A stretch of DNA of 64,000 nt from Daphnia pulex (lineage: Eukaryota; Arthropoda; Branchiopoda; Diplostraca; Daphniidae): positions 4,469,001 to 4,533,000 of the forward strand of contig NC_060022.1 of assembly GCF_021134715.1 (NCBI RefSeq). Reading direction: 5' to 3'. Each line of letters begins with the position of its first letter. The stretch's first letter is position 1. Made by a program: the position numbers and the translations under genes. The notes under the pieces are model-generated. The model searched no databases and was not told the DNA's origin. It saw only the letters and a list, made by a program, of their open reading frames with translations. This document shows positions 1-64,000 of this stretch, one piece after another.

Positions 1-62
1 ATGAAAGTTACCATACACTTTTTTAATTTCTTCATTTTGTCAAATGATGTGGGATAATTAGA

Positions 63-113
63 AATGGGTAAAAGTCAACAATGGGTAAAAGTCAACAATG
101 GATAAAAGTCAAC
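63..113. repeat. 17-bp tandem repeat, three copies
   Basis: The unit aatgggtaaaagtcaac occurs three times head to tail. The third copy has one g-to-a change. It is a small minisatellite with no evident function. Confidence 0.85.
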
Positions 114-404
114 AAGGGCATGCCATAATAATACCGTCTTGGAGCGCGTGGAAGTTCCGTTAGCTCCTGGCAAACCGGTATTAAATGGTTCTTCTGGCTC
201 TAATTAGGGTTCAGATACTTCATCTTTCTCAACGTTGACGACCGTCCAAAATACATTTCTTGCAAAATTCCAGATGGGTTTTAAGGTTTCCTAAATGATA
301 ATGAACAATCAGCGTCTTTTACGACAAAAACTACTTAGTTTAATTGTCTGCACTTCACGTTTTTTGTCAACTATATTGTTGGAGCTACTTGCCTCAATTT
401 TTGG

Positions 405-1600
405 GGTCAGATTGTATTTTGTTCTTGACAAAGGACATTTTCAAATTCCGTAGTGGCCAAATCTGCAATCAATTGTTGGAAATGATGGGGCTGCTCGAGT
501 AGTCACGCCAGCTCTGGGTCATGTTTTACGGTACTTTACGGCAATAGTTTTTATTTATTTATCACAGCCGTCAATTTCTTCCAGGCTGCCAGTTTCTTCG
601 ACATAGATGCATCTTACAATGAATCAGTATTTGCGCCCATGTCGGTCGTAACCCAAATATTCTAGTTTGAGAAAAAAGATTGGAATAGCGAAAAATATAC
701 AGAAGATATTTTTAAAAATAGTTAAAAAAACTCAACACAAATAACGAGATCTCATGAATTTCAACACAAAAACCTACTTCATTCTCATTTCTAAATGTCT
801 TGTTGTGTAGAACTTGTCTTCTCTACCTCACACAACACAGTTAACTAAACAAAGATTCAAGAAATTTTGTGTGTTAAAGCAATACCATTTCCCATCTATG
901 GCTTCACTACTTGTAGGTTGTAATCCACACCATTCAACAGTTCCACCTAAAACAAAATGTTGTAGGCTGGGAATCTAAACACAATAAAAGAAGCAATTAT
1001 TTTAGCAGCTTAATAATTAACATTAATTAAGGACATGATAAACACTTGAATTTGTTGAACAAAAATAATTTATGAACACAGCATTTGCAACTACTTTCTT
1101 TGTGTTCTTACCCTACATCTTTCAGAGAAATGACTTTGTATGTAAGAAAGGCCTTACACACCATATGTTACACATAGGACATAGATGCTAATGCCACCAT
1201 GCTAATGTTATAAGAGTCCAATATAAGATGACAAGATAAATTGGAGCACGTTGGAGTTTGGCAGCCTATGACCTGCACACATTCCGTAGATCCCCTTAGA
1301 TTTCAACAAAATAACCCACTTCATTCTAATTCATAAATGTCTTGTTGTGTAGAACTTGTCTTCCCTGAAAATAATGTTTCTTTAGTATAAAACATAGTTA
1401 ACTAAGCAAATATTTCAGAAATTTCGTGTGTAAAAGAAATACAAGAATATTAAGGCCGTACCTATTTATCATTTGCTCTTGACGAAGGTCCTGTCTTAAA
1501 TTCCGTCGAGGCCAAAATTACAAGCAACTGTTCGAATTCATGGGGCTACTCGAGTACTATTAATTGCGTCTTACAGAACTCTAAGGCAGTAGTTTTTTTC
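405..1600. repeat. Two diverged repeat blocks, each present twice
   Basis: Block 1 (about 405-550) matches about 1462-1600; shared landmarks are 'aaattccgt', 'atggggct' and 'ctcgagta'. Block 2 (about 752-886) matches about 1298-1442; shared landmarks are 'aaatgtcttgttgtgtagaa' and 'agttaacta'. All copies lie in the same orientation, in the order 1-2-2-1. This fits a decayed tandem array or two insertions of one composite repeat. No coding capacity is apparent. Confidence 0.7.
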
Positions 1601-1857
1601 ATCCTACGGTTCTTACTTTAATAACTAAAACTGTGGAAAACTGTTTTCTTCTCCCCGCCGAAAAATCGACAATCTACACTCCACGTTTGCACTGCTGTTG
1701 AAGTACGGGTATGTGGCACGAGTTATTATCGACTTTTCGTAAGCTTTTATCGTCACTTTACCCGACAGTCCGACACCCTCAACGTGGTCGCCATTTTCTT
1801 TTCTTCACGTTAAAGAAGGTCTAAATCAGACAACAACTTGTCATTTCTGCCGCGAGA

Positions 1858-1950
1858 GGGAACCCGACGATTTCGCCATCTAGGGTGTGACATTAAAAAG
1901 TTTACAAAACGTTAACGGTTTAACCTTTGACGGACACCATAGTGTTAACA
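1858..1950. repeat. Dispersed repeat, copy A (partner near 41.9 kb)
   Basis: The segment carries 'cgccatctagggtg', then 'gttaacggtttaac' and 'cggacac..tagtg'. The same landmarks occur in the same order and orientation at about 41902-41975. No ORF is conserved, so it is probably a fragment of a transposable element. Confidence 0.65.
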
Positions 1951-2259
1951 ATAAGAATAAAATAGTTAAGTTAACAAATATTTCGTTGAGTATCTCACCC
2001 TAGACCCTAGATAGCGAAGTCGTCCAGCTACTACTGGTTCATATAAAACAGTGCTTTTACCAAACTACTAATGATTGAATGGGCCAACATTTTCTTTTGA
2101 TTTCATCTGTAGTTTTCTGTACTAAAGAAAATGTCAAAAATTTACTGTTTTTGTGCCTAAAAATTTATTGAAATTAAATAGGAAGACAACAACGATTTTT
2201 CTGTAGTATTAAAAAGGATAAAATGTTGATAATTCATTCGTGGTTCTCATTCGGGAGTT

Positions 2260-3765
2260 TTATGCTGCTGTTATTAGTGTTACTGGCATGACTGGAACGC
2301 TTTTGCCCACTACAGTCTTGATCCAGTCTACGTAGGCAGCAACGCGGATGAAAAGAGCAGGAAATCGCCTGTTTCAAGAATAAAAAACGACACGAATAAA
2401 TTCCCAAAATTTTTTTTAAGGCTAGAAAATATTTCCGTTTACGGGTCGGCACATCCTGCTGCAGCGCTGTTGATTCCAACTTGCAGGCCATTAATTAGCA
2501 GTGGGCCGCCACTATCGCCCTTTGAATATTTAAAGATAATTCAAGGTGAGCCAAACATTTTTGGTATGTCTGCAGTTTACCTGGCAAATACTCTTTCCGA
2601 ATAAGGTGGAAGCACATAACCGTTTCCCATCACTGAGCTCATAATCATGGTAATATAAAACGGAACAGTCCTTTGTGTCGAGGATGGTTACATTGACATG
2701 TCGTAAATGGTTAGACGCTGCACCAGAAGACATTGCAGGATGCAAAACCTACCGTTGCGTGTAGAATAAATATTATTTATATAATTGAATGTGAAATTTA
2801 TAAAACCTGTCGCGTTCGTCCCCATCCGATTACAGTAGCTTCTTTTCCGATATGAGTTTGGTTGAAGGGATCGACTCGTTCAAGTTTCACGGGACGAATT
2901 TCGAAGACCGGTTTGGAAAGGGTAATAACACCAAGGTCATTTTCCTGTTTAATTGGTATTCTTTAGCAATAATTATTCCAAAGTTTGAAACGATGTAGCT
3001 ATAGATACAAACGAAGTGCTGTTATAAGATGGATGCGTCACAAATTTTGCAGCTTTTCTTTCAATGTGAATAGCGTCCAAAGGGTTCAAAACAGTAGTCC
3101 GAAAATAAAGAGTTATCAGTCCCGCTTCTCTTCCCAAGCTATTTTCCGTTCGAAAGACCGTAAATGGGAAAAAGCATCAAAAGAAATTTGATTAGTTGTT
3201 TTAATGGATCTCTTTTGAATTGAATTTTCTTACGGATTTATACAGTGGGCAGCCGTCAGTACATGAAGTCCACCTTCAAGTAAAGTCCCTCCACAAGTGA
3301 ACTCTTTTTTGACAAATATGGCCACCTAACGCACGGGAGAAATGGAGCATGAATTACGTTGTAATAAGAAATCGAATCAAATAGAATTTCACATTTTACC
3401 TGGTAAGGATAAGCTCCTCTTTTAGCCCAGGCACCACCAACAATTCCTTAGTTAAACAACGAATGTAAATAAAATAATTGGTGATTAAATATTTGTAACA
3501 TTTCAATACGAGTAAAGTTGACTTTAGTTGTTTCATTTCTTGATATGCTGTCATCTCCAAAAATGGTAACGTCTTTCGTCACAGCCCCGGTTTTCAGCAC
3601 TGCCAACATGAAGGCGTAGACGAACACCGCTGTATAAATCCAACACTAAAATAAACAAAAACACAATTTACCTTTTATTATTCCGAAGGGCATATTGCAT
3701 GCCTTACGAAGGCCAATCAAACATTAGAGTATTTGTGAAGAACAAAAACTTACCGATCCGAACAT
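2260..3765 (-). CDS. Secreted chymotrypsin-fold (S1) serine protease, 302 aa, nine exons
   Basis: An extracellular endopeptidase made as a zymogen, probably digestive. Coding exons in transcription order: 3754-3765, 3510-3645, 3400-3446, 3234-3325, 3009-3138, 2807-2944, 2581-2748, 2443-2519, 2260-2368; frame is kept throughout. A hydrophobic N-terminus (residues 5-20) suggests a signal peptide. The activation site RIVGG is split by an intron (I51). The triad is visible: His92 in LTAAHC, Asp142 in ENDLGV, Ser244 in GDSGGP. The residue at the specificity-pocket base (chymotrypsin position 189) is Ser238, not Asp, so strict trypsin specificity is unlikely. The usual SWG segment reads SAA, which may change the S1 pocket. 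The first coding exon is only 12 nt (MFGS). The family is certain; substrate and tissue are unknown. Confidence 0.9.
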
Positions 3766-4829
3766 TGCAATCGATCGATTGTGACTGCTGCAATCAGTGA
3801 AGAAATAACCGCAAGCTGCTGCTTTTGTTATGGCAGATTCAACTCTTTTGTTGTACCTTTTACGTGTGGAGCCAGTCTACCGGTTACGTTACGTGTTTAT
3901 TATGGCGCCATGCGTGTTAGCCCATTTTATTCGCCGCGATACAAATAGCCTTAAGGTACATTTATATGTGTTAACGAAACCGACGGAATGGTGCCCTGAA
4001 TGCCAAAACACCTGACCGAGAAGCTTCAATTCTTGATGTTCTAACCTTGACCGCCGTTGCAACATCACGTGGGAACCTCCCTTATATGAGCCGAGACACA
4101 ATTAAGCATCTATATTTGTATATCTTTTACTAGCATTAATGCTATGAAAAACATAGCAGTTTTCCAACATTCTTTTCAATAGTCACCGTTTCATGTAGTT
4201 CATAGTAAACAATAGAAACAATACCTATAGGTACTTTGATCATTTCCGGGTAAAAAAACTAAAAAACAAAAACAAACGGAGTTGGGAAAAGTGTGATTTC
4301 TACTCCTACGAAGTCTCGAACCTCAAATACGTACCGGTTCTTACTGTAGGAACCCATTTGGTCGTTTACCTGCACAGCTGGATTTGAAAAGGTGCACTCT
4401 AATTTTGTTTACAATTATCGCTTACACAGATGGTTTTTTTTTTTGCCCAGCAACTTATGCATTTACGTCAATAGATTACTGAAAAGGTGTGTAGACTTAA
4501 ATGCAAACCGGATATAGATGGAAGCGGCAAGCACGCAATGTTATGACTAAGTGGTAAGTGTATATCCCTTCCCCTTGCAACCGTGGTCTCCATCCTATCT
4601 GCTAAGGTAAAGGGCTAGTGCGCAATCAAACAAGATCCATATGATTTAAATACGCACATAGTAATAAGTTGGCATCTGTTTTGTTTAGCAGCTGTTCAGA
4701 ATGCACAGCACAGACTGTGACGTCAGTATAATATTGAAAATGGACTTATATTTCTCCTATGTAAGAACACTCTAAACGCCGATGTACTTTAGCTGTATCT
4801 GAGCTACAGAGCAACGTCAAGCTACAAAA
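3766..4829. other. Divergent intergenic spacer between protease and mannanase
   Basis: Short ORFs on both strands overlap here and match nothing recognisable. The protease is transcribed leftward and the mannanase rightward, so both promoters should lie in this 1.06 kb. A full palindromic CRE is listed separately. Confidence 0.5.
4718..4725. promoter_or_regulatory. CRE-type palindrome upstream of the mannanase
   Basis: TGACGTCA, the full CREB/ATF site, lies 105 bp before the mannanase ATG and is followed directly by an AT-rich gtataatatt that could serve as a TATA element. The position suits a proximal promoter, but the 8-mer also occurs elsewhere in the window, so function is inferred only. 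Confidence 0.35.
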
Positions 4830-6425
4830 ATGCGTCTCCACGAATTTTCTTTCATAGTTATTTTGTTTGTCTCCGCTCTAGAATTGACTCGAGCCAGTCG
4901 TCTTTCGGTAAGCGGAACCAAACTCATGTTCAACGGAAAATCCGTTTTCCTTTCAGGTGTCAACTTTGCGTGGAACTCTTATGGGTACGACTTTGGAAAC
5001 GGTAAGTACACGGCCAACTCAAAAACTACTTTCGAGCAATGGTTAGCTGAGGTGGCAACAAATGGAGGAAACAGCGTTCGTAAGTTACTCAAAAAAAATT
5101 TTCAGAGTTATAATTCACGATGCATTGTTTATAGGTGTTTGGCTTCATGTGGAAGGCGATAATACTCCAAATTACGACGCAAACGGCTATGTCCTGGGTC
5201 CAGATAAGACTGGAACGCTGATTTCCGACATGAAATCATTCCTGGATTCCGCCAAAGCAAGAAATATTCTAGTTATTTTTGTCTTGTGGAACGGCGCCAC
5301 TCTTAGAAATCAGAATTCCATCAATCTGTACTGGGATAAAAGTAAACTTCAGACTTATCTTGACAAGGCTTTGACGGTAAATATTACTTTTTCGATTTCT
5401 TCAATGGCCATGTACTAGTTAATAGCCATGTATTAGTTAATGACTATAATTATTCGACGCATAGTAAAAAAAAAAACATTCTTTCTTAATTATTAGCCCA
5501 TGGTGAAAGCACTTGCAGCTCATCCAGCACTAGGAGCTTGGGAAATCGTCAACGAACCAGAAGCATTAGTTTACAATAATAAGCCCGACGCCAATAGCTG
5601 TTTCAACACGGTACCTATGGCAAACTCAGGAGCTGGATGGACTGGAAAATGGATTCCGATGAATCAGTATTGCTAATTTTAAAAAATTAATTTGAATTCC
5701 GGCTCGTTTCGTGAAAGAATGATTAATTTTTCAACAGAATCCAGTTATTTATTAACTGGCAGGCGGCAGCAATTAAAGCAGCTGATCCAGGAGCTTTAGT
5801 TACAGTCGGTACTTGGTCCCAGTACAGTCAAACCGACGTTTTCTCTGATACAAGTTTGTTTCATACAGTCAAATTTGTATATCAACAGATTAAATATAAT
5901 CAACAATTCATTTCAAACCTCCAGGAAATTACTATACGGATGCCTGTCTGATTGCAGCTGGAGGGAAAACATTAGGAAAACTTGATTTCTACCAAATTCA
6001 TACTTACACACCTTTTAGTGCATCTGCACCTTTTAAGGTTGGACTATACTGATCATAATCGTGGTTAATAACTGGCTCTAAATTTGTGTCTGTTCTGACT
6101 GAAACGGTAACAGGTCGTGGCTTCAGCATACGGTTTGAATAAGCCGGTTACGATCGGTGAATTTTCTGCCTCTTGTTCTGGAGGCATGACCATTCAGCAA
6201 ATGTACAATTACGCCTACGGAAATGGATATCAGGTAAGGAAGTCTTGGTTTAGATTTCCGCATTTTTTGGTTAACAAGATTCCATCGCATCTGAAATAGG
6301 CCGCCTGGGGTTGGCAGTATGCCGGCGGTTATTGTTCCGATTCCAGAGCTACATTTGATTCAGGAATGCTGCAGCTAAAGGGAAAAAGTGGTTCTGGTGG
6401 AGTGGTCAACTTCCCTGTCGTCTAG
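4830..6425 (+). CDS. Secreted GH5 endo-beta-1,4-mannanase, 378 aa, seven exons
   Basis: Predicted to cleave beta-1,4-mannan in the gut lumen, a plant or algal cell-wall digesting enzyme of glycoside hydrolase family 5. Exons: 4830-5079, 5135-5376, 5497-5666, 5738-5853, 5925-6037, 6114-6233, 6300-6425, all in frame. A signal peptide covers about residues 1-22 (hydrophobic FSFIVILFVSALEL). The GH5 landmarks are in order: SGVNFAWNSYG near the mature N-terminus, WEIVNEPE with the acid/base Glu184, and VTIGEFSAS with the nucleophile Glu313, followed by the late aromatic motif WGWQYAGGY. The length suits a single catalytic domain with no carbohydrate-binding module. The start is the first ATG of the signal peptide. 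Multiple introns show it is an animal nuclear gene, not contamination. Subfamily and exact mannan specificity are inferred from resemblance to invertebrate mannanases. Confidence 0.92.
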
Positions 6426-6999
6426 AGATAACTCTTTGGTGTTTTTGTTATATTTGTAGTGCATTATTTGACGCAAAAAAAAAATGCAGTCAGGGGATCT
6501 AGCGGTGGAGGCCTGTGAAAATACACAGAATATCTGAACTTGTGTTGTGCAGTGCATCGGTATTTGTTCATTTTCACTTAATTTAAAGACATATGTTCCC
6601 TTCATTTTTATTAACACGAGAATTTCCTCCCTTCCTTCCTTGACTCTAACTTTAAAAAAAAACGAGATTAAAACATTTCTCCGGATTTTCTAACGAGGAG
6701 GTGCCAGTGTGGCGGCAGGTCCCACTTGGTAAAAAAAAAATTCTAGTTGCACTTTGCTTGACGTATTAAAAGTTCAAAATATTTTCGAATGTGATGGTTT
6801 AACCACAGAAAAAGTTGTGAGGTACAAAAACAGGCCTGATCTACAGTTGTTCTACACTTGAGTTATTTAATGAACCATTACTGAGTAAACAAAAACGGCA
6901 AGAGAAAACAGTGAACCGACTAGCTCAGGAATAAACATACTCTGTGACTGACTACGTAACGATTGATAATCAACGCCACCAAATAATCCCCCCAAAAAA

Positions 7000-7760
7000 T
7001 GAATAGAGATACATTTGTCCTACCTTTCATTCCGGGAAATACGACCAGGCATCCATCCACAAGTTCTCAATCCGCAGGAAAGTTGAATCCACCAGGCGAG
7101 GTAGGAAAAAGGGGTCCTCTTGAATACACCCACACTCGCATGGGTGTACACGAGGACATAGGATATTTATAGTCAGGGGAAGAAGCGATCCGTAACTCGA
7201 CAGACATCGGAAGTCTCTCCAATCAACAGGGATGCTGTTTATCTAAAAGAAAAAGAAAAAATGGGTTACGGAAAATATTTCCAGAAACATCAAGTAAGGA
7301 AATGTTGAAATGAGATAGTGGGTAAACCCTAATTGTTAATAACCAAAATAATTTAAGATTTCCATGTACTGCATTTGTGCAAGTCATGCATCATTAAAAT
7401 ATACAGCAGATCACAAGTTAATAAAAGAAACGAAAAACATTACCCAAGCGATGACACTGAGATTGGTGCTGATGACAGGTGGATACCAGCACAAGCAAAA
7501 CTTGCATTTCTTGTGATCATGATGGCGGGTTCAGGCTTCAGAAGTTCAGATCTGAGCAAGGGAAAACATTAATGACATTAGTATAGTGCAAACTAACTGA
7601 ACTGCATCAACAGGGGGATTATACTTGATAAATATTAGTCAGGAACTCACACTTCAAGAATTTGGAACAAGTTTCTTTTATTAAAGCTCCAATAATCATT
7701 ATATGTGTACTCTTAGTTGGTTTTATTTACCTGCCACTGCCAAACAGCATATTTCATAAG
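7000..7760 (-). pseudogene. S1 serine protease relic, copy 1
   Basis: This is the counterpart of the copy at 48.2-48.9 kb on the other strand. A zymogen-type start (MIIGAL) lies at about 7699 and goes out of frame through a one-base deletion relative to the other copy. A second exon-like segment (7444-7551) encodes ASFACAGIHLSSA, resembling the CGG..LSS strand before the catalytic His. Joining it to the next segment (7027-7242) puts a stop at the junction. The segment at 7027-7242 is open for 71 codons in one frame, with a Cys cluster, but that frame does not continue from the upstream exon. Conserved splice acceptors and scattered indels argue for a decayed gene. Confidence 0.55.
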
Positions 7761-8281
7761 AGATGCGAGCTCAATCGCTCATGCGACCAAAGCTGACACG
7801 ATGACAACATATTTGTAATAATTTTATTTGTTGTGCTATTTTTCGTGCAGCCTCGTCCATTTCCAAGAAATGTGATCTTTCAGTTTTCTTTGTATTATTA
7901 ATAATCTTCGTCTCTTTTTCGGAACTTCCGAACTTGTATAAACTATAAAGCAAAGACTAAAGAAAGCATGAAGAAGGAATGAAATGAAGAAAGGGAAAGC
8001 AGACGACACTAATATTCTAATAGCCAGTAGCCATACTTTTAAAAAGGTATCGATAGAAATGATTAAAAATCGACCAATCCAAAACGAAAACGCTCAAAAA
8101 CGATAAAAGAAGTTTTCTCGCCCGCGCTTAACCACTGAACGAATCGGGATTATTTTATGACTCTGTTTTCAGTATCTAGAAGCTATAATAGTTCTTCTCA
8201 TCAAATTACACTGAGCCCCCCAACCCAGCCACAGCCAAGAAAAAAGTAAATTTGCAGTACAAAAATAATAACATAACAGAA

Positions 8282-8395
8282 TTTATGGCTCTTTTTTGCG
8301 GGGGTTGGTTGGGAAGCAAGGGGGTCGGTTTTTTAGGGGGGGGGGATAATACGAGGAGGCTTTTTTTCTACTGGGGTCCGGGTCCCCTTGCAGTG
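8282..8395. repeat. G-rich repeat related to elements at 32.1 and 33.6 kb
   Basis: Runs of up to ten G are followed by an 'gaggaggc' and a T-run/'ctac(t/c)ggg' block. A similar arrangement occurs near 33548-33630 and inverted near 32128-32175. It looks like a dispersed element, not a gene. Confidence 0.5.
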
Positions 8396-9476
8396 CAGGC
8401 GGGTTTTTACTGTTTAAATGTTTCCCATACAGGCACAGAGTGTAGTACTAGTCAACAAACATTTGGTCCATGTCTCACATTTACTGAATGACCTTGATCG
8501 TTAATAAAAGGTTAGATACGTACTCAGATTGTACACCAGTGAAGGTAATACATTATAACAATTGCGTCAGAGCATGATTTATCTCTGCAGTATGGTGATC
8601 TTCATAGTCCTCTTAAGAGTGGAGATGTCTAGCTAAATTTTTTCCATGGTTGTGAATGTGTATTGAATGAACAGCACATTCCTACAAAATTGAATTAAAA
8701 ACAAAAAAAGAACAAACTTAAATTTCGCAAAATTCCTTTCAAACCAAAATGTAGCCCTTTGGACGTTGCCAGTTCTAACAATCCCAGTAGCCTATCGGGC
8801 TCGCCACAAACCACAGAACACAGATTCAAATGAGCAAATAGAAAATAGTAACCCTGTTCGTTTTTAGTTAACATACCAGAGCATACTTTCTAAATAACGA
8901 ACATTTTCAAGTTCTTTTTGGATTCTACGTGAAATTTACTTGAAAAACGATACGCGGCATACGCCCCTCCCCCACAGATTTTGTGTTAAGTAAAATATTG
9001 TTTTAAAAATAAAATTTTTTTATTATTCTAAAGGATTAAATTTAATCCAGCTTTAAATTAGAAAGGATTATATGTTTACATCGAATAACGTTTTAAAAAG
9101 ATTACTTAAGCTTCTATTACCTAAATTGGCAACGCAAAATGTTTGCAACTTGATGAATCATTTGTTTTGGGGAAGGGAACTTCACCCCTTTGCCTTTGGC
9201 CTTTGCCCTTTTAGAAGTTAACAGTCCGTGATTCGTTGCACACGTGTTGCGCGACCGTTGTGACTTTCCGACGTCGGCAACTGGTTTCGCTTCGTCTTTT
9301 CACAATTATCCAATTTGTAATAGTTAATGAGTATCGAATACCCAGTGAATACCCCTAAAACAGTAGGCGTATTCGTATTTCATTGGAGGACTTGTGGAAA
9401 AGGTTAATAGAAGGTATCGATGAGTCGGTACCCCCAAGCTTTACGAAATTTTGCATGTTTTCGTTGAGGCCACAGG

Positions 9477-12400
9477 ATGTCGATGAAGAGATCAATGCCT
9501 GTTTATATCAGTGAGCCCGATCCAGAGTCAAAATTTATTGAAGACAGACTTCATTGGGCAATTTTGCGAGGAAAGTCAGTCACTGTTAGCAAATTGCTTG
9601 ACTCTGGTGAGAATTGAAAGCTTGGTTACTACCTGAGAATCTTTTTTTCGAAGTAGCATGTAACAGCCTTGTTTAAATTTGTTATTATTCTTACAGCTAC
9701 TGTTTCTGTCGAGTTGGCTAATAAAGCCGGACAGACTCCACTTTTCTGTGCAGCTTTCCAAGGGCATTACGATATAGTGAAACTTTTGCTGAAGCTTGGT
9801 GCTGATCCCAACAGGAGGTGTTCTATTCTTAGGTGCACTCCAGTGCATGCTGCGTGCTGGAGTTTGAATAGTCAACTGCTAACCACCTTATTGATTGCAG
9901 GTTCAGCTTTTTAAATATCGATTGTGTGTCTGTTCTTATTATTCACATGTGATCATTGTTTTTAGGAGGGGATCTTCGGTTGCACGATCAAAACAACCAA
10001 TCACCGCGTGATTGGGCTACCATGCAGCCACATTCTGAAAGCCGACTGGCCACTCTTTCATTGATTGAACACTTCCGTGAAGCGTCGATGAAAAACAACG
10101 TAGTGAATGTTTTCGATTCTGGAGTTGCGGAATTAAACAATAGTTCTACTTCTCGGGTGCAGCCTGCTACAGTGAAATTTCCGACAATGTTGCGGAATAC
10201 ACTTGCTGCGATAGGTTTGGTGCGTAGCGAAAACTGCGAATTTATTGGACCTTTAGGCAACGTTAAAGGCACTGGGTTCGGCAAGGTAAATTATCATTTT
10301 TAGTCAAGATCCTTCGAAGTTTATAAACATCAAAACCAATTTCTTAGATTCTGTACGGGCGCGGAGAGAGCGCAGCTGCACTTTGGCCAGTTCCATTGAT
10401 TAGCGAGTCAGAAATAAGTGATCCCGACGACGATGCATATGGTGCGAAAGCAGATCTTAATGGTTATCTACCGCGAGGTATTGCTTACAGATCCGGTCCG
10501 ACGACTGAAATGATATCTAGACGCTGGCTTGAAACTCCCGTTACTATTCGGCGTATGAAAGACGATCAACCTCCTGATCTGTTATTTGAAGAGCTTCATA
10601 GCATGAGCCGGTTGAGGCATCCAGGTAAAATTTTCTCAAAAAATTTTTATAGAATCTTAATTTATTTTAATCTATTGTGTTGTAAATAGGACTGTTGATG
10701 TTGATGGGAGTTAATGCAACCCAAAATTGGCAGAGCGTGCAACTTGTATACGAGCCTATTTACCGTGGCTCTCTACACCATCGACTCCATATAATGGGAT
10801 CTACCATTCCGCTGATTAAACGACTGCTTGTATTGCAGCAGATTTGTGATGCCTTGCTGTTTCTTCACTCTAAGGAGTTGTTACATTGCAGTGTTTCATC
10901 GCATGCCGTACATTTAGTATCCACTAGCCGAGCCAAGTTAGGATGCTTGGAGACTTTGAATGAATATAAAGATCTATCAAACAGGTATGACATGGGTTTA
11001 TTTTAACATGTAACTATCACTATTTAATTTTAATTTTGTCTTGAAGAGCTTATCGGAATATTCCATCTTCACACTGGGAATGGATGGCTCCTTGGCTTGC
11101 ACCGGAATGTGCCCGCGGAGAGTTTGCCTCCCCCCTCTCTGACGTCTATTCCTTTTGCTGTCTGGTGTGGGAGACGTGCTCAGAGAAAATACCTTGGTCG
11201 CATCTCGATTCAAAAGAAATCAATCGAATGTGGCAAAAGGAGAGTTGCAACAATCCAAGAATGCTTCCGCTTGGGTCGGCTATCCCTCGTCATATTACGA
11301 GTTTTCTCAAACTGGGCCTTCAACCGGAATTGAGTGAACGACGAGAAATAGATTTGAAGGAAATCTATATGATGCTTCGTCTTCAGGCGGCTGCAGTGTC
11401 TCACTCGCAGCAGAAAGAAGTTTACCAAAAGTCAGGCCCACCGCCAGTTAGAATGAATTGTCTGACTCCCGTTCCACCAACCTTCACTCACTCTCAGATC
11501 CAACCCAAACACGGATGGAAGGCAGTCAAGAACTTTAAGAAAAGAAGGGCGCCACCGCCGCCACCACCTCCCCTTCCACCTCCTCCTCCGGGGCAGCAAC
11601 AAATTTTGGAAGTGTCGAATGATTCCTTGGATGACTGCAACGCCGAAATTAATCAGTCAACACCGTAAGTCACCATTTGTTTAAATCTTAAGAATTCCAA
11701 TCTCCGCGTTCTGGCAATTTTGTGAATATTAAGTTTGAATCTCGCGCGCTCTTGTTACTGATCGATTTTTTAAAAATCGACTATTACGTTTACACGCCAA
11801 CTCTTACATTACAATTTTATTTTAAAAATCACTGTTATTAGTCAACTAATTCTTGCCAATTTTGACAAGGGTTATTACAGCTTTTATGTTTAATTTTTTC
11901 CTCGGTTTCCCTAAACAAAATAAGCTTAACTTGTGTTTCTCATATCTCGCTGCAAGAAGAGCAAGCTCCTCCTACTTTTCGTTTTCTCTTTATTAAATTT
12001 TTCTTTCCATTTTCCTAGTAACTTTATAGTAAAAAAAGAACCCAAAAGACAACTTTTCATATGTGATTTCAAAATTTGCCAAATAGTTTTGTTTTTTTAA
12101 GTTACGCTTTCAAGTGTAAAAGTAAAAAAAGTCATTTCGACGAGGAAGGGGTCCTGTGTTGATGTAGTCAACTAAGAACTTGCCTCTGCTTACTTTAGGA
12201 ACGAGATTGTTCAAACCGAAGTCCAGACTGAGTGCAATGGACATTTGCAGCAAACGATATTCTGTACTCCCAACCCCAGTGGCGGTGATCAGTAAGTTAG
12301 CAACACAAACATAATTTTATTACATAGAACAATTTAATCTGGATCATTGTCATTTTCGATTATTTTTGTTTCCTTTCTTTCAGATTTAGTTATTTACCAA

Positions 12401-13052
12401 TGCCACAACAGCGAAACGTTCGAACTACGAATAACTCAGAAATTGCAATAAAGCCGGCGAGTCACACAACTGAACGGCATTCAACCTATTGTCAGATGTC
12501 TCACCCAGATCGAAACACGTCGACTTATCATACACCACCTAGTCATCGGGCAACAGTGGCACAGTCAGCAAAGATTTATCGTGAACCGTCTGAATTTGAA
12601 ACTTGGCGCACCAAGATCGACAAGGTATTCCACTTGCCTTGAATATATAAAGAATTCACGTTATATTTTATCTTTGTGTTTTAAAGAAAACCGAAGATGA
12701 TAATGCAGCTGAAGAGTCGACGGTGGATGTTCATCCTTCATCAACCTCAACGCCGAGGCATCAGCATGGAGTAACATTTTTGGCTTGCAGTTCAGGTTTG
12801 GAAGACCCCGAAATCGGTTGCCGATCAGATGATATTGGAGGGGCCAAGCCTAAGCGATCGCTCAAGTTTCTTTCCAATGGAAACCACCCCCATGCATCGC
12901 AAGTTCCGAGTTTTTTCACCATGGCTAAACCAAGTAAAGAAGTTGTTGCATCCCTTGCAGCCATCTTCAACGACAAAGCCGCCAGCAACAGAACCCCCTC
13001 AGTTCCCCAACGAAAATCGACTTATACACCTGAAAAGTTAAAACGTGACTGA
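9477..13052 (+). CDS. TEX14: TEX14-like ankyrin-repeat pseudokinase, 847 aa, nine exons
   Basis: Resembles TEX14, the pseudokinase that stabilises germ-cell intercellular bridges in vertebrates. Exons: 9477-9606, 9697-9900, 9966-10285, 10348-10624, 10690-10984, 11047-11664, 12199-12291, 12384-12624, 12687-13052, in frame. Ankyrin repeats occupy about residues 25-125 (GQTPLFCAAFQGHYDIVKLL). A kinase-like domain spans about 218-500 and is catalytically degraded: the beta-3 VAIK position reads VTIR, HRD is replaced by HCS, and DFG by LGC. The structural LAPEC and SDVYSF motifs remain. A proline tract (APPPPPPPLPPPPPG) lies near 573, and SGPPPVRM near 539 resembles a TEX14/ALIX-type GPPxxxY motif lacking its Tyr. 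The C-terminal third is low in recognisable domains. Domain order supports TEX14; orthology is inferred. Confidence 0.8.
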
Positions 13053-13597
13053 AGCTCATGTTCATCGGTAAAATCATTCTATCGAATATTCACTCCATAT
13101 CAATAACTTGAGTTATTCGTATCATAATCTAAAAGTTGGTTTTCCGCATGTCTATTTCATCAATGTAATTGAACTCAGAAATTTCGCGACATTTGTTTAG
13201 TTCACAGATACTCATTTTCTGTTGTGTTCTTGCTATCGTCTAACTTTACTTGAACTTTCTAAAGACGTGCTTTGACCATCCATTGAAATTCTACAAGTTT
13301 TTGTATCGAAATTATTTTAGAACTAATTAATAAACAAACAGTATAACATAACAGAATTTATAAAAATGTTGATTTAGCCTTGATTTAGATTTCGTCAATT
13401 TTGTATTGGGCGCGTTTTTGTTCAGTGCGAGTCTGACAAGTTTGTTATTGCTGTTCAGCAACAACCTTCGGCGTCTGCGTAGTTTGGTGTTCTGCTTCTG
13501 CCCACATTGCACATAGTTCTGATCATAATTTTTGAATTTAGAGAAATATTAGTCCAAAAATAGTTGAATCAAAGTTAAGAGACGTCAATCCTTGACA
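13053..13597. other. Spacer between TEX14-like gene and SF3A2
   Basis: 545 bp, AT-rich, between two genes on the same strand. It must contain the 3' UTR of the upstream gene (a cluster 'aattaataaac' near 13323 could be a poly(A) signal) and the SF3A2 promoter. No coding signal is visible. Confidence 0.5.
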
Positions 13598-14698
13598 ATG
13601 GATTTTCAAAATCGAGTTGGTGGTAAAACGGGAGGTGGTGGTGTAGCATCATGGTCGGAATCAAACAGAGATCGACGTGAGCGTCTGAGACAGTTGGCCC
13701 TCGAAACCATTGATCTCAATAAGGACCCATATTTTATGAAGAATCATTTGGGTATTTTGAACAACCATAGAATTTTCAACACAACATTTTATTTTAATCT
13801 TGTTTAATTAAGGTACCTATGAGTGTAAACTGTGTTTGACGCTACACAACAACGAGGGAAGTTACCTAGCTCACACCCAAGGAAAGAAACATCAAAGTAA
13901 TTTGGCTAGAAGAGCTGCCAAAGATGCTAAAGATTCCCCCATTCAGGTATTATAATTTGTTCCGTTTTGTTTCTAGTTTAACAATAATTGAGTAATTTTT
14001 CTCTGTAGCCATCATTGGAAAAGGCACGTGTAGACATCAGGAAGTTTGTGAAGATTGGCAGGCCAGGTTACAGAGTCACAAAGCAGCGTGATCCAAACTC
14101 CGGTCACCAGAGCATGCTTTTCCAAGTTGACTATCCAGGTAAAATTTGATGTCCAAGTGAATTGTTAACTTTTGTATTAGTTTGCATATGTATTTTGTAC
14201 CTATGAATTATTATTAAGGCATCTACTAAATGGCACATTCTTTTTACCTGTAATACAGAAATCGCTGAAGGAGTTGCACCTAAACATAGATTCATGTCAG
14301 CCTATGAGCAGCGTATTGAACCTCCAGATCGTCGTTGGCAGTATCTTTTGTTTGCTGCAGAACCATATGAAACAATCGCTTTCAAAGTAAGTTTAGATAG
14401 AGTCATTTAAGTTTTTTTTTAGTTTTCGTCGATTTTTCATTTGTTCCATTCTTTATTTCAGATTCCTTCTCGAGAGGTAGACAAGAGCGAAGGCAAATTT
14501 TGGACTCACTGGAACAAAGACGCTAGACAATTCTTTCTTCAATTCTCCTTCAAACTGGATGGCCGCAAACCTTCCATGGCTCCTCCACCTCCTCCGCCCG
14601 GAATTCCGCGTCCGCCAGCCAATTTACCCCCTCCACCAGGAGTCATGGGCATGGCTCCACCACCTCCACCTCGACAAATGTACAATTTTATGGGCTAA
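13598..14698 (+). CDS. SF3A2: Splicing factor 3A subunit 2 (SF3A2/SAP62), 260 aa, five exons
   Basis: A U2 snRNP component that helps anchor the complex upstream of the branch site; nuclear. Exons: 13598-13751, 13813-13946, 14009-14138, 14259-14386, 14462-14698, in frame. The N-terminus MDFQNRVGGKTGGGG is diagnostic. A matrin-type C2H2 finger follows (Cys56, Cys59, His72, His78 in YECKLC...HTQGKKH), then the conserved core with KIGRPGYRVTKQRDP and RWQYLLFAAEPYETIAFK. A short proline-rich tail (APPPPPPPGIPRPP, MAPPPPPRQMYNFMG) ends the protein; mammalian SF3A2 has a much longer proline-rich tail. The ATG chosen gives the conserved start; an upstream in-frame TTG is not needed. A housekeeping gene with no anomalies. 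Confidence 0.97.
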
Positions 14699-17255
14699 GT
14701 TCTTGTTTTAATAACCAACCAGTCTTCTCCATTTACTCCTACGAGACCCACACACTGGGTGAAAATACAAATGTTTGTCTCCCAGACGACAAGTTTATCT
14801 TTTCGTATTGTAGATGGCGGTTGAGTCCTCATGTACACCGGACGGCCTGAGCGACTTATTCATTATTTATTTTGCCACAGTAGATTTTGTGCGAGTTACA
14901 TTTTCTAACTTCAACAAACAGCTCTTAGCCGGAAAAAAATGGCTATCGACATCTACGCACTGCCCACACTTTGTTCATCACCCAAAATAACGAAAACGGA
15001 AATCTGATTGCCAAATAATCTGTTTTTTTTTCTCTCGGAGTGATGGGTCAGCTTTTTGGCCGGGTTATCGGGGCCGATCATCTTCAAGGCGATAAAAGTT
15101 TCGGGCCGCCCTTTGTGGGGGGGAGAAGGGTCACTGGCTTTTTTTTTTCCCCGGCGACGGAAAAAAGAGAGAGGAAGAAAAAAGATTAAAGAAGTTTTAG
15201 AAGGTTTAGGTTTTCCCCGTTAAAAATGATGAAACCTTGTCAGTTAAGAAGAAAGAAAGTAGTTGCAAGATAAGGACGACGGGCTATACACAAGGTATTT
15301 GTCCACCTTCACTTTGCTTTCGGGCCCAGAGTCGCAAGCCCGGTGCTGCTGCTGCTGGTGTCTACAGCCTACAGATGAGGGGGGGGGGGATTTCTTTTTA
15401 TCACGTCTGTTAATGTTTTCTTAGCTCCGCACGACACACGGGCAAAAGATGCGAGGGAAAATTGTTGACTGTTGGGCGCCAGTGGACGTCTTTTTTCTTC
15501 TTCTCTTTCGTTTCTTATCGGAACCTTAAAAAGGGCCTCCTCCATTCATGAACGCGCTAAGAGATAAGCCTAAATAGTGTTGAGGGGCGCAGTACACGGA
15601 CACACGCCAACTCTCGAGGAGGATTCAACATCTCAACTTGAGACATTGCGTCGTTCCGCCCCTCTCTCTCTCTCCCAATGTAGTAGAAAAATAAAAACCA
15701 AATTTCCCCACCCCCATTTGCTCTTTGATTTGTTCCATATGGAATATTATTAGCCGGCTCCCGCACGATCTTGCATGTATTCCCCTACTTATAATAATGT
15801 TTCTTTCATTCCATTACACCTGCCGTGCATAAGTATATTTTTGATGGACGGAAACGCAATCGTGGCGTTATCCCAGTGCTGCCTTCGTCACGTAGTTGAG
15901 AAATTCTACGCCAGTATAGTTATGGGTTGGACAGAAATTTAAAAAAAGCCTTGATTTGTTTATCTTTATAGATTGAAGCATTTTCTTTTAATGGCCGAAA
16001 GTGTTCAAGTTGATTGGAAAGGCTTACGGGGACAAGCCCTAATACAACACACACAACGCGTAATAGCACGCGCCGTTTATTCCCCTCGCCCGTCAATCCT
16101 TTTAATGATCTTGTCCCGCTATCCGCACGATCAAAAGTGTTTGAGGCCTCGGCCTCGTCGCGGGATTTTTATCCGTGGACACGCGCGCGCGTCAAACTGT
16201 CAGAAAGTGGCTGGCCAAGTCGCTTTAGCTCTGACCCGCTCTTTTGTGTTGTGTTGCGTAGAGAGACGGGAATATCTGCATGGCATCATCATCATCATCT
16301 ATAAAAAGCCCATCGAAGGCCTTTTGGTCTCTTAACGGTCACCAAAACGACAACAACATTAACAACAACAACAACCGAAGAAAAGAAACGAAGCTGCCAG
16401 CCCAGCAGACACAGCACACACGGCCGCGGATCAGCCGCGAAAGGATTATTAGCTGGAGAAGATGGGAGCCCTGCGGTACTAATTCCGTTTATCTCTGGAG
16501 AATAATCAATGAGTAGAAAGTCTCTCTCTCGTATGTCTTTGCGTATATTTACAGTATAAATCTATCTATTTATTGGATGCATATAAAATGCATAGATACA
16601 TATAAACGTGTGCTGTGCGTAATATCGGTGATGCTGGCGCCCCATCTTGAACAGGGGGGTCTGCACGGCAAACAGCCGATAGTCTGAGACGTAGAAGCCG
16701 AAGGACAGTCTCAGCCGAGACTCTAAGCGCTGGGCTATATTGCCCAGCTTCTAGAGGAGGTGTACAAACCTCAGCTAGCTCCAACGCCAACACACACACA
16801 CAAGTGTAAAGAGTCCGAGAAAGAGCCGGGTGGTGGGAGGAGAGATGAGAGATGAAAGAGAGAGAGAGAGAGGGAGTCTCTCAACTCTGTCTGTGCTGTG
16901 TGCTGCTGGCAAAAGGCAAAAGGCGAACGCGGTAGACAAGTGGCGCTTAGTTTGAAGTCTGCCGCCCGTCACGATACACACCGCCCAGTTCTCTCTCTCT
17001 CTCTCGTCGTTCCTTATTTTAGGCTTTTGGCTTGTCTCTGATACGACCCCAGCGGGATGATCATGTTGTACCGGAATTCTCCAACTTCTACTACCATCAA
17101 ACTCGACAGTCTGCCAACCGTGTGAAACCAAAGCGAAATCTTTGACAGACAAGTGGTGCATAGGACAACAATTTTCTGCTAAAACTTGGTTGAAAGTGAA
17201 ATTTTAAATCGTTTCCGTTTGAAAAACCGAATTTTATTTCGTTACGTCATCGAGA
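14699..17255. other. Upstream region of the KLF gene
   Basis: 2.56 kb with no supported coding exon. The left 200 bp should include the SF3A2 3' UTR. The right part contains GA and CT tracts, CA repeats and a short CAT run, consistent with promoter or 5' UTR sequence of the KLF gene. Short ORFs here are of low-complexity composition and were not called. Confidence 0.5.
16856..17003. promoter_or_regulatory. GAGA tracts 250-400 bp before the KLF start
   Basis: A (GA)n run near 16856-16877 and a (CT)n run near 16988-17003 lie in opposite polarity. Such tracts bind GAGA-type factors in arthropods and are frequent near promoters of developmental genes. Here the function is inferred from position only; a simple-repeat explanation is equally possible. 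Confidence 0.3.
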
Positions 17256-20200
17256 ATGTCGGCCTACGACAACGTGTTCCAACGTCCGACGTCGCTGTTC
17301 TTCGCGTCCAGCAACAAGTTCCATCACCACAACAACAACATGAACGGCATGTTGAGCAGCAGCAGTCCCGTCAACGGTGGCGTCGGTGGTAATAACGGCC
17401 ACAGCAACATGATGATCGGCGCCGCCAGCCTGTTGAGCAACGGCGGCGTCAACAATCTGATGAACGACGTGTTCGCCGACGAGCAAGAAGATCAGATCGT
17501 GCCCGACTGCTCGGTGGCCCCCAAATTGGACTTGTCGCCGATGAACGAGCCCTGGGTCAGCGGAGTCGTGTCCAGCGACAGCAACTGCGGATCTCACGGC
17601 TTCCTCACCACCGCCGTCCACCTGAGTCTCCAAGAGGTCAGTCCTATTATTTTTTAAAAAAGTCGCCCATTCATTCATTTCATTCATTCATTCATTGAAA
17701 CCGCGCCTAGTCCCATTCATTCTGGTTTTACTCTTTTCTCTCTGCTCGCGGTAATACTACGCGCGCACAATAACGGCCCAGTGCCTGCTGGACGACGGGA
17801 TTAGAAGTAGGTCGCTGCCGGCCAATGGTCAATGCCATGTTTTCTCTCAATAATCTCTTTGAGACGCCGAAGAAACGAGCTTTGAAATTTAGAAAAGAGA
17901 GAGAGAGATGGTTGCAACTTTCAGGGCGGTCGAATTTTTTTTTGAAACTTTCGTGAATTTTCAAAAAGGGAATCAAACAAATTGCAATGACGTCGGTCGG
18001 TTCTATTTCTAAATTTATCGCGAGATGAATTCGATACGGTGCACACAGCACACACAGAGTGTAGTCCGCGCTGTTATATAGCTGATAAGATTTTTTGGGA
18101 AAAATTTTTTTTTGTGACTCTGCATGTGTTTGTGTGTGTGTGTGTTTACTATTTTTCGGTTTACTCGTGAAAATTTACGACGATTGCCCGTCTTTGGACT
18201 TGGACTCAAAGTTCGCCCTGTCGGATTCAAAGATAAAAAAAAAAGGCCCCACCACCACCACCACCACATAAGAACTTAAGAGGAACAGGAACAACCGGCG
18301 AGAATAAAAAAGACGGAAAAATATATATGAACATTTTTATTTCGTTATTTATCTCTCTTATATATCTTTTTCTCACTCTCTCTCTCTCGCGGGATATAGT
18401 TGCGTGATATCTTATAGCGCGCGCTGGCTGCAGCAATTCCCCCCTACAGAGATTATGTTGATATTGCACGATGAAAAGTTGCGAGCACGTCCGTTATATA
18501 TATTTATTTCGTCTTATACATGTTTACAAGATGGAAAAAAACAAATCTGAAGAGAATAAAACAACGAAACAAAATTTTTGTTTTTTCTTTTTTCTTCGTC
18601 CTGCTGGACTCTTGTTGGGGGGAAAAAAGAGAAGAAGGAGGGGGGTCCCCTGATCGAATGTCCCAACTCCATGTGCGAGCATGTGCGGGCGTGCGTAATG
18701 TCTCGCTCAAGTGCGTTGTGTAGACATTTTGTTGTCGGAACGATGACGGGCTGCCCTGCTCTACGAGATTCCTCCTTTTCTTATGTGTGTGCTGTGGTGG
18801 ACTGGTGTGTGTGTGTGTGTGTGTGTTATGTGTGTGAAATGTTATGACACGGAAAAAAACTCTTTCGCTCGGGAAAAAGTCATAAACATCCCGCCCTGGC
18901 GGTCCCGTATAGCACCAACGTTATGCCATCAAAAGAAAAAAAAATCTCAAAAGGAAATGAAAAAAAAAAGACAAAAATTCTCTTGTCCCGCTGTGGTTGC
19001 TGTTTGCTGTTGTTGTCCGTTCAACAACAACAACAACAGAGCGTAATTCTTTTGAAAGAAAAAGAAAAATTGTTCGAGGGTAGAAATGTAATCCCAAAAT
19101 AAATTTCGTTATAAATGTTTTAGATATTGCGTAGATAGCCAATATAGTTTGCAGTAGCCAAGTCTTTTCTGTTGATCTCATTCTTCGATTCCAGACCTCC
19201 AGCCAATATTTTCTGTCTGTCTGTCTGCGGGAAAAAAACTTTTACACAACTGCAAAAAGTCGGAGGAATTTATATCCAAGAAACAAAACAAAAAACAAAA
19301 AAAAAGAACAATCGATTTTTTTGTTGGGTTCTTATTTATTGATATCCGGCGCGATAAGAAAGATTAGCCATCAAGTTGGCCAATTACCATTATTATTGAT
19401 CACCGCTGTGTTGCTCTTGCGCGCTGCTTTTTATCTAGCTTGTAATGTAATAACAATGCATTTGGCTTGTTCCCCTTCTTCTTTTTGGCTTTTTCTTATT
19501 CGGAAATGATTTGAACTTGGTCAATCCACTTGTTGGCCGCCTCCCGTCATCAACTATATACACATTTATAACAAGAGAAAGAGATAGGAATGTCTTATTG
19601 TACAACGGGACAAAAAAAAAATAATAATCCGTTCAGATTATATCCCGAAATCAGGAAAAGAAAAAGAAAACGGACGAATCAAGAGAGAGAAAGAGAGAGC
19701 GCGGTAATAGTACAAGCGGGACCCCAAAGAGAAGGGACAGAAGAAAAAAAAAAAATCAAATCCCGAGGACAAGATGGCCGCGTTCGTATGACTCGATGAA
19801 ACGTGAAACTTGAAGAAAAAAGGGGCTATGTGGTAGTGGTGGTTGTCTGTTGAGACTTATACATACCCTCGGGTTATATTGGCTCTTTTATCGACTCACG
19901 CTCTCTCTCTCCCGAAAAAAAAAACTCCCCATGCACCGCGCCACCAATAAACAACACAGCGAGATGCGAGAAAGACCAACAACAACAACGGCGAATAGAA
20001 CGAAACGGGCAGAAGAACAAGTCTTTTTTTTTCCCGACTGCGCTGGCCTATACTTTTATAACTATTATAAATATCGCCTTTTTTTCTTTCGTTTGGTTCT
20101 TTTCGTGCCTTCCAGCACCGCCATCATCAACGGCAGTCCGGGTGAAATCGTCTCTTTATGTAGAAGAATTTCGTCTAGAGAATTGATGAGGAACATTTCA

Positions 20201-23200
20201 TTCAGAACGCACGCGTGTGTGTATAGTGAGTGTGTCAAAACAGGTGGGACCGGGTCTGGGATTTCAACCAAACAACTTTTTGTTTCTTTTTCAAACCATT
20301 TCATCGTTGAATTATCAATGAAATGCGAGAAACACCAAACTAGAAATTTCGGTTGCAGCAATTTCAAAAAAGTATTGCGTAATAGTAGTTGGGAAAAAAA
20401 ATCCAGATTTTCCAGATTTGAATAGAAGTAGGCGGAGATACCAATAATCATCTGTGAGCTAGCATGTAGCGCAAAGTATATACTTATATCGTATGATATT
20501 GCCTTCGACATTTTTGTAGACAAGTAGTAATAATATACACCACCACCAGCAGCTAGACACTTGCTGATGGTTGGAATGTGCCTTCCATCTAGGGAGGGAA
20601 TGGGGGGTGGTGTTATACTCTTCACTCGACTCGCATCCCGGGGGTCACGCTCAAGTCACAGCACACAGACACACTCTCTCAAGTGCTGGGGGAAATGATG
20701 ATGTCAGCGCCCAGCCACTTCATTGAAAGCCGATAGCTCTACACACAGTTAACAGAGTGTACAGACAGCATGTCTTAGAAGGTATACATCTACGGAGCTC
20801 ATACTTGTTGCTGGATCCAAGCGGATATGAAGCGGATCCATTCAGTGGGTACAAGTGAAGAAGAGGCGGGCCTATATACGTAGGAGAGTGGCCAGAAATG
20901 TCCGTCAGCGCTGCGCTGGTTGATTCTTTTTTTTAAAAAGGGAATAGATCAGTTTCCCATGATCACTTAGAAATCCATTGAACGAAACCATCGAGTTTGG
21001 GGTGTGAAATGCTGAGGGGGAAGGAGGAGCTGGAAGAGGCGTGAAGGAGGCAAATAGGTCACAGCCCCAACTATGTTGACTTGTTCTCTGTCTGTGCCAA
21101 GTCATTGCCAAGGGAGAGAAAAAGAATGTTGTAGAAGAAGAAGAGCCATTTGCGGCCATTTCCGACTGGCGTGATGAAACGATGCCATTATTTCAAGTGA
21201 TAATGGCATCGGATATCCTCCTCCCCCCCACTCTCTTGTTGTCCTCCCAATTGCGCAGCTGATTGATAAATAATCTCTTCATTTATAATTCTTTTCCGGC
21301 TAATCAGGGATGCGATTTGGATGCCTATCTGCTCAGCAAGCTGGACTGGCCCCAGCAGCAGCAACAACATCCATTGCAGCAGCACCACCAGTCCGGCGGG
21401 CCCATGCCGGTCAACACGGCCACGGCCGTCGCCAACCTGCCGACGTCGGCGTCGTCGGTCGGCAGTAGCCATCCGGACGGCGACGACATGATGGGACTGA
21501 TGGAGTCGGCCCTCAAGGCCCGTCGGGAAAGCGCCTCGCAGATCGACGAATTCTTCGAGGAGGCCGTCGACGACGGCGGACGCGGACTTCTGATGGGACT
21601 GGCCGAGCGGTTCTCGTCGCTGGCCGAAAGCCGAGACTGGGACGACATCACGACCAGTCTCAGTAAAATCGATCCCGACAACGCCGAGATGCTGGAACTG
21701 GGACAGCAAGCGGCGGCGTCGGCGGCGTCGGCCAGTGGCAAAGTGAAAATCGAACCGAGGGACGACCATCCGATGGAGAATTTCGGACACGGTCGATCGG
21801 TTCATTGCGATTCGTCTTCCTTCCATCACCATCACCACCATCCGGCGACGTCGTCCGTGATGACACCCACGTCCTCTTCTTCTTCTTCTTCGTCTTCTTC
21901 TTCTTCTTCTTCCTCGGCGTCGGCGGCGACTGGTAACAAAGGATCCCTCAATCATCATTGCATCCAACGGTTCAACTACTCCAACGGATTTCTGCCGCCC
22001 ACGCCGCCCAGCTCGGATCCCGGCTCGCCCAGTCAGGACTCGCCGCACCGAAGCAAACCACCCCCGCCGCCTTATTCGACCCTGCTCGGACGCAGCACCA
22101 AGCAGCCGTCATCGTCATCATCATCATCATCTTCTTCGTCATCCTCTTCTTCTTCTTCTTCTTCGTCATCCTCTTCCAGCAGCTCATCACAAGAAACCGA
22201 CAAACCGCCCACAAGTAAATTTTTTTTGTTTTTTCAAATACTTTCACCAACTGTTTTGAATTCATTTTTTTCAAATTTCTAATTTTTCCCGCTTCTATTT
22301 ATTTATTTGGTCTTCGTCTGCTGCTTTCAAACAGTCAAATACAATCGACGCAACAACCCCGAATTGGAGAAACGAAGGATTCATCACTGTGATTTCCCCG
22401 GCTGCACCAAAGTCTACACCAAGAGCTCACACCTCAAAGCCCATCAAAGAATCCACACAGGTTAGTTTGATTTATAAATCTATTATATAATTCGTTCTAT
22501 AGCTGCCGAGTTAAATTAAAATCTAGCTAGGCTACGTACACAATACAAGTTGTTGTATGTATAGAGTTAGAGAGTATATGATATTATTCAGGCATATCCT
22601 ATGTTATGTACGTTGGTGGTAGTATTAAATGTCTCTCGCTGCGTGTGTATATTTATAACCTCGACTGGGTTCTTCACATATGGTAATGGAAGAGTATATT
22701 GTACGTACGAAGAGAGATATGCTATTCGCCGAAGAGAGTGTCTCAGTGGCTATCGATCAAGTCCGAGAGGGACCCCCAATATGGGAAAACTCGATTCATT
22801 TTCTTCCGTCTGACTCCTACTACTCCTTTTTTTGTTTTGTTTTCTTGATTTTCTTATAGACTTTGAAAATTCCACTTGGAAATCATTTTCTACATCCCTC
22901 CGTTTTGGGTTTCCTTCGAAATTCCATTTTTGCATTTTGACATCATTATTATGGTTTCATTCAATAATGCGCTTTCAACATATTTGTTTATGCATGTAGT
23001 AGTAAATATACTGGGGTATAGATACCAGACAGATAGGCTCGCCTATAGAAAAGGAATACCAACAGTTAGATAGAAAACCTGTGTGCTATAGACATGATGA
23101 ACTACTAGTCATATTTTTTGTTTTTGTTCCCATTTTGATTCGACAAATAATAACTTTCTCTCTTCTATTTCTTTTTTGTTTTGTGTGTGGTTCGGTTGTG

Positions 23201-23409
23201 TTGTCGTTTCGACAGGTGAGAAACCGTACCGCTGCCATTGGCCCGAGTGTCAGTGGCGTTTCGCCCGATCGGACGAGCTCACCCGTCACTACCGGAAACA
23301 CACGGGCGCTAAACCCTTCCGCTGCAAGGTCTGCGAGCGCTGCTTCGCCCGCTCCGATCATCTCGCCCTCCACATGAAACGTCACCTACCCAAAGGCTCC
23401 AAATGCTAA
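17256..23409 (+). CDS. dar1: Krueppel-like zinc-finger transcription factor, dar1/KLF5 type, 535 aa, four exons
   Basis: A nuclear DNA-binding regulator expected to bind GC/CACCC boxes. Exons: 17256-17636, 21308-22214, 22335-22460, 23216-23409, in frame, with a 3.67 kb first intron. Three C-terminal C2H2 fingers cover about residues 440-530: [38 protein letters not shown] and [17 protein letters not shown], joined by TGEKPY and TGAKPF linkers. The lead-in [12 protein letters not shown] favours the KLF5/dar1 group over KLF6/7. The N-terminal half has an acidic region ([14 protein letters not shown] across the exon 1-2 join), a [10 protein letters not shown] motif that could be a WW-domain ligand, and long Ser runs encoded by mixed TCT/TCA/TCG codons. 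The protein ends five residues after the last finger region (PKGSKC). The paralogue name is a judgement from finger sequence. Confidence 0.9.
21871..22195 (+). repeat. Coding serine triplet tracts in KLF exon 2
   Basis: Two tracts (about 21871-21918 and 22109-22193) of TCT, TCA and TCG codons encode runs of serine, the second more than 25 residues long. They sit in the disordered N-terminal part of the protein and are expected to vary in length between alleles. The opposite strand gives long Arg-rich ORFs that are artefacts of the tract. Confidence 0.8.
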
Positions 23410-26400
23410 AAAACAAAAGAATAACGACTACTGTACTGTACTCTCGTACACACTATAATGAGGTTTCGGTTGTTGTCGGTCGTCGATCACTTAATCATCA
23501 CATCATTTGATTATCACCACCACCTGAATGAACCAAATAGTAGCAACGAAAAGAAAAACACAAAAGCCAACGATTATTTCCACATTTTTTCGACGAAACA
23601 ATCGAGACTGCGAGGACATTTTTTAAAAACCCGACGCCTTAAATTTCGTTACATCTTCATCATTTCATTTCTCGAGTTGTATAGAAATCAACTCGCGATT
23701 TCTCTGTGTGTTTGTATTAACTATATATTATATCCAGCGGATCTTGTGTTGCATCTTTGTTTGTATACTCTCTCTCTCATATCCTGGCGTGTGAAACGTC
23801 CATACGGCTTTGGCACAAAGAACCAACTCAACCAAAACGCGGCGCTAGCCAAAATAATCATATAAAATAATACGACGAATTAAAAAAAAAAAAAAAAGAG
23901 AGAAAAAACGCGCACACATTAGAATAATCATTTTTCTTTCTTCTTCATTTTGTCGAATGGAAATTTTTTGTTTTTTTGTTTTTGTTTTTGGTCAACCCAA
24001 AGAAGAAAGAAAAACTGCCGTGTGCTGCAACGAAAAAAAAGAAATGCGCATTTCCTGTATACGTCTCCATCATCTCTATACATCTTTTGACTATGACATT
24101 AGCGTGTACAATAATCACCGGCCATATATACAAGATTTGTCCCTTTCTTTTTTTCTTATTCAATGTATATGCATCGTAATGTCTTCTTTTTCTCGACTTA
24201 CATACATTTTCTCCTTTTACGAAATGTGCTGTATAAACCAAACGACAAGCTCCTTCGGCACGCCATATTCCAGTAATGTTTTTCCCCTTTCAAAATCGGT
24301 CGTGTTTTATTTTTCTTTTTTGACCTGTTTATTCCCTGTGTCTCACTGTGGTGCTTATAAATGACTCTGTTATTTTGTCATTTCCATTTCGACATTTATT
24401 CCTAGACAACAGCAACAACAACAACGTCAACCAAAATGAAATAGATTTCAACGCGTATAGGCCCAAGTCGTGTGTTACATAATCAATACCATACAATTGC
24501 TCTATCCTTTTTTAGAATTATGATGATTTCTTTTCTTCGGTATTATTATATAACACTGAAGAAAAGAACTGCTCACTTGCTCCGGCAGCCTTCTCGTCTC
24601 AGTTCAACTCACGACAAAACTCTTTCATCCATAAATGCATGAAACTTTTGAATCTTCCGCGCGCGCTTTTTTCAAATTCAACCAAAAATTCGGACCATTT
24701 TTTCTTCTCTTCTCCTAAAAGAAACACCTGGACATTTTTTTTTTCGTAATCTTTAATGTTGTTGTTGTTGTTGTTGTTGTCGGTGCGCGCGCGCTGGTGA
24801 CATCACGCACGAAACGAAAACGACCCTGATCCTTATTTGAGGCTCTTTCACGATTACCACCACCATTTCTCTATGCCCATGTACGGCTGATTTTTTGTTA
24901 TCGACCTTTGTATTCCCCCCTTTAATGACGTCCTTCTCTCGTCTTATTTTCTCCTCGGTTTGTATTAAAAAAAATTTGATTTCCCTTTTTTGTTAAAAAA
25001 AAATTGAAAAAAGAAAAACCCAAAATGTCTGATGTGATGATGCGAGTACGCGCGTTTTTATTTTCCAATTGGGGCGAAAAAATAATTCTCTGAATTTCTG
25101 ATTTTGTTTTCTAATTCTGTGAAACGCCTGCAAATATTCTGAAATATGTGCCAATAATATTTTTGTGTGTATGTCCCCCCTGTTTACTTTTTGACACTAT
25201 ATTGGTCGCACTGGCAAATCAGTTTGTGCCGTGTTACAATCTCCACAGTTCCCAGTTGCCTATTACACACAACTACTACCTAAACTAGTATAACTATACA
25301 TATACACCTATCCTACTCACACCAATCAAGTATATATACATACATGACACACAAACGCAATATTCCTTTCTCTCTCTTTTTCTCTTTTTTTTACTCGGAC
25401 AAAAAGAAACAAAACAAAATAAAAAATACCAATAAAACAAATTTTTCAATAATAACAACCTGTATTTTTGTTTTTGTTTTCTATACTCTATCACATCTTT
25501 CTATCCACACTACGTCACGCGTCTGGCCAAAAAAAACAACAACAACAACTTATCGATATACATATTATACATATACATTTATACTTTTGACACGTACCAA
25601 TAAATAACAAACAACGCTTTGATTGATTTTCTTGTCGTTCAATTGATTCTCCGCGCAGATGTTTTTTTCAATTTTTGAATTTTCGCGCTAAATAAATCAA
25701 TAATTTTAAGAACGTAGTTATCGGGAAATTTCAAATTTCCATAGTTTAGTTATTACATAGTAAGTTGATACTGCACACAATAGGAGAAAATGAATAGAAC
25801 AAGTGACGGTATGAAACGAACTTTTCTCTTATACAAAAATGGCCGTCTCACTCTTCCGACGAAAAAGGCCATACACTTATTCCTTTTCTTTCTCTGTGTG
25901 TGTACATACAGATATGAATGTTTATCTTATTATTCTTCGGTTGGAGGATAATAATCGAGGAATGTGCTGGCGTACCCGCCAACAACAATTCCACCGTCGT
26001 CGGTCGTCCGTCGCTTGGCGCATCGAGCACCATTACATCTTCATCTTCCAGTCTCACACAAGCCGAGGGTATGAGGCGGGAGAGAATGTATACATTCATT
26101 TTTCCCCGAATGGGTAAAAGAAGAAGAAAAGGCAAAGCACACACGCGTCTATATAAAATGCCTGGCGATCAAAGACGAACGCGTCAAGTCGAGTTGGTCG
26201 ATAGGAGAATCGCGTGGTGCTGGTGCCGATGCCGAGAGATTTTTAACTGCGGGAAAATCACATTTTTCCTTTCATCATCATCTCGGTGTATATACGCGCA
26301 TAGAAAGGCTGATAATATAACACACAACACTGGGGGTATATCATCGGCCGGGATATGTATATATCCACGTCGAGTGGGAGTACACGATGACGGACAACCG

Positions 26401-29400
26401 AAATGTGTGTGCGCCTACCTCTTTTCTATTCTTCTTGGCGTTTCGGTTTCCATCTTGGGTGATGGACACAACGGATAGCGTTCTATTCCTTTGTCGTCCC
26501 TATTGTGAATCTTTTATATATAAGAGACTGCCTCTTCTTCGGTTCTTATAGGCTCTACACACGGAGCTGTGCACGCGTCTAATTATTCACAAGAGCCTGT
26601 CAAGTTGGACGCTGCGAGATTTTTGAATGGCCGGGGCCTAGAGACCGTACCGTATAGCACCGACGAATAAGAAAAGAAAAGAAAGAGAGAGACAAATATT
26701 CGGCCGGATGCGTGATTGAAAATTCGGCATCGGTAATTCTAACCAGCGGGGTATATTGTGCGTTGTACATCCATCTATACACGAGAAAAAGCGCAGTAAA
26801 TTTTTTCGAATTTTTTTTCTTTTTCTTTTTTTTTCTTCAATGGGCCATTGGCGTATTGAGATGGAGGTTCTGCAGCAAATAAATGTATGCACATATACAC
26901 ACAGACGGGGGGGGGGAATATAAAATGAAAGGGGCTCGATTATGGTAATGAATTCGGTCATCGTTGGAGATAGCCAAAAGTTATCCGGCGGGGTAATATT
27001 GCGCAACAGGGAAACCTCTCTCTGCCGTATGTGTGTCTCCGACGACCGATTTCCTCGAGACGTTGGTTCGTCGGTCAACCTGTTGTCGCCGTCGTGAAAA
27101 AATAAACGGAACCGGCGCCGAGCGTCTCCTTGTAACGGATGTATTAAAACGCGCTGAAAGATATGGCAGGCTACGAAAAATAATAAAAGAACAACGGCCT
27201 AAACGACGACGACGACACTTGAGGGCCGCATACGTAAGTCGTCTCATCTTCATATTACGCCAGCAATAAAATTGGGAAAAAGAAAATAAATTTATGCAGT
27301 CAAATATTCTTCCTTTATTATAATAACCAAATGCGCGCAAAAATGTTTTTTATCTTGACGAGGTTGTCGAAGAGATTTCGGAATATCTCCCGCAATGTAC
27401 AAAAAGTTGGGCTTGAATTTGAACATGCATTTGCGGTCATGAGTGCATAGTTACATAATGGGGGCCACTCCTTTTATCGGAGTGAAAAGTCTGCCAGCAG
27501 TCTCTAAAATGCTGTTGTACTTGTCTACCTTTTTAGCGCTACCAAACGATAAGGAAACGGCGGATGGGCGGGCATGTCGACATGCTTCAGGTGTCGACCC
27601 AAAACTAGAAGAAGAAACAAAACGAAATGAACCAATAAAAGCCCTGCAGTAATAAAAATGTAAATGAGATTATTAATTATTAAAAAAGAAAACCTTTTTC
27701 TGTCTTTTATCTTTTCGAAGCGGATTTCCGGCTCCGCAGAGAAAAGAAATATAAAATTATCTTATCCACGTATGAAAGGAGAGAGAGAGGAGACCATAAG
27801 GAAAAAAAAAAGTTTCGTGAAAAAAAAAAACTCATCTCTCCGGAAGTGTTTAAAAATATAAAAAGAGCCAATGAGAAATCTCCGTCGTCGTTGGGCCGGT
27901 CATAGTTTGTGTGTGTGTCGTACCCACACAGTCAATGTGTAATAAATATCTCTACTACTCCTCCGTGTGCGGGGGTGGTTGTATGTGACTTCTATACGGC
28001 ACACGCAAGTAATAATAAGGAGGATGTATCTTTTTAAAAAGTCGTAGAGAAGAAGAAGAAGAAGAAGATGGTGTCTATGTGATAATGCAGCAGGAAGTAC
28101 CCCAGTGTCGTGGCCCAAAAGCCAAGAAGAAGAAGAAGAAGCTGCTGCTTTGAGTTGATGGCTATACCATGCCGGTCATTTGCATCGGGTGCGGGACTGT
28201 ATACGGGAAAGAAAACGAGAAAAGAAGAAGAAGAAGAAGAGAAAGATGGCAAGTAGGAAGAAGAAGAAGAAGAGAAGCGCTCCAAGGTTAAAAGTTCAAG
28301 TCACGCAGCATCGGCAGGCGACTGCTGCAGCTGTATCAGCAGCCCAACAATAACAGCATCACCCGCCTAGCAGCAAACGGGAAAAAAAGTCCAGAAATTC
28401 ACGTCTGGCCGTCTCCCTCGAGACGGGAGGAAATGAGAGACAAACGGACAGGGTCATCAGTAAATACGCAGGCCTATTGGTATATGGAAAGGAATATATA
28501 AGGCCAGTCGGGCCATTATATTTCCAATTTTATTGAAATTACCGCACAACAAGAGGAGAATTATTTAAAAGACACACGCAGAAATATAAATATCTGTCCT
28601 TGATCATTTCTTCTTATTCTTTCTCTCCTTCTCTTGTTCGTTTTTGTTTTTTCTCGTTTTTCCAGCGATTCATCTCTTCATCATCGTCGTCTTCTGAGAT
28701 GTGTACAGCGGGGATCCGCGCGTCCAAGGTGAGCATATCTATATAGTCCCGCACCCTCACCTTTTTCCTGCCCTTCCTAGACTCTCTCATCTTCTTGTGT
28801 TGTTGTTGTACAACAACAACACCAAAACCGTTTAGCTCGTTTAATATCCTGGACAAAAAGAAAAAAAGAGTTGCGCGCGCGCCGTCGTTGCGGTTCATCA
28901 TCCGCCGGCTCGGCAAAAATAGGATCCGATTCGTTATGCTGATGCGCGTTCTTCTTCCGCTTATGTGGAAGACTGTTGTTGCGGGAGTCCCTCTATCTAC
29001 ATATTGGATTAATCCCTGTGTGGCTCACCTCGTTCACAATTGTTTTCTTTTTCTATATTCTTATTTTTCTCTCCTGAGCGCGTGCCTGCCCAACACTCAC
29101 GGATCTGTGGGTTCTCTCTCTCATTCATAAAAATAGAACCCAACTAAAAAACAACCGCCATCTCCTCCTCCTCCTCCCAATCTTTTATCTTTACCTTTTT
29201 TTTTCAAGGATACGCGTGCATATAGCTTTTTTCCCGAACACGCAAACCACGGCGAACCGCCCAGCCAGCGAAACTTTTAACACAAGTTGCGCGCGCATGG
29301 CGAAATGTCTAATCATGAAAAAGAATATTTTTTGTTTTCTTTTTCTTTTTGGTTTGTTTGAAGGAAAAGAAGAAGAAGAAGAAGAAGGAGAAGAGGAAAT

Positions 29401-30900
29401 AAAAATAAATACCTGTCTGATGTGTGTGTGTGTGTTGTTGCTGTGTGTGGCATTCCTTATATCGCCCATTCATTCAGGCCAAGAGAGGAGGAGAGAGATG
29501 CCTCGGGCTCTATACTCACATGCGCTGTTGTATATATACACTCGCCATCATCTCATTTGCATCGCCAAATTTAGGCGTGATTTCATCAAGACCCCCTGGG
29601 CATCGGAAGAAGGAGGAGAGAAGAAAGAGGGAAAAAAAAACACATAGAACATGAGAAGAAGAAGAAGAAGAAGAAGAAAAATGTTGGATCACAAATATTA
29701 TAAAGAAGATATATAAATAAAGATGCATTTCTTTTTCATTTCATTCATCATTTTTACTCACTTTTTCTTCTCGCACTCGCTCGAATTATAAAAAACATGT
29801 ACGAAAAAATCTCTCGGCGCCAACACGCAAAACCGCCAAATGAATCAAGCGATTTGAAGAGAAATGCGCCGTGAAATAGTCCGAATTTAAAAAGATTTGT
29901 GCTTTTATTTAATAAATGATTTAGCCTCTATAACCTATATCGGTTTCATATAGGCTGATGACCGACTGGCGATGGTTTTCATTAGCTTCGCCTCCAGTGA
30001 CAACCTGTTTATAACAATAGGGTTGGTGCATGAATAAGGGATTCCTATGAAAAAAATCTCGTTAGAATCAGTTTTTCACGCTGATTCTCACGGTATTTTT
30101 TTTTATATTTAAAATAATAATTTCCGGGACCCTAGACTATAAGGACCGGCCCTGGACGGGCTAAAATTTACTAGTACATGGCTACATGATACATGTGTGA
30201 TATGTGATTTGATCAACGGTGACCACACATATAATATTACAATCTCTCATTTACTCGAATCGATTTATTTTTCCATTCCCCCTGAGTGTTTGGCGACAGC
30301 GGCGAATCAAATTCTTTTTTTCAATAAAATAAAATAAAAAGTTTTAAAATGGTTAATGGTTTTCATTTTTGTACATTTTTTTATTTGTGTTACCGTTATT
30401 ATATAACATATGACACGCCGAAAAGATATAAAAAAAAAGTTTCAAATAGAAAATAAAAGAGCGGTGAAAAGGAAGAAGGTATAGTATCCCGTGATCCCAT
30501 TTGAAATCAATATTGAAAAAGAGATGTCCTAAGCCAACTCTTTGGCTCATTTGGAGAGCCAAAAATAGCGGTAAAAATCAGTATCGTTTGTTCTCTCTCA
30601 ATAGTCAATACAGCGTTTAACTATTCTCTGAATTGGGCCTGAAAATGGGAAATTAAAAGGAGGTCTTGAACTGGTGAACGAGTTTCAGATTTCAGCTGAT
30701 TTCCAACATCGAAAGTGAAACAAGAATCTAAAGAAAACCCACGTTCCTACTCAAAACAGCATCAACCATCAACAACAATAGCCACTCCAATTTCGTCCAA
30801 AGGCGGGTCTGTTACTAGATGAGGAGGTAGTTATCGTATTGCAGTTTATTCACGCCTGCGTTTGTTTCATATTGACTTGTCAAACGGAGAAACGATTCAG
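23410..30900. other. Gene-free region downstream of the KLF gene
   Basis: The first kilobases, AT-rich with T and A homopolymers, probably include a KLF 3' UTR, but no cleavage site can be fixed. Simple repeats are dense: TTG near 24757-24781, AGA near 28044-28290, GAA near 29363-29395 and 29652-29678. No spliced protein or RNA gene is recognisable. Regulatory DNA for the KLF gene is possible. Confidence 0.5.
28044..28290. repeat. Interrupted AGA triplet repeats
   Basis: Several arrays of agaaga units within about 250 bp (near 28051, 28121, 28224 and 28257) are separated by unique sequence. The reading frames through them are low-complexity and not genes. Confidence 0.8.
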
Positions 30901-31085
30901 AGTAGTCGGTGATGTCGGCGCGTCAAGTCGCAGCAATTTTGAGGAATAATTTTCCACGATTGCTGCCATTTGAGTTTGATTATTCACCGGTGCTCTCATC
31001 TTTTGAAATTAATTTAGAATTAATTTCGGCGAGTTTTTTGGTGTCGGCGAGTCAAGTGTTAGCAAGTGTGGAATTATTCCACACT

Positions 31086-31283
31086 GTGTGGGAAGGGTTT
31101 TTTGGGGTCCGTTTAAAAATGGGGATTTGGGATCCTGGGAAGATGGGTGGGAAGGGTTTTTTTGGGGGGAGGGGCAGGGGGAAATTAATTTTGAATTAAT
31201 TTAAAAAACAAACTTTTGGTTGGTGTCGGCGAGTCAAGTGTTAGCAAGTGTGGAATTATTCCACATTTGCTGCCATTTCAGTT
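31086..31283 (+). repeat. 198-bp direct duplication, copy 1
   Basis: Nearly identical to 32256-32453, in the same orientation; I counted only about two or three differences. It spans a G-rich block, an 'aattaattttgaattaattt' block and one hairpin unit. The high identity marks a recent segmental copy within the older repeat nest. Confidence 0.85.
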
Positions 31284-32255
31284 TATTGCCATACCACCCA
31301 AGTTTGGGTAGAGAGGGGTAGAGAGGGGGTTTTGGGGGTTTTTGCGATGAACTGGGTGTGATGTCAGTCATGTCACTCACAACCAATAAATGATTCTCTC
31401 TTTCTACTTTTAATATGTAGAAAGACTTAGGCCTACTTACCATAGAAGTATAGTTATCCAAATTTCCAGATATAGTAATAGTTTGTTTACCAGCTGTTTT
31501 AAGATACATTTTAGGATTTTTAGGTTATATGATACTGTACATTTTAAAGTTTAGGCCTACTTACCATAGAATCCGATTAGGATTCCTATACCCACGAAGG
31601 CAATGATACCAAATATGCAAATAAATTTATGCATATACCGATATTGAAACGGGCAGGACCGTTTCTCTTTCGTTCAGGAAAGTTTGAAGATGGGTGGGAA
31701 GGGGTTTTTTTTTTTGGGGGGGTGGGGGCAGGGGGTTGGTGGTCAAGGTCAAGGAGAGGGTGAAATGTGAATGTGCGATGAAATGTGCAGAACAAATTTT
31801 CATTTGATCTGATATTCTTAACTTTACATTCTTTCAACTGTTGGGTTGTAATTTATTTAACCATACAACAGGCAGTGTACCACTGTAAGTTTTCTCGACA
31901 GAAGTTTCCTTTTCTTAAAAGGAAATTTTTTTTTCGGTGTACCACTTTAAGTTTCTCCAAAGTTTGGGTAGAGAGGGGGTTTTTGCGAAAGTATAAACTG
32001 GTTAAATTTACTATATTCTGGGGCTGGGTCAAGGAGGGGGTGATTTTTCTATTCGTCGCGAGAATATTGGTGCAATGCATAACATGCATAACAACCAATG
32101 TGAAAGGTCACTTATTTCATTGAAATTAGGGAAGCGGGGGTAGCCTCCTCCCCCTCCCCGAAAGAAAAAATGGTTACCAATAGGACATTTGTTGGACGTG
32201 ACTGTTGAAAACGAGAAGTATTTGTCCTGCAAACAGACAAAATAGTTTGAAGATG

Positions 32256-32453
32256 TGTGGGAAGGGTTTTTTGGGGTCCGTTTAAAAATGGGGATTTGGG
32301 ATCCTGGGAAGATGGGTGGCAAGGGTTTTTTTGGGGGGAGGGGCAGGGGGAAATTAATTTTGAATTAATTTAAAAAACAAACTTTTGGTTGGTGTCGGCG
32401 AGTCAAGTGTTAGCAAGTGTGGAATTATTCCACATTTGCTGCCATTTGAGTTT
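32256..32453 (+). repeat. 198-bp direct duplication, copy 2
   Basis: Partner of the copy at 31086. Differences seen are one g/c change after 'gatgggtgg' and tca versus tga in the terminal 'ccattt.agttt'. Sequence to the left ('cctgcaaacagacaaaatag' near 32227) recurs near 33867 beside another hairpin unit. Confidence 0.85.
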
Positions 32454-33961
32454 ATGAAATTGTGCGCAAATGTTCACATGCCAGCAAGTTGCTGACGAGA
32501 CGATTTCTCGATTTGCGTTTCTCGGTGATAGGGGTTTCCGGCTTCCGGTGCAACCCATGATTTTGCCAATGCAAGTTCCGCAAGTTGACATTGTGGATCA
32601 CATAATTTCTCTCAATTCCCAAAATTCCCGCCAATCCAACGAGAACAGCATCCAATCCGGAAAAACAGCATTGCCCTTTTCCGGCTTTTCGACACAAACT
32701 TCGGTGGTATGGCAATAGCTATACAACTTTTGACGAAGGAACGGAGAGTTGAAGATTTGAAGAATGTGGACGGAAGACGGAAAGTTTGAAGATGTGTGCT
32801 GCCGGTCTAAAATGATGTCTTTCTCTCTTGTGCTCTTCAATGAGTCACGGTCGGAGCTTTCGTTGTTAGGGTGCATTGGGTGGGTGATGTGGCGGCAAAA
32901 AGTGGGGTATACGTACAAAAGTATAGGTACGACTGTACGGTGAATGTTGTTTTTTATATATGATATGATACCTGCATAAAAATGTTAACAGATTTGAGAG
33001 ATATGCAGAACAATTTTGACGGAAACCAGGTTATACAGATTAAAAGAAACGATATTCGTCAAAATGATGAATTGCTTGGTAGTAAAAGGGACTGTTGTAA
33101 GCAGAAAGGATGTGACGTATATGCCCTCGAATTACGTGTGTAATAAGAACTTGAAATAAGAATCGGTTCTGTTTAATGATGCCAGCACGTCCCCCCCCCC
33201 TCAAAAAAACAAACAAATTAAAACAAAAATAAATAAACTTTAAGCTTTAACTTTTAAATTAGTTCTTATAGCTTACATTTTTTTTGCGTACGTCTTATGA
33301 TAATTTAGTATTAGATTTAAGCTTTTTTTAAGCCTAAAATCAATTTTCTTAATCAAAATTTGTTTTTTGCCAAAAAGCCTAAACTTTCTTGCATCTGGCG
33401 AATAAAGCACGGCCGAATTCGGTGTCTGGTCTTATACCATTAGAAAAGGTCGCAAACAGTGGCGAAAGCAACTCATACCGAACGATGTATCCGTTTTCCC
33501 CCATCCAGCCACAACGCCGAGGTCTCCTTCGTAATCTTTGCCCTGCGGGTTTTTTTTTTTGGGGGGGGGGGGAGGAGAGGGTTATTTTTCTACCGGGGAG
33601 GGGGAGGAGGCTACCCCCGCTTCCCTAATAAGTGGGATTGGGAATATATCAGATATCCGTATATCAGATCAGCACGTAGTATGTGAACGGCCCTAAACTG
33701 CGTTCGGACAGAGCATGTGTAAGCTCATTTAAATGAGATATCCTGGGAATGTTTTCCAGTGAATTGACTTGGAAACATGAAAATGTGCAAGAATCTGCAA
33801 GATAGAAAATATTATAACCCAACAGTTGAATGACTGAAAATATTATAAATTACTTGCCATTTTTCCTGCAAACAGACAAAATAGTAATGTTGGATATACA
33901 GTATTTTTTAACATACTAAAAGCAACTAAAAACCTCTTGGTTGGTGTCGGCGAGTCAAGTC

Positions 33962-33996
33962 GCAGCAAGTGCGGAATATTATTCCGCACTTGCTGC
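33962..33996. repeat. Perfect 17-bp inverted repeat (hairpin)
   Basis: The arms gcagcaagtgcggaata and tattccgcacttgctgc are exact reverse complements separated by a single t. This is the best-preserved hairpin of the repeat family; other copies carry mismatched arms. No terminator role is expected in a eukaryote, so it is more likely a transposon feature. Confidence 0.9.
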
Positions 33997-34900
33997 CATT
34001 TGAGTTTATTGCCATACCACCCAAGTTTGGGCAGAGGGGGTTTTCAAACAAGGTAATAACCAGGGAGGGGATCACTCAAAAGATTGCGACTTGAATAGTT
34101 TCACCTCGGGTTTCTTTCTTTCTACTTTACCAGCTCGCAGTCACAATGTCGGATGGGGGGGGGGGGGGGAGGGGGGAATTTCTTTGCATAAAACGAAGAA
34201 ATTTGAACTTTATTTTAGCTCTTTTTTTAATTTTTTAGGGGGGTGGGTGGGTCAGCTGTTGACGTCATTTTCAAGGGGGGTCAGACATTTGTGACGAATA
34301 GTGACCAGGGGGAGGGGGGGTCAAAAATGGTCAAAAAAAGTGTGACGTCTTTTATGGTTTATGGACGGCCCCTTATGTCAAATGGAAGTTCCCAACGACA
34401 CAGCCTGCTGGTACTGTCAATGGGAATATTCGTACGTTTTTTACCAATGGCCGCATTAGCTGAAGCACACAAATGAAGCTTCTTTTTTTCCGTCAGTCTG
34501 TCATCCAGGATGGTCACCACAGTTCCCTTTCCGGTCACGCCTTCGGCCCGAGCTCCCCGTGTTCAAGTGAGAGTGAGTGAGCCTGAGACTGAGGGCACTT
34601 TCAACAGGGTAGGCGGTTGAATTGAAAAACAAAACAATATGTTGGTAATTAAATGAAAATTAATTTAAAAAAAAAAAAAACTTTGGGTTGGTGTCGGCGA
34701 GTCAAGTGGCAGCAAGTGCGGATAATTTTCCACACTTGCTGCCATTTGAGTTTATTGCCATACCACCGAAGTTTGAGTAGAGAGGGGGTTTTTGCGATGA
34801 ACTGGGTGCCACAGACGGGCCGTGGCCCTGACAGACTGTTGAGACTATTATTATCCATGCACCAACCCTATTTATTCGGGTAGTATCTATGTGCTGCCAG

Positions 34901-37900
34901 CCGGGGCCAGCAAAGAAGAATGTGTTTTGACCAAGAAGAAATAAAATTTGTGGAAAATAGGTTTCGCGTTTCACAATCTCTTGGGCAATTCGTCGAGCTG
35001 CCAGAGTGTCTAGCGGGGGGAAAGAAAAAAGAACGTTCGTGTGATTGGAAATGTCCGTGTGTGTGTGTGTGTAACTTTGGTTGGAACACCTGGACGCGCT
35101 GTTATTTCTTTCCTTTTTTTTTCCTGTTTCATTCTTCGATTTATTTTTTGGCAGAAAAAGAAGAATGAATGAATGGGGGAAAAAAAGATACATATTTTTC
35201 TTTTGTTAAATTTTTTCGGGACTTTATGGTCCTGCACGCTGGGAGTCTATTGCAGCGATGATGTCGTGTCCCTGAGGCTATAGGCACGCGAGAGAAGGAG
35301 GCTCTTTTCTAGATATTCTCTACTGTTATACACCTTTTATCGTCTTTTCTCGATTTCCTCTCTCTCTCACTAGAGTCGTCCAACGTGTCTGATTTGTCAA
35401 TTGGGGAGAAGAGAGCGGACCAGACCCACAGGTGCCAGCCGCGGTTGGCCATTATTCTTTGAGCGCGAATAATGCCCAACGCCATTGAAAACAGACACCG
35501 TCTACCTTTTTTTGAAAGAATAAGCGATAAGATGTAACACATCCAACACACATGGGAAGTTATACACATCGTCTATAGTAGTCGCTTAACTATTAACTAT
35601 ACATATATATGTTGGACGGACATAATTCATTCGTTTGTCTAGAACGAGTCCATTTCCCCGAATTCATCGACAGGAAACCCGACACCTTTTTCTTCTTTTT
35701 CTTTGCTGGCCGGAGCCGTTTTTATCCCATCCAGCGTGTGTGTTTGTACAGTGACGCAATTGTGTGTTGGAAATTTTGTGTTGCTATGGGCGGGTTGAGC
35801 GGGTCGTCCGTGTCTGCTCCGTTGCGCAATCTATCGAATTCACGAGAGAGAAAGAAATAAATGATTCAGGAGAGAAAATGAGAAAGAATCATTCTTATTA
35901 TATATCCGTTTAGGATCTAGCGTATCATATAAGAGATGATCATTTGAGAACTTTTGCTGGGGAAGCGAGTTGTTGTTGGGGGTTTTCTTGGGTTGTTGGA
36001 TGGGGTCGAGTGGGACTTGATCTGCGTCTCGGCGGATGGGGGTTATAGGACGTCCCGCGGCGTCGTGTATAGTTGAAGCCTCCGAGCTCCATCTACGGGA
36101 CTAGAAAAGGGTGGACAGATGAGGAGATAGAAGATAGAAGAAGAAGAACCAATGGCGGGACTACAGCGAAGCAGCAACAACTTTTTTTTTTCTGTTTTGT
36201 TGTTGTTCTCCCGACCAAGGACCCCCCTCCCATCACAGGTCCACACAGTCACAACCACCCAACTCCTTCTTCTTCTTCTTCTTCTCCATTCATGAGAGTT
36301 TTGGGCTGCTGCTGACTGACTGACTTGACTCTATGAGAGAGCCCCATCCGCCTACGATTTCCGGTCACCTCTAATATCCATCTCCCGCGGCTTTTGAATG
36401 GGAAACTTGCCAAACAACCACCCAAAGAAGAAGAAGAAGAATAATGATAAAAATTCCCTTTTTATTATTAGATTTCTTTCTTTTTCTTTCTTTCTTTTTT
36501 TAAAAGGATAAGAAAGAAACACACATTCATCCAATCACGATGAAGCCCAGCACACACACACACACACCGTCGAGTTTGCATGATGAGATCATCCCGGTTT
36601 CTTATATATTCTCCCTCTCCTCCTTCTTCTCAACCTCCCCCCCCTTCTCATAACCACCTGGGGGATACGTGAAGGATAAGAATGAAATGAGAGAGAGAGA
36701 GAGAAACCTCCCGCTCACGCCACGCTGGCTGGCTGGGTGGCTGGAACGCAAAGTAACGGCAGTGCGTGAATCGTGAAAAGTCTTATGCAAATTTTTTTGG
36801 TATTTTTCTTGGGTTGTTTCATTTCTTTTTCTTTTTTAATCGGTAAAAGAGTGGAAACAAAGAGCAGCAATCCGCAGGTGTGTATTATCACAAAGGCAAT
36901 ACGAAATATAGACGCGGCGATAGAACTGTGCAGCACAGCCAAATATAAGAGAGGCCCAGCGAACGAACGATTATTCCAACCGGTTCGTATATACTCGTTC
37001 CACCGATTCCCCCCGTCGTCTCTCTTTCCCACCGATAATCTTTTTTTTTTCTTTCTTTTTTTTTCGCCTTTTTCCATAGGAAAATCATAAAAAATTTTTG
37101 GTTTTCTTAACCCTTGAAATCCTGAATGTAGCGAAAAATCTTGTCTGCCGACCGACCGAATCTGATTTTTATAGGTGTTTCGCTTTATTTGGCGTTATTT
37201 CTCTTGTGCTGCAGCCGGATGTGTCGATGAATAATTCATCGGATGTATCGATGAACATAATAGTAAAAAGAAAAGAAAGAAAAATAAAGTAACTTTTGGG
37301 TGAAGAAAGAAAACGATACTCACGAGCGGGAAAACGCAAGACACACGTCTCAAAGTTGAGAAAAATAAAATGGCAACCATCCACTACAAGTACAAAGAAA
37401 GTAAAGAAGAAAAAAAGAGTTAAAACCATCAGCTGTGTTTGTTTGTTTGTTACACAGCAAACCGCTTTTATCGCTGTATTTTTTGGGTTGGAATCAAAAA
37501 AGAGAGAGAGTGCCAGTGTGAGGGACAGCTATGCGATTATATACGTTGTACTACCCCGATAGTTGTTGTGTTATCGGGTTGAAAAAAAAACCATCCAGCG
37601 ATTTGTTGTGTGTGTGTTTATTCTTTAGAGTTTCCCACTCTGGAATGGATGAAATAAACGAACAGATCCGTCATTTAGTCGTTTCAAAGTTCCGTCTTTT
37701 TGATATTCTTTGTTTTCTTGTTGCTTCACGGTATCAGTTGAGTGGCCTGTGTTGTTGGTTAGATTTCTCCACCGTGTAGTGTCGTTGTCAGACACCCCGG
37801 CCCCAGCTCACTATACCAGTGCGCGTGACGACTTTTGAGAAATATCCCGAGACTACGTATACGTACGCGATGGCTAGCGCTAGCGCGCGCGCGCTCGATT

Positions 37901-39300
37901 TAGACTTGCAAATGATCCGTCGGCGGTCCGTTGGATTATCAATCAAGCCCTTTACAGCCGCGGCAGAAGCCCAGCGTCCGACCAAGAACATCGACAAGGT
38001 TTTCTCTCTCTTCTCATTGCCGAGACTCTTGTAGGAAAAAGAGAAAAAACAAATTTCTTGGACCGTCTCTCTCTCTCTCCTCTTTTACTTATTATTATTA
38101 TTATACTATCATCATTTATTATTCATTGGCCTCTTTTGGCCCACATAACGCTAGTAGTAGTGAATAATGTCCCAACTGGCTTGGGCTAATAACTCCCGAC
38201 GTGGGCAGTTTCGACTTTCGGTTAAGGCCATTTGTTATCAAGCGAAGAAAATGCGCGAGCACGAGACACGCACAATTCTATTTTATTCAATTTTCTTTTC
38301 TTTTTCCTTTTTATCTTTTTCTTATTTTATATTTTCTCTGCTGTCGTCTTGTAATTTTCGCCCGCCCAGCAATTCCGAGGATTCACAGTTGTATTGTAAT
38401 CACTCAGTCAGAAAGAAAGAAAGAAAGATAAAATAAGTGTGCGCATTTTACACAATCCTCCCACCATCGCTCCCGCGGTTATGGAGAAGAGAAGAAAAAA
38501 AAAACCTTGGCCGAAACCGCGCCGGGCGCGCACATCGTCGCAACACGAGAAGATGATACGGCAGACGACGACGGCCATGTTAGTGTGTCTGTCCCGTCTT
38601 AAGTTGCCCACTTTTAAGGAGCGACCACAGTTCAGCAGCAGCCAGTATCTCACTCTTTCTTTTCTTTCTCTTCTCTCTGATGGATGTACGCGAAATAATT
38701 GAGATCTCTATAAAAGGTTAATCGGATAAAGCGTGTTATATAGGGAAACCGGAAGTCGGATAATAACCATAAAATAACAAACAAACACAACAGTTGGACT
38801 TTGAATGGCCCTTTTTTCTCACTCCTAAAATAAAATAAATTTTTGTTCAAACTTGGAGACCCACAGAGAAAAGTTCTTAAAAAAAGGCGTTTGGAATCCA
38901 ATACTTTTGGTTACAAGAGATAACCAGAAAAATTTGAAAAAAAAAAGCCTCCCGGCTTTTTCATTCAATGAAATCCTGGATGCCCTGGCAAGATAACAAG
39001 AAAGGCAGACGGTGCTAGTATAATATAATAATAAAGTCATCGGCGTGCCGTGAATTGTCATAACGGATATTTATTTCGTTTATTACGGTGGATCATAATA
39101 AAGCAAAAAGAAAATATCAGTTAAGGAATGAACTTGGTTCGACATCAACTGAATGAAACATTACATCATACATTTCTGGATAGAATCTTTTAAGGTTGAA
39201 CGAAAAAAAAACGAAATTGAACCCAAAGAAAAATGGAGAGAAAAAAGATAAGCGAAAAGTGTTATTTTCGTTCTTGGAGTACAGGCGCGACCCTGGCCGT
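34901..39300. other. Gene-free region left of UCHL3
   Basis: Purine/pyrimidine-rich low-complexity DNA with many homopolymer and triplet tracts. Numerous 60-160 codon ORFs are present on both strands, but none shows a family motif or exon chain. The last few hundred bases before 39301 should carry the UCHL3 3' UTR. Confidence 0.5.
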
Positions 39301-40919
39301 TCACTCGGCGGCAGTCAAGGCGACCAACGTGAAATGAACTTCTTCGGGATCGACGGCCATCAGTTCGCGGCATACTTTGGCAGCGTCCTGCGTTGACACA
39401 AGGAAAGACAAGAAGACGAGAAAAGAACAAAAATTAAATATGAGTAGGCATTCAGCAAATAATGAAAATGACTCAAAGATAAACAGTGGAGATGGGAAGC
39501 GCGACGACGCCTGTTGATTCAACAGCTACCCGATGTTGACACGAGATTTCTGTCACTCCACCGGTAAAAGCAATCGACTACACCGAAAAGAATTATTGAC
39601 GTCTCGTTATATTCCCACAAGAGAACAAACAAAAGAGTTTTTAAAATGTGGGACCCAAAAAACCGGAAGCCACGCAGCTAAAGGGAGAAACCCAAAAAAT
39701 GGAATCTTTGCAACGTGCACGACACGTGAAAAAAGTTTTCAGCGCCCAAGAGAACCTGACGTCGAGGGAAAAAACTGACGAGAAACAAAACAAAACAGAG
39801 GAGTGTTTGGCGCATCAAAAGCAATAGGCCACTGATGAATTTTTAATGATTTCAGTGTGGGTGTCATATTTTGTTGTACTTGGTTAAAAGAAAAAAGAAA
39901 TATTTCCCCTACCTCCAGAAAAGTTTCCCGAGTGGTATTTCCGTGCGGGACTGGTTGGGGCTTGCGGCCATCTATCCACAATCGAAATAATTGAACGTTA
40001 GAAACACGATTTGAATTTTTGTTTTCTTTTTCCTAGAAAAAAGTGGGTGAGATATGTTTGATAACCACAAACTAACCCAGTTCATATAGCCCGCCATCTT
40101 TCTCGACCAAAGCGATGAAATGCAAGTTAACTTTCTCGTCTCGGCTGGGAGCCTCAGTTTGGCCTCCTTGAGCACTCTCTTCATGGGCAGATGATAGCCC
40201 GACGTCGGCTTCCAACTTCACTGCCCTCTCATCCGGAGAGAGGTCTTTGGTGGCGTCCAAAAAGTTCTTCAAATGTCCAGTTGAAACATCAATCCTATGA
40301 CACAACACAAATTAATTAGCAGGGGTAACTTAAAACTTGCCTCAGTTTGAGTAACGTGGGCTACCTGTCCAAGTTGTTGGCAACAGCATGGATCAATGCA
40401 ATAGTACCACATGCATTGCCGACAGTCTGCTTCAAGAAGTAGACATTGGGAGATACCGATTCAGATTTCTTTGCTTCTTCTTGCTTCTGGAAATAGCTTT
40501 CAAACTGCAAAACAATGCCGTTATCCAACATGTCTCTGCATTGTCTCTGAACATCTATATTACCTTATCGTTTAGAGGAAAGAGCAAGAGAACAGCCAAA
40601 GCGGGACTAGGTAGGGTGGCCAACAATTCAGAATCCAGGCCATACACATCATTGATTCTCCACTTGCTAGATACCCCAACACTTGTAAGAAACTGTATGC
40701 CAATTAAACATGCAATTCAATCATTAACTATTCAAACAGAATGCTGTACATCAAATAATGTGCTTACCTTGTTCATCACCTAATAGCCAAGAGAGACACC
40801 ATGAAATAGAAACAAAAGACATTTTACTACATGGACTAAAACACAAATATGTTGATTGCTTAATTTTTGATTACCTCTGGGTTCGACTCAAGTGGGATCC
40901 AGCGCTGGTTGTCTGACAT
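39301..40919 (-). CDS. UCHL3: Ubiquitin C-terminal hydrolase UCHL3, 229 aa, seven exons
   Basis: A cytosolic cysteine peptidase (family C12) that removes small adducts from the ubiquitin and NEDD8 C-terminus. Exons in order: 40875-40919, 40768-40779, 40564-40692, 40365-40504, 40077-40294, 39913-39971, 39301-39387, in frame. The start MSDNQRWIPLESNPE matches the family N-terminus. The catalytic Cys94 is in TVGNACGTIALIHA, His167 in VNLHFIAL, Asp182 in LYELDGRKP; the Gln of the oxyanion hole is in FLKQTVGNA. The crossover-loop segment ESAQGGQTEAPS is present, which favours UCHL3 over UCHL1. The second exon is only 12 nt (VMNK), yet it restores the expected sequence between NPE and FL. Length is within one residue of human UCHL3 (230). 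Complete and without anomalies. Confidence 0.96.
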
Positions 40920-42848
40920 TTTAAGTTAAATTAGGGGATGAAATACTCAAAATTAACTCGACTCGTAGCTTGTAGCTTCGACGTAGACAATACGAGAATG
41001 AGAAAACTAGTCGTTTGGTAGTGACGTCGAAAGCTCGAAACCTGTGAAAGTATGGGAAATCGTAAAAGCAACGTGACAAATTTATAGACTAGACCGTTAC
41101 CATGGCAATGGCTTGAAGCCCAAAATGCAGCATAGAATACCGCGAGTACTAATTGGAGTATTTTTTTTTTCTCTTTTTCATACAATCCAATTTGAATGGA
41201 AACGAATATTTCTTGGTATTTTACCTGATCCATTTTGACGTTTGCTTTGCGATTTTAATTTTTCAGAAGCCATTTAAACAATTTTGCGAAGAGATGGCGT
41301 TGTTCTAACCACAACAAGCCCACTTCATTTGAAATTGAATAATCTCAATTTCAGGTATTTTTCTTGTATTTATTACCTTTTGAATTGTTCATTCTGCTGG
41401 TGTCAACCAGGAATGTTGTTTTACGCTGTCTCAGCTTTTCCTGTACAGATTATTAATACTTCCGTAGTAGTTTCTTATAAATAGTTCCGTTGAGCGCTAG
41501 GCTTTTCTTATTACTGGAAAGTTAACAAAATAAATTATTTAATTGAACACGCATTTCGACCCAGCTTGAAATAAAAAAACTATTTTAACAAATATTTGTT
41601 GTTACTTTCTATGGCATATGCGTATGCGAAGCTGAAACATTTATTCCAATATGTCATTTATTGATCACAATTCTAAATTTCCATGAATAATTTCACAATT
41701 AGTAAAAGTAGCGCGCGCAGCTATAGGCCTATGGCTTTAGAGAAGACTTAGTGCGATGCCAGGGGTATTCGAGGAAGCATTAACTGTTTGTGTATTTAAT
41801 TTAACGTTATTGAAGCAGGTTTAAGTTAAGCTTTTTGCCGTTAACGGTTTCTTTTTACTCAAATGCCTGCCCCCGAGCTATAAATCCGTTCTTCATAGAC
41901 GATTCGCCATCTAGGGTGGGACGTTTAAGTAAAATGTTTATTAAACCGTTAACGGTTTAACGGACACGCTAGTGTATGCGTGTAACCGCCAATAACTTTA
42001 CAGTTTCCGTGAAATGTGGCACGAACGGCTTGCCATTAATGCAATAATTCATCGGATATTTTTGTTGATCACAATGGCTTAATTAGATAATAAGCTATAT
42101 ACATTCAATGTTGACGTGCGTCGTATGTGTTTTATCCTCCAAAGAGATCGTAGGCAAAAATATTGCTAAGCTTGTAACTTGATTGTTGCATATCTACAAA
42201 AAGGAAAGGACAGATTATGATTGATGCTGAACTTGAAAGTTTATATCAGACAACACAGGGGCTCGTGCTACCACTTTCACTTTGTTCTATTTCGGCATAT
42301 TTCTTTAAATTTTATGCTCAGACGGCTAAAACAACTGCAACTGTTGACAACTGTTTACATTTATTGTAAACTTATAACTTTTCGGAGAAGAAAAATTTAA
42401 TTTGGCGGACCTTTTTCAAGTCGGGAAGATATAATCTTATGGTCGAAGAGATCCGTATAAGGTGTTAGGTGGCACCATCTAAATAAAACATGATTTTAGA
42501 AGGCCATTTATATTAGGAAAGTTAATAAATGCTGGCATTCTAGCCTCCAGATGGGCTGACAAAACAAAATAGAAACAAGTGACCTAGAAGTGCATTAAAG
42601 CTTTACCATTTTTATACTTTAAAGTAAAAAACGTAAATAAAGCAGCATAGGTGAACGAATAAATCCTAACTAAAGAGTAACATGTTAATTAGTGAAAATG
42701 TCGTTATTTTATTAAAGCGTAGGTTAATACACGGTAAATTACAGATTGCGGATTGACGATATACATTTCAACCATTCGTCACTCAGGTATAACAACCCGG
42801 GGTCGACAGCAGCAGGTACGTCGTATTGAATTTGTGCTAATAAGGTAT
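40920..42848. other. Intergenic region between UCHL3 and the bestrophin gene
   Basis: Probable UCHL3 5' UTR and promoter at the left, and the 3' UTR of the leftward-transcribed bestrophin at the right. A dispersed repeat shared with 1.9 kb lies near 41.9 kb. No other gene is supported. Confidence 0.5.
41902..41975. repeat. Dispersed repeat, copy B (partner near 1.9 kb)
   Basis: Shares 'cgccatctagggtg' followed by 'gttaacggtttaac' and a 'cggacac..tagtg' tail with about 1858-1950. The palindrome-like ccgttaacgg occurs twice near this copy (about 41840 and 41947). Likely a transposable-element fragment. Confidence 0.65.
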
Positions 42849-44716
42849 TCAACAGTAGGTCTCAGAAAGGGCCGATTGTAGCGCTACTTGCTGCGCATAG
42901 TCAAGTTTAAATTGCTTTTGCGGCTGAAAATGCAAATTAAAAAATTATTTCTGCAGGTATAATGAGTGAAATCGACTAACCAAGTTATAGAACACATCTT
43001 CTAGTCTTTTGGTGTAAAGTTCCGTCAGCCGCAAGGAGTCCTACATGCAGTCATACTGGTTAACGCAGTTTTGATTTGATTAATGTATTAATAGAATACC
43101 TGGATGTGGGCTTCACAAAGTTGCTTGACGTCAATGTCGGTGTCGTCATTTCCGAACGGATTTACGGCCGCTCTTCCGAAACTCAGCCAAGCGATGAAGA
43201 CGAAAAACTGCGTGAGATGCAAAACGTCCAAAATGATGGACTAATTAGCTAAATGAAAGCTGATGAGGTCAAACCTGAATGTAGGGCATAACAGGAAAAT
43301 ATCCGATGACATGCCGAACGATTTCGTTATCAAATTTTGGCAGATTGCGAGCCATAGCCGTGACCAATCCGAACCAATAAACCACTATGATGACGGCCTT
43401 ATTAAACGAAGAACCAAATTCATTAATAACATACCTATGAAAGTGCAATCTATGCACCTTTTTCTATACCTGAATCACGGCGTATGGAATATTTTGCGTT
43501 GAGAACTGATGTGAAATTGTTCAACGTTTATAAAAGCTTATTTTATCGGTGTAAAAATAATGATAAGGCATACTTTAATGACGTTGCTGCAGTTCTTCTT
43601 GAATGTCATGATGGCTTCAACGTTCTTGTTGTGGCTCGATTTATTAATGTATCGGCCCTGTATCAAACATTCCTTTAACAGTAGAAGCATCCCTATAAAA
43701 GAGATTGGAAGATTTTTATTTTATGTTCGAAAAGAATTATCGACTAGTCTAACCGTAAGGCCATACATTCAATAACGATCAAAGGGCGTGGTGGTGGGGG
43801 ATATCTTCCGCGCTGAAGTATATGCTTCTCTTCCTCCAGAAGAATCCCTACAGGTCATAAAAGACCAAGCACATAAAGAATGAATTACTGCTGGTCAAAA
43901 AGTGAGCAGATTAATTTAATAAAATGAATAGAGAATTAACCTGAATTTTGGATAGAAGTTAAATTCGGAAATTTGTCTCGTAAAGGTTTGCACACGATGC
44001 GAAATGTGAGTATCCACGCGAGGACAACCCAACGAGCGTACTGGTCAACAATCGCTGGACCCTATTCCCCAATAAATGTAATAAACGCGATTATTAGATT
44101 CAATTTACCCGCGTTATATACCAACATTCCTATGGTCGTCATACTTCGGGCAAATTTGGTTTCAGCGACATGAGGAAGATGGTGGTCGTTCTAGCGGTGC
44201 CGGGCGTCGTCATCTGCATAGTGAACAATCGATGCAGCGCCGTGTTCGTGAAGAATCCGAGCATAATCATCCAGTTAAACGAGCGCGTGTAGCGTGCGAA
44301 ATAGGCGGTCAAAGCCTCAAAGTGTCTACCATTAAAAATTCAGACTATAAATTGAAAACTCATATCTTTAAAAATTCGTATAGAAAAATTTGGGATTTAC
44401 TCTTTTTGTTTCTCGTTCAAGCCGAAATTGTAAAGCGCTGTCAATGAGAAGTAAACGACAAGAAACACGAGTGAATGCCTCCAAATCATCTTGTAGAGAC
44501 TTCTCTTCCACCTTTAATAAAACGTTGCGGATAAATAAACATTTGTTGAATTTCTAAACTGCACTAATTGAAGAAATTAAATGAATCGCTTTACCGGAAA
44601 AGAATGTTGCAACTTTCACCGAAACGGAAGGCGTCAAAATAGCTCTTTTGTCCAACTTGGAAAGCTTCATCCTTGTTACTGCTGGTCATATTATTATGCA
44701 ATGTGGAAAATAGCAT
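42849..44716 (-). CDS. Bestrophin-family anion channel, 378 aa, eleven exons
   Basis: A predicted Ca2+-regulated chloride channel of the plasma membrane or organelles, pentameric in known relatives. Exons in order: 44595-44716, 44401-44511, 44145-44325, 43941-44061, 43767-43847, 43574-43692, 43470-43505, 43275-43397, 43100-43207, 42981-43040, 42849-42923; frame holds throughout. Family landmarks: RWKRSLYKMIW, LGFFTNTALHRLF, RWVVLAWILTFRIVCKPLR, NIPYAVIQAVIIVVYWFG and the Ca2+-clasp motif NPFGNDDTDID (from residue 314). One coding exon is 36 nt. An ATG nine codons downstream (44689) could be the true start, giving 369 aa. The C-terminal tail after the clasp is short, ending SALSETYC, unlike the long tails of vertebrate BEST proteins. 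It belongs to the divergent invertebrate bestrophin-like group; the exact subgroup is uncertain. Confidence 0.9.
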
Positions 44717-45083
44717 GTAGTTCACGCGGAGACGACGGTCGAACTGCCTCCATATAACAGTGTCGCGGGAAACGAATGTTCAATTTTTGTTTTTTTCCTC
44801 CTTTTCGCCTGCGGCTCAATTGATATCAGATAAGAGTTAAAGAAGAAAAAAAAAATGACTCGACGACCTAAAAGGATTACCAACCAACCAGTAGATTTTA
44901 ACCTATAATACTAAAACAGATAAATTGAATTTTATGTACCAGGCTGCTGGATAACAATCTTTATTTTGCCGTTTTATTGTTCAACTCTCTCTGAGACTGC
45001 ATTGACACAACACACACATATGACGACACCAGCATGATTGGATAAGATCAGTGATAAAAAGGCGAACTCTTTTTTTAAATATT
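44717..45083. other. Short spacer, bestrophin promoter / acetyltransferase 3' end
   Basis: About 370 bp between two leftward genes. It should carry the 3' UTR of the acetyltransferase and the bestrophin promoter. Nothing else is visible. Confidence 0.45.
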
Positions 45084-45830
45084 TCAGATTTTGAGTGCCA
45101 TCAAGTGGCCCACTCTGTGCCCTGGGATATTGGCCAATGGAAAGTCCTCATCGAACTTGAATTCGTAATACTTGACGGTTCTCAGAATGTCGAAGCCAAA
45201 CTTAGAGGTCACTTTTGCCGTGTACTCACTAAGGGCTTCTGTCCAAACTGCTCCCGCACCTTCGGCCCGCGCAATTCCCAGCGAAAATTCCACCAACTTT
45301 GTAGCTAGACCTTGGCGAGCATAGCGATCATCCACAGCCAGAATGCTCAACTCCATTTTCAAATCCGTTTTGTAAATGTCAAAGACGTTGACATCTCGGT
45401 TGATGTACTCGAGCACAGCCTTGTGCAATCGGCCGACGGGAATCTGAGCTGGGTTCGAACTTTTACTGGCGTAGGGCTCCAATGATGGGCCAACATCCGT
45501 CGAATTCTTTGTCTTGAATTCGTTGATGGCCACTGCCACGATTTGCTGGTGTCGGCAGACATCCCGCACGAGCAGCGAATGAGGGGTTTTGACGCAATCA
45601 CGGACGAGATCTTGTATCCATTCAGGTCGCTTGGCCTCTTCCGATTCGTCATACAATCCCAGTTGGCGGATGGGTGCCAGCGGAAAGAAATGGCGCAACA
45701 GAAATTCAAATATCTCGTCAGCTTCATCCGCTCGTGCTACGTGGGTAATCAACCGCTGTTGTCTGTTGCCGTTGTTCGCGACAGGCAGCTCCAATTCGAG
45801 TGGAAATGTCAACGCGTTGTCTCCTGTCAT
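45084..45830 (-). CDS. GNAT-family N-acetyltransferase, arylalkylamine-NAT-like, copy 1 (248 aa)
   Basis: Predicted to transfer acetyl from acetyl-CoA to an amine substrate. A single coding exon; the ATG at 45830 sits two bases after a good acceptor (aaatattcag), so an untranslated first exon lies upstream. The fold is marked by the N-terminal ADEADEIFEFLLRHFFPLAP helix region and by motif A, ILAVDDRYARQGLATKLVE, which carries the acetyl-CoA pyrophosphate loop (R-Q-G-L-A). This is followed by the helix GIARAEGAGAVWTEALS and the C-terminal segment TVKYYEFKFDEDFPLANI. This layout matches insect arylalkylamine N-acetyltransferase-like proteins used in amine inactivation and cuticle chemistry. 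A paralogue lies 4 kb upstream on the same strand. Substrate is unknown. Confidence 0.85.
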   Translation of the reverse strand: MTGDNALTFPLELELPVANNGNRQQRLITHVARADEADEIFEFLLRHFFPLAPIRQLGLYDESEEAKRPEWIQDLVRDCVKTPHSLLVRDVCRHQQIVAVAINEFKTKNSTDVGPSLEPYASKSSNPAQIPVGRLHKAVLEYINRDVNVFDIYKTDLKMELSILAVDDRYARQGLATKLVEFSLGIARAEGAGAVWTEALSEYTAKVTSKFGFDILRTVKYYEFKFDEDFPLANIPGHRVGHLMALKI

Positions 45831-48800
45831 GTCTGAATATTTCAAAATGGGAGAAAATCAAACAAGCAAATGTAACAAATAAGTCTATTAAGAACCTATT
45901 TTGTAGTGTGAATAATACACTGCTGACCTGAGCGTACCGAGTATTCGATGCGAACGTTGTGTCACAACAGATGAATGCGGAACACTGAAATTTGACCAAA
46001 TATGTTTCAGATTTAAAACCAGAAACTTGTTATAGGGCGACGATATGTAGGACTGGACGGGATTTGCATAATAAACGAGGAGAAGAATAAAGGTCTGACT
46101 ACGATCCAAAGTCTGATTCAATCAGAGTCAAAGTTTACAAAAAGATTGTGGTTATTACGCTACGACCATAGCAACAGACTGTTATCAGCTATAGTACAAT
46201 ATAGGAATCACTGTTTTACGAGTTTCATGTTCAGTATTATCATCACAATTGTTTCTTTACTCAATTGTACAGATAGCCAAAAATCAGAAGGAAATGTCCT
46301 CGGTGCTTGAAATGGTATAGCTTGCGTCTAAACATGTTCAAGCCAGAGTTTAGTAACAAGTAAACAGGAAAAACGACACTCGAAACTCTTTTCCTTCACC
46401 GCAAATCGACGGAGATGCGCTACCCCAGAAAAGGATCCTGCAGTATCGCAAGTTGGTATAGCTCATCTCTCACGTCCGGTCGTCGGACAGCCGGCCATGA
46501 GATTCTTTGCAGTACTACCAATTAAGGGATGATAAGATGCAAGGATTTTTATTTTCAAGAGATCAGACTTCATTTCTTCGTTTACCTTGTATACAGTTCT
46601 TACTACATTTAATGCTCTTTGGATCCTACTCTGATTTCGTAACGGGGAATAACGTCAACTTACATTGTCAAAGGTTGGAACAGCTCAAAAGTGACAAGTC
46701 ACAACGACGAAAGTCAATATTCTCAAAATGCCAATGCTCTTCCAGATAATAAATACATACCGATTTATGAAGTCCGTCCTGTTAAACTTCAGGTCAACCA
46801 GCTAAAAAAAACTCGTGACCATGTTACGTTGGGCAATCAAACCAGAAATAAACTCACCAATCTTTCACTTATTCCTTACTTGGTCGCACTGTCACGCAGA
46901 TCAAAACACTGACGACCAATCACTTTTGCATTCCACTTGTGCCACAGTTGTTTTTTTCTGTCTGACGTTCACAAGTTTTTAGTTGCCTGCAGCAAAGTTA
47001 GCAGACTAAATATCTTGCCTTGGCCATCTCTCATCGGCATCATTGCCATTCAGCTCGATGCTATCGCCCATTTCTGACAAATGTTTGGAATTTCTTTCTG
47101 TGGCTGTCACGCTGTCAGACGAATATCTGCAAGTTGCACGTTGATCATTTTTGTTTTTCAGCCAAAAAAGAAGAGATTGGCATCAATTTGAATGAGACGA
47201 GACGGAAGTTTTGAATTAACTGATGATGGCAACGCTTTGAAAGTATTACACAAGGGAAAGGTGAGACGGCGCGCGGTTTCAATTGCATTTCCGGACACAC
47301 ATAGTATATAAGTACTGGCTGTTTAAAAGAGAAAATGAAAACTGAGAAAATAAGAATGATGAGACATTGGGTGTCCGATTGGGTGTCGAGAAATTTTTAC
47401 GGAGGCTGCTTCTCCATTACGTCTCTATCATTATACTGCTCTTCGAACCACGTGCTTTGTTGGCCAAAATAATCAATGGCCAATTTGGGAATTTGGGTTG
47501 CCTCTTAATTAGAAGCGATTTATTTTTATTTTCCGAGAATTGCTCTAAATTTGTTTAAACTACTGGCAGTCGCCACTCGCCATCAATTTCGTATTGCAAG
47601 TCTTGTTGATTGATTGCCGACATCAATTATTTTTGGCTGTTGAATATTGATCCTTGCGGTGACTTGTTTGTCATGTTTTGATTAAATGATGATGGATTGG
47701 GTTTGAGATAACACTAGGCTACTTCCCGTCTTTTTCTTATCGATTGCGTAGAAGGGCCTGTGTTTATTTCCTCTTGGCTTACAAGAGGGTCATGGGGGGG
47801 TATAATTAGGGCGGGTTTTCGGTCTTCTTGTCGGTTTCATACACATTTTTATTTGGATCTTTTCTGTCCAGGGTGGGCTTAATCAACTTGGGATTAAACC
47901 GCTTTTATCGTTTTTTGCGGTTTGGTTTTAGCCTTTGCGGAAGGGGTCAATTTTTTGGGGTGGGGGTCAGTCGAGACATACCAAACAGAAATGGTATTAG
48001 ATTTTAATTAAAAATTATTCCCTCAAGTTATTCCCTTGTCGTTTTGGATTTTAAGGGGGGGAGTTTGATTTTTATCATTTCTAATTTCTATCGATATCGT
48101 AAGCTTGCTGATTAGAAGAAAATTAGACAAGAGTCGTCTGCTATTTTTAGTTGAAAATTTCGAAAAAGTCAGAGACATGGTTAGACAAAAAGTCCAAGGC
48201 TTTTATTGATATAGATTTATTTGTTTTTGATAATCGCCATACCCCGTGCTGTTTACCGGGTAAATAAAGCTAAGAATGCAAATAGAATGATTGTGGGAGC
48301 TATAGAAGAGTTAAACCTGTTCCAAATTTCCTGGCTAGCATTAATCCGTGATTGCCCTGTCGATGCATGTAAGTTTATTTACACTATAGTAACCATTTTC
48401 TTTTTTTGTAGATTTGAGGCCTGAGCCAGCCATCATAACCACACAATATGCAAGTTTTTTCTTGTGCAGGTGTTTACCTGTCCTCAGCCACAATCTCAGG
48501 ACCATCGCTTGGGTAATGATTTCCTCTACTTTAATTGACCTGTGACCTACTAGATATTTTAATGCTGTACATTACCTATTACATGTAAACCTTCCATTCT
48601 CCCATTTATTGAAAATTTGGGTTTACCCAGTGTCGTGTTTTCAACTTTCCCTGACTTGTTGTTTCTGTCAATACTTTTCGTAACCTATTTTTCTTTTTTT
48701 CATTTAGATACACAGCATCCCATTGCATTGGAAAACTACCGATGTCGGTCGAGTGATCTCTTCTTGCCCTTTCTTTAAATGTCGTCGTGTACGCCCATGT

Positions 48801-49490
48801 GAATGTGGGTAGATGCCTGGCTGTATTTCCCAGGTATAAAGGTAGGACAAAATTGATCACTATTCCTTTTTGCGCCTTTTTGACAATTTTGGGTGGCATT
48901 GATTACAAATCGTTACGTAGTCAGTCATGGAGGATGTTTATTCCTGAGCTAGGTGGTTGACTGCAACTGTTTTCTGTTTTCTCTCTCCGTTTTTGTTTTT
49001 TCTCAGTTAGGGTTCACTAAAAATATCATTTGTCAAACGACTTCAGATTAGGCCTGTTTTATTTTGAACCTCACAACTTTTTCTGTGAGTAAACCATCAC
49101 ATTTGAATATATTTTGAACTTTTAACACGTCAAGCAAAGTGCAACAAGACAATTTTTTTTAGGCCAAGAGGGACCTGCCGCCACATCGGCACCTCCTCGT
49201 TTTAAAATGTTTCGAAAATCGATACCCGAATCAGGGTTGCATATTTTGGTTTAGTCTACACAGCCAACGTAAGCAAACATTTATAGCTGCAATGCAATGC
49301 CTCCGATTTCGTCTTGCAACGTGTCACTTTATTATTAAATGTCTGAGCCGGGCCGCGTAACCCGAAATCTGACAAGTTCAAATGAGCATAGATTGAGCGT
49401 TTGGACTTTGGAATGAAATTTTGTATTTGTAAAAAAAAAAACGCTGTCACGACACATTTAGACAGTCATCACGTGAGTTCCATTTCTATT
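45831..49490. other. Spacer between the two acetyltransferases
   Basis: 3.66 kb with no intact gene. The left part should include the 5' UTR and promoter of the first acetyltransferase. About 48030-49235 is the inverted homologue of 6660-8110 and includes an S1 protease relic. The remainder (46.1-48.0 kb) shows only short ORFs without motifs. Confidence 0.55.
48230..48860 (+). pseudogene. S1 serine protease relic, copy 2
   Basis: Exon 1 (to 48368) encodes RMIVGAIEELNLFQISWLAL, an IVGG-type mature start. Exon 2 (48412-48512) joins in frame and reads LRPEPAIITTQYASF; then an extra T in a six-T run (after 'gcaag', near 48456) breaks the frame. Ignoring it, the text runs SCAGVYLSSATISG and, across the next join (exon 3 from 48708), GYTASHCIG, which resembles the strand and TAAHC segment around the catalytic His. 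A stop follows soon after. The acceptors and donors are intact, so the gene died recently or the single T is a sequencing error. No catalytic Asp or Ser segment was found downstream. Confidence 0.6.
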
Positions 49491-50183
49491 CTATAGACGA
49501 CGAGCCATAAAAACTGCGACGGGGTGCTCGGCCAGCAGGTCCGTGAGGTGGGCTAAAGGCTTCTCACCTTTGAATTCGTAAGTTGCGTAATCAATAGTTC
49601 GGATCGTCTCCAGGCCGTTTTTGGCAGCGACTTTGGCCGCGTGTTGACTAACCGCACACACTTTGACAGCTCCGGCGCCATTGGCCTTAGCCAAGTCCAG
49701 CGACAGACTGACTAACGTGGTTGCCAGGCCAAGCTGACCGTACGATTTGTCGACCGCCATCATGGCCAGAGCCAGGATTTTCTTCGTGCCGAAGGTTGTG
49801 AACAGATCAATTCCCTCCTCCAGGTCGCCTAGCAACGACATAATCAGCCGTGGCTTTTCGTTTGCTGGTGGGGTGCTGAGAGCTTCGTGATGAAGGGCCC
49901 CTGGTTCTTCTAATTCGTTGAGTCTCACAGCGGCCAGTCGGCCATCCGAATCGCGTACCGTTAACGAGACTGGTGGATCTTTGACGCAGCCCGATAAATA
50001 GTTGTGCAAACCGCCGTCGTCGATCGGTCCGTTGCTGCGGTTTACCAAATAGCAGTTGGGCGACGTCGAGAAAAAGTGCTGCCTTAAGAATTGCACCATT
50101 TCGTCCAAATCGGCCGGACGGGCGAAATCAATCGTAAACACCTGACCGTTTCTTGCGACAAAATTTCTTGGAAACGGTTCCAT
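49491..50183 (-). CDS. GNAT-family N-acetyltransferase, arylalkylamine-NAT-like, copy 2 (230 aa)
   Basis: A paralogue of the gene at 45.1 kb: same strand, single coding exon and layout. The ATG at 50183 follows an acceptor (ccaattacag) by 13 bases, so a non-coding first exon is likely. Shared landmarks: an N-terminal helix DLDEMVQFLRQHFFSTSP, motif A ALAMMAVDKSYGQLGLATTL (acetyl-CoA loop Q-L-G-L-A), the helix DLAKANGAGAVKVCAVSQ and a terminal RTIDYATYEFKGEKPLAHL. The two proteins are clearly homologous but far from identical, so the duplication is old or the copies diverged in substrate. Predicted cytosolic acetylation of an aromatic or other amine; substrate unknown. Confidence 0.85.
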   Translation of the reverse strand: MEPFPRNFVARNGQVFTIDFARPADLDEMVQFLRQHFFSTSPNCYLVNRSNGPIDDGGLHNYLSGCVKDPPVSLTVRDSDGRLAAVRLNELEEPGALHHEALSTPPANEKPRLIMSLLGDLEEGIDLFTTFGTKKILALAMMAVDKSYGQLGLATTLVSLSLDLAKANGAGAVKVCAVSQHAAKVAAKNGLETIRTIDYATYEFKGEKPLAHLTDLLAEHPVAVFMARRL

Positions 50184-52161
50184 TATTTTTGGCACTGTAA
50201 TTGGTTCAAGTTTGCAAACGAGAGCTTATACGTATTCATGAATTTCGAAATGATGGGGGGGGGGCTACAGTCGGTGAATAAAGAAAAGCCCTACCTGACA
50301 ACGAGAAATCCTGGTTTGTTGCGTGAAGTAATTGGCCAGCTATATAACTGTACGCAGATTGTACGACGGTGTCTAAAAATAAGATTTCTTTCACCGAGAC
50401 TGCCTGGGGAATGAGTGACTAAATCAGTCTACGTGACGCCCTGCCAGACACTCACAAACAGCCCTAGGAATCAAGGGTGGAAAACATACCGAACAGGAAA
50501 TCTTGGCGATACAGTAGTGACCCACTTACGACATGTTTCTCCGATCGATCCCATTCGTCCGCTTGGACTTTTGTATTTGCATTTCTGGTTTGTGTGGTTC
50601 GATCTGAAGCTTTAATTGCAGATCGCTAGATGGCTCCATCATCCGTACGAGACTTGGTTTTCGTATCAATTGCGCATTTTTGAAAAAACAAAATGTTTTA
50701 TCGACACTACTACTACTCATTCGCAATTGATTTATCATTGCTATTGTTGCACAATCCAATTAAAAAGCTGCCATCAATCGATCCTGCGCATATCGCATGA
50801 CGTAACGCTCGTCCGCCCCGACCTTGGATAGATCATCGGATAAATGAAATGGATATGTTAATAGATACCTGCGAATGATGCGCCCCTTCGGAAACTAGGC
50901 CGAAAGATTTCGATGGCCCAGAGAAATGGAAACAAATTAACTTGGGTCAAACAATTTTGTCGATTCACTTGACTATAAAAGAGTAGGGAACGGTCAAAAC
51001 GCAACGCAGGGAACTGTAAGAGTGTCGTATAACCGTGCGGTTTTTGTTCGAGCCAATTATTGAATCCATACCAACGCATTAAAGAGCCGGGGTGGGGGAC
51101 TAATCGACTACGAACGAGGCCAGCAAAGAAACCGTGGATAACGATGAATTTGCCTATAGTGAGGACTACATACACAGCGCTATATGCTCCCTTCACTATC
51201 AAGTAATTTGAGCCGAGTTTCCATCCGAACGATAGGCGATTGTTCAGCAGTCTATAATCAAAAATTCCTTCCAATGCAAATCTATTATTTGCTCAATTTC
51301 GTGATTGTCCACCGTGGGATAAACGTTCCGTGTGTTCTTTGTTACGTTTTGATGAACGGTCAGCATCAACGTCGTCCGCTGTAGACTCGTTTTCCGTCGT
51401 GTGGAATGTTGAATCCGGCGCGCGCGGAAGTATCCAGTTGTTGGCGTTGGGGGTTTCGCTGGTGCCAGGTTCGACTCTGCCCATGAGAATTCTCCTATTG
51501 CCCGTACGAGTGTCGGCGATCGTCTCCCTTTTATTACCCGAGTCTTCCCTTAAAAGTTGTTTGTTGCGGACGCTTAATAGTTACCATAGGGGAAAAACGA
51601 GTCCAGCGAAAATAAGAATCGGACTCGACTTACAACCAAGCGATCGTTTAGCATTTCAAGCATCCTTTATTGAGTTTCTTTTGATTGATCATGAATTTGA
51701 CATCTTTTCTGATTGATTGGCGCGGGATCGCGGGAAGGCGGCACCAGCAAACACACAAATTACAACGAAAACAACAACAACAACAACAGCAAATTATTGC
51801 GGCATTCAACAGGAGAGACACAACAGCACTCAAACAAACAAAACAATCCGGGGTCGTTGGGAATTATTTACTATATTAGCTATATGTGGAATAATTGTTT
51901 TAATTTTGTTTTTTATAATCGTTAATTTAAAAATTTGGAGGAAAAAAATAATTGTGGTGATGGAATCATATCGCGTCCGCTGGTCAAAGCAGAGAATCAA
52001 AACAAAACTATTTGTAAAAATCGAAACAAGAATTGGAAGCTCTCAATTTCACGAACAAACAACAATCGTTTTGCGGAATAAAAGGTACTCTGAAGTGATT
52101 GGCAATTTTCCTCTTGACAACAACAACAACAACACGGGCAGCGTCTAAGGCACACGTCGGT
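50184..52161. other. Gene-free spacer upstream of acetyltransferase copy 2
   Basis: Nearly 2 kb with short ORFs only. A (CAA)n run lies near 51770-51790 and another, (ACA)n, near 52119-52133. The left part may hold the promoter and first exon of the acetyltransferase, and the right end the 3' UTR of the insulin/relaxin-like gene. No family motif is visible. Confidence 0.5.
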
Positions 52162-53676
52162 TCACAGGAATTGCAGGTTGCTGTACTGAGGCGTTCTGTA
52201 GGTGGGCAGGATGGTCAGCGCGTCCTGTTCTAAAGATTCGTTGTAAAAAATTTCGGGAGTCGAATCGGACGGAGTCTCCGTTGTCGACAGCGGCTCAGAC
52301 GGTTGAGAAATCCATTCCATGACATTAGCTGCGCTCAGATCGGAACTCTTTGGCAACTCGACTGTTCTGTAAAAGATATATAGACATTTTTGTTTTTAAA
52401 AAGAGAAATTATAAAAATGAAAATGTCTGGACGGTTTGTTATTGACGAAAAAGCTGCGCCATGACGCACTGCAATTCGACCAGGACCCCGAAAAGAATTA
52501 AATTTTTTAAAAGCAACTGGGCCCCCCCACAAGTCGCTGACTACTTTGTATCCGTACGTGACACCCCCTCTTACAGGAGCGTGAGTGGTGTATTGGCCGT
52601 TAAAGTCGTCCATTCCCTCAAAAGAGTTTGGAGCGGCTCCTTCATGATCATCAATCACGCAGAGTGTACTAGCTGAAATATTATTACTAAATGGAACTCA
52701 AATGGCGAAAAACTGGCCCACCCATCGTGCACAGAGGTTGTTGTCCTAATTGATGCGAATTATTGTGATTATAAATCATTCATTTGCTTACGTTTGATTC
52801 CTGACTTCTTGGCAGAAGCTTTCCAAATCTTTTTGGGTGCAACCGACTAGACAGCATTCGTTTGTGGTGGGAGATCGACGATTTTCCAGTTCCTTTTGCG
52901 GTTTCAAATCGTTGCCTATTGTCGAATAGAAAGTAGAACAAAGACAATCGAATAATGAATTTGCGATCAAAGAAATCAATTATGCATAATCCTATATCCT
53001 TGGACATATTTTTAGAAGAAAACTTTTGATTCATTCAAACTCGATCAAAGTTCATTTATTTTGCCTCCGGTTCACTGGAATGGCAATCTCGTTTTAAATG
53101 TCAAACAACGTCCTCTTTTCTATTCCTCAAAGTATATTACCCCCTTCATTAAATAGTCAAATTGCCATTCATCCCAAAAAAGGACAGTTTTATCAAAATC
53201 AATATTTGTGATAAAAGTCTAGACAGAAAAAATCTACAAGTGCCTTATATACGATAATGTTCATTGAATGAACAGCCTTTGATTGAAACACTTACCTTCC
53301 GTTGGTTCGGCGGGCGTGGGGAGCCAATAACTCTTGTAGACGGCACAGACAGCTTCTAAGGCCTTGCTGAATTCCGGGCCGCACCATTTAGTTTTCCCGC
53401 TGACGTTGCGCTTGTGTATGGGACTCGACTGCGTCAAGAAGGCGAGGGTCGCAAGCACCAGCAACAAAGCCATCCAACACCTGTGTGAGGTAGAGACACG
53501 ACAAAGAGAGTGGCCAGTTACTATACTTTGTCCAGCACTTTCCCCCGTACGCCAGGAGGACAAACCGGCAAACATTTTTGGCCAACCGGCTAAAAAGTTG
53601 AGGGGCGTTTTGATGGAGCCATCAAACGAAATGTAAAGACCAGCACTTACCTCCCAACTGTTGATGGAATGATCAT
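52162..53676 (-). CDS. Relaxin/insulin-like peptide precursor with long C-terminal extension, 179 aa, four exons
   Basis: A secreted peptide-hormone precursor. Exons: 53651-53676, 53296-53480, 52792-52915, 52162-52366, in frame (540 nt with stop). A signal peptide covers about residues 1-27 (MALLLVLATLAFL core). The B chain is KWCGPEFSKALEAVC (Cys42, Cys54; 11 residues between, as in insulin). A connecting segment ends in the dibasic site NRR (82-84), followed by the A chain ECCLVGCTQKDLESFC (Cys91, 92, 96, 105; the canonical CCx3Cx8C). The A chain looks relaxin-like, but the RxxxRxxI receptor motif of vertebrate relaxins is absent from the B chain. About 74 residues follow the last Cys, acidic and Ser/Thr-rich, recalling IGF-like precursors. 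It may act through a receptor tyrosine kinase or an LGR; undecided. A second peptide gene lies 7 kb upstream. Confidence 0.85.
52575..52672 (-). other. Possible alternative exon of the insulin/relaxin-like gene
   Basis: A 98-nt segment in the third intron is bounded by a good acceptor (aatatttcag) and a consensus donor (gtaaga). If included, the reading frame meets TAG at once, ending the protein at residue 112, right after the A chain. That would give a peptide without the C-terminal extension, or an mRNA for decay. It may equally be a chance pair of sites. Confidence 0.3.
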
Positions 53677-53780
53677 TTCAGTTCCGCTCGTTTCCTTCCC
53701 TTTTTTGTTTCAAACCCAAAAAATATAGGGGGTTCGTGTTACCCTACAGATGCAGCAGCGAACACAGCAGCACGTATTCA
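53677..53780 (-). promoter_or_regulatory. TATA-like promoter of the insulin/relaxin-like gene
   Basis: On the minus strand 'ccctatattttttggg' (about 53715-53729) contains TATATTTT about 45 bp before the ATG. This implies a very short 5' leader if used. No initiator was confirmed. Confidence 0.35.
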
Positions 53781-56700
53781 AGCGATAACCCGAAAAAATA
53801 ACAACTGAGCGGCGAATGAGAAAGAAGGCTAAAGGCTTTAGCTTTTTCGGTCCCGCTCTTTGATTTTGTTTTGATTTCGCGTTCAACAATTTCGTTTTTG
53901 GCGAAAAGATTCAAATCAAGTGAGGAGGGCGTTCGTGCGCGATGAGATGCGAGTGGGCCAAGCAACTGAGACTCCATCGGCGAGCGCTTCCTCTTCTTAT
54001 TTAATATGTAGATCGACTGTCATTGGGTCGCTTTGGTGTTGGCGGCAGCACCGCTGCGCTCTCTGTCCAGCAGCAGCCCCGTGGCACCATCAGCACTTGC
54101 TATTCAGTTGGTATAGGATATAGAAAGCAGGGCCAGCAGCTGGAAGAGTGTAATTTTAGCAATTTTAGATCAGATAATCAAATAAACAAAACATCGTTCA
54201 ATAGTAGCCAATCAGGTGGCCCTTCCGGGTATATTAGAACGGGGTGTGTGAGAGAAATAAAACGTGTTTGTTTTTATTTTTCTAAAGCAATTATATCGAA
54301 ATGGAAAGGCGATAACAGTTCACTGAGAACGGATGGCCTTATTGGGAATTCAAATCAAAATATAAATACTACTCCAAGTCCCTTTTCAAAAGTAGTAGCT
54401 AGAGCTATTAGATGTATACACTACTACTGGCTACAGATGAGTGAATGAAAGGCACGCCCTTGTTTCTAGGAAACTGAAAGAATCCCGTTTTGTTTAATGA
54501 TATTCCCCCATCTGGTTTGGCCCGTGCGGACGACAAGCGGACGCGGGCGGGTTGTGGTTGGGCTTTGGTCACGGATGATGTTGAAATTTCGATCAATATT
54601 CGTACACGCGCGCTATCGTATCGTATCTTATCGAACGTTGAATTTTCCTTTTTTTTTAATTTTTTACTTAAATGTTCCATTAAAGAAATTTCGTGTGTAG
54701 ATGATGCGCGGCATGATGCACCAGTCATGTGTTTCCCAATTTGTTTTGCCTTTTTGGTCGATGGAAAAGTTGAAACGATTTCAGTTTAAACCGCGCGAAA
54801 TTCTCTCATTCGCTGGCCGGTGTCGAAATCCGGTTGACGAACGGCGGATCTGATTTCGCGACAAAGTCTCTTGGCCGGCGAGGCGGTCCAACAAAAGAAT
54901 TAGAACCGCAATGACACGCCACGGAAGGCCGCCAGAGTAGTCTTGTGACGAAATCCCCCCCAATGCAGCGCGCGCGAACACCTTTGAGTGCCGACGAGCA
55001 AAACCGTACGGAACGAATGAAAAGCGACAACCCATTTCACGGTACCGACGACTATAAGACAGGGCCAAAGAGAATAAGAAAAAAAGAGACGAAGAGACAC
55101 CGGTCGGCCACTGATTGATAGTCGCCGATTGACCATAATGGCTTTCTCGAGTCTGGCTGCAAAAATAAGCGATTTTTGCTGTTGTCTAGCGGGCGGCTAA
55201 AACACTTTGAGCTCGTCGTCTCTTTCGCCACCGTGCAACTATCAATTAGCATAGAGCCACCACCACCACCACCGAAAAACAAAAGAAAAGATTCGAAAAA
55301 TAAAAATAAAAGATCCCGGCGATTTTTGGGGTTTTTTATTTTATTTTACGTTCACCGACATACGGTGAACGCGGCAAGGTTGGCAGAAATGTGTGACGTC
55401 ATTTGAGCAACAAAAAGATTTTAAAAAAACTTTCTCTGAATGGAATAGCGCGAATCGTTATCCACGAAAAAGAAGGCGAAATTCAACAAATGACGCGAGA
55501 TGTCCAAAAAATATGAGTTTACTATTTTTATTTGACACTATCGAACGCATTTGATACGTGGCATGAACGGGAATATATAGCCAGTAAATTGCTATGACTG
55601 TTCATCGTTGAACCGGCCACTTATTGGCCGTCCGAAACAAGGTTACACATATATCCCAGCATTTATTCCCCTACCGAGTTATTTGATTTGAGTTTAATTT
55701 TTCTTTCTGGGTTATCGTATTAATGACGCCAAGTGATAAACAGCGGCTTTTTAACGACTTGACCTCCCACACGAATCCGGCTGATATTCCAATCGAGTCG
55801 ACAGTCCCAAAATAGATCCCGCCAACATTTTGATTCGTCTGCTGGTCTTGCAATTTCCGAGGAAATTCGAAATTTGCATCCATCAGAGTAACGCGATGGG
55901 CTTCTTCGGACTTCGAGCGCATCTATATATACTGTGCATTAAGCATCAGTGTTGTGATCAATTCGGCACATGTAATGACTCTCGCAGAAATCGAATTTCA
56001 GCAATTCTATTTATACGAAAGCTTATTCCTTGTATGTCATCTGGTTACCGAAAATAATGAGTAAATCTTATGTCCAATGTCGAATCCTTAATGACCTGTA
56101 TGCACGTGTGGTTTGAATTACAGCTGGTGACCGCCAAAAAAGTACACGCATGTGTACACGTCAATATTCAACAGAAACACAGAAATAGGATGACAAAAGA
56201 TTGTTTTTGTTTTTTGAAATTATGATTATTTAGAGCAACAACAAGGTTATTCATGCTAAGCTGGGTTTACTCTCATTAGGCAGCATCAGTTTGCTGGCTA
56301 AGAAGAATTTTTAAAAAGCGTGTATGCTGCGTTGGCTGAAAATTCTACTCGATCGATTGAGCAAATGGCAACAGTGGCGCTTGAATAATTATTCAAACGA
56401 GTGGTAAATTTCGCGGTTGTTGAATTATTTTCAATTTCCTTTTTTTTTTTTTTTGAAAAAAGTTTTCCAATCCCGCTCGACTATTCGGTCGGTTGCGTGG
56501 GCAGCAGATGGCGCGGGATTCGAATAAAACTGAAAAATTGATGGGCGCCAAACTTTGGATCTCGAATGTCCTTTTTGTTTTCTGATGATAAATTTTGAGT
56601 AACCCAAGTCTCTCCGATATAGACTGACGCTGTGAAATATTCAACATTTCATCAAATTAATAAAACACGAATGAGCTCAACAGATGCCCGGGCCGCATTT

Positions 56701-59700
56701 TATCATTGGGGAAACAAGATCATCCAAAATCTATTGGAGCGAGGAAGAAAAACTCTCTAGAAAATAAGGAAACGATTCCATCTATCTGGTATCGAATTCA
56801 ACATTTAATATCTACGAGAAAGATAAGCCGGCTTGCACGTCCAACTTTTGGTTGCTGCGGCTTTTGATTTCCCTTCTGCGGCTTTTTATCAATTTTCAAT
56901 GACTCTTGCGACCCAGCTTTCGTCGGCCGTCCAAGATGTTTGACGATCGTGACGTCAGAAATGTCGAAAAACTTGTGCGTGTGCAATCCAACCAATATTG
57001 CAGGTATGCTCTTCTTGTTTAAGGCGATCAATGCGTGGGCTGTGGCATCAGCACGTAGACATCTGCAATTGTAAGCGAAATGCCAACGTTGTCTACGCAT
57101 AACCAGCTCATGTAATATCCAGCTGCATTTTCTCGTTGCAGCAAGTAAATGAAATGGATGAGCGACAATCAACAACAAGAAATTGCGGTTGTTGTTTTCG
57201 TGTTTTGGGCCGCGTGCCTTCATCATCAGCCCAGCTGCTGCCCCATTCATTTCGTGCCAATCATTTCCGTCCCCGGACGGGTAAAAACAACAACTTGTTA
57301 CGCCACGGGGAAAAATGAAAGGAAAAGCGGAACTGAATTCGAAATGAGCGCAGAGTGGGGGCCAGCAGCCGTCAAAGTAGATCCGTCACGAGATGGGCGG
57401 GGAAGAGCCCTTGAGTGACTTGTCATCCTGGATGAGTCACGCCGAAAAAGCCTTTGAGGATAACCCGTTCGAATTTTTTAAAAGGAAAAATGTGTTTTTG
57501 ATTCAATCAAGGAATCACCTACTACTTGTGTTGCCTGGTCCTGTTGTGCGTGTAAATATGACGCCCTTTGAGGACACGCGGGAGAAACCTTCAGACATTG
57601 AAGGCGGGGCTATGGGAATGATAGAAGAGTTGTGTAGACTGGCTGGCCGCCCAGCTCAAGGAAAAAGCCATATTATCCACTTGGAACGCTGTCGACGATT
57701 CGTGCCCGTCATTGCCGTTAGAGGTTTTTTGGGGTTGCATTTTATTTGGTTGAAATTTATTATTATTATTTTCTTTTTTAAATTCTTTTGAAATCCGCTG
57801 GTCCTTGGACTGGTTAGATACGAAACCCCTATGATGTGTGTGTGTTTAGGCCAGCGCTGCGTCGTCACATCTATTTAGGACTCTGGCGGGATTTTGAAAA
57901 CTCCCGCCATATCGTTTCAAGTATAGCTTCACTTTCACGCAGCATTTGAGAACTCGCGCAAAGCGATTAAACAAAAAAAGCCAGAGCGCGCCAATCCGGT
58001 TTCGGTCGGTTCGTCCGAAATCAAAAGCTGCTGCTGAACTAGTTGAAATGATGCCTTTGCGAATTCATCCTTCAGTACATACTACCACACACCAGTTTTG
58101 GGTTGTTATCGACGGCTCGATCGAATTCTTGCGAAGTGGAGCGAGCGGGAAATAATCCTCGAGAAATTATTTCATTTGCTCTTAACGTAGTCTGGAGAGA
58201 CGATGAAGCGGATTCGACCAGTTTATCCAGGGATAAATGCGCATCGTGAAGGCGAAATGGATTTCACGTAACATTTAGAATGTCGTCAAATTCAATGGCC
58301 TATAATCTCTTGAAGTTTGAAAGAACAACGAGGAAGTCCTTGGTGCACTCTGCCGTCGACACACACACGTGTGTGTGTGTGTGTTAATTGAATAGATTAT
58401 AGAGCGGCACTTCCTCGGATCTTTATCGCGATCCGTTATAGACCCACGCACAGGTGTGTGTGAGTTTCCGGACCCGTACTAGATGACATGTGTATACCCG
58501 CTCGTTAGAGAAAGAATATCAAGATAGATCTATACGATATCGTTGATATGGAGAACAATTCTATTGCCTCACACCTCTAAACCGAAAGGCCAATGACTTT
58601 TTGTGTGACTAACAAAACACGCAGAGGCGGTAGCAGCTATGCTGACGCATATCATTAAACGAGGCCTATGGAAAAACCAAACACAAAACAAAACAATTTC
58701 GTTACTTATAGGATTTTGACCCCGAGCGGCATTGTGTTTTATACATGTCCGGCAAATGGAACCTTGAATAAAACAAACAGGTTTAGCAGCCAGGATGCAG
58801 GAACTCGTGTAGGTGAAATCGCCAGAAAAGAGCAGGAAGTTTGGCGGGACGATTCGAATCGAGACAACAAGAATTGCGGAAGGAAATCCAAAGGTTGTTG
58901 AATGGCTTCTCTTATACATATATACCTGGTGCCAAGCTTTCTTCCGTATTCAGACAATTTGCCTATCGTTTTTTTTATTATCCTACTGAAGAAGAAGAAT
59001 GTCCAAGTCCGACCTTGGATGATGGCCACTTATTTGACGTAACTGTCGTGGAGAGAGAAAAAAGAGGAAAAGGCAATTTAGCGATGACCTAAACGCATAC
59101 GGGTGTATATACAAATGCCCCTAAGGGCGTGCGGATGAACCTTCATCGTCCTTTTATAGAGACAATAGCCCAAAAATGTATAGCAGACACACACACACAC
59201 TCAACTGTGTCGATTATAGTTATAGAGCGGCCTCCTCTCACGAAAGTTTTCTTGTGCAAATGATTACGTATTCATCTTCTTCTTTCTTTCTGTTTGTGCT
59301 GCTTTCAGAAAAGAGAAGCCAGCCTCAGCATCTTAAATAACCCGCCGGTCCTTGACTAGAAAACCAACCGAGTCCTTGAACTGCCAATTTTATTTTTTGT
59401 TCATCAGGCGAGATGTTGGGAGGAGTTATTTCTTTGAGTTATATATCGTCGTGGATACATGTTCACGTTGTGTGCCCTTTTTCTCTCTATCGCGGGAAAA
59501 CATGACGAGGAGAGATAACCACAATCAACTCGATGTGTTGCTGCAAAGCCAAATGATTTCCTAGTCGCGGCCAAATGCGCGTAGTAGTTCAAATGCGACA
59601 TCATATCCCGTCATCAGAACGTCACTGGGAACATTGGGAAATTTTTTTTTTCAAATTTAATATCTCCATGGCCTTTGGGTTTTTAATTCCGTGTTTACAC

Positions 59701-60549
59701 TAGTCACGATGATACATAATCTATTGGTTTTTTCGAGCCTTGTCTAAAATTATTCTAGAAGGTGTTTGTTGTTGTTGTTGTAATATAGCTTTTGGATTAG
59801 AATTATAATAATAACCCGGACGAGATGCAATTTGTTTGTTTGTTCGTCACAAGTTTTTTTATTACGACATCAAATTTGAAAGTTTACATTATGACAAAAT
59901 TCCATCGTCCGCGGACCGGTCGTAACGAATAAAAACCGTTTCGAGTTGAGGACATAAACTTTTGGTCAAAATACATACATTATATAGTTTAGTTGTGTGT
60001 TGGGTGGGAGAGAGTTTTTTTTTTTTAAGTTTTTTTTTGTTTTTTCTTTCAGACAGGAATAAATAGAGAGATTTGAACAAGATTGGGCGCAACACATACA
60101 CTAACCAGGAGGGAGCTTGCTTTGGCAAAGGATTTTTTCTTTTGTTTCATGTTTCTTCTTTTTTTTTCTCCTTTGTGAACTTTCTTCTCTCTTGTCTTGA
60201 GTCGACTTCTTGACACTTTTCCTAGTAGTAGTAGTAGTAGTAGTAGTTTTCTTTTCTTTTTGTTTGGCTGTACAACTTTTCCCGTTTTCTTCCGGGGGGG
60301 AATTTTGTTTTGTGTTATCTTCGCGTGGCGTTTAAAATTTTTTCTTTCTTCCAGGCCCAGGTGACAAAGGAGTTATGTGTGTGGTATGCAAGTGTGTCTG
60401 TGTGTTTTGTTTCCTTCTTCGTGTGTGTTTTTGTTTGCGTGTAGTAATGGAAAGTCAACAATGATGCTGCTAGATATACAGTGGACGAAATCTTCCTAGC
60501 TTCATTCTTCGACCTGTGATGGATGTCGGCTGGTTTTCTTCTTCTTTTT
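53781..60549. other. Gene-free region between the two peptide genes
   Basis: 6.8 kb without a supportable gene. It contains TGACGTCA palindromes (about 55394 and 56950), a (CA)n/(TG)n self-complementary run near 58360-58384, a (TAG)n run near 60226-60247 and T-rich tracts. ORFs up to about 150 codons (for example 56798-57250, minus) show no family motif. Its right end should include the 3' UTR of the next gene. Confidence 0.5.
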
Positions 60550-61106
60550 CTAGCGGCAGAATTTGGATAGAGGCGGGCAGCCTTCGTTGGGACAGCACTC
60601 CTTGAGGATGCGCCGGATGTAGAGCAACTCGATCTCCTTCTTGACTCGGCTGCCCGACTGGTGGTCGTGGTGGTGGAGGTCGACCACTTCGTCCAGCATG
60701 TTGGTCGACAGCCGCTTGACGGTCGGGCTGAGCACTTCCAGCCCGAGCAGTTGCGAGTTCTCCGATGAGTGGTAGGCGCACGCCCTGCGCATGATGTCGC
60801 GGACGACGCGGAAATTGCAGCCGCCGTGGCGGGCCCGGTGAGCCGCCACCGTTCCCGACGCCATGTAGCTGCCGCCAATCAAGAAGATGACCCACCAAAT
60901 TGTTAGAATTTTTGCCTGCATTCAAACAAAGAATATGAGTGAATAACAGAATGAATGAATGAAGAAATAACGACAAATTTCGAGGGGATTTTTTTTAGTT
61001 TTTAGTTTTTAGCTTTAGTTTGTTGTATTTCAAACGGGACTGTCGGGATTTGGGGTTGTTGGATATAGTTTTTTGTTTGGAAAGAGACAGATTTCAGTAC
61101 CTGCAT
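60550..61106 (-). CDS. Second insulin/relaxin-superfamily peptide precursor, 123 aa, two coding exons
   Basis: A predicted secreted hormone precursor. Coding exons: 61101-61106 (ATGCAG) and 60550-60915. A hydrophobic signal (ILTIWWVIFLIGG) precedes the B-chain-like GGCNFRVVRDIMRRAC (Cys35, Cys48), then a His-rich connecting stretch (VVDLHHHDHQSG) with basic sites VKR, RVKK and IRR. The A-chain-like tail is ECCPNEGCPPLSKFC (Cys109, 110, 115, 122), with one residue (Arg) before the stop. Six cysteines in 2+4 order, the dibasic site just before the A chain and the overall size support an insulin-superfamily member. The spacing is unusual: 12 residues between the B-chain cysteines and CCx4Cx6C in the A chain. 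It may be an arthropod gonadulin- or relaxin-like peptide; the subgroup is not decided. Confidence 0.7.
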
Positions 61107-64000
61107 CTCGCTTTTGTATTTAGTGATCTTTGGTAATTGTTTTAAAAAGTCTTTTTCCGTAGGAATAACGGAGGATTGGAGAGCTAGTGAGATCTCAAAG
61201 TGGTGATGATGGCGATCGAGGAGCAGCAACAGCAGCCAACAGGCAAGGTGGCATGTGCGTATGACTCTGCGAGATGGGGTTGGGGAAGAAAAGAACAGTG
61301 CGGTCAACGGCGACGTCGGTCGTCGAATATGTGTCCGACTCTCGATGCGGATGATTTTTGACTTGCTCCGACGGCCCGGACGGCGTTTAAATAAAAGCCG
61401 GCGACGGTGGCGCTGAAGGGCGGTGGCGTCGATCAACTGGGGCCGCCGTCCCCAACGAACGAATCGTCCGGGACCGGCCCCCTTCCCTTGCCCTCCCTCT
61501 CTCTCTCTGCTCCTATATACGTATACTCCACTTCTTTTCTTTTTCTACCCCACTCTCTTGCGTGTAGCCAAGTGACGTAAGCACTCCTCCTCTTTCTCTG
61601 CTGCCTCTCATTCTCTTCTTATTTACATAGATAATCAATTTCGATACAAATCCCCTCCCAGCTTTTTAAATCGTGCGGGTCTGCGACCTTATGTAACTCC
61701 GCCTCCCATTCAAAGCAAATAGGCCTATCAGTCGTTGCACACGTCTGGCTAGGTGTCGGCACCACCACACGCCACAGGTTGCCGACTCGAAAAGCTGAAG
61801 AATCCGGCGGACGTGAACGAGAGTCTGAGAGAAACAAGAAGAATGAGCATGCGAGGATTTTGTGGGAACTATTAGAGGGATGCCCCCTTTTTATATTGGA
61901 TTCCGTTGCACAGTATCTATCTACGACATTGGGTGTGTTATAATGGTTGACCCTTTGGATGGGGCTCCGATATCTCTCGCGCCATATAAACCAACCAACC
62001 CGACCAGACGTTAGTACATATACGTGATAACTCGATCGAACTGGTTACACTAGACACTGCGGGACCATTAGTGGAGTGTGATCACGCGGCTGAAACTGCT
62101 GCCCGTCGCTTGCTTCACACATACGTGGGAACGGTTTTTTTTTGTTTTGTTTTATATTATAACAAAATCTTGGATCACACTTTTAAATTTTATTACTTTG
62201 TTTTTTTCCTATTTCTTCATTCGCCCTTCTCTCGGCCATCGTCATCAAATGGGTCAATGTTGTCCATTTCAATTTATAATCCGGCGGGAAAAAAATAAAT
62301 AAAATAAAAGCGGTGGGTTGAAGAAGAAATAAATAGATGTAGTGTATTCATAAGGAGAGCTCTCTATTTGATCGTTTGCGACTATATCAGAGAGCAGCCG
62401 AGTGAGAGAGAGAGAGAGAGAGAAGGGGGTCGAGGATGTCGTATGCTGCTATATCGGTCGTCTATATCGTTTGACGTGGGCTTGATTCGGCAGAAGAGCA
62501 TTATACAAGGACTCGTTCTCTGATGAGCTGAAAGCCGGCCGGCCCCTGCTTTTTCGACTCGATGACAAGGAAACAAATAAGAAAAGAAGATCATCTTTTT
62601 TGACCGCCTTCAAGTGCTGTGGGAAAAAATAAAAAGGAACGCGAGTGGGCCTGGGCCATCTCGGTTGCCTCCACACACTCCTTACAAGCGCATCAAACGG
62701 CTTGTCTAAATACGCGACTGTTTCAACAATGGCGTGCCGTTATACACCAGTTGGTTGGTTGGTGGTAGCTGTTGCTTCGATGAACCGACCCTTCGCTTCC
62801 AAGTCGAAGCAGTTTGAACCGGAAACCAGTTGTCCTTCTTCGAGCTGACAGACGCAACACAGCAAGAACGCAGGCACCACGGACGTATATACACACACTT
62901 GAGAGAGAGAGAGAGAGAGATCCGTGATAGTATATATACGTGGCCAGCCACGGAACAGTGTGCAACAGCGCAGCAAAAAGGGCAAAGAGAGAGAGTCTAA
63001 CTTTGAAGTCCTCGAACTTTCGGAAAAACAGGATTGAATCGGTTTGAACTACCGAGCGGGGGCTACGGAAACCAGATCGGCAGCTCTCGGCTTCTGCTGG
63101 CGCTGTGAACAGACCAGCAACACACGTTGATACATTAGATATCCTATATATACTGTAGATCTCCTTCTCTCTCTCTCTTTCTCCTGACTGGGCTGGCTGA
63201 CAGGCAGGCAGGCTGCTGCTGCTGGCGTCGGGGGCTGCTGAATAAACTGCATGGTCACTATCATATGCTGACTTGAGCTCTTTCTGCCGGGCTATAGCTA
63301 GGCTAATAAATAGCAGAAAAACCCTGCAATAGATTGATAGATTATCCATCTCACAGCGTAGAATAAATTGCCCTTTGTGACTTTGGGACAAAATATCCTT
63401 TGACCAGGATGCCAAACTTTGCCTGGACTTTTATAAGGCAACAAAGTCTGTCAAACTATCGATTTCTTCCATTTGTTTCCGATAAAAGATAAATATTTGT
63501 TTGATAAAAAGGAGAGAGGGCCTCTAGTGGCGTGACGTGATGTAGCATCATCACTCGAATATAGTCGAGTGACGAAGCGCGTTCCCGATGTCCGTGCTCC
63601 GATTATTCCGTCCGACATGAAAAATTGAGGTTACAGAAGCGATACACGATACAATCACTACAGCACAGCCGTCACATCATGTTTCGTAAATAATTTCTTT
63701 GGGTTTTGATTTCAGCCTATACACGCAGACGATAGACATTATAACAGCATCGGCCGCCGCACGAGTATCGCTGATGATGAGTAACTGCCCAAGGTTCTTT
63801 CTCTTGTGTTGGGACATTTCCTCTGATTTCTTCCTAGAATCCCTAGAATGTCCCAGAATTTCTAGTCTCGGACGCTGTCGAATAGATCTCGATTGTCGTG
63901 TTTTCAAGATCAAGAGCAATATAATGGGCGGCTGACGTAAATAAGTGAACGCGGAGACGACCTTGTCCCGCGCCACCGCTTCCCTTCCGTGAATAATTCA
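61107..64000. other. Upstream region of the second peptide gene and right end
   Basis: The first 300 bp probably hold the 5' UTR and promoter; on the minus strand 'ttttatttaaa' near 61386-61396 could be a TATA element. Beyond that are (GA)n runs near 62402-62423 and 62898-62920 and low-complexity DNA. A 230-codon ORF on the minus strand (62723-63415) crosses these repeats and shows no family motif. No gene is called. Confidence 0.5.

Follow-up and report, generated by a model that had tools for sequence, protein, structure and literature searches.

An arthropod IGF gene and a probable gonadulin-like neighbour in the Daphnia pulex genome

Results

Two insulin/relaxin-superfamily precursors on one strand

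The window, which here means the whole 64-kb stretch of Daphnia pulex DNA that was analysed (C6:4469001-4533000), contains, on its minus strand, two precursor genes of the insulin/relaxin superfamily, with the coding region of the left gene at 53676-52162 and the ORF of the right gene at 60921-60550. Regional scans extended over 264 kb (the window and 100 kb on each side) and genome-wide searches over 13 contigs with 133,188,837 bases. A preliminary description of this DNA had reported two precursors on one strand, each with a B-like cysteine pair, dibasic sites and A-like cysteines, and all of these were found in the sequence. It had also placed the genes 7-8 kb apart; they are indeed adjacent, but the distance between their coding regions is slightly smaller, at ~6.9 kb, and the end point of 61106 given there is explained by a second ATGCAG before a GT at 61106-61101. 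The longest ORFs in the gap between the two genes have GC3 values of 0.35-0.52. The coding features, in window positions, are:

53651..53676, minus strand: left gene, coding exon 1, start of the signal sequence (begins with ATG, ends at a GT donor; the frame stays open across all four exons)
53296..53480, minus strand: left gene, exon 2, signal sequence, B chain C-x11-C and start of the C-domain (sequence read)
52792..52915, minus strand: left gene, exon 3, following a phase-1 intron, rest of the C-domain with RR and A chain CC-x3-C-x8-C
52162..52366, minus strand: left gene, exon 4, C-terminal tail with LTILPTY
60550..60921, minus strand: right gene, probable gonadulin-like precursor, 123 aa in one ORF
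60778..60819, minus strand: right gene, B-like segment C35..C48 with 12 residues between
60556..60597, minus strand: right gene, A-like segment C109-C110-x4-C115-x6-C122
61101..61106, minus strand: right gene, possible alternative coding exon 1, ATGCAG before GT (splice to 60915, protein identical)

The left gene is an arthropod IGF

The four coding exons of the left gene, separated by introns with GT..AG ends, encode a product of 179 aa with a signal-like N-terminus, dibasic sites at KR32 and RR83, and a C-terminal extension of 74 residues after the sixth core cysteine, most of it on exon 4. Exons 1 and 2 together end in phase 1, and the C-domain intron is thus of phase 1, as stated for insulin-type genes (PMC8286064). 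Three residues separate the second and third cysteines of the A chain (Cys 92 and 96), a spacing described for the termite aIGF (PMC10148640). The tail motif LTILPTY agrees in T, P and Y with the consensus GTVx1Px2(F/Y) reported for the last exon of insect aIGF (PMC7357564), with I in place of V and L in place of G; beyond this partial match we see no clear difference from an arthropod IGF, and the arginine-rich segment with two extra cysteines of insect aIGF is absent from the left gene. Against Pfam Insulin the A-chain exon reaches 21.4 bits (E 0.00052), below the 23-bit cut-off. Judged from the core spacing, the phase-1 intron and the long tail exon, the left gene is an arthropod IGF, and the IGF-like tail and intron layout speak against a place among ordinary brain insulins, the outcome that the preliminary description had named as contradicting its reading.

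The left gene is very probably the published Dappu_Ilp-1, since it has 180 codons with the stop, contains three introns and lies apart from two relatives that are linked to each other. According to Boucher 2010 (PMC2978223), Dappu_Ilp-1 has 180 aa and 3 introns and lies on its own scaffold, and Ilp-3 and Ilp-4 lie together on another scaffold, ~102 kb apart; Ilp-1 is also among the three Daphnia aIGFs counted in PMC13322756. The AT content of the left gene, 48.9% in the coding region (57.0% over the gene span), disagrees with the 55.88 printed for Ilp-1 (Boucher 2010).

A tblastn-type search located two relatives of the left gene on the plus strand of C7, at 983188 and 1208677, with best E values of 0.0085 (near 983 kb) and 1.3e-4 (near 1,209 kb), the latter being also a Pfam Insulin match. 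The cores of both C7 genes resemble the left gene and their tails have FLPR[HY]G in common, which by sequence may correspond to ILPTY in the left gene. They are probably Ilp-3 and Ilp-4, although their spacing of ~225 kb disagrees with the ~102 kb of the 2010 assembly.

The genome-wide Pfam Insulin search gave matches at loci on C1, C9 and C7, and since the aIGF of the window is missing from the match list, this census is incomplete. The best match in the genome (50.9 bits) is an insulin-like gene at C1:3742780-3743025 on the plus strand, with a B chain C-x11-C and an A chain CC-x3-C-x8-C; Boucher 2010 described four D. pulex ILPs (PMC2978223), and the C1 gene may be one beyond these. Another insulin-like gene, at C9:5140639-5140716 on the minus strand, is possibly Ilp-2; by eye, its B chain looks interrupted by an intron and lies behind a long N-terminal part.

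The right gene has a six-cysteine precursor layout

The right gene has the layout of a secreted precursor, with a hydrophobic N-terminus, from which alone the signal sequence was judged, and six cysteines in insulin order, B then A, at positions 35, 48, 109, 110, 115 and 122, together with dibasic sites at RR45, KR69, KK94 and RR103. The canonical insulin-like cysteine spacing of x11/x3/x8 is replaced by x12/x4/x6, and a C-domain intron is absent, as the precursor is a single ORF within which no usual GT[AG]AG donor occurs. GC3 of the ORF is 0.84, and its codon bias shows in a score of 0.13 per codon; the median over the 331 regional ORFs of 100-199 aa is -0.051, and the 15th best of them reaches 0.143. 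With thresholds chosen after the right gene was known, a single-ORF six-cysteine core was counted one time in the real 264 kb and one time in all of 60 order-3 Markov simulations of 264 kb each; a full precursor, defined as an ATG, a hydrophobic stretch and a nearby stop, occurs in 0 of the 60. At the sensitivity of our searches, the right gene is single-copy in the genome.

Comparison with known families gave no direct assignment: the right gene matched no Pfam family, Insulin included, and had no meaningful match among PDB sequences. Single-sequence AlphaFold models were of low confidence (mean pLDDT 56 and 60), and the insulin fold was absent among the fold matches of these weak models. The cores themselves were compared with cysteines fixed. 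The A-like core scored higher against the C9 insulin than 1000 of 1000 shuffles, and its scores against the C6 gene, the two C7 genes and the C1 gene were reached by 22, 6, 4 and 4 of 1000 shuffles, respectively. For the B-like core the numbers were 390, 572, 45, 847 and 38 of 1000 against C6, C7 (two), C1 and C9, so that its similarity to the neighbouring aIGF does not exceed that of shuffles (390/1000). On this comparison with the ILPs of the genome, the A-like end is insulin-like and the B-like end weakly so. Against Drosophila Dilp7, the A-like core was reached by 62/1000 shuffles and the B-like core by 18/1000.

Search for a relaxin gene

A third member had been suggested to lie to the right of the window or in the gap, but we recognised no such gene in the window or the 100 kb flanking it on each side. 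The loose A-chain scan of the 264 kb in six frames (CC x3-4 C x6-9 C) returned 14 rows, two of them being the left and right gene; the other 12, four of which are one poly-Cys reading of a repeat, were set aside by eye and have no B-like pair in the same ORF. Genome-wide, no relaxin was recognised with a single Dilp7 query. Its best match (C8:3963143, E 0.124) was rejected after reading six frames and the DNA, being a short open frame with stops and without an acceptor, and the second lies at C1:3568763 (E 6.3). What we describe is thus a duo and not a demonstrated trio.

Neighbouring genes

To the left of the window, at ~33-50 kb (about -50000 to -33000), C6 carries two ORFs of 607 aa with an identical start and in opposite orientation, with vWD-like neighbours on each side. 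By eye, this looks like an inverted pair of vitellogenin-like genes. Inside the window, two GNAT acetyltransferase-like ORFs lie on the minus strand at 45090-45857 and 49497-50225, scoring 23.6 and 20.3 bits against Acetyltransf_1 (cut-off 20.7).

Two RXFP-type receptor genes

The genome contains two loci in which an LDLa module is followed by LRRs on one strand, at 9312.6 to 9306 kb on C8 and at 13367 to 13362.6 kb on C10, both picked by eye as LDLa-LRR pairs among the LRR_8 matches listed (at least 167). Each reads as LDLa, LRR exons, hinge and seven-helix region. In both cases relaxin receptor 1 is the PDB entry that the seven-helix region matches best (229.6 and 237.7 bits), far ahead of the next one, the follicle-stimulating hormone receptor (87.8 and 102.8 bits). 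Intron positions have been proposed as signs of receptor type, a phase-1 intron in TM2 and one in TM5 marking the LGR3 type and a phase-0 intron after TM7 the LGR4 type (PMC11863921). Read by eye, both genes have the TM2 phase-1 intron, only the C10 gene has the phase-0 intron after TM7, and in both the TM5 intron reads phase 2, unlike the LGR3 sign. On these intron phases the C8 receptor leans to LGR3, and the C10 receptor is mixed.

No pair of LDLa and 7tm_1 within 30 kb was seen by eye among the matches listed (at least 149 for LDLa, from the best 150 of 262 candidates, and at least 167 for 7tm_1), and further RXFP-type receptors beyond these two may exist. Two LRR_8 matches of 37.3 and 37.0 bits, at C10:13341994 on the plus strand and C10:13365893 on the minus strand, lie 24 kb apart in opposite orientation, and the C10 receptor may have an inverted copy.

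Discussion

What kind of hormone does the right gene encode? Gonadulins are six-cysteine peptides too variable for easy recognition (Veenstra 2020, PMC7357564). The same study reports that gonadulin adjoins aIGF in a cockroach, a termite, a stick insect and spiders, that no gonadulin was found in species without LGR3, and that relaxin also belongs to the array beside aIGF, relaxins showing much the strongest conservation of all protostome ILPs. We call the right gene gonadulin-like because it adjoins an aIGF, is unlike the other ILP genes found here and occurs in a genome with two RXFP-type receptors. In its six-cysteine order, its strong divergence, its aIGF neighbour and the presence in the genome of RXFP-type receptors, possibly of the LGR3 or LGR4 type, it is similar to gonadulin and Drosophila Dilp8. 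It differs from these in the 12/4/6 spacing, the absent C-domain intron and the same-strand order, and these three misfits keep us from classing it as an established gonadulin. On balance, we consider it probable that the adjacent pair consists of the Ilp-1 aIGF and a gonadulin-like (Dilp8-like) hormone gene.

Could the right gene instead be a lineage-specific, fast-evolving tandem ILP copy in Daphnia, which is no gonadulin orthologue and might signal through an insulin receptor kinase? The aIGF genes of Daphnia have undergone repeated duplication, as the C7 relatives illustrate (see also PMC13322756), the C9 insulin comes closest to the A-like core of all sequences compared, and neither intron nor orientation ties the right gene to gonadulin. 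However, a tandem copy sits poorly with a B-like core that resembles the neighbouring aIGF no more than shuffled sequence does and with the lack of any other copy in the genome, and it leaves the RXFP-type receptors in need of a ligand; published gonadulins, moreover, are equally diverged (PMC7357564). We regard this explanation as rather unlikely.

Two further explanations appear highly improbable to us. A strongly diverged arthropod relaxin of the Dilp7 type, serving as ligand of an LGR4-type receptor, would suit the position, as relaxin too is an array member beside aIGF (PMC7357564); it would also suit the phase-0 intron after TM7 of the C10 receptor, a sign of the LGR4 type (PMC11863921), and the B-like core, for which few shuffles (18/1000) matched the score against Dilp7. 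Yet the single Dilp7 query misses the right gene, despite relaxins being so well conserved, and the A-like core does not stand clearly above shuffles (62/1000). Equally doubtful is that the ORF is no hormone gene at all and has arisen by chance or encodes an unrelated small secreted six-cysteine protein: the missing Pfam Insulin match, the off-canonical cysteine spacing and the low-confidence model without an insulin fold match would agree with this, but the codon bias of the ORF, the absence of any full precursor from the simulated regions, the significant A-like core and the position beside an aIGF all argue against it.

How does the gonadulin-like reading compare with known arrays? As in Blattella, Zootermopsis and Timema, an aIGF has a probable gonadulin-like neighbour, here at ~6.9 kb; unlike in these insects, no relaxin was recognised in the 264 kb scanned. 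In locust and other insects aIGF and gonadulin are arranged tail to tail (PMC8220825), whereas the Daphnia genes stand head to tail, both on the minus strand. The suggestion in the preliminary description that this is part of an aIGF/gonadulin/relaxin cluster thus holds for one clear member, the aIGF, and for one probable member, the gonadulin-like gene; the proposed third was not recognised in the 264 kb or with the Dilp7 query. Given the possible LGR4-type receptor, a relaxin gene may still exist that was missed, has moved or has diverged. The pair may well descend from an old aIGF/gonadulin/relaxin array from which relaxin would have moved, diverged or been lost; with some hesitation, we lean towards a branchiopod remnant of the old bilaterian array, in which the gonadulin lost its C-domain intron and shifted to 12/4/6 spacing while RXFP-type receptors persisted.

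By analogy with known hormones, the left gene product would be secreted, its insulin-like core followed by a long tail, and is predicted to signal via insulin-receptor tyrosine kinases and thereby to influence growth. The right gene product, as its sequence suggests, would be secreted and perhaps processed at its dibasic sites, giving B- and A-like parts joined by three disulphides. Again by analogy, its predicted receptor would be a G-protein-coupled one of the RXFP/LGR3 type, and candidates for such a receptor are present in the genome.

The left gene has already been named, and its genomic context is, according to the legend, the subject of Figure S7 of PMC13322756, which may already show the right gene; we make no claim to be the first to describe it. 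In the titles and abstract openings of the literature searched, we found no description of a Daphnia gonadulin. Where the text seen mentions gonadulin and Daphnia together, it does so in reference titles or in a sentence on decapod receptors (PMC13322756, PMC8177520, PMC11506343, PMC8449533); both words also occur in PMC9552230. The main text of PMC7357564 does not name Daphnia, but its spreadsheet holds Daphnia sequences, since PMC13322756 cites the Daphnia 'aIGF-2' to it, and may hold a Daphnia gonadulin as well.

Finally, gonadulins are hard to find by sequence (PMC7357564), and linkage to aIGF offers a good handle on them. Hormones of this superfamily have been studied functionally in Daphnia, where knock-down of ilp-3, a relative of Ilp-1, reduced the predator-induced neckteeth (PMC13322756). 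The right gene would offer a clonal laboratory animal for testing whether gonadulin and LGR3 connect gonad, growth and moulting, as has been proposed. If the pair is indeed a remnant of the old array, the linkage of aIGF and gonadulin predates the split between insects and branchiopods and has outlasted a near-total loss of sequence similarity.
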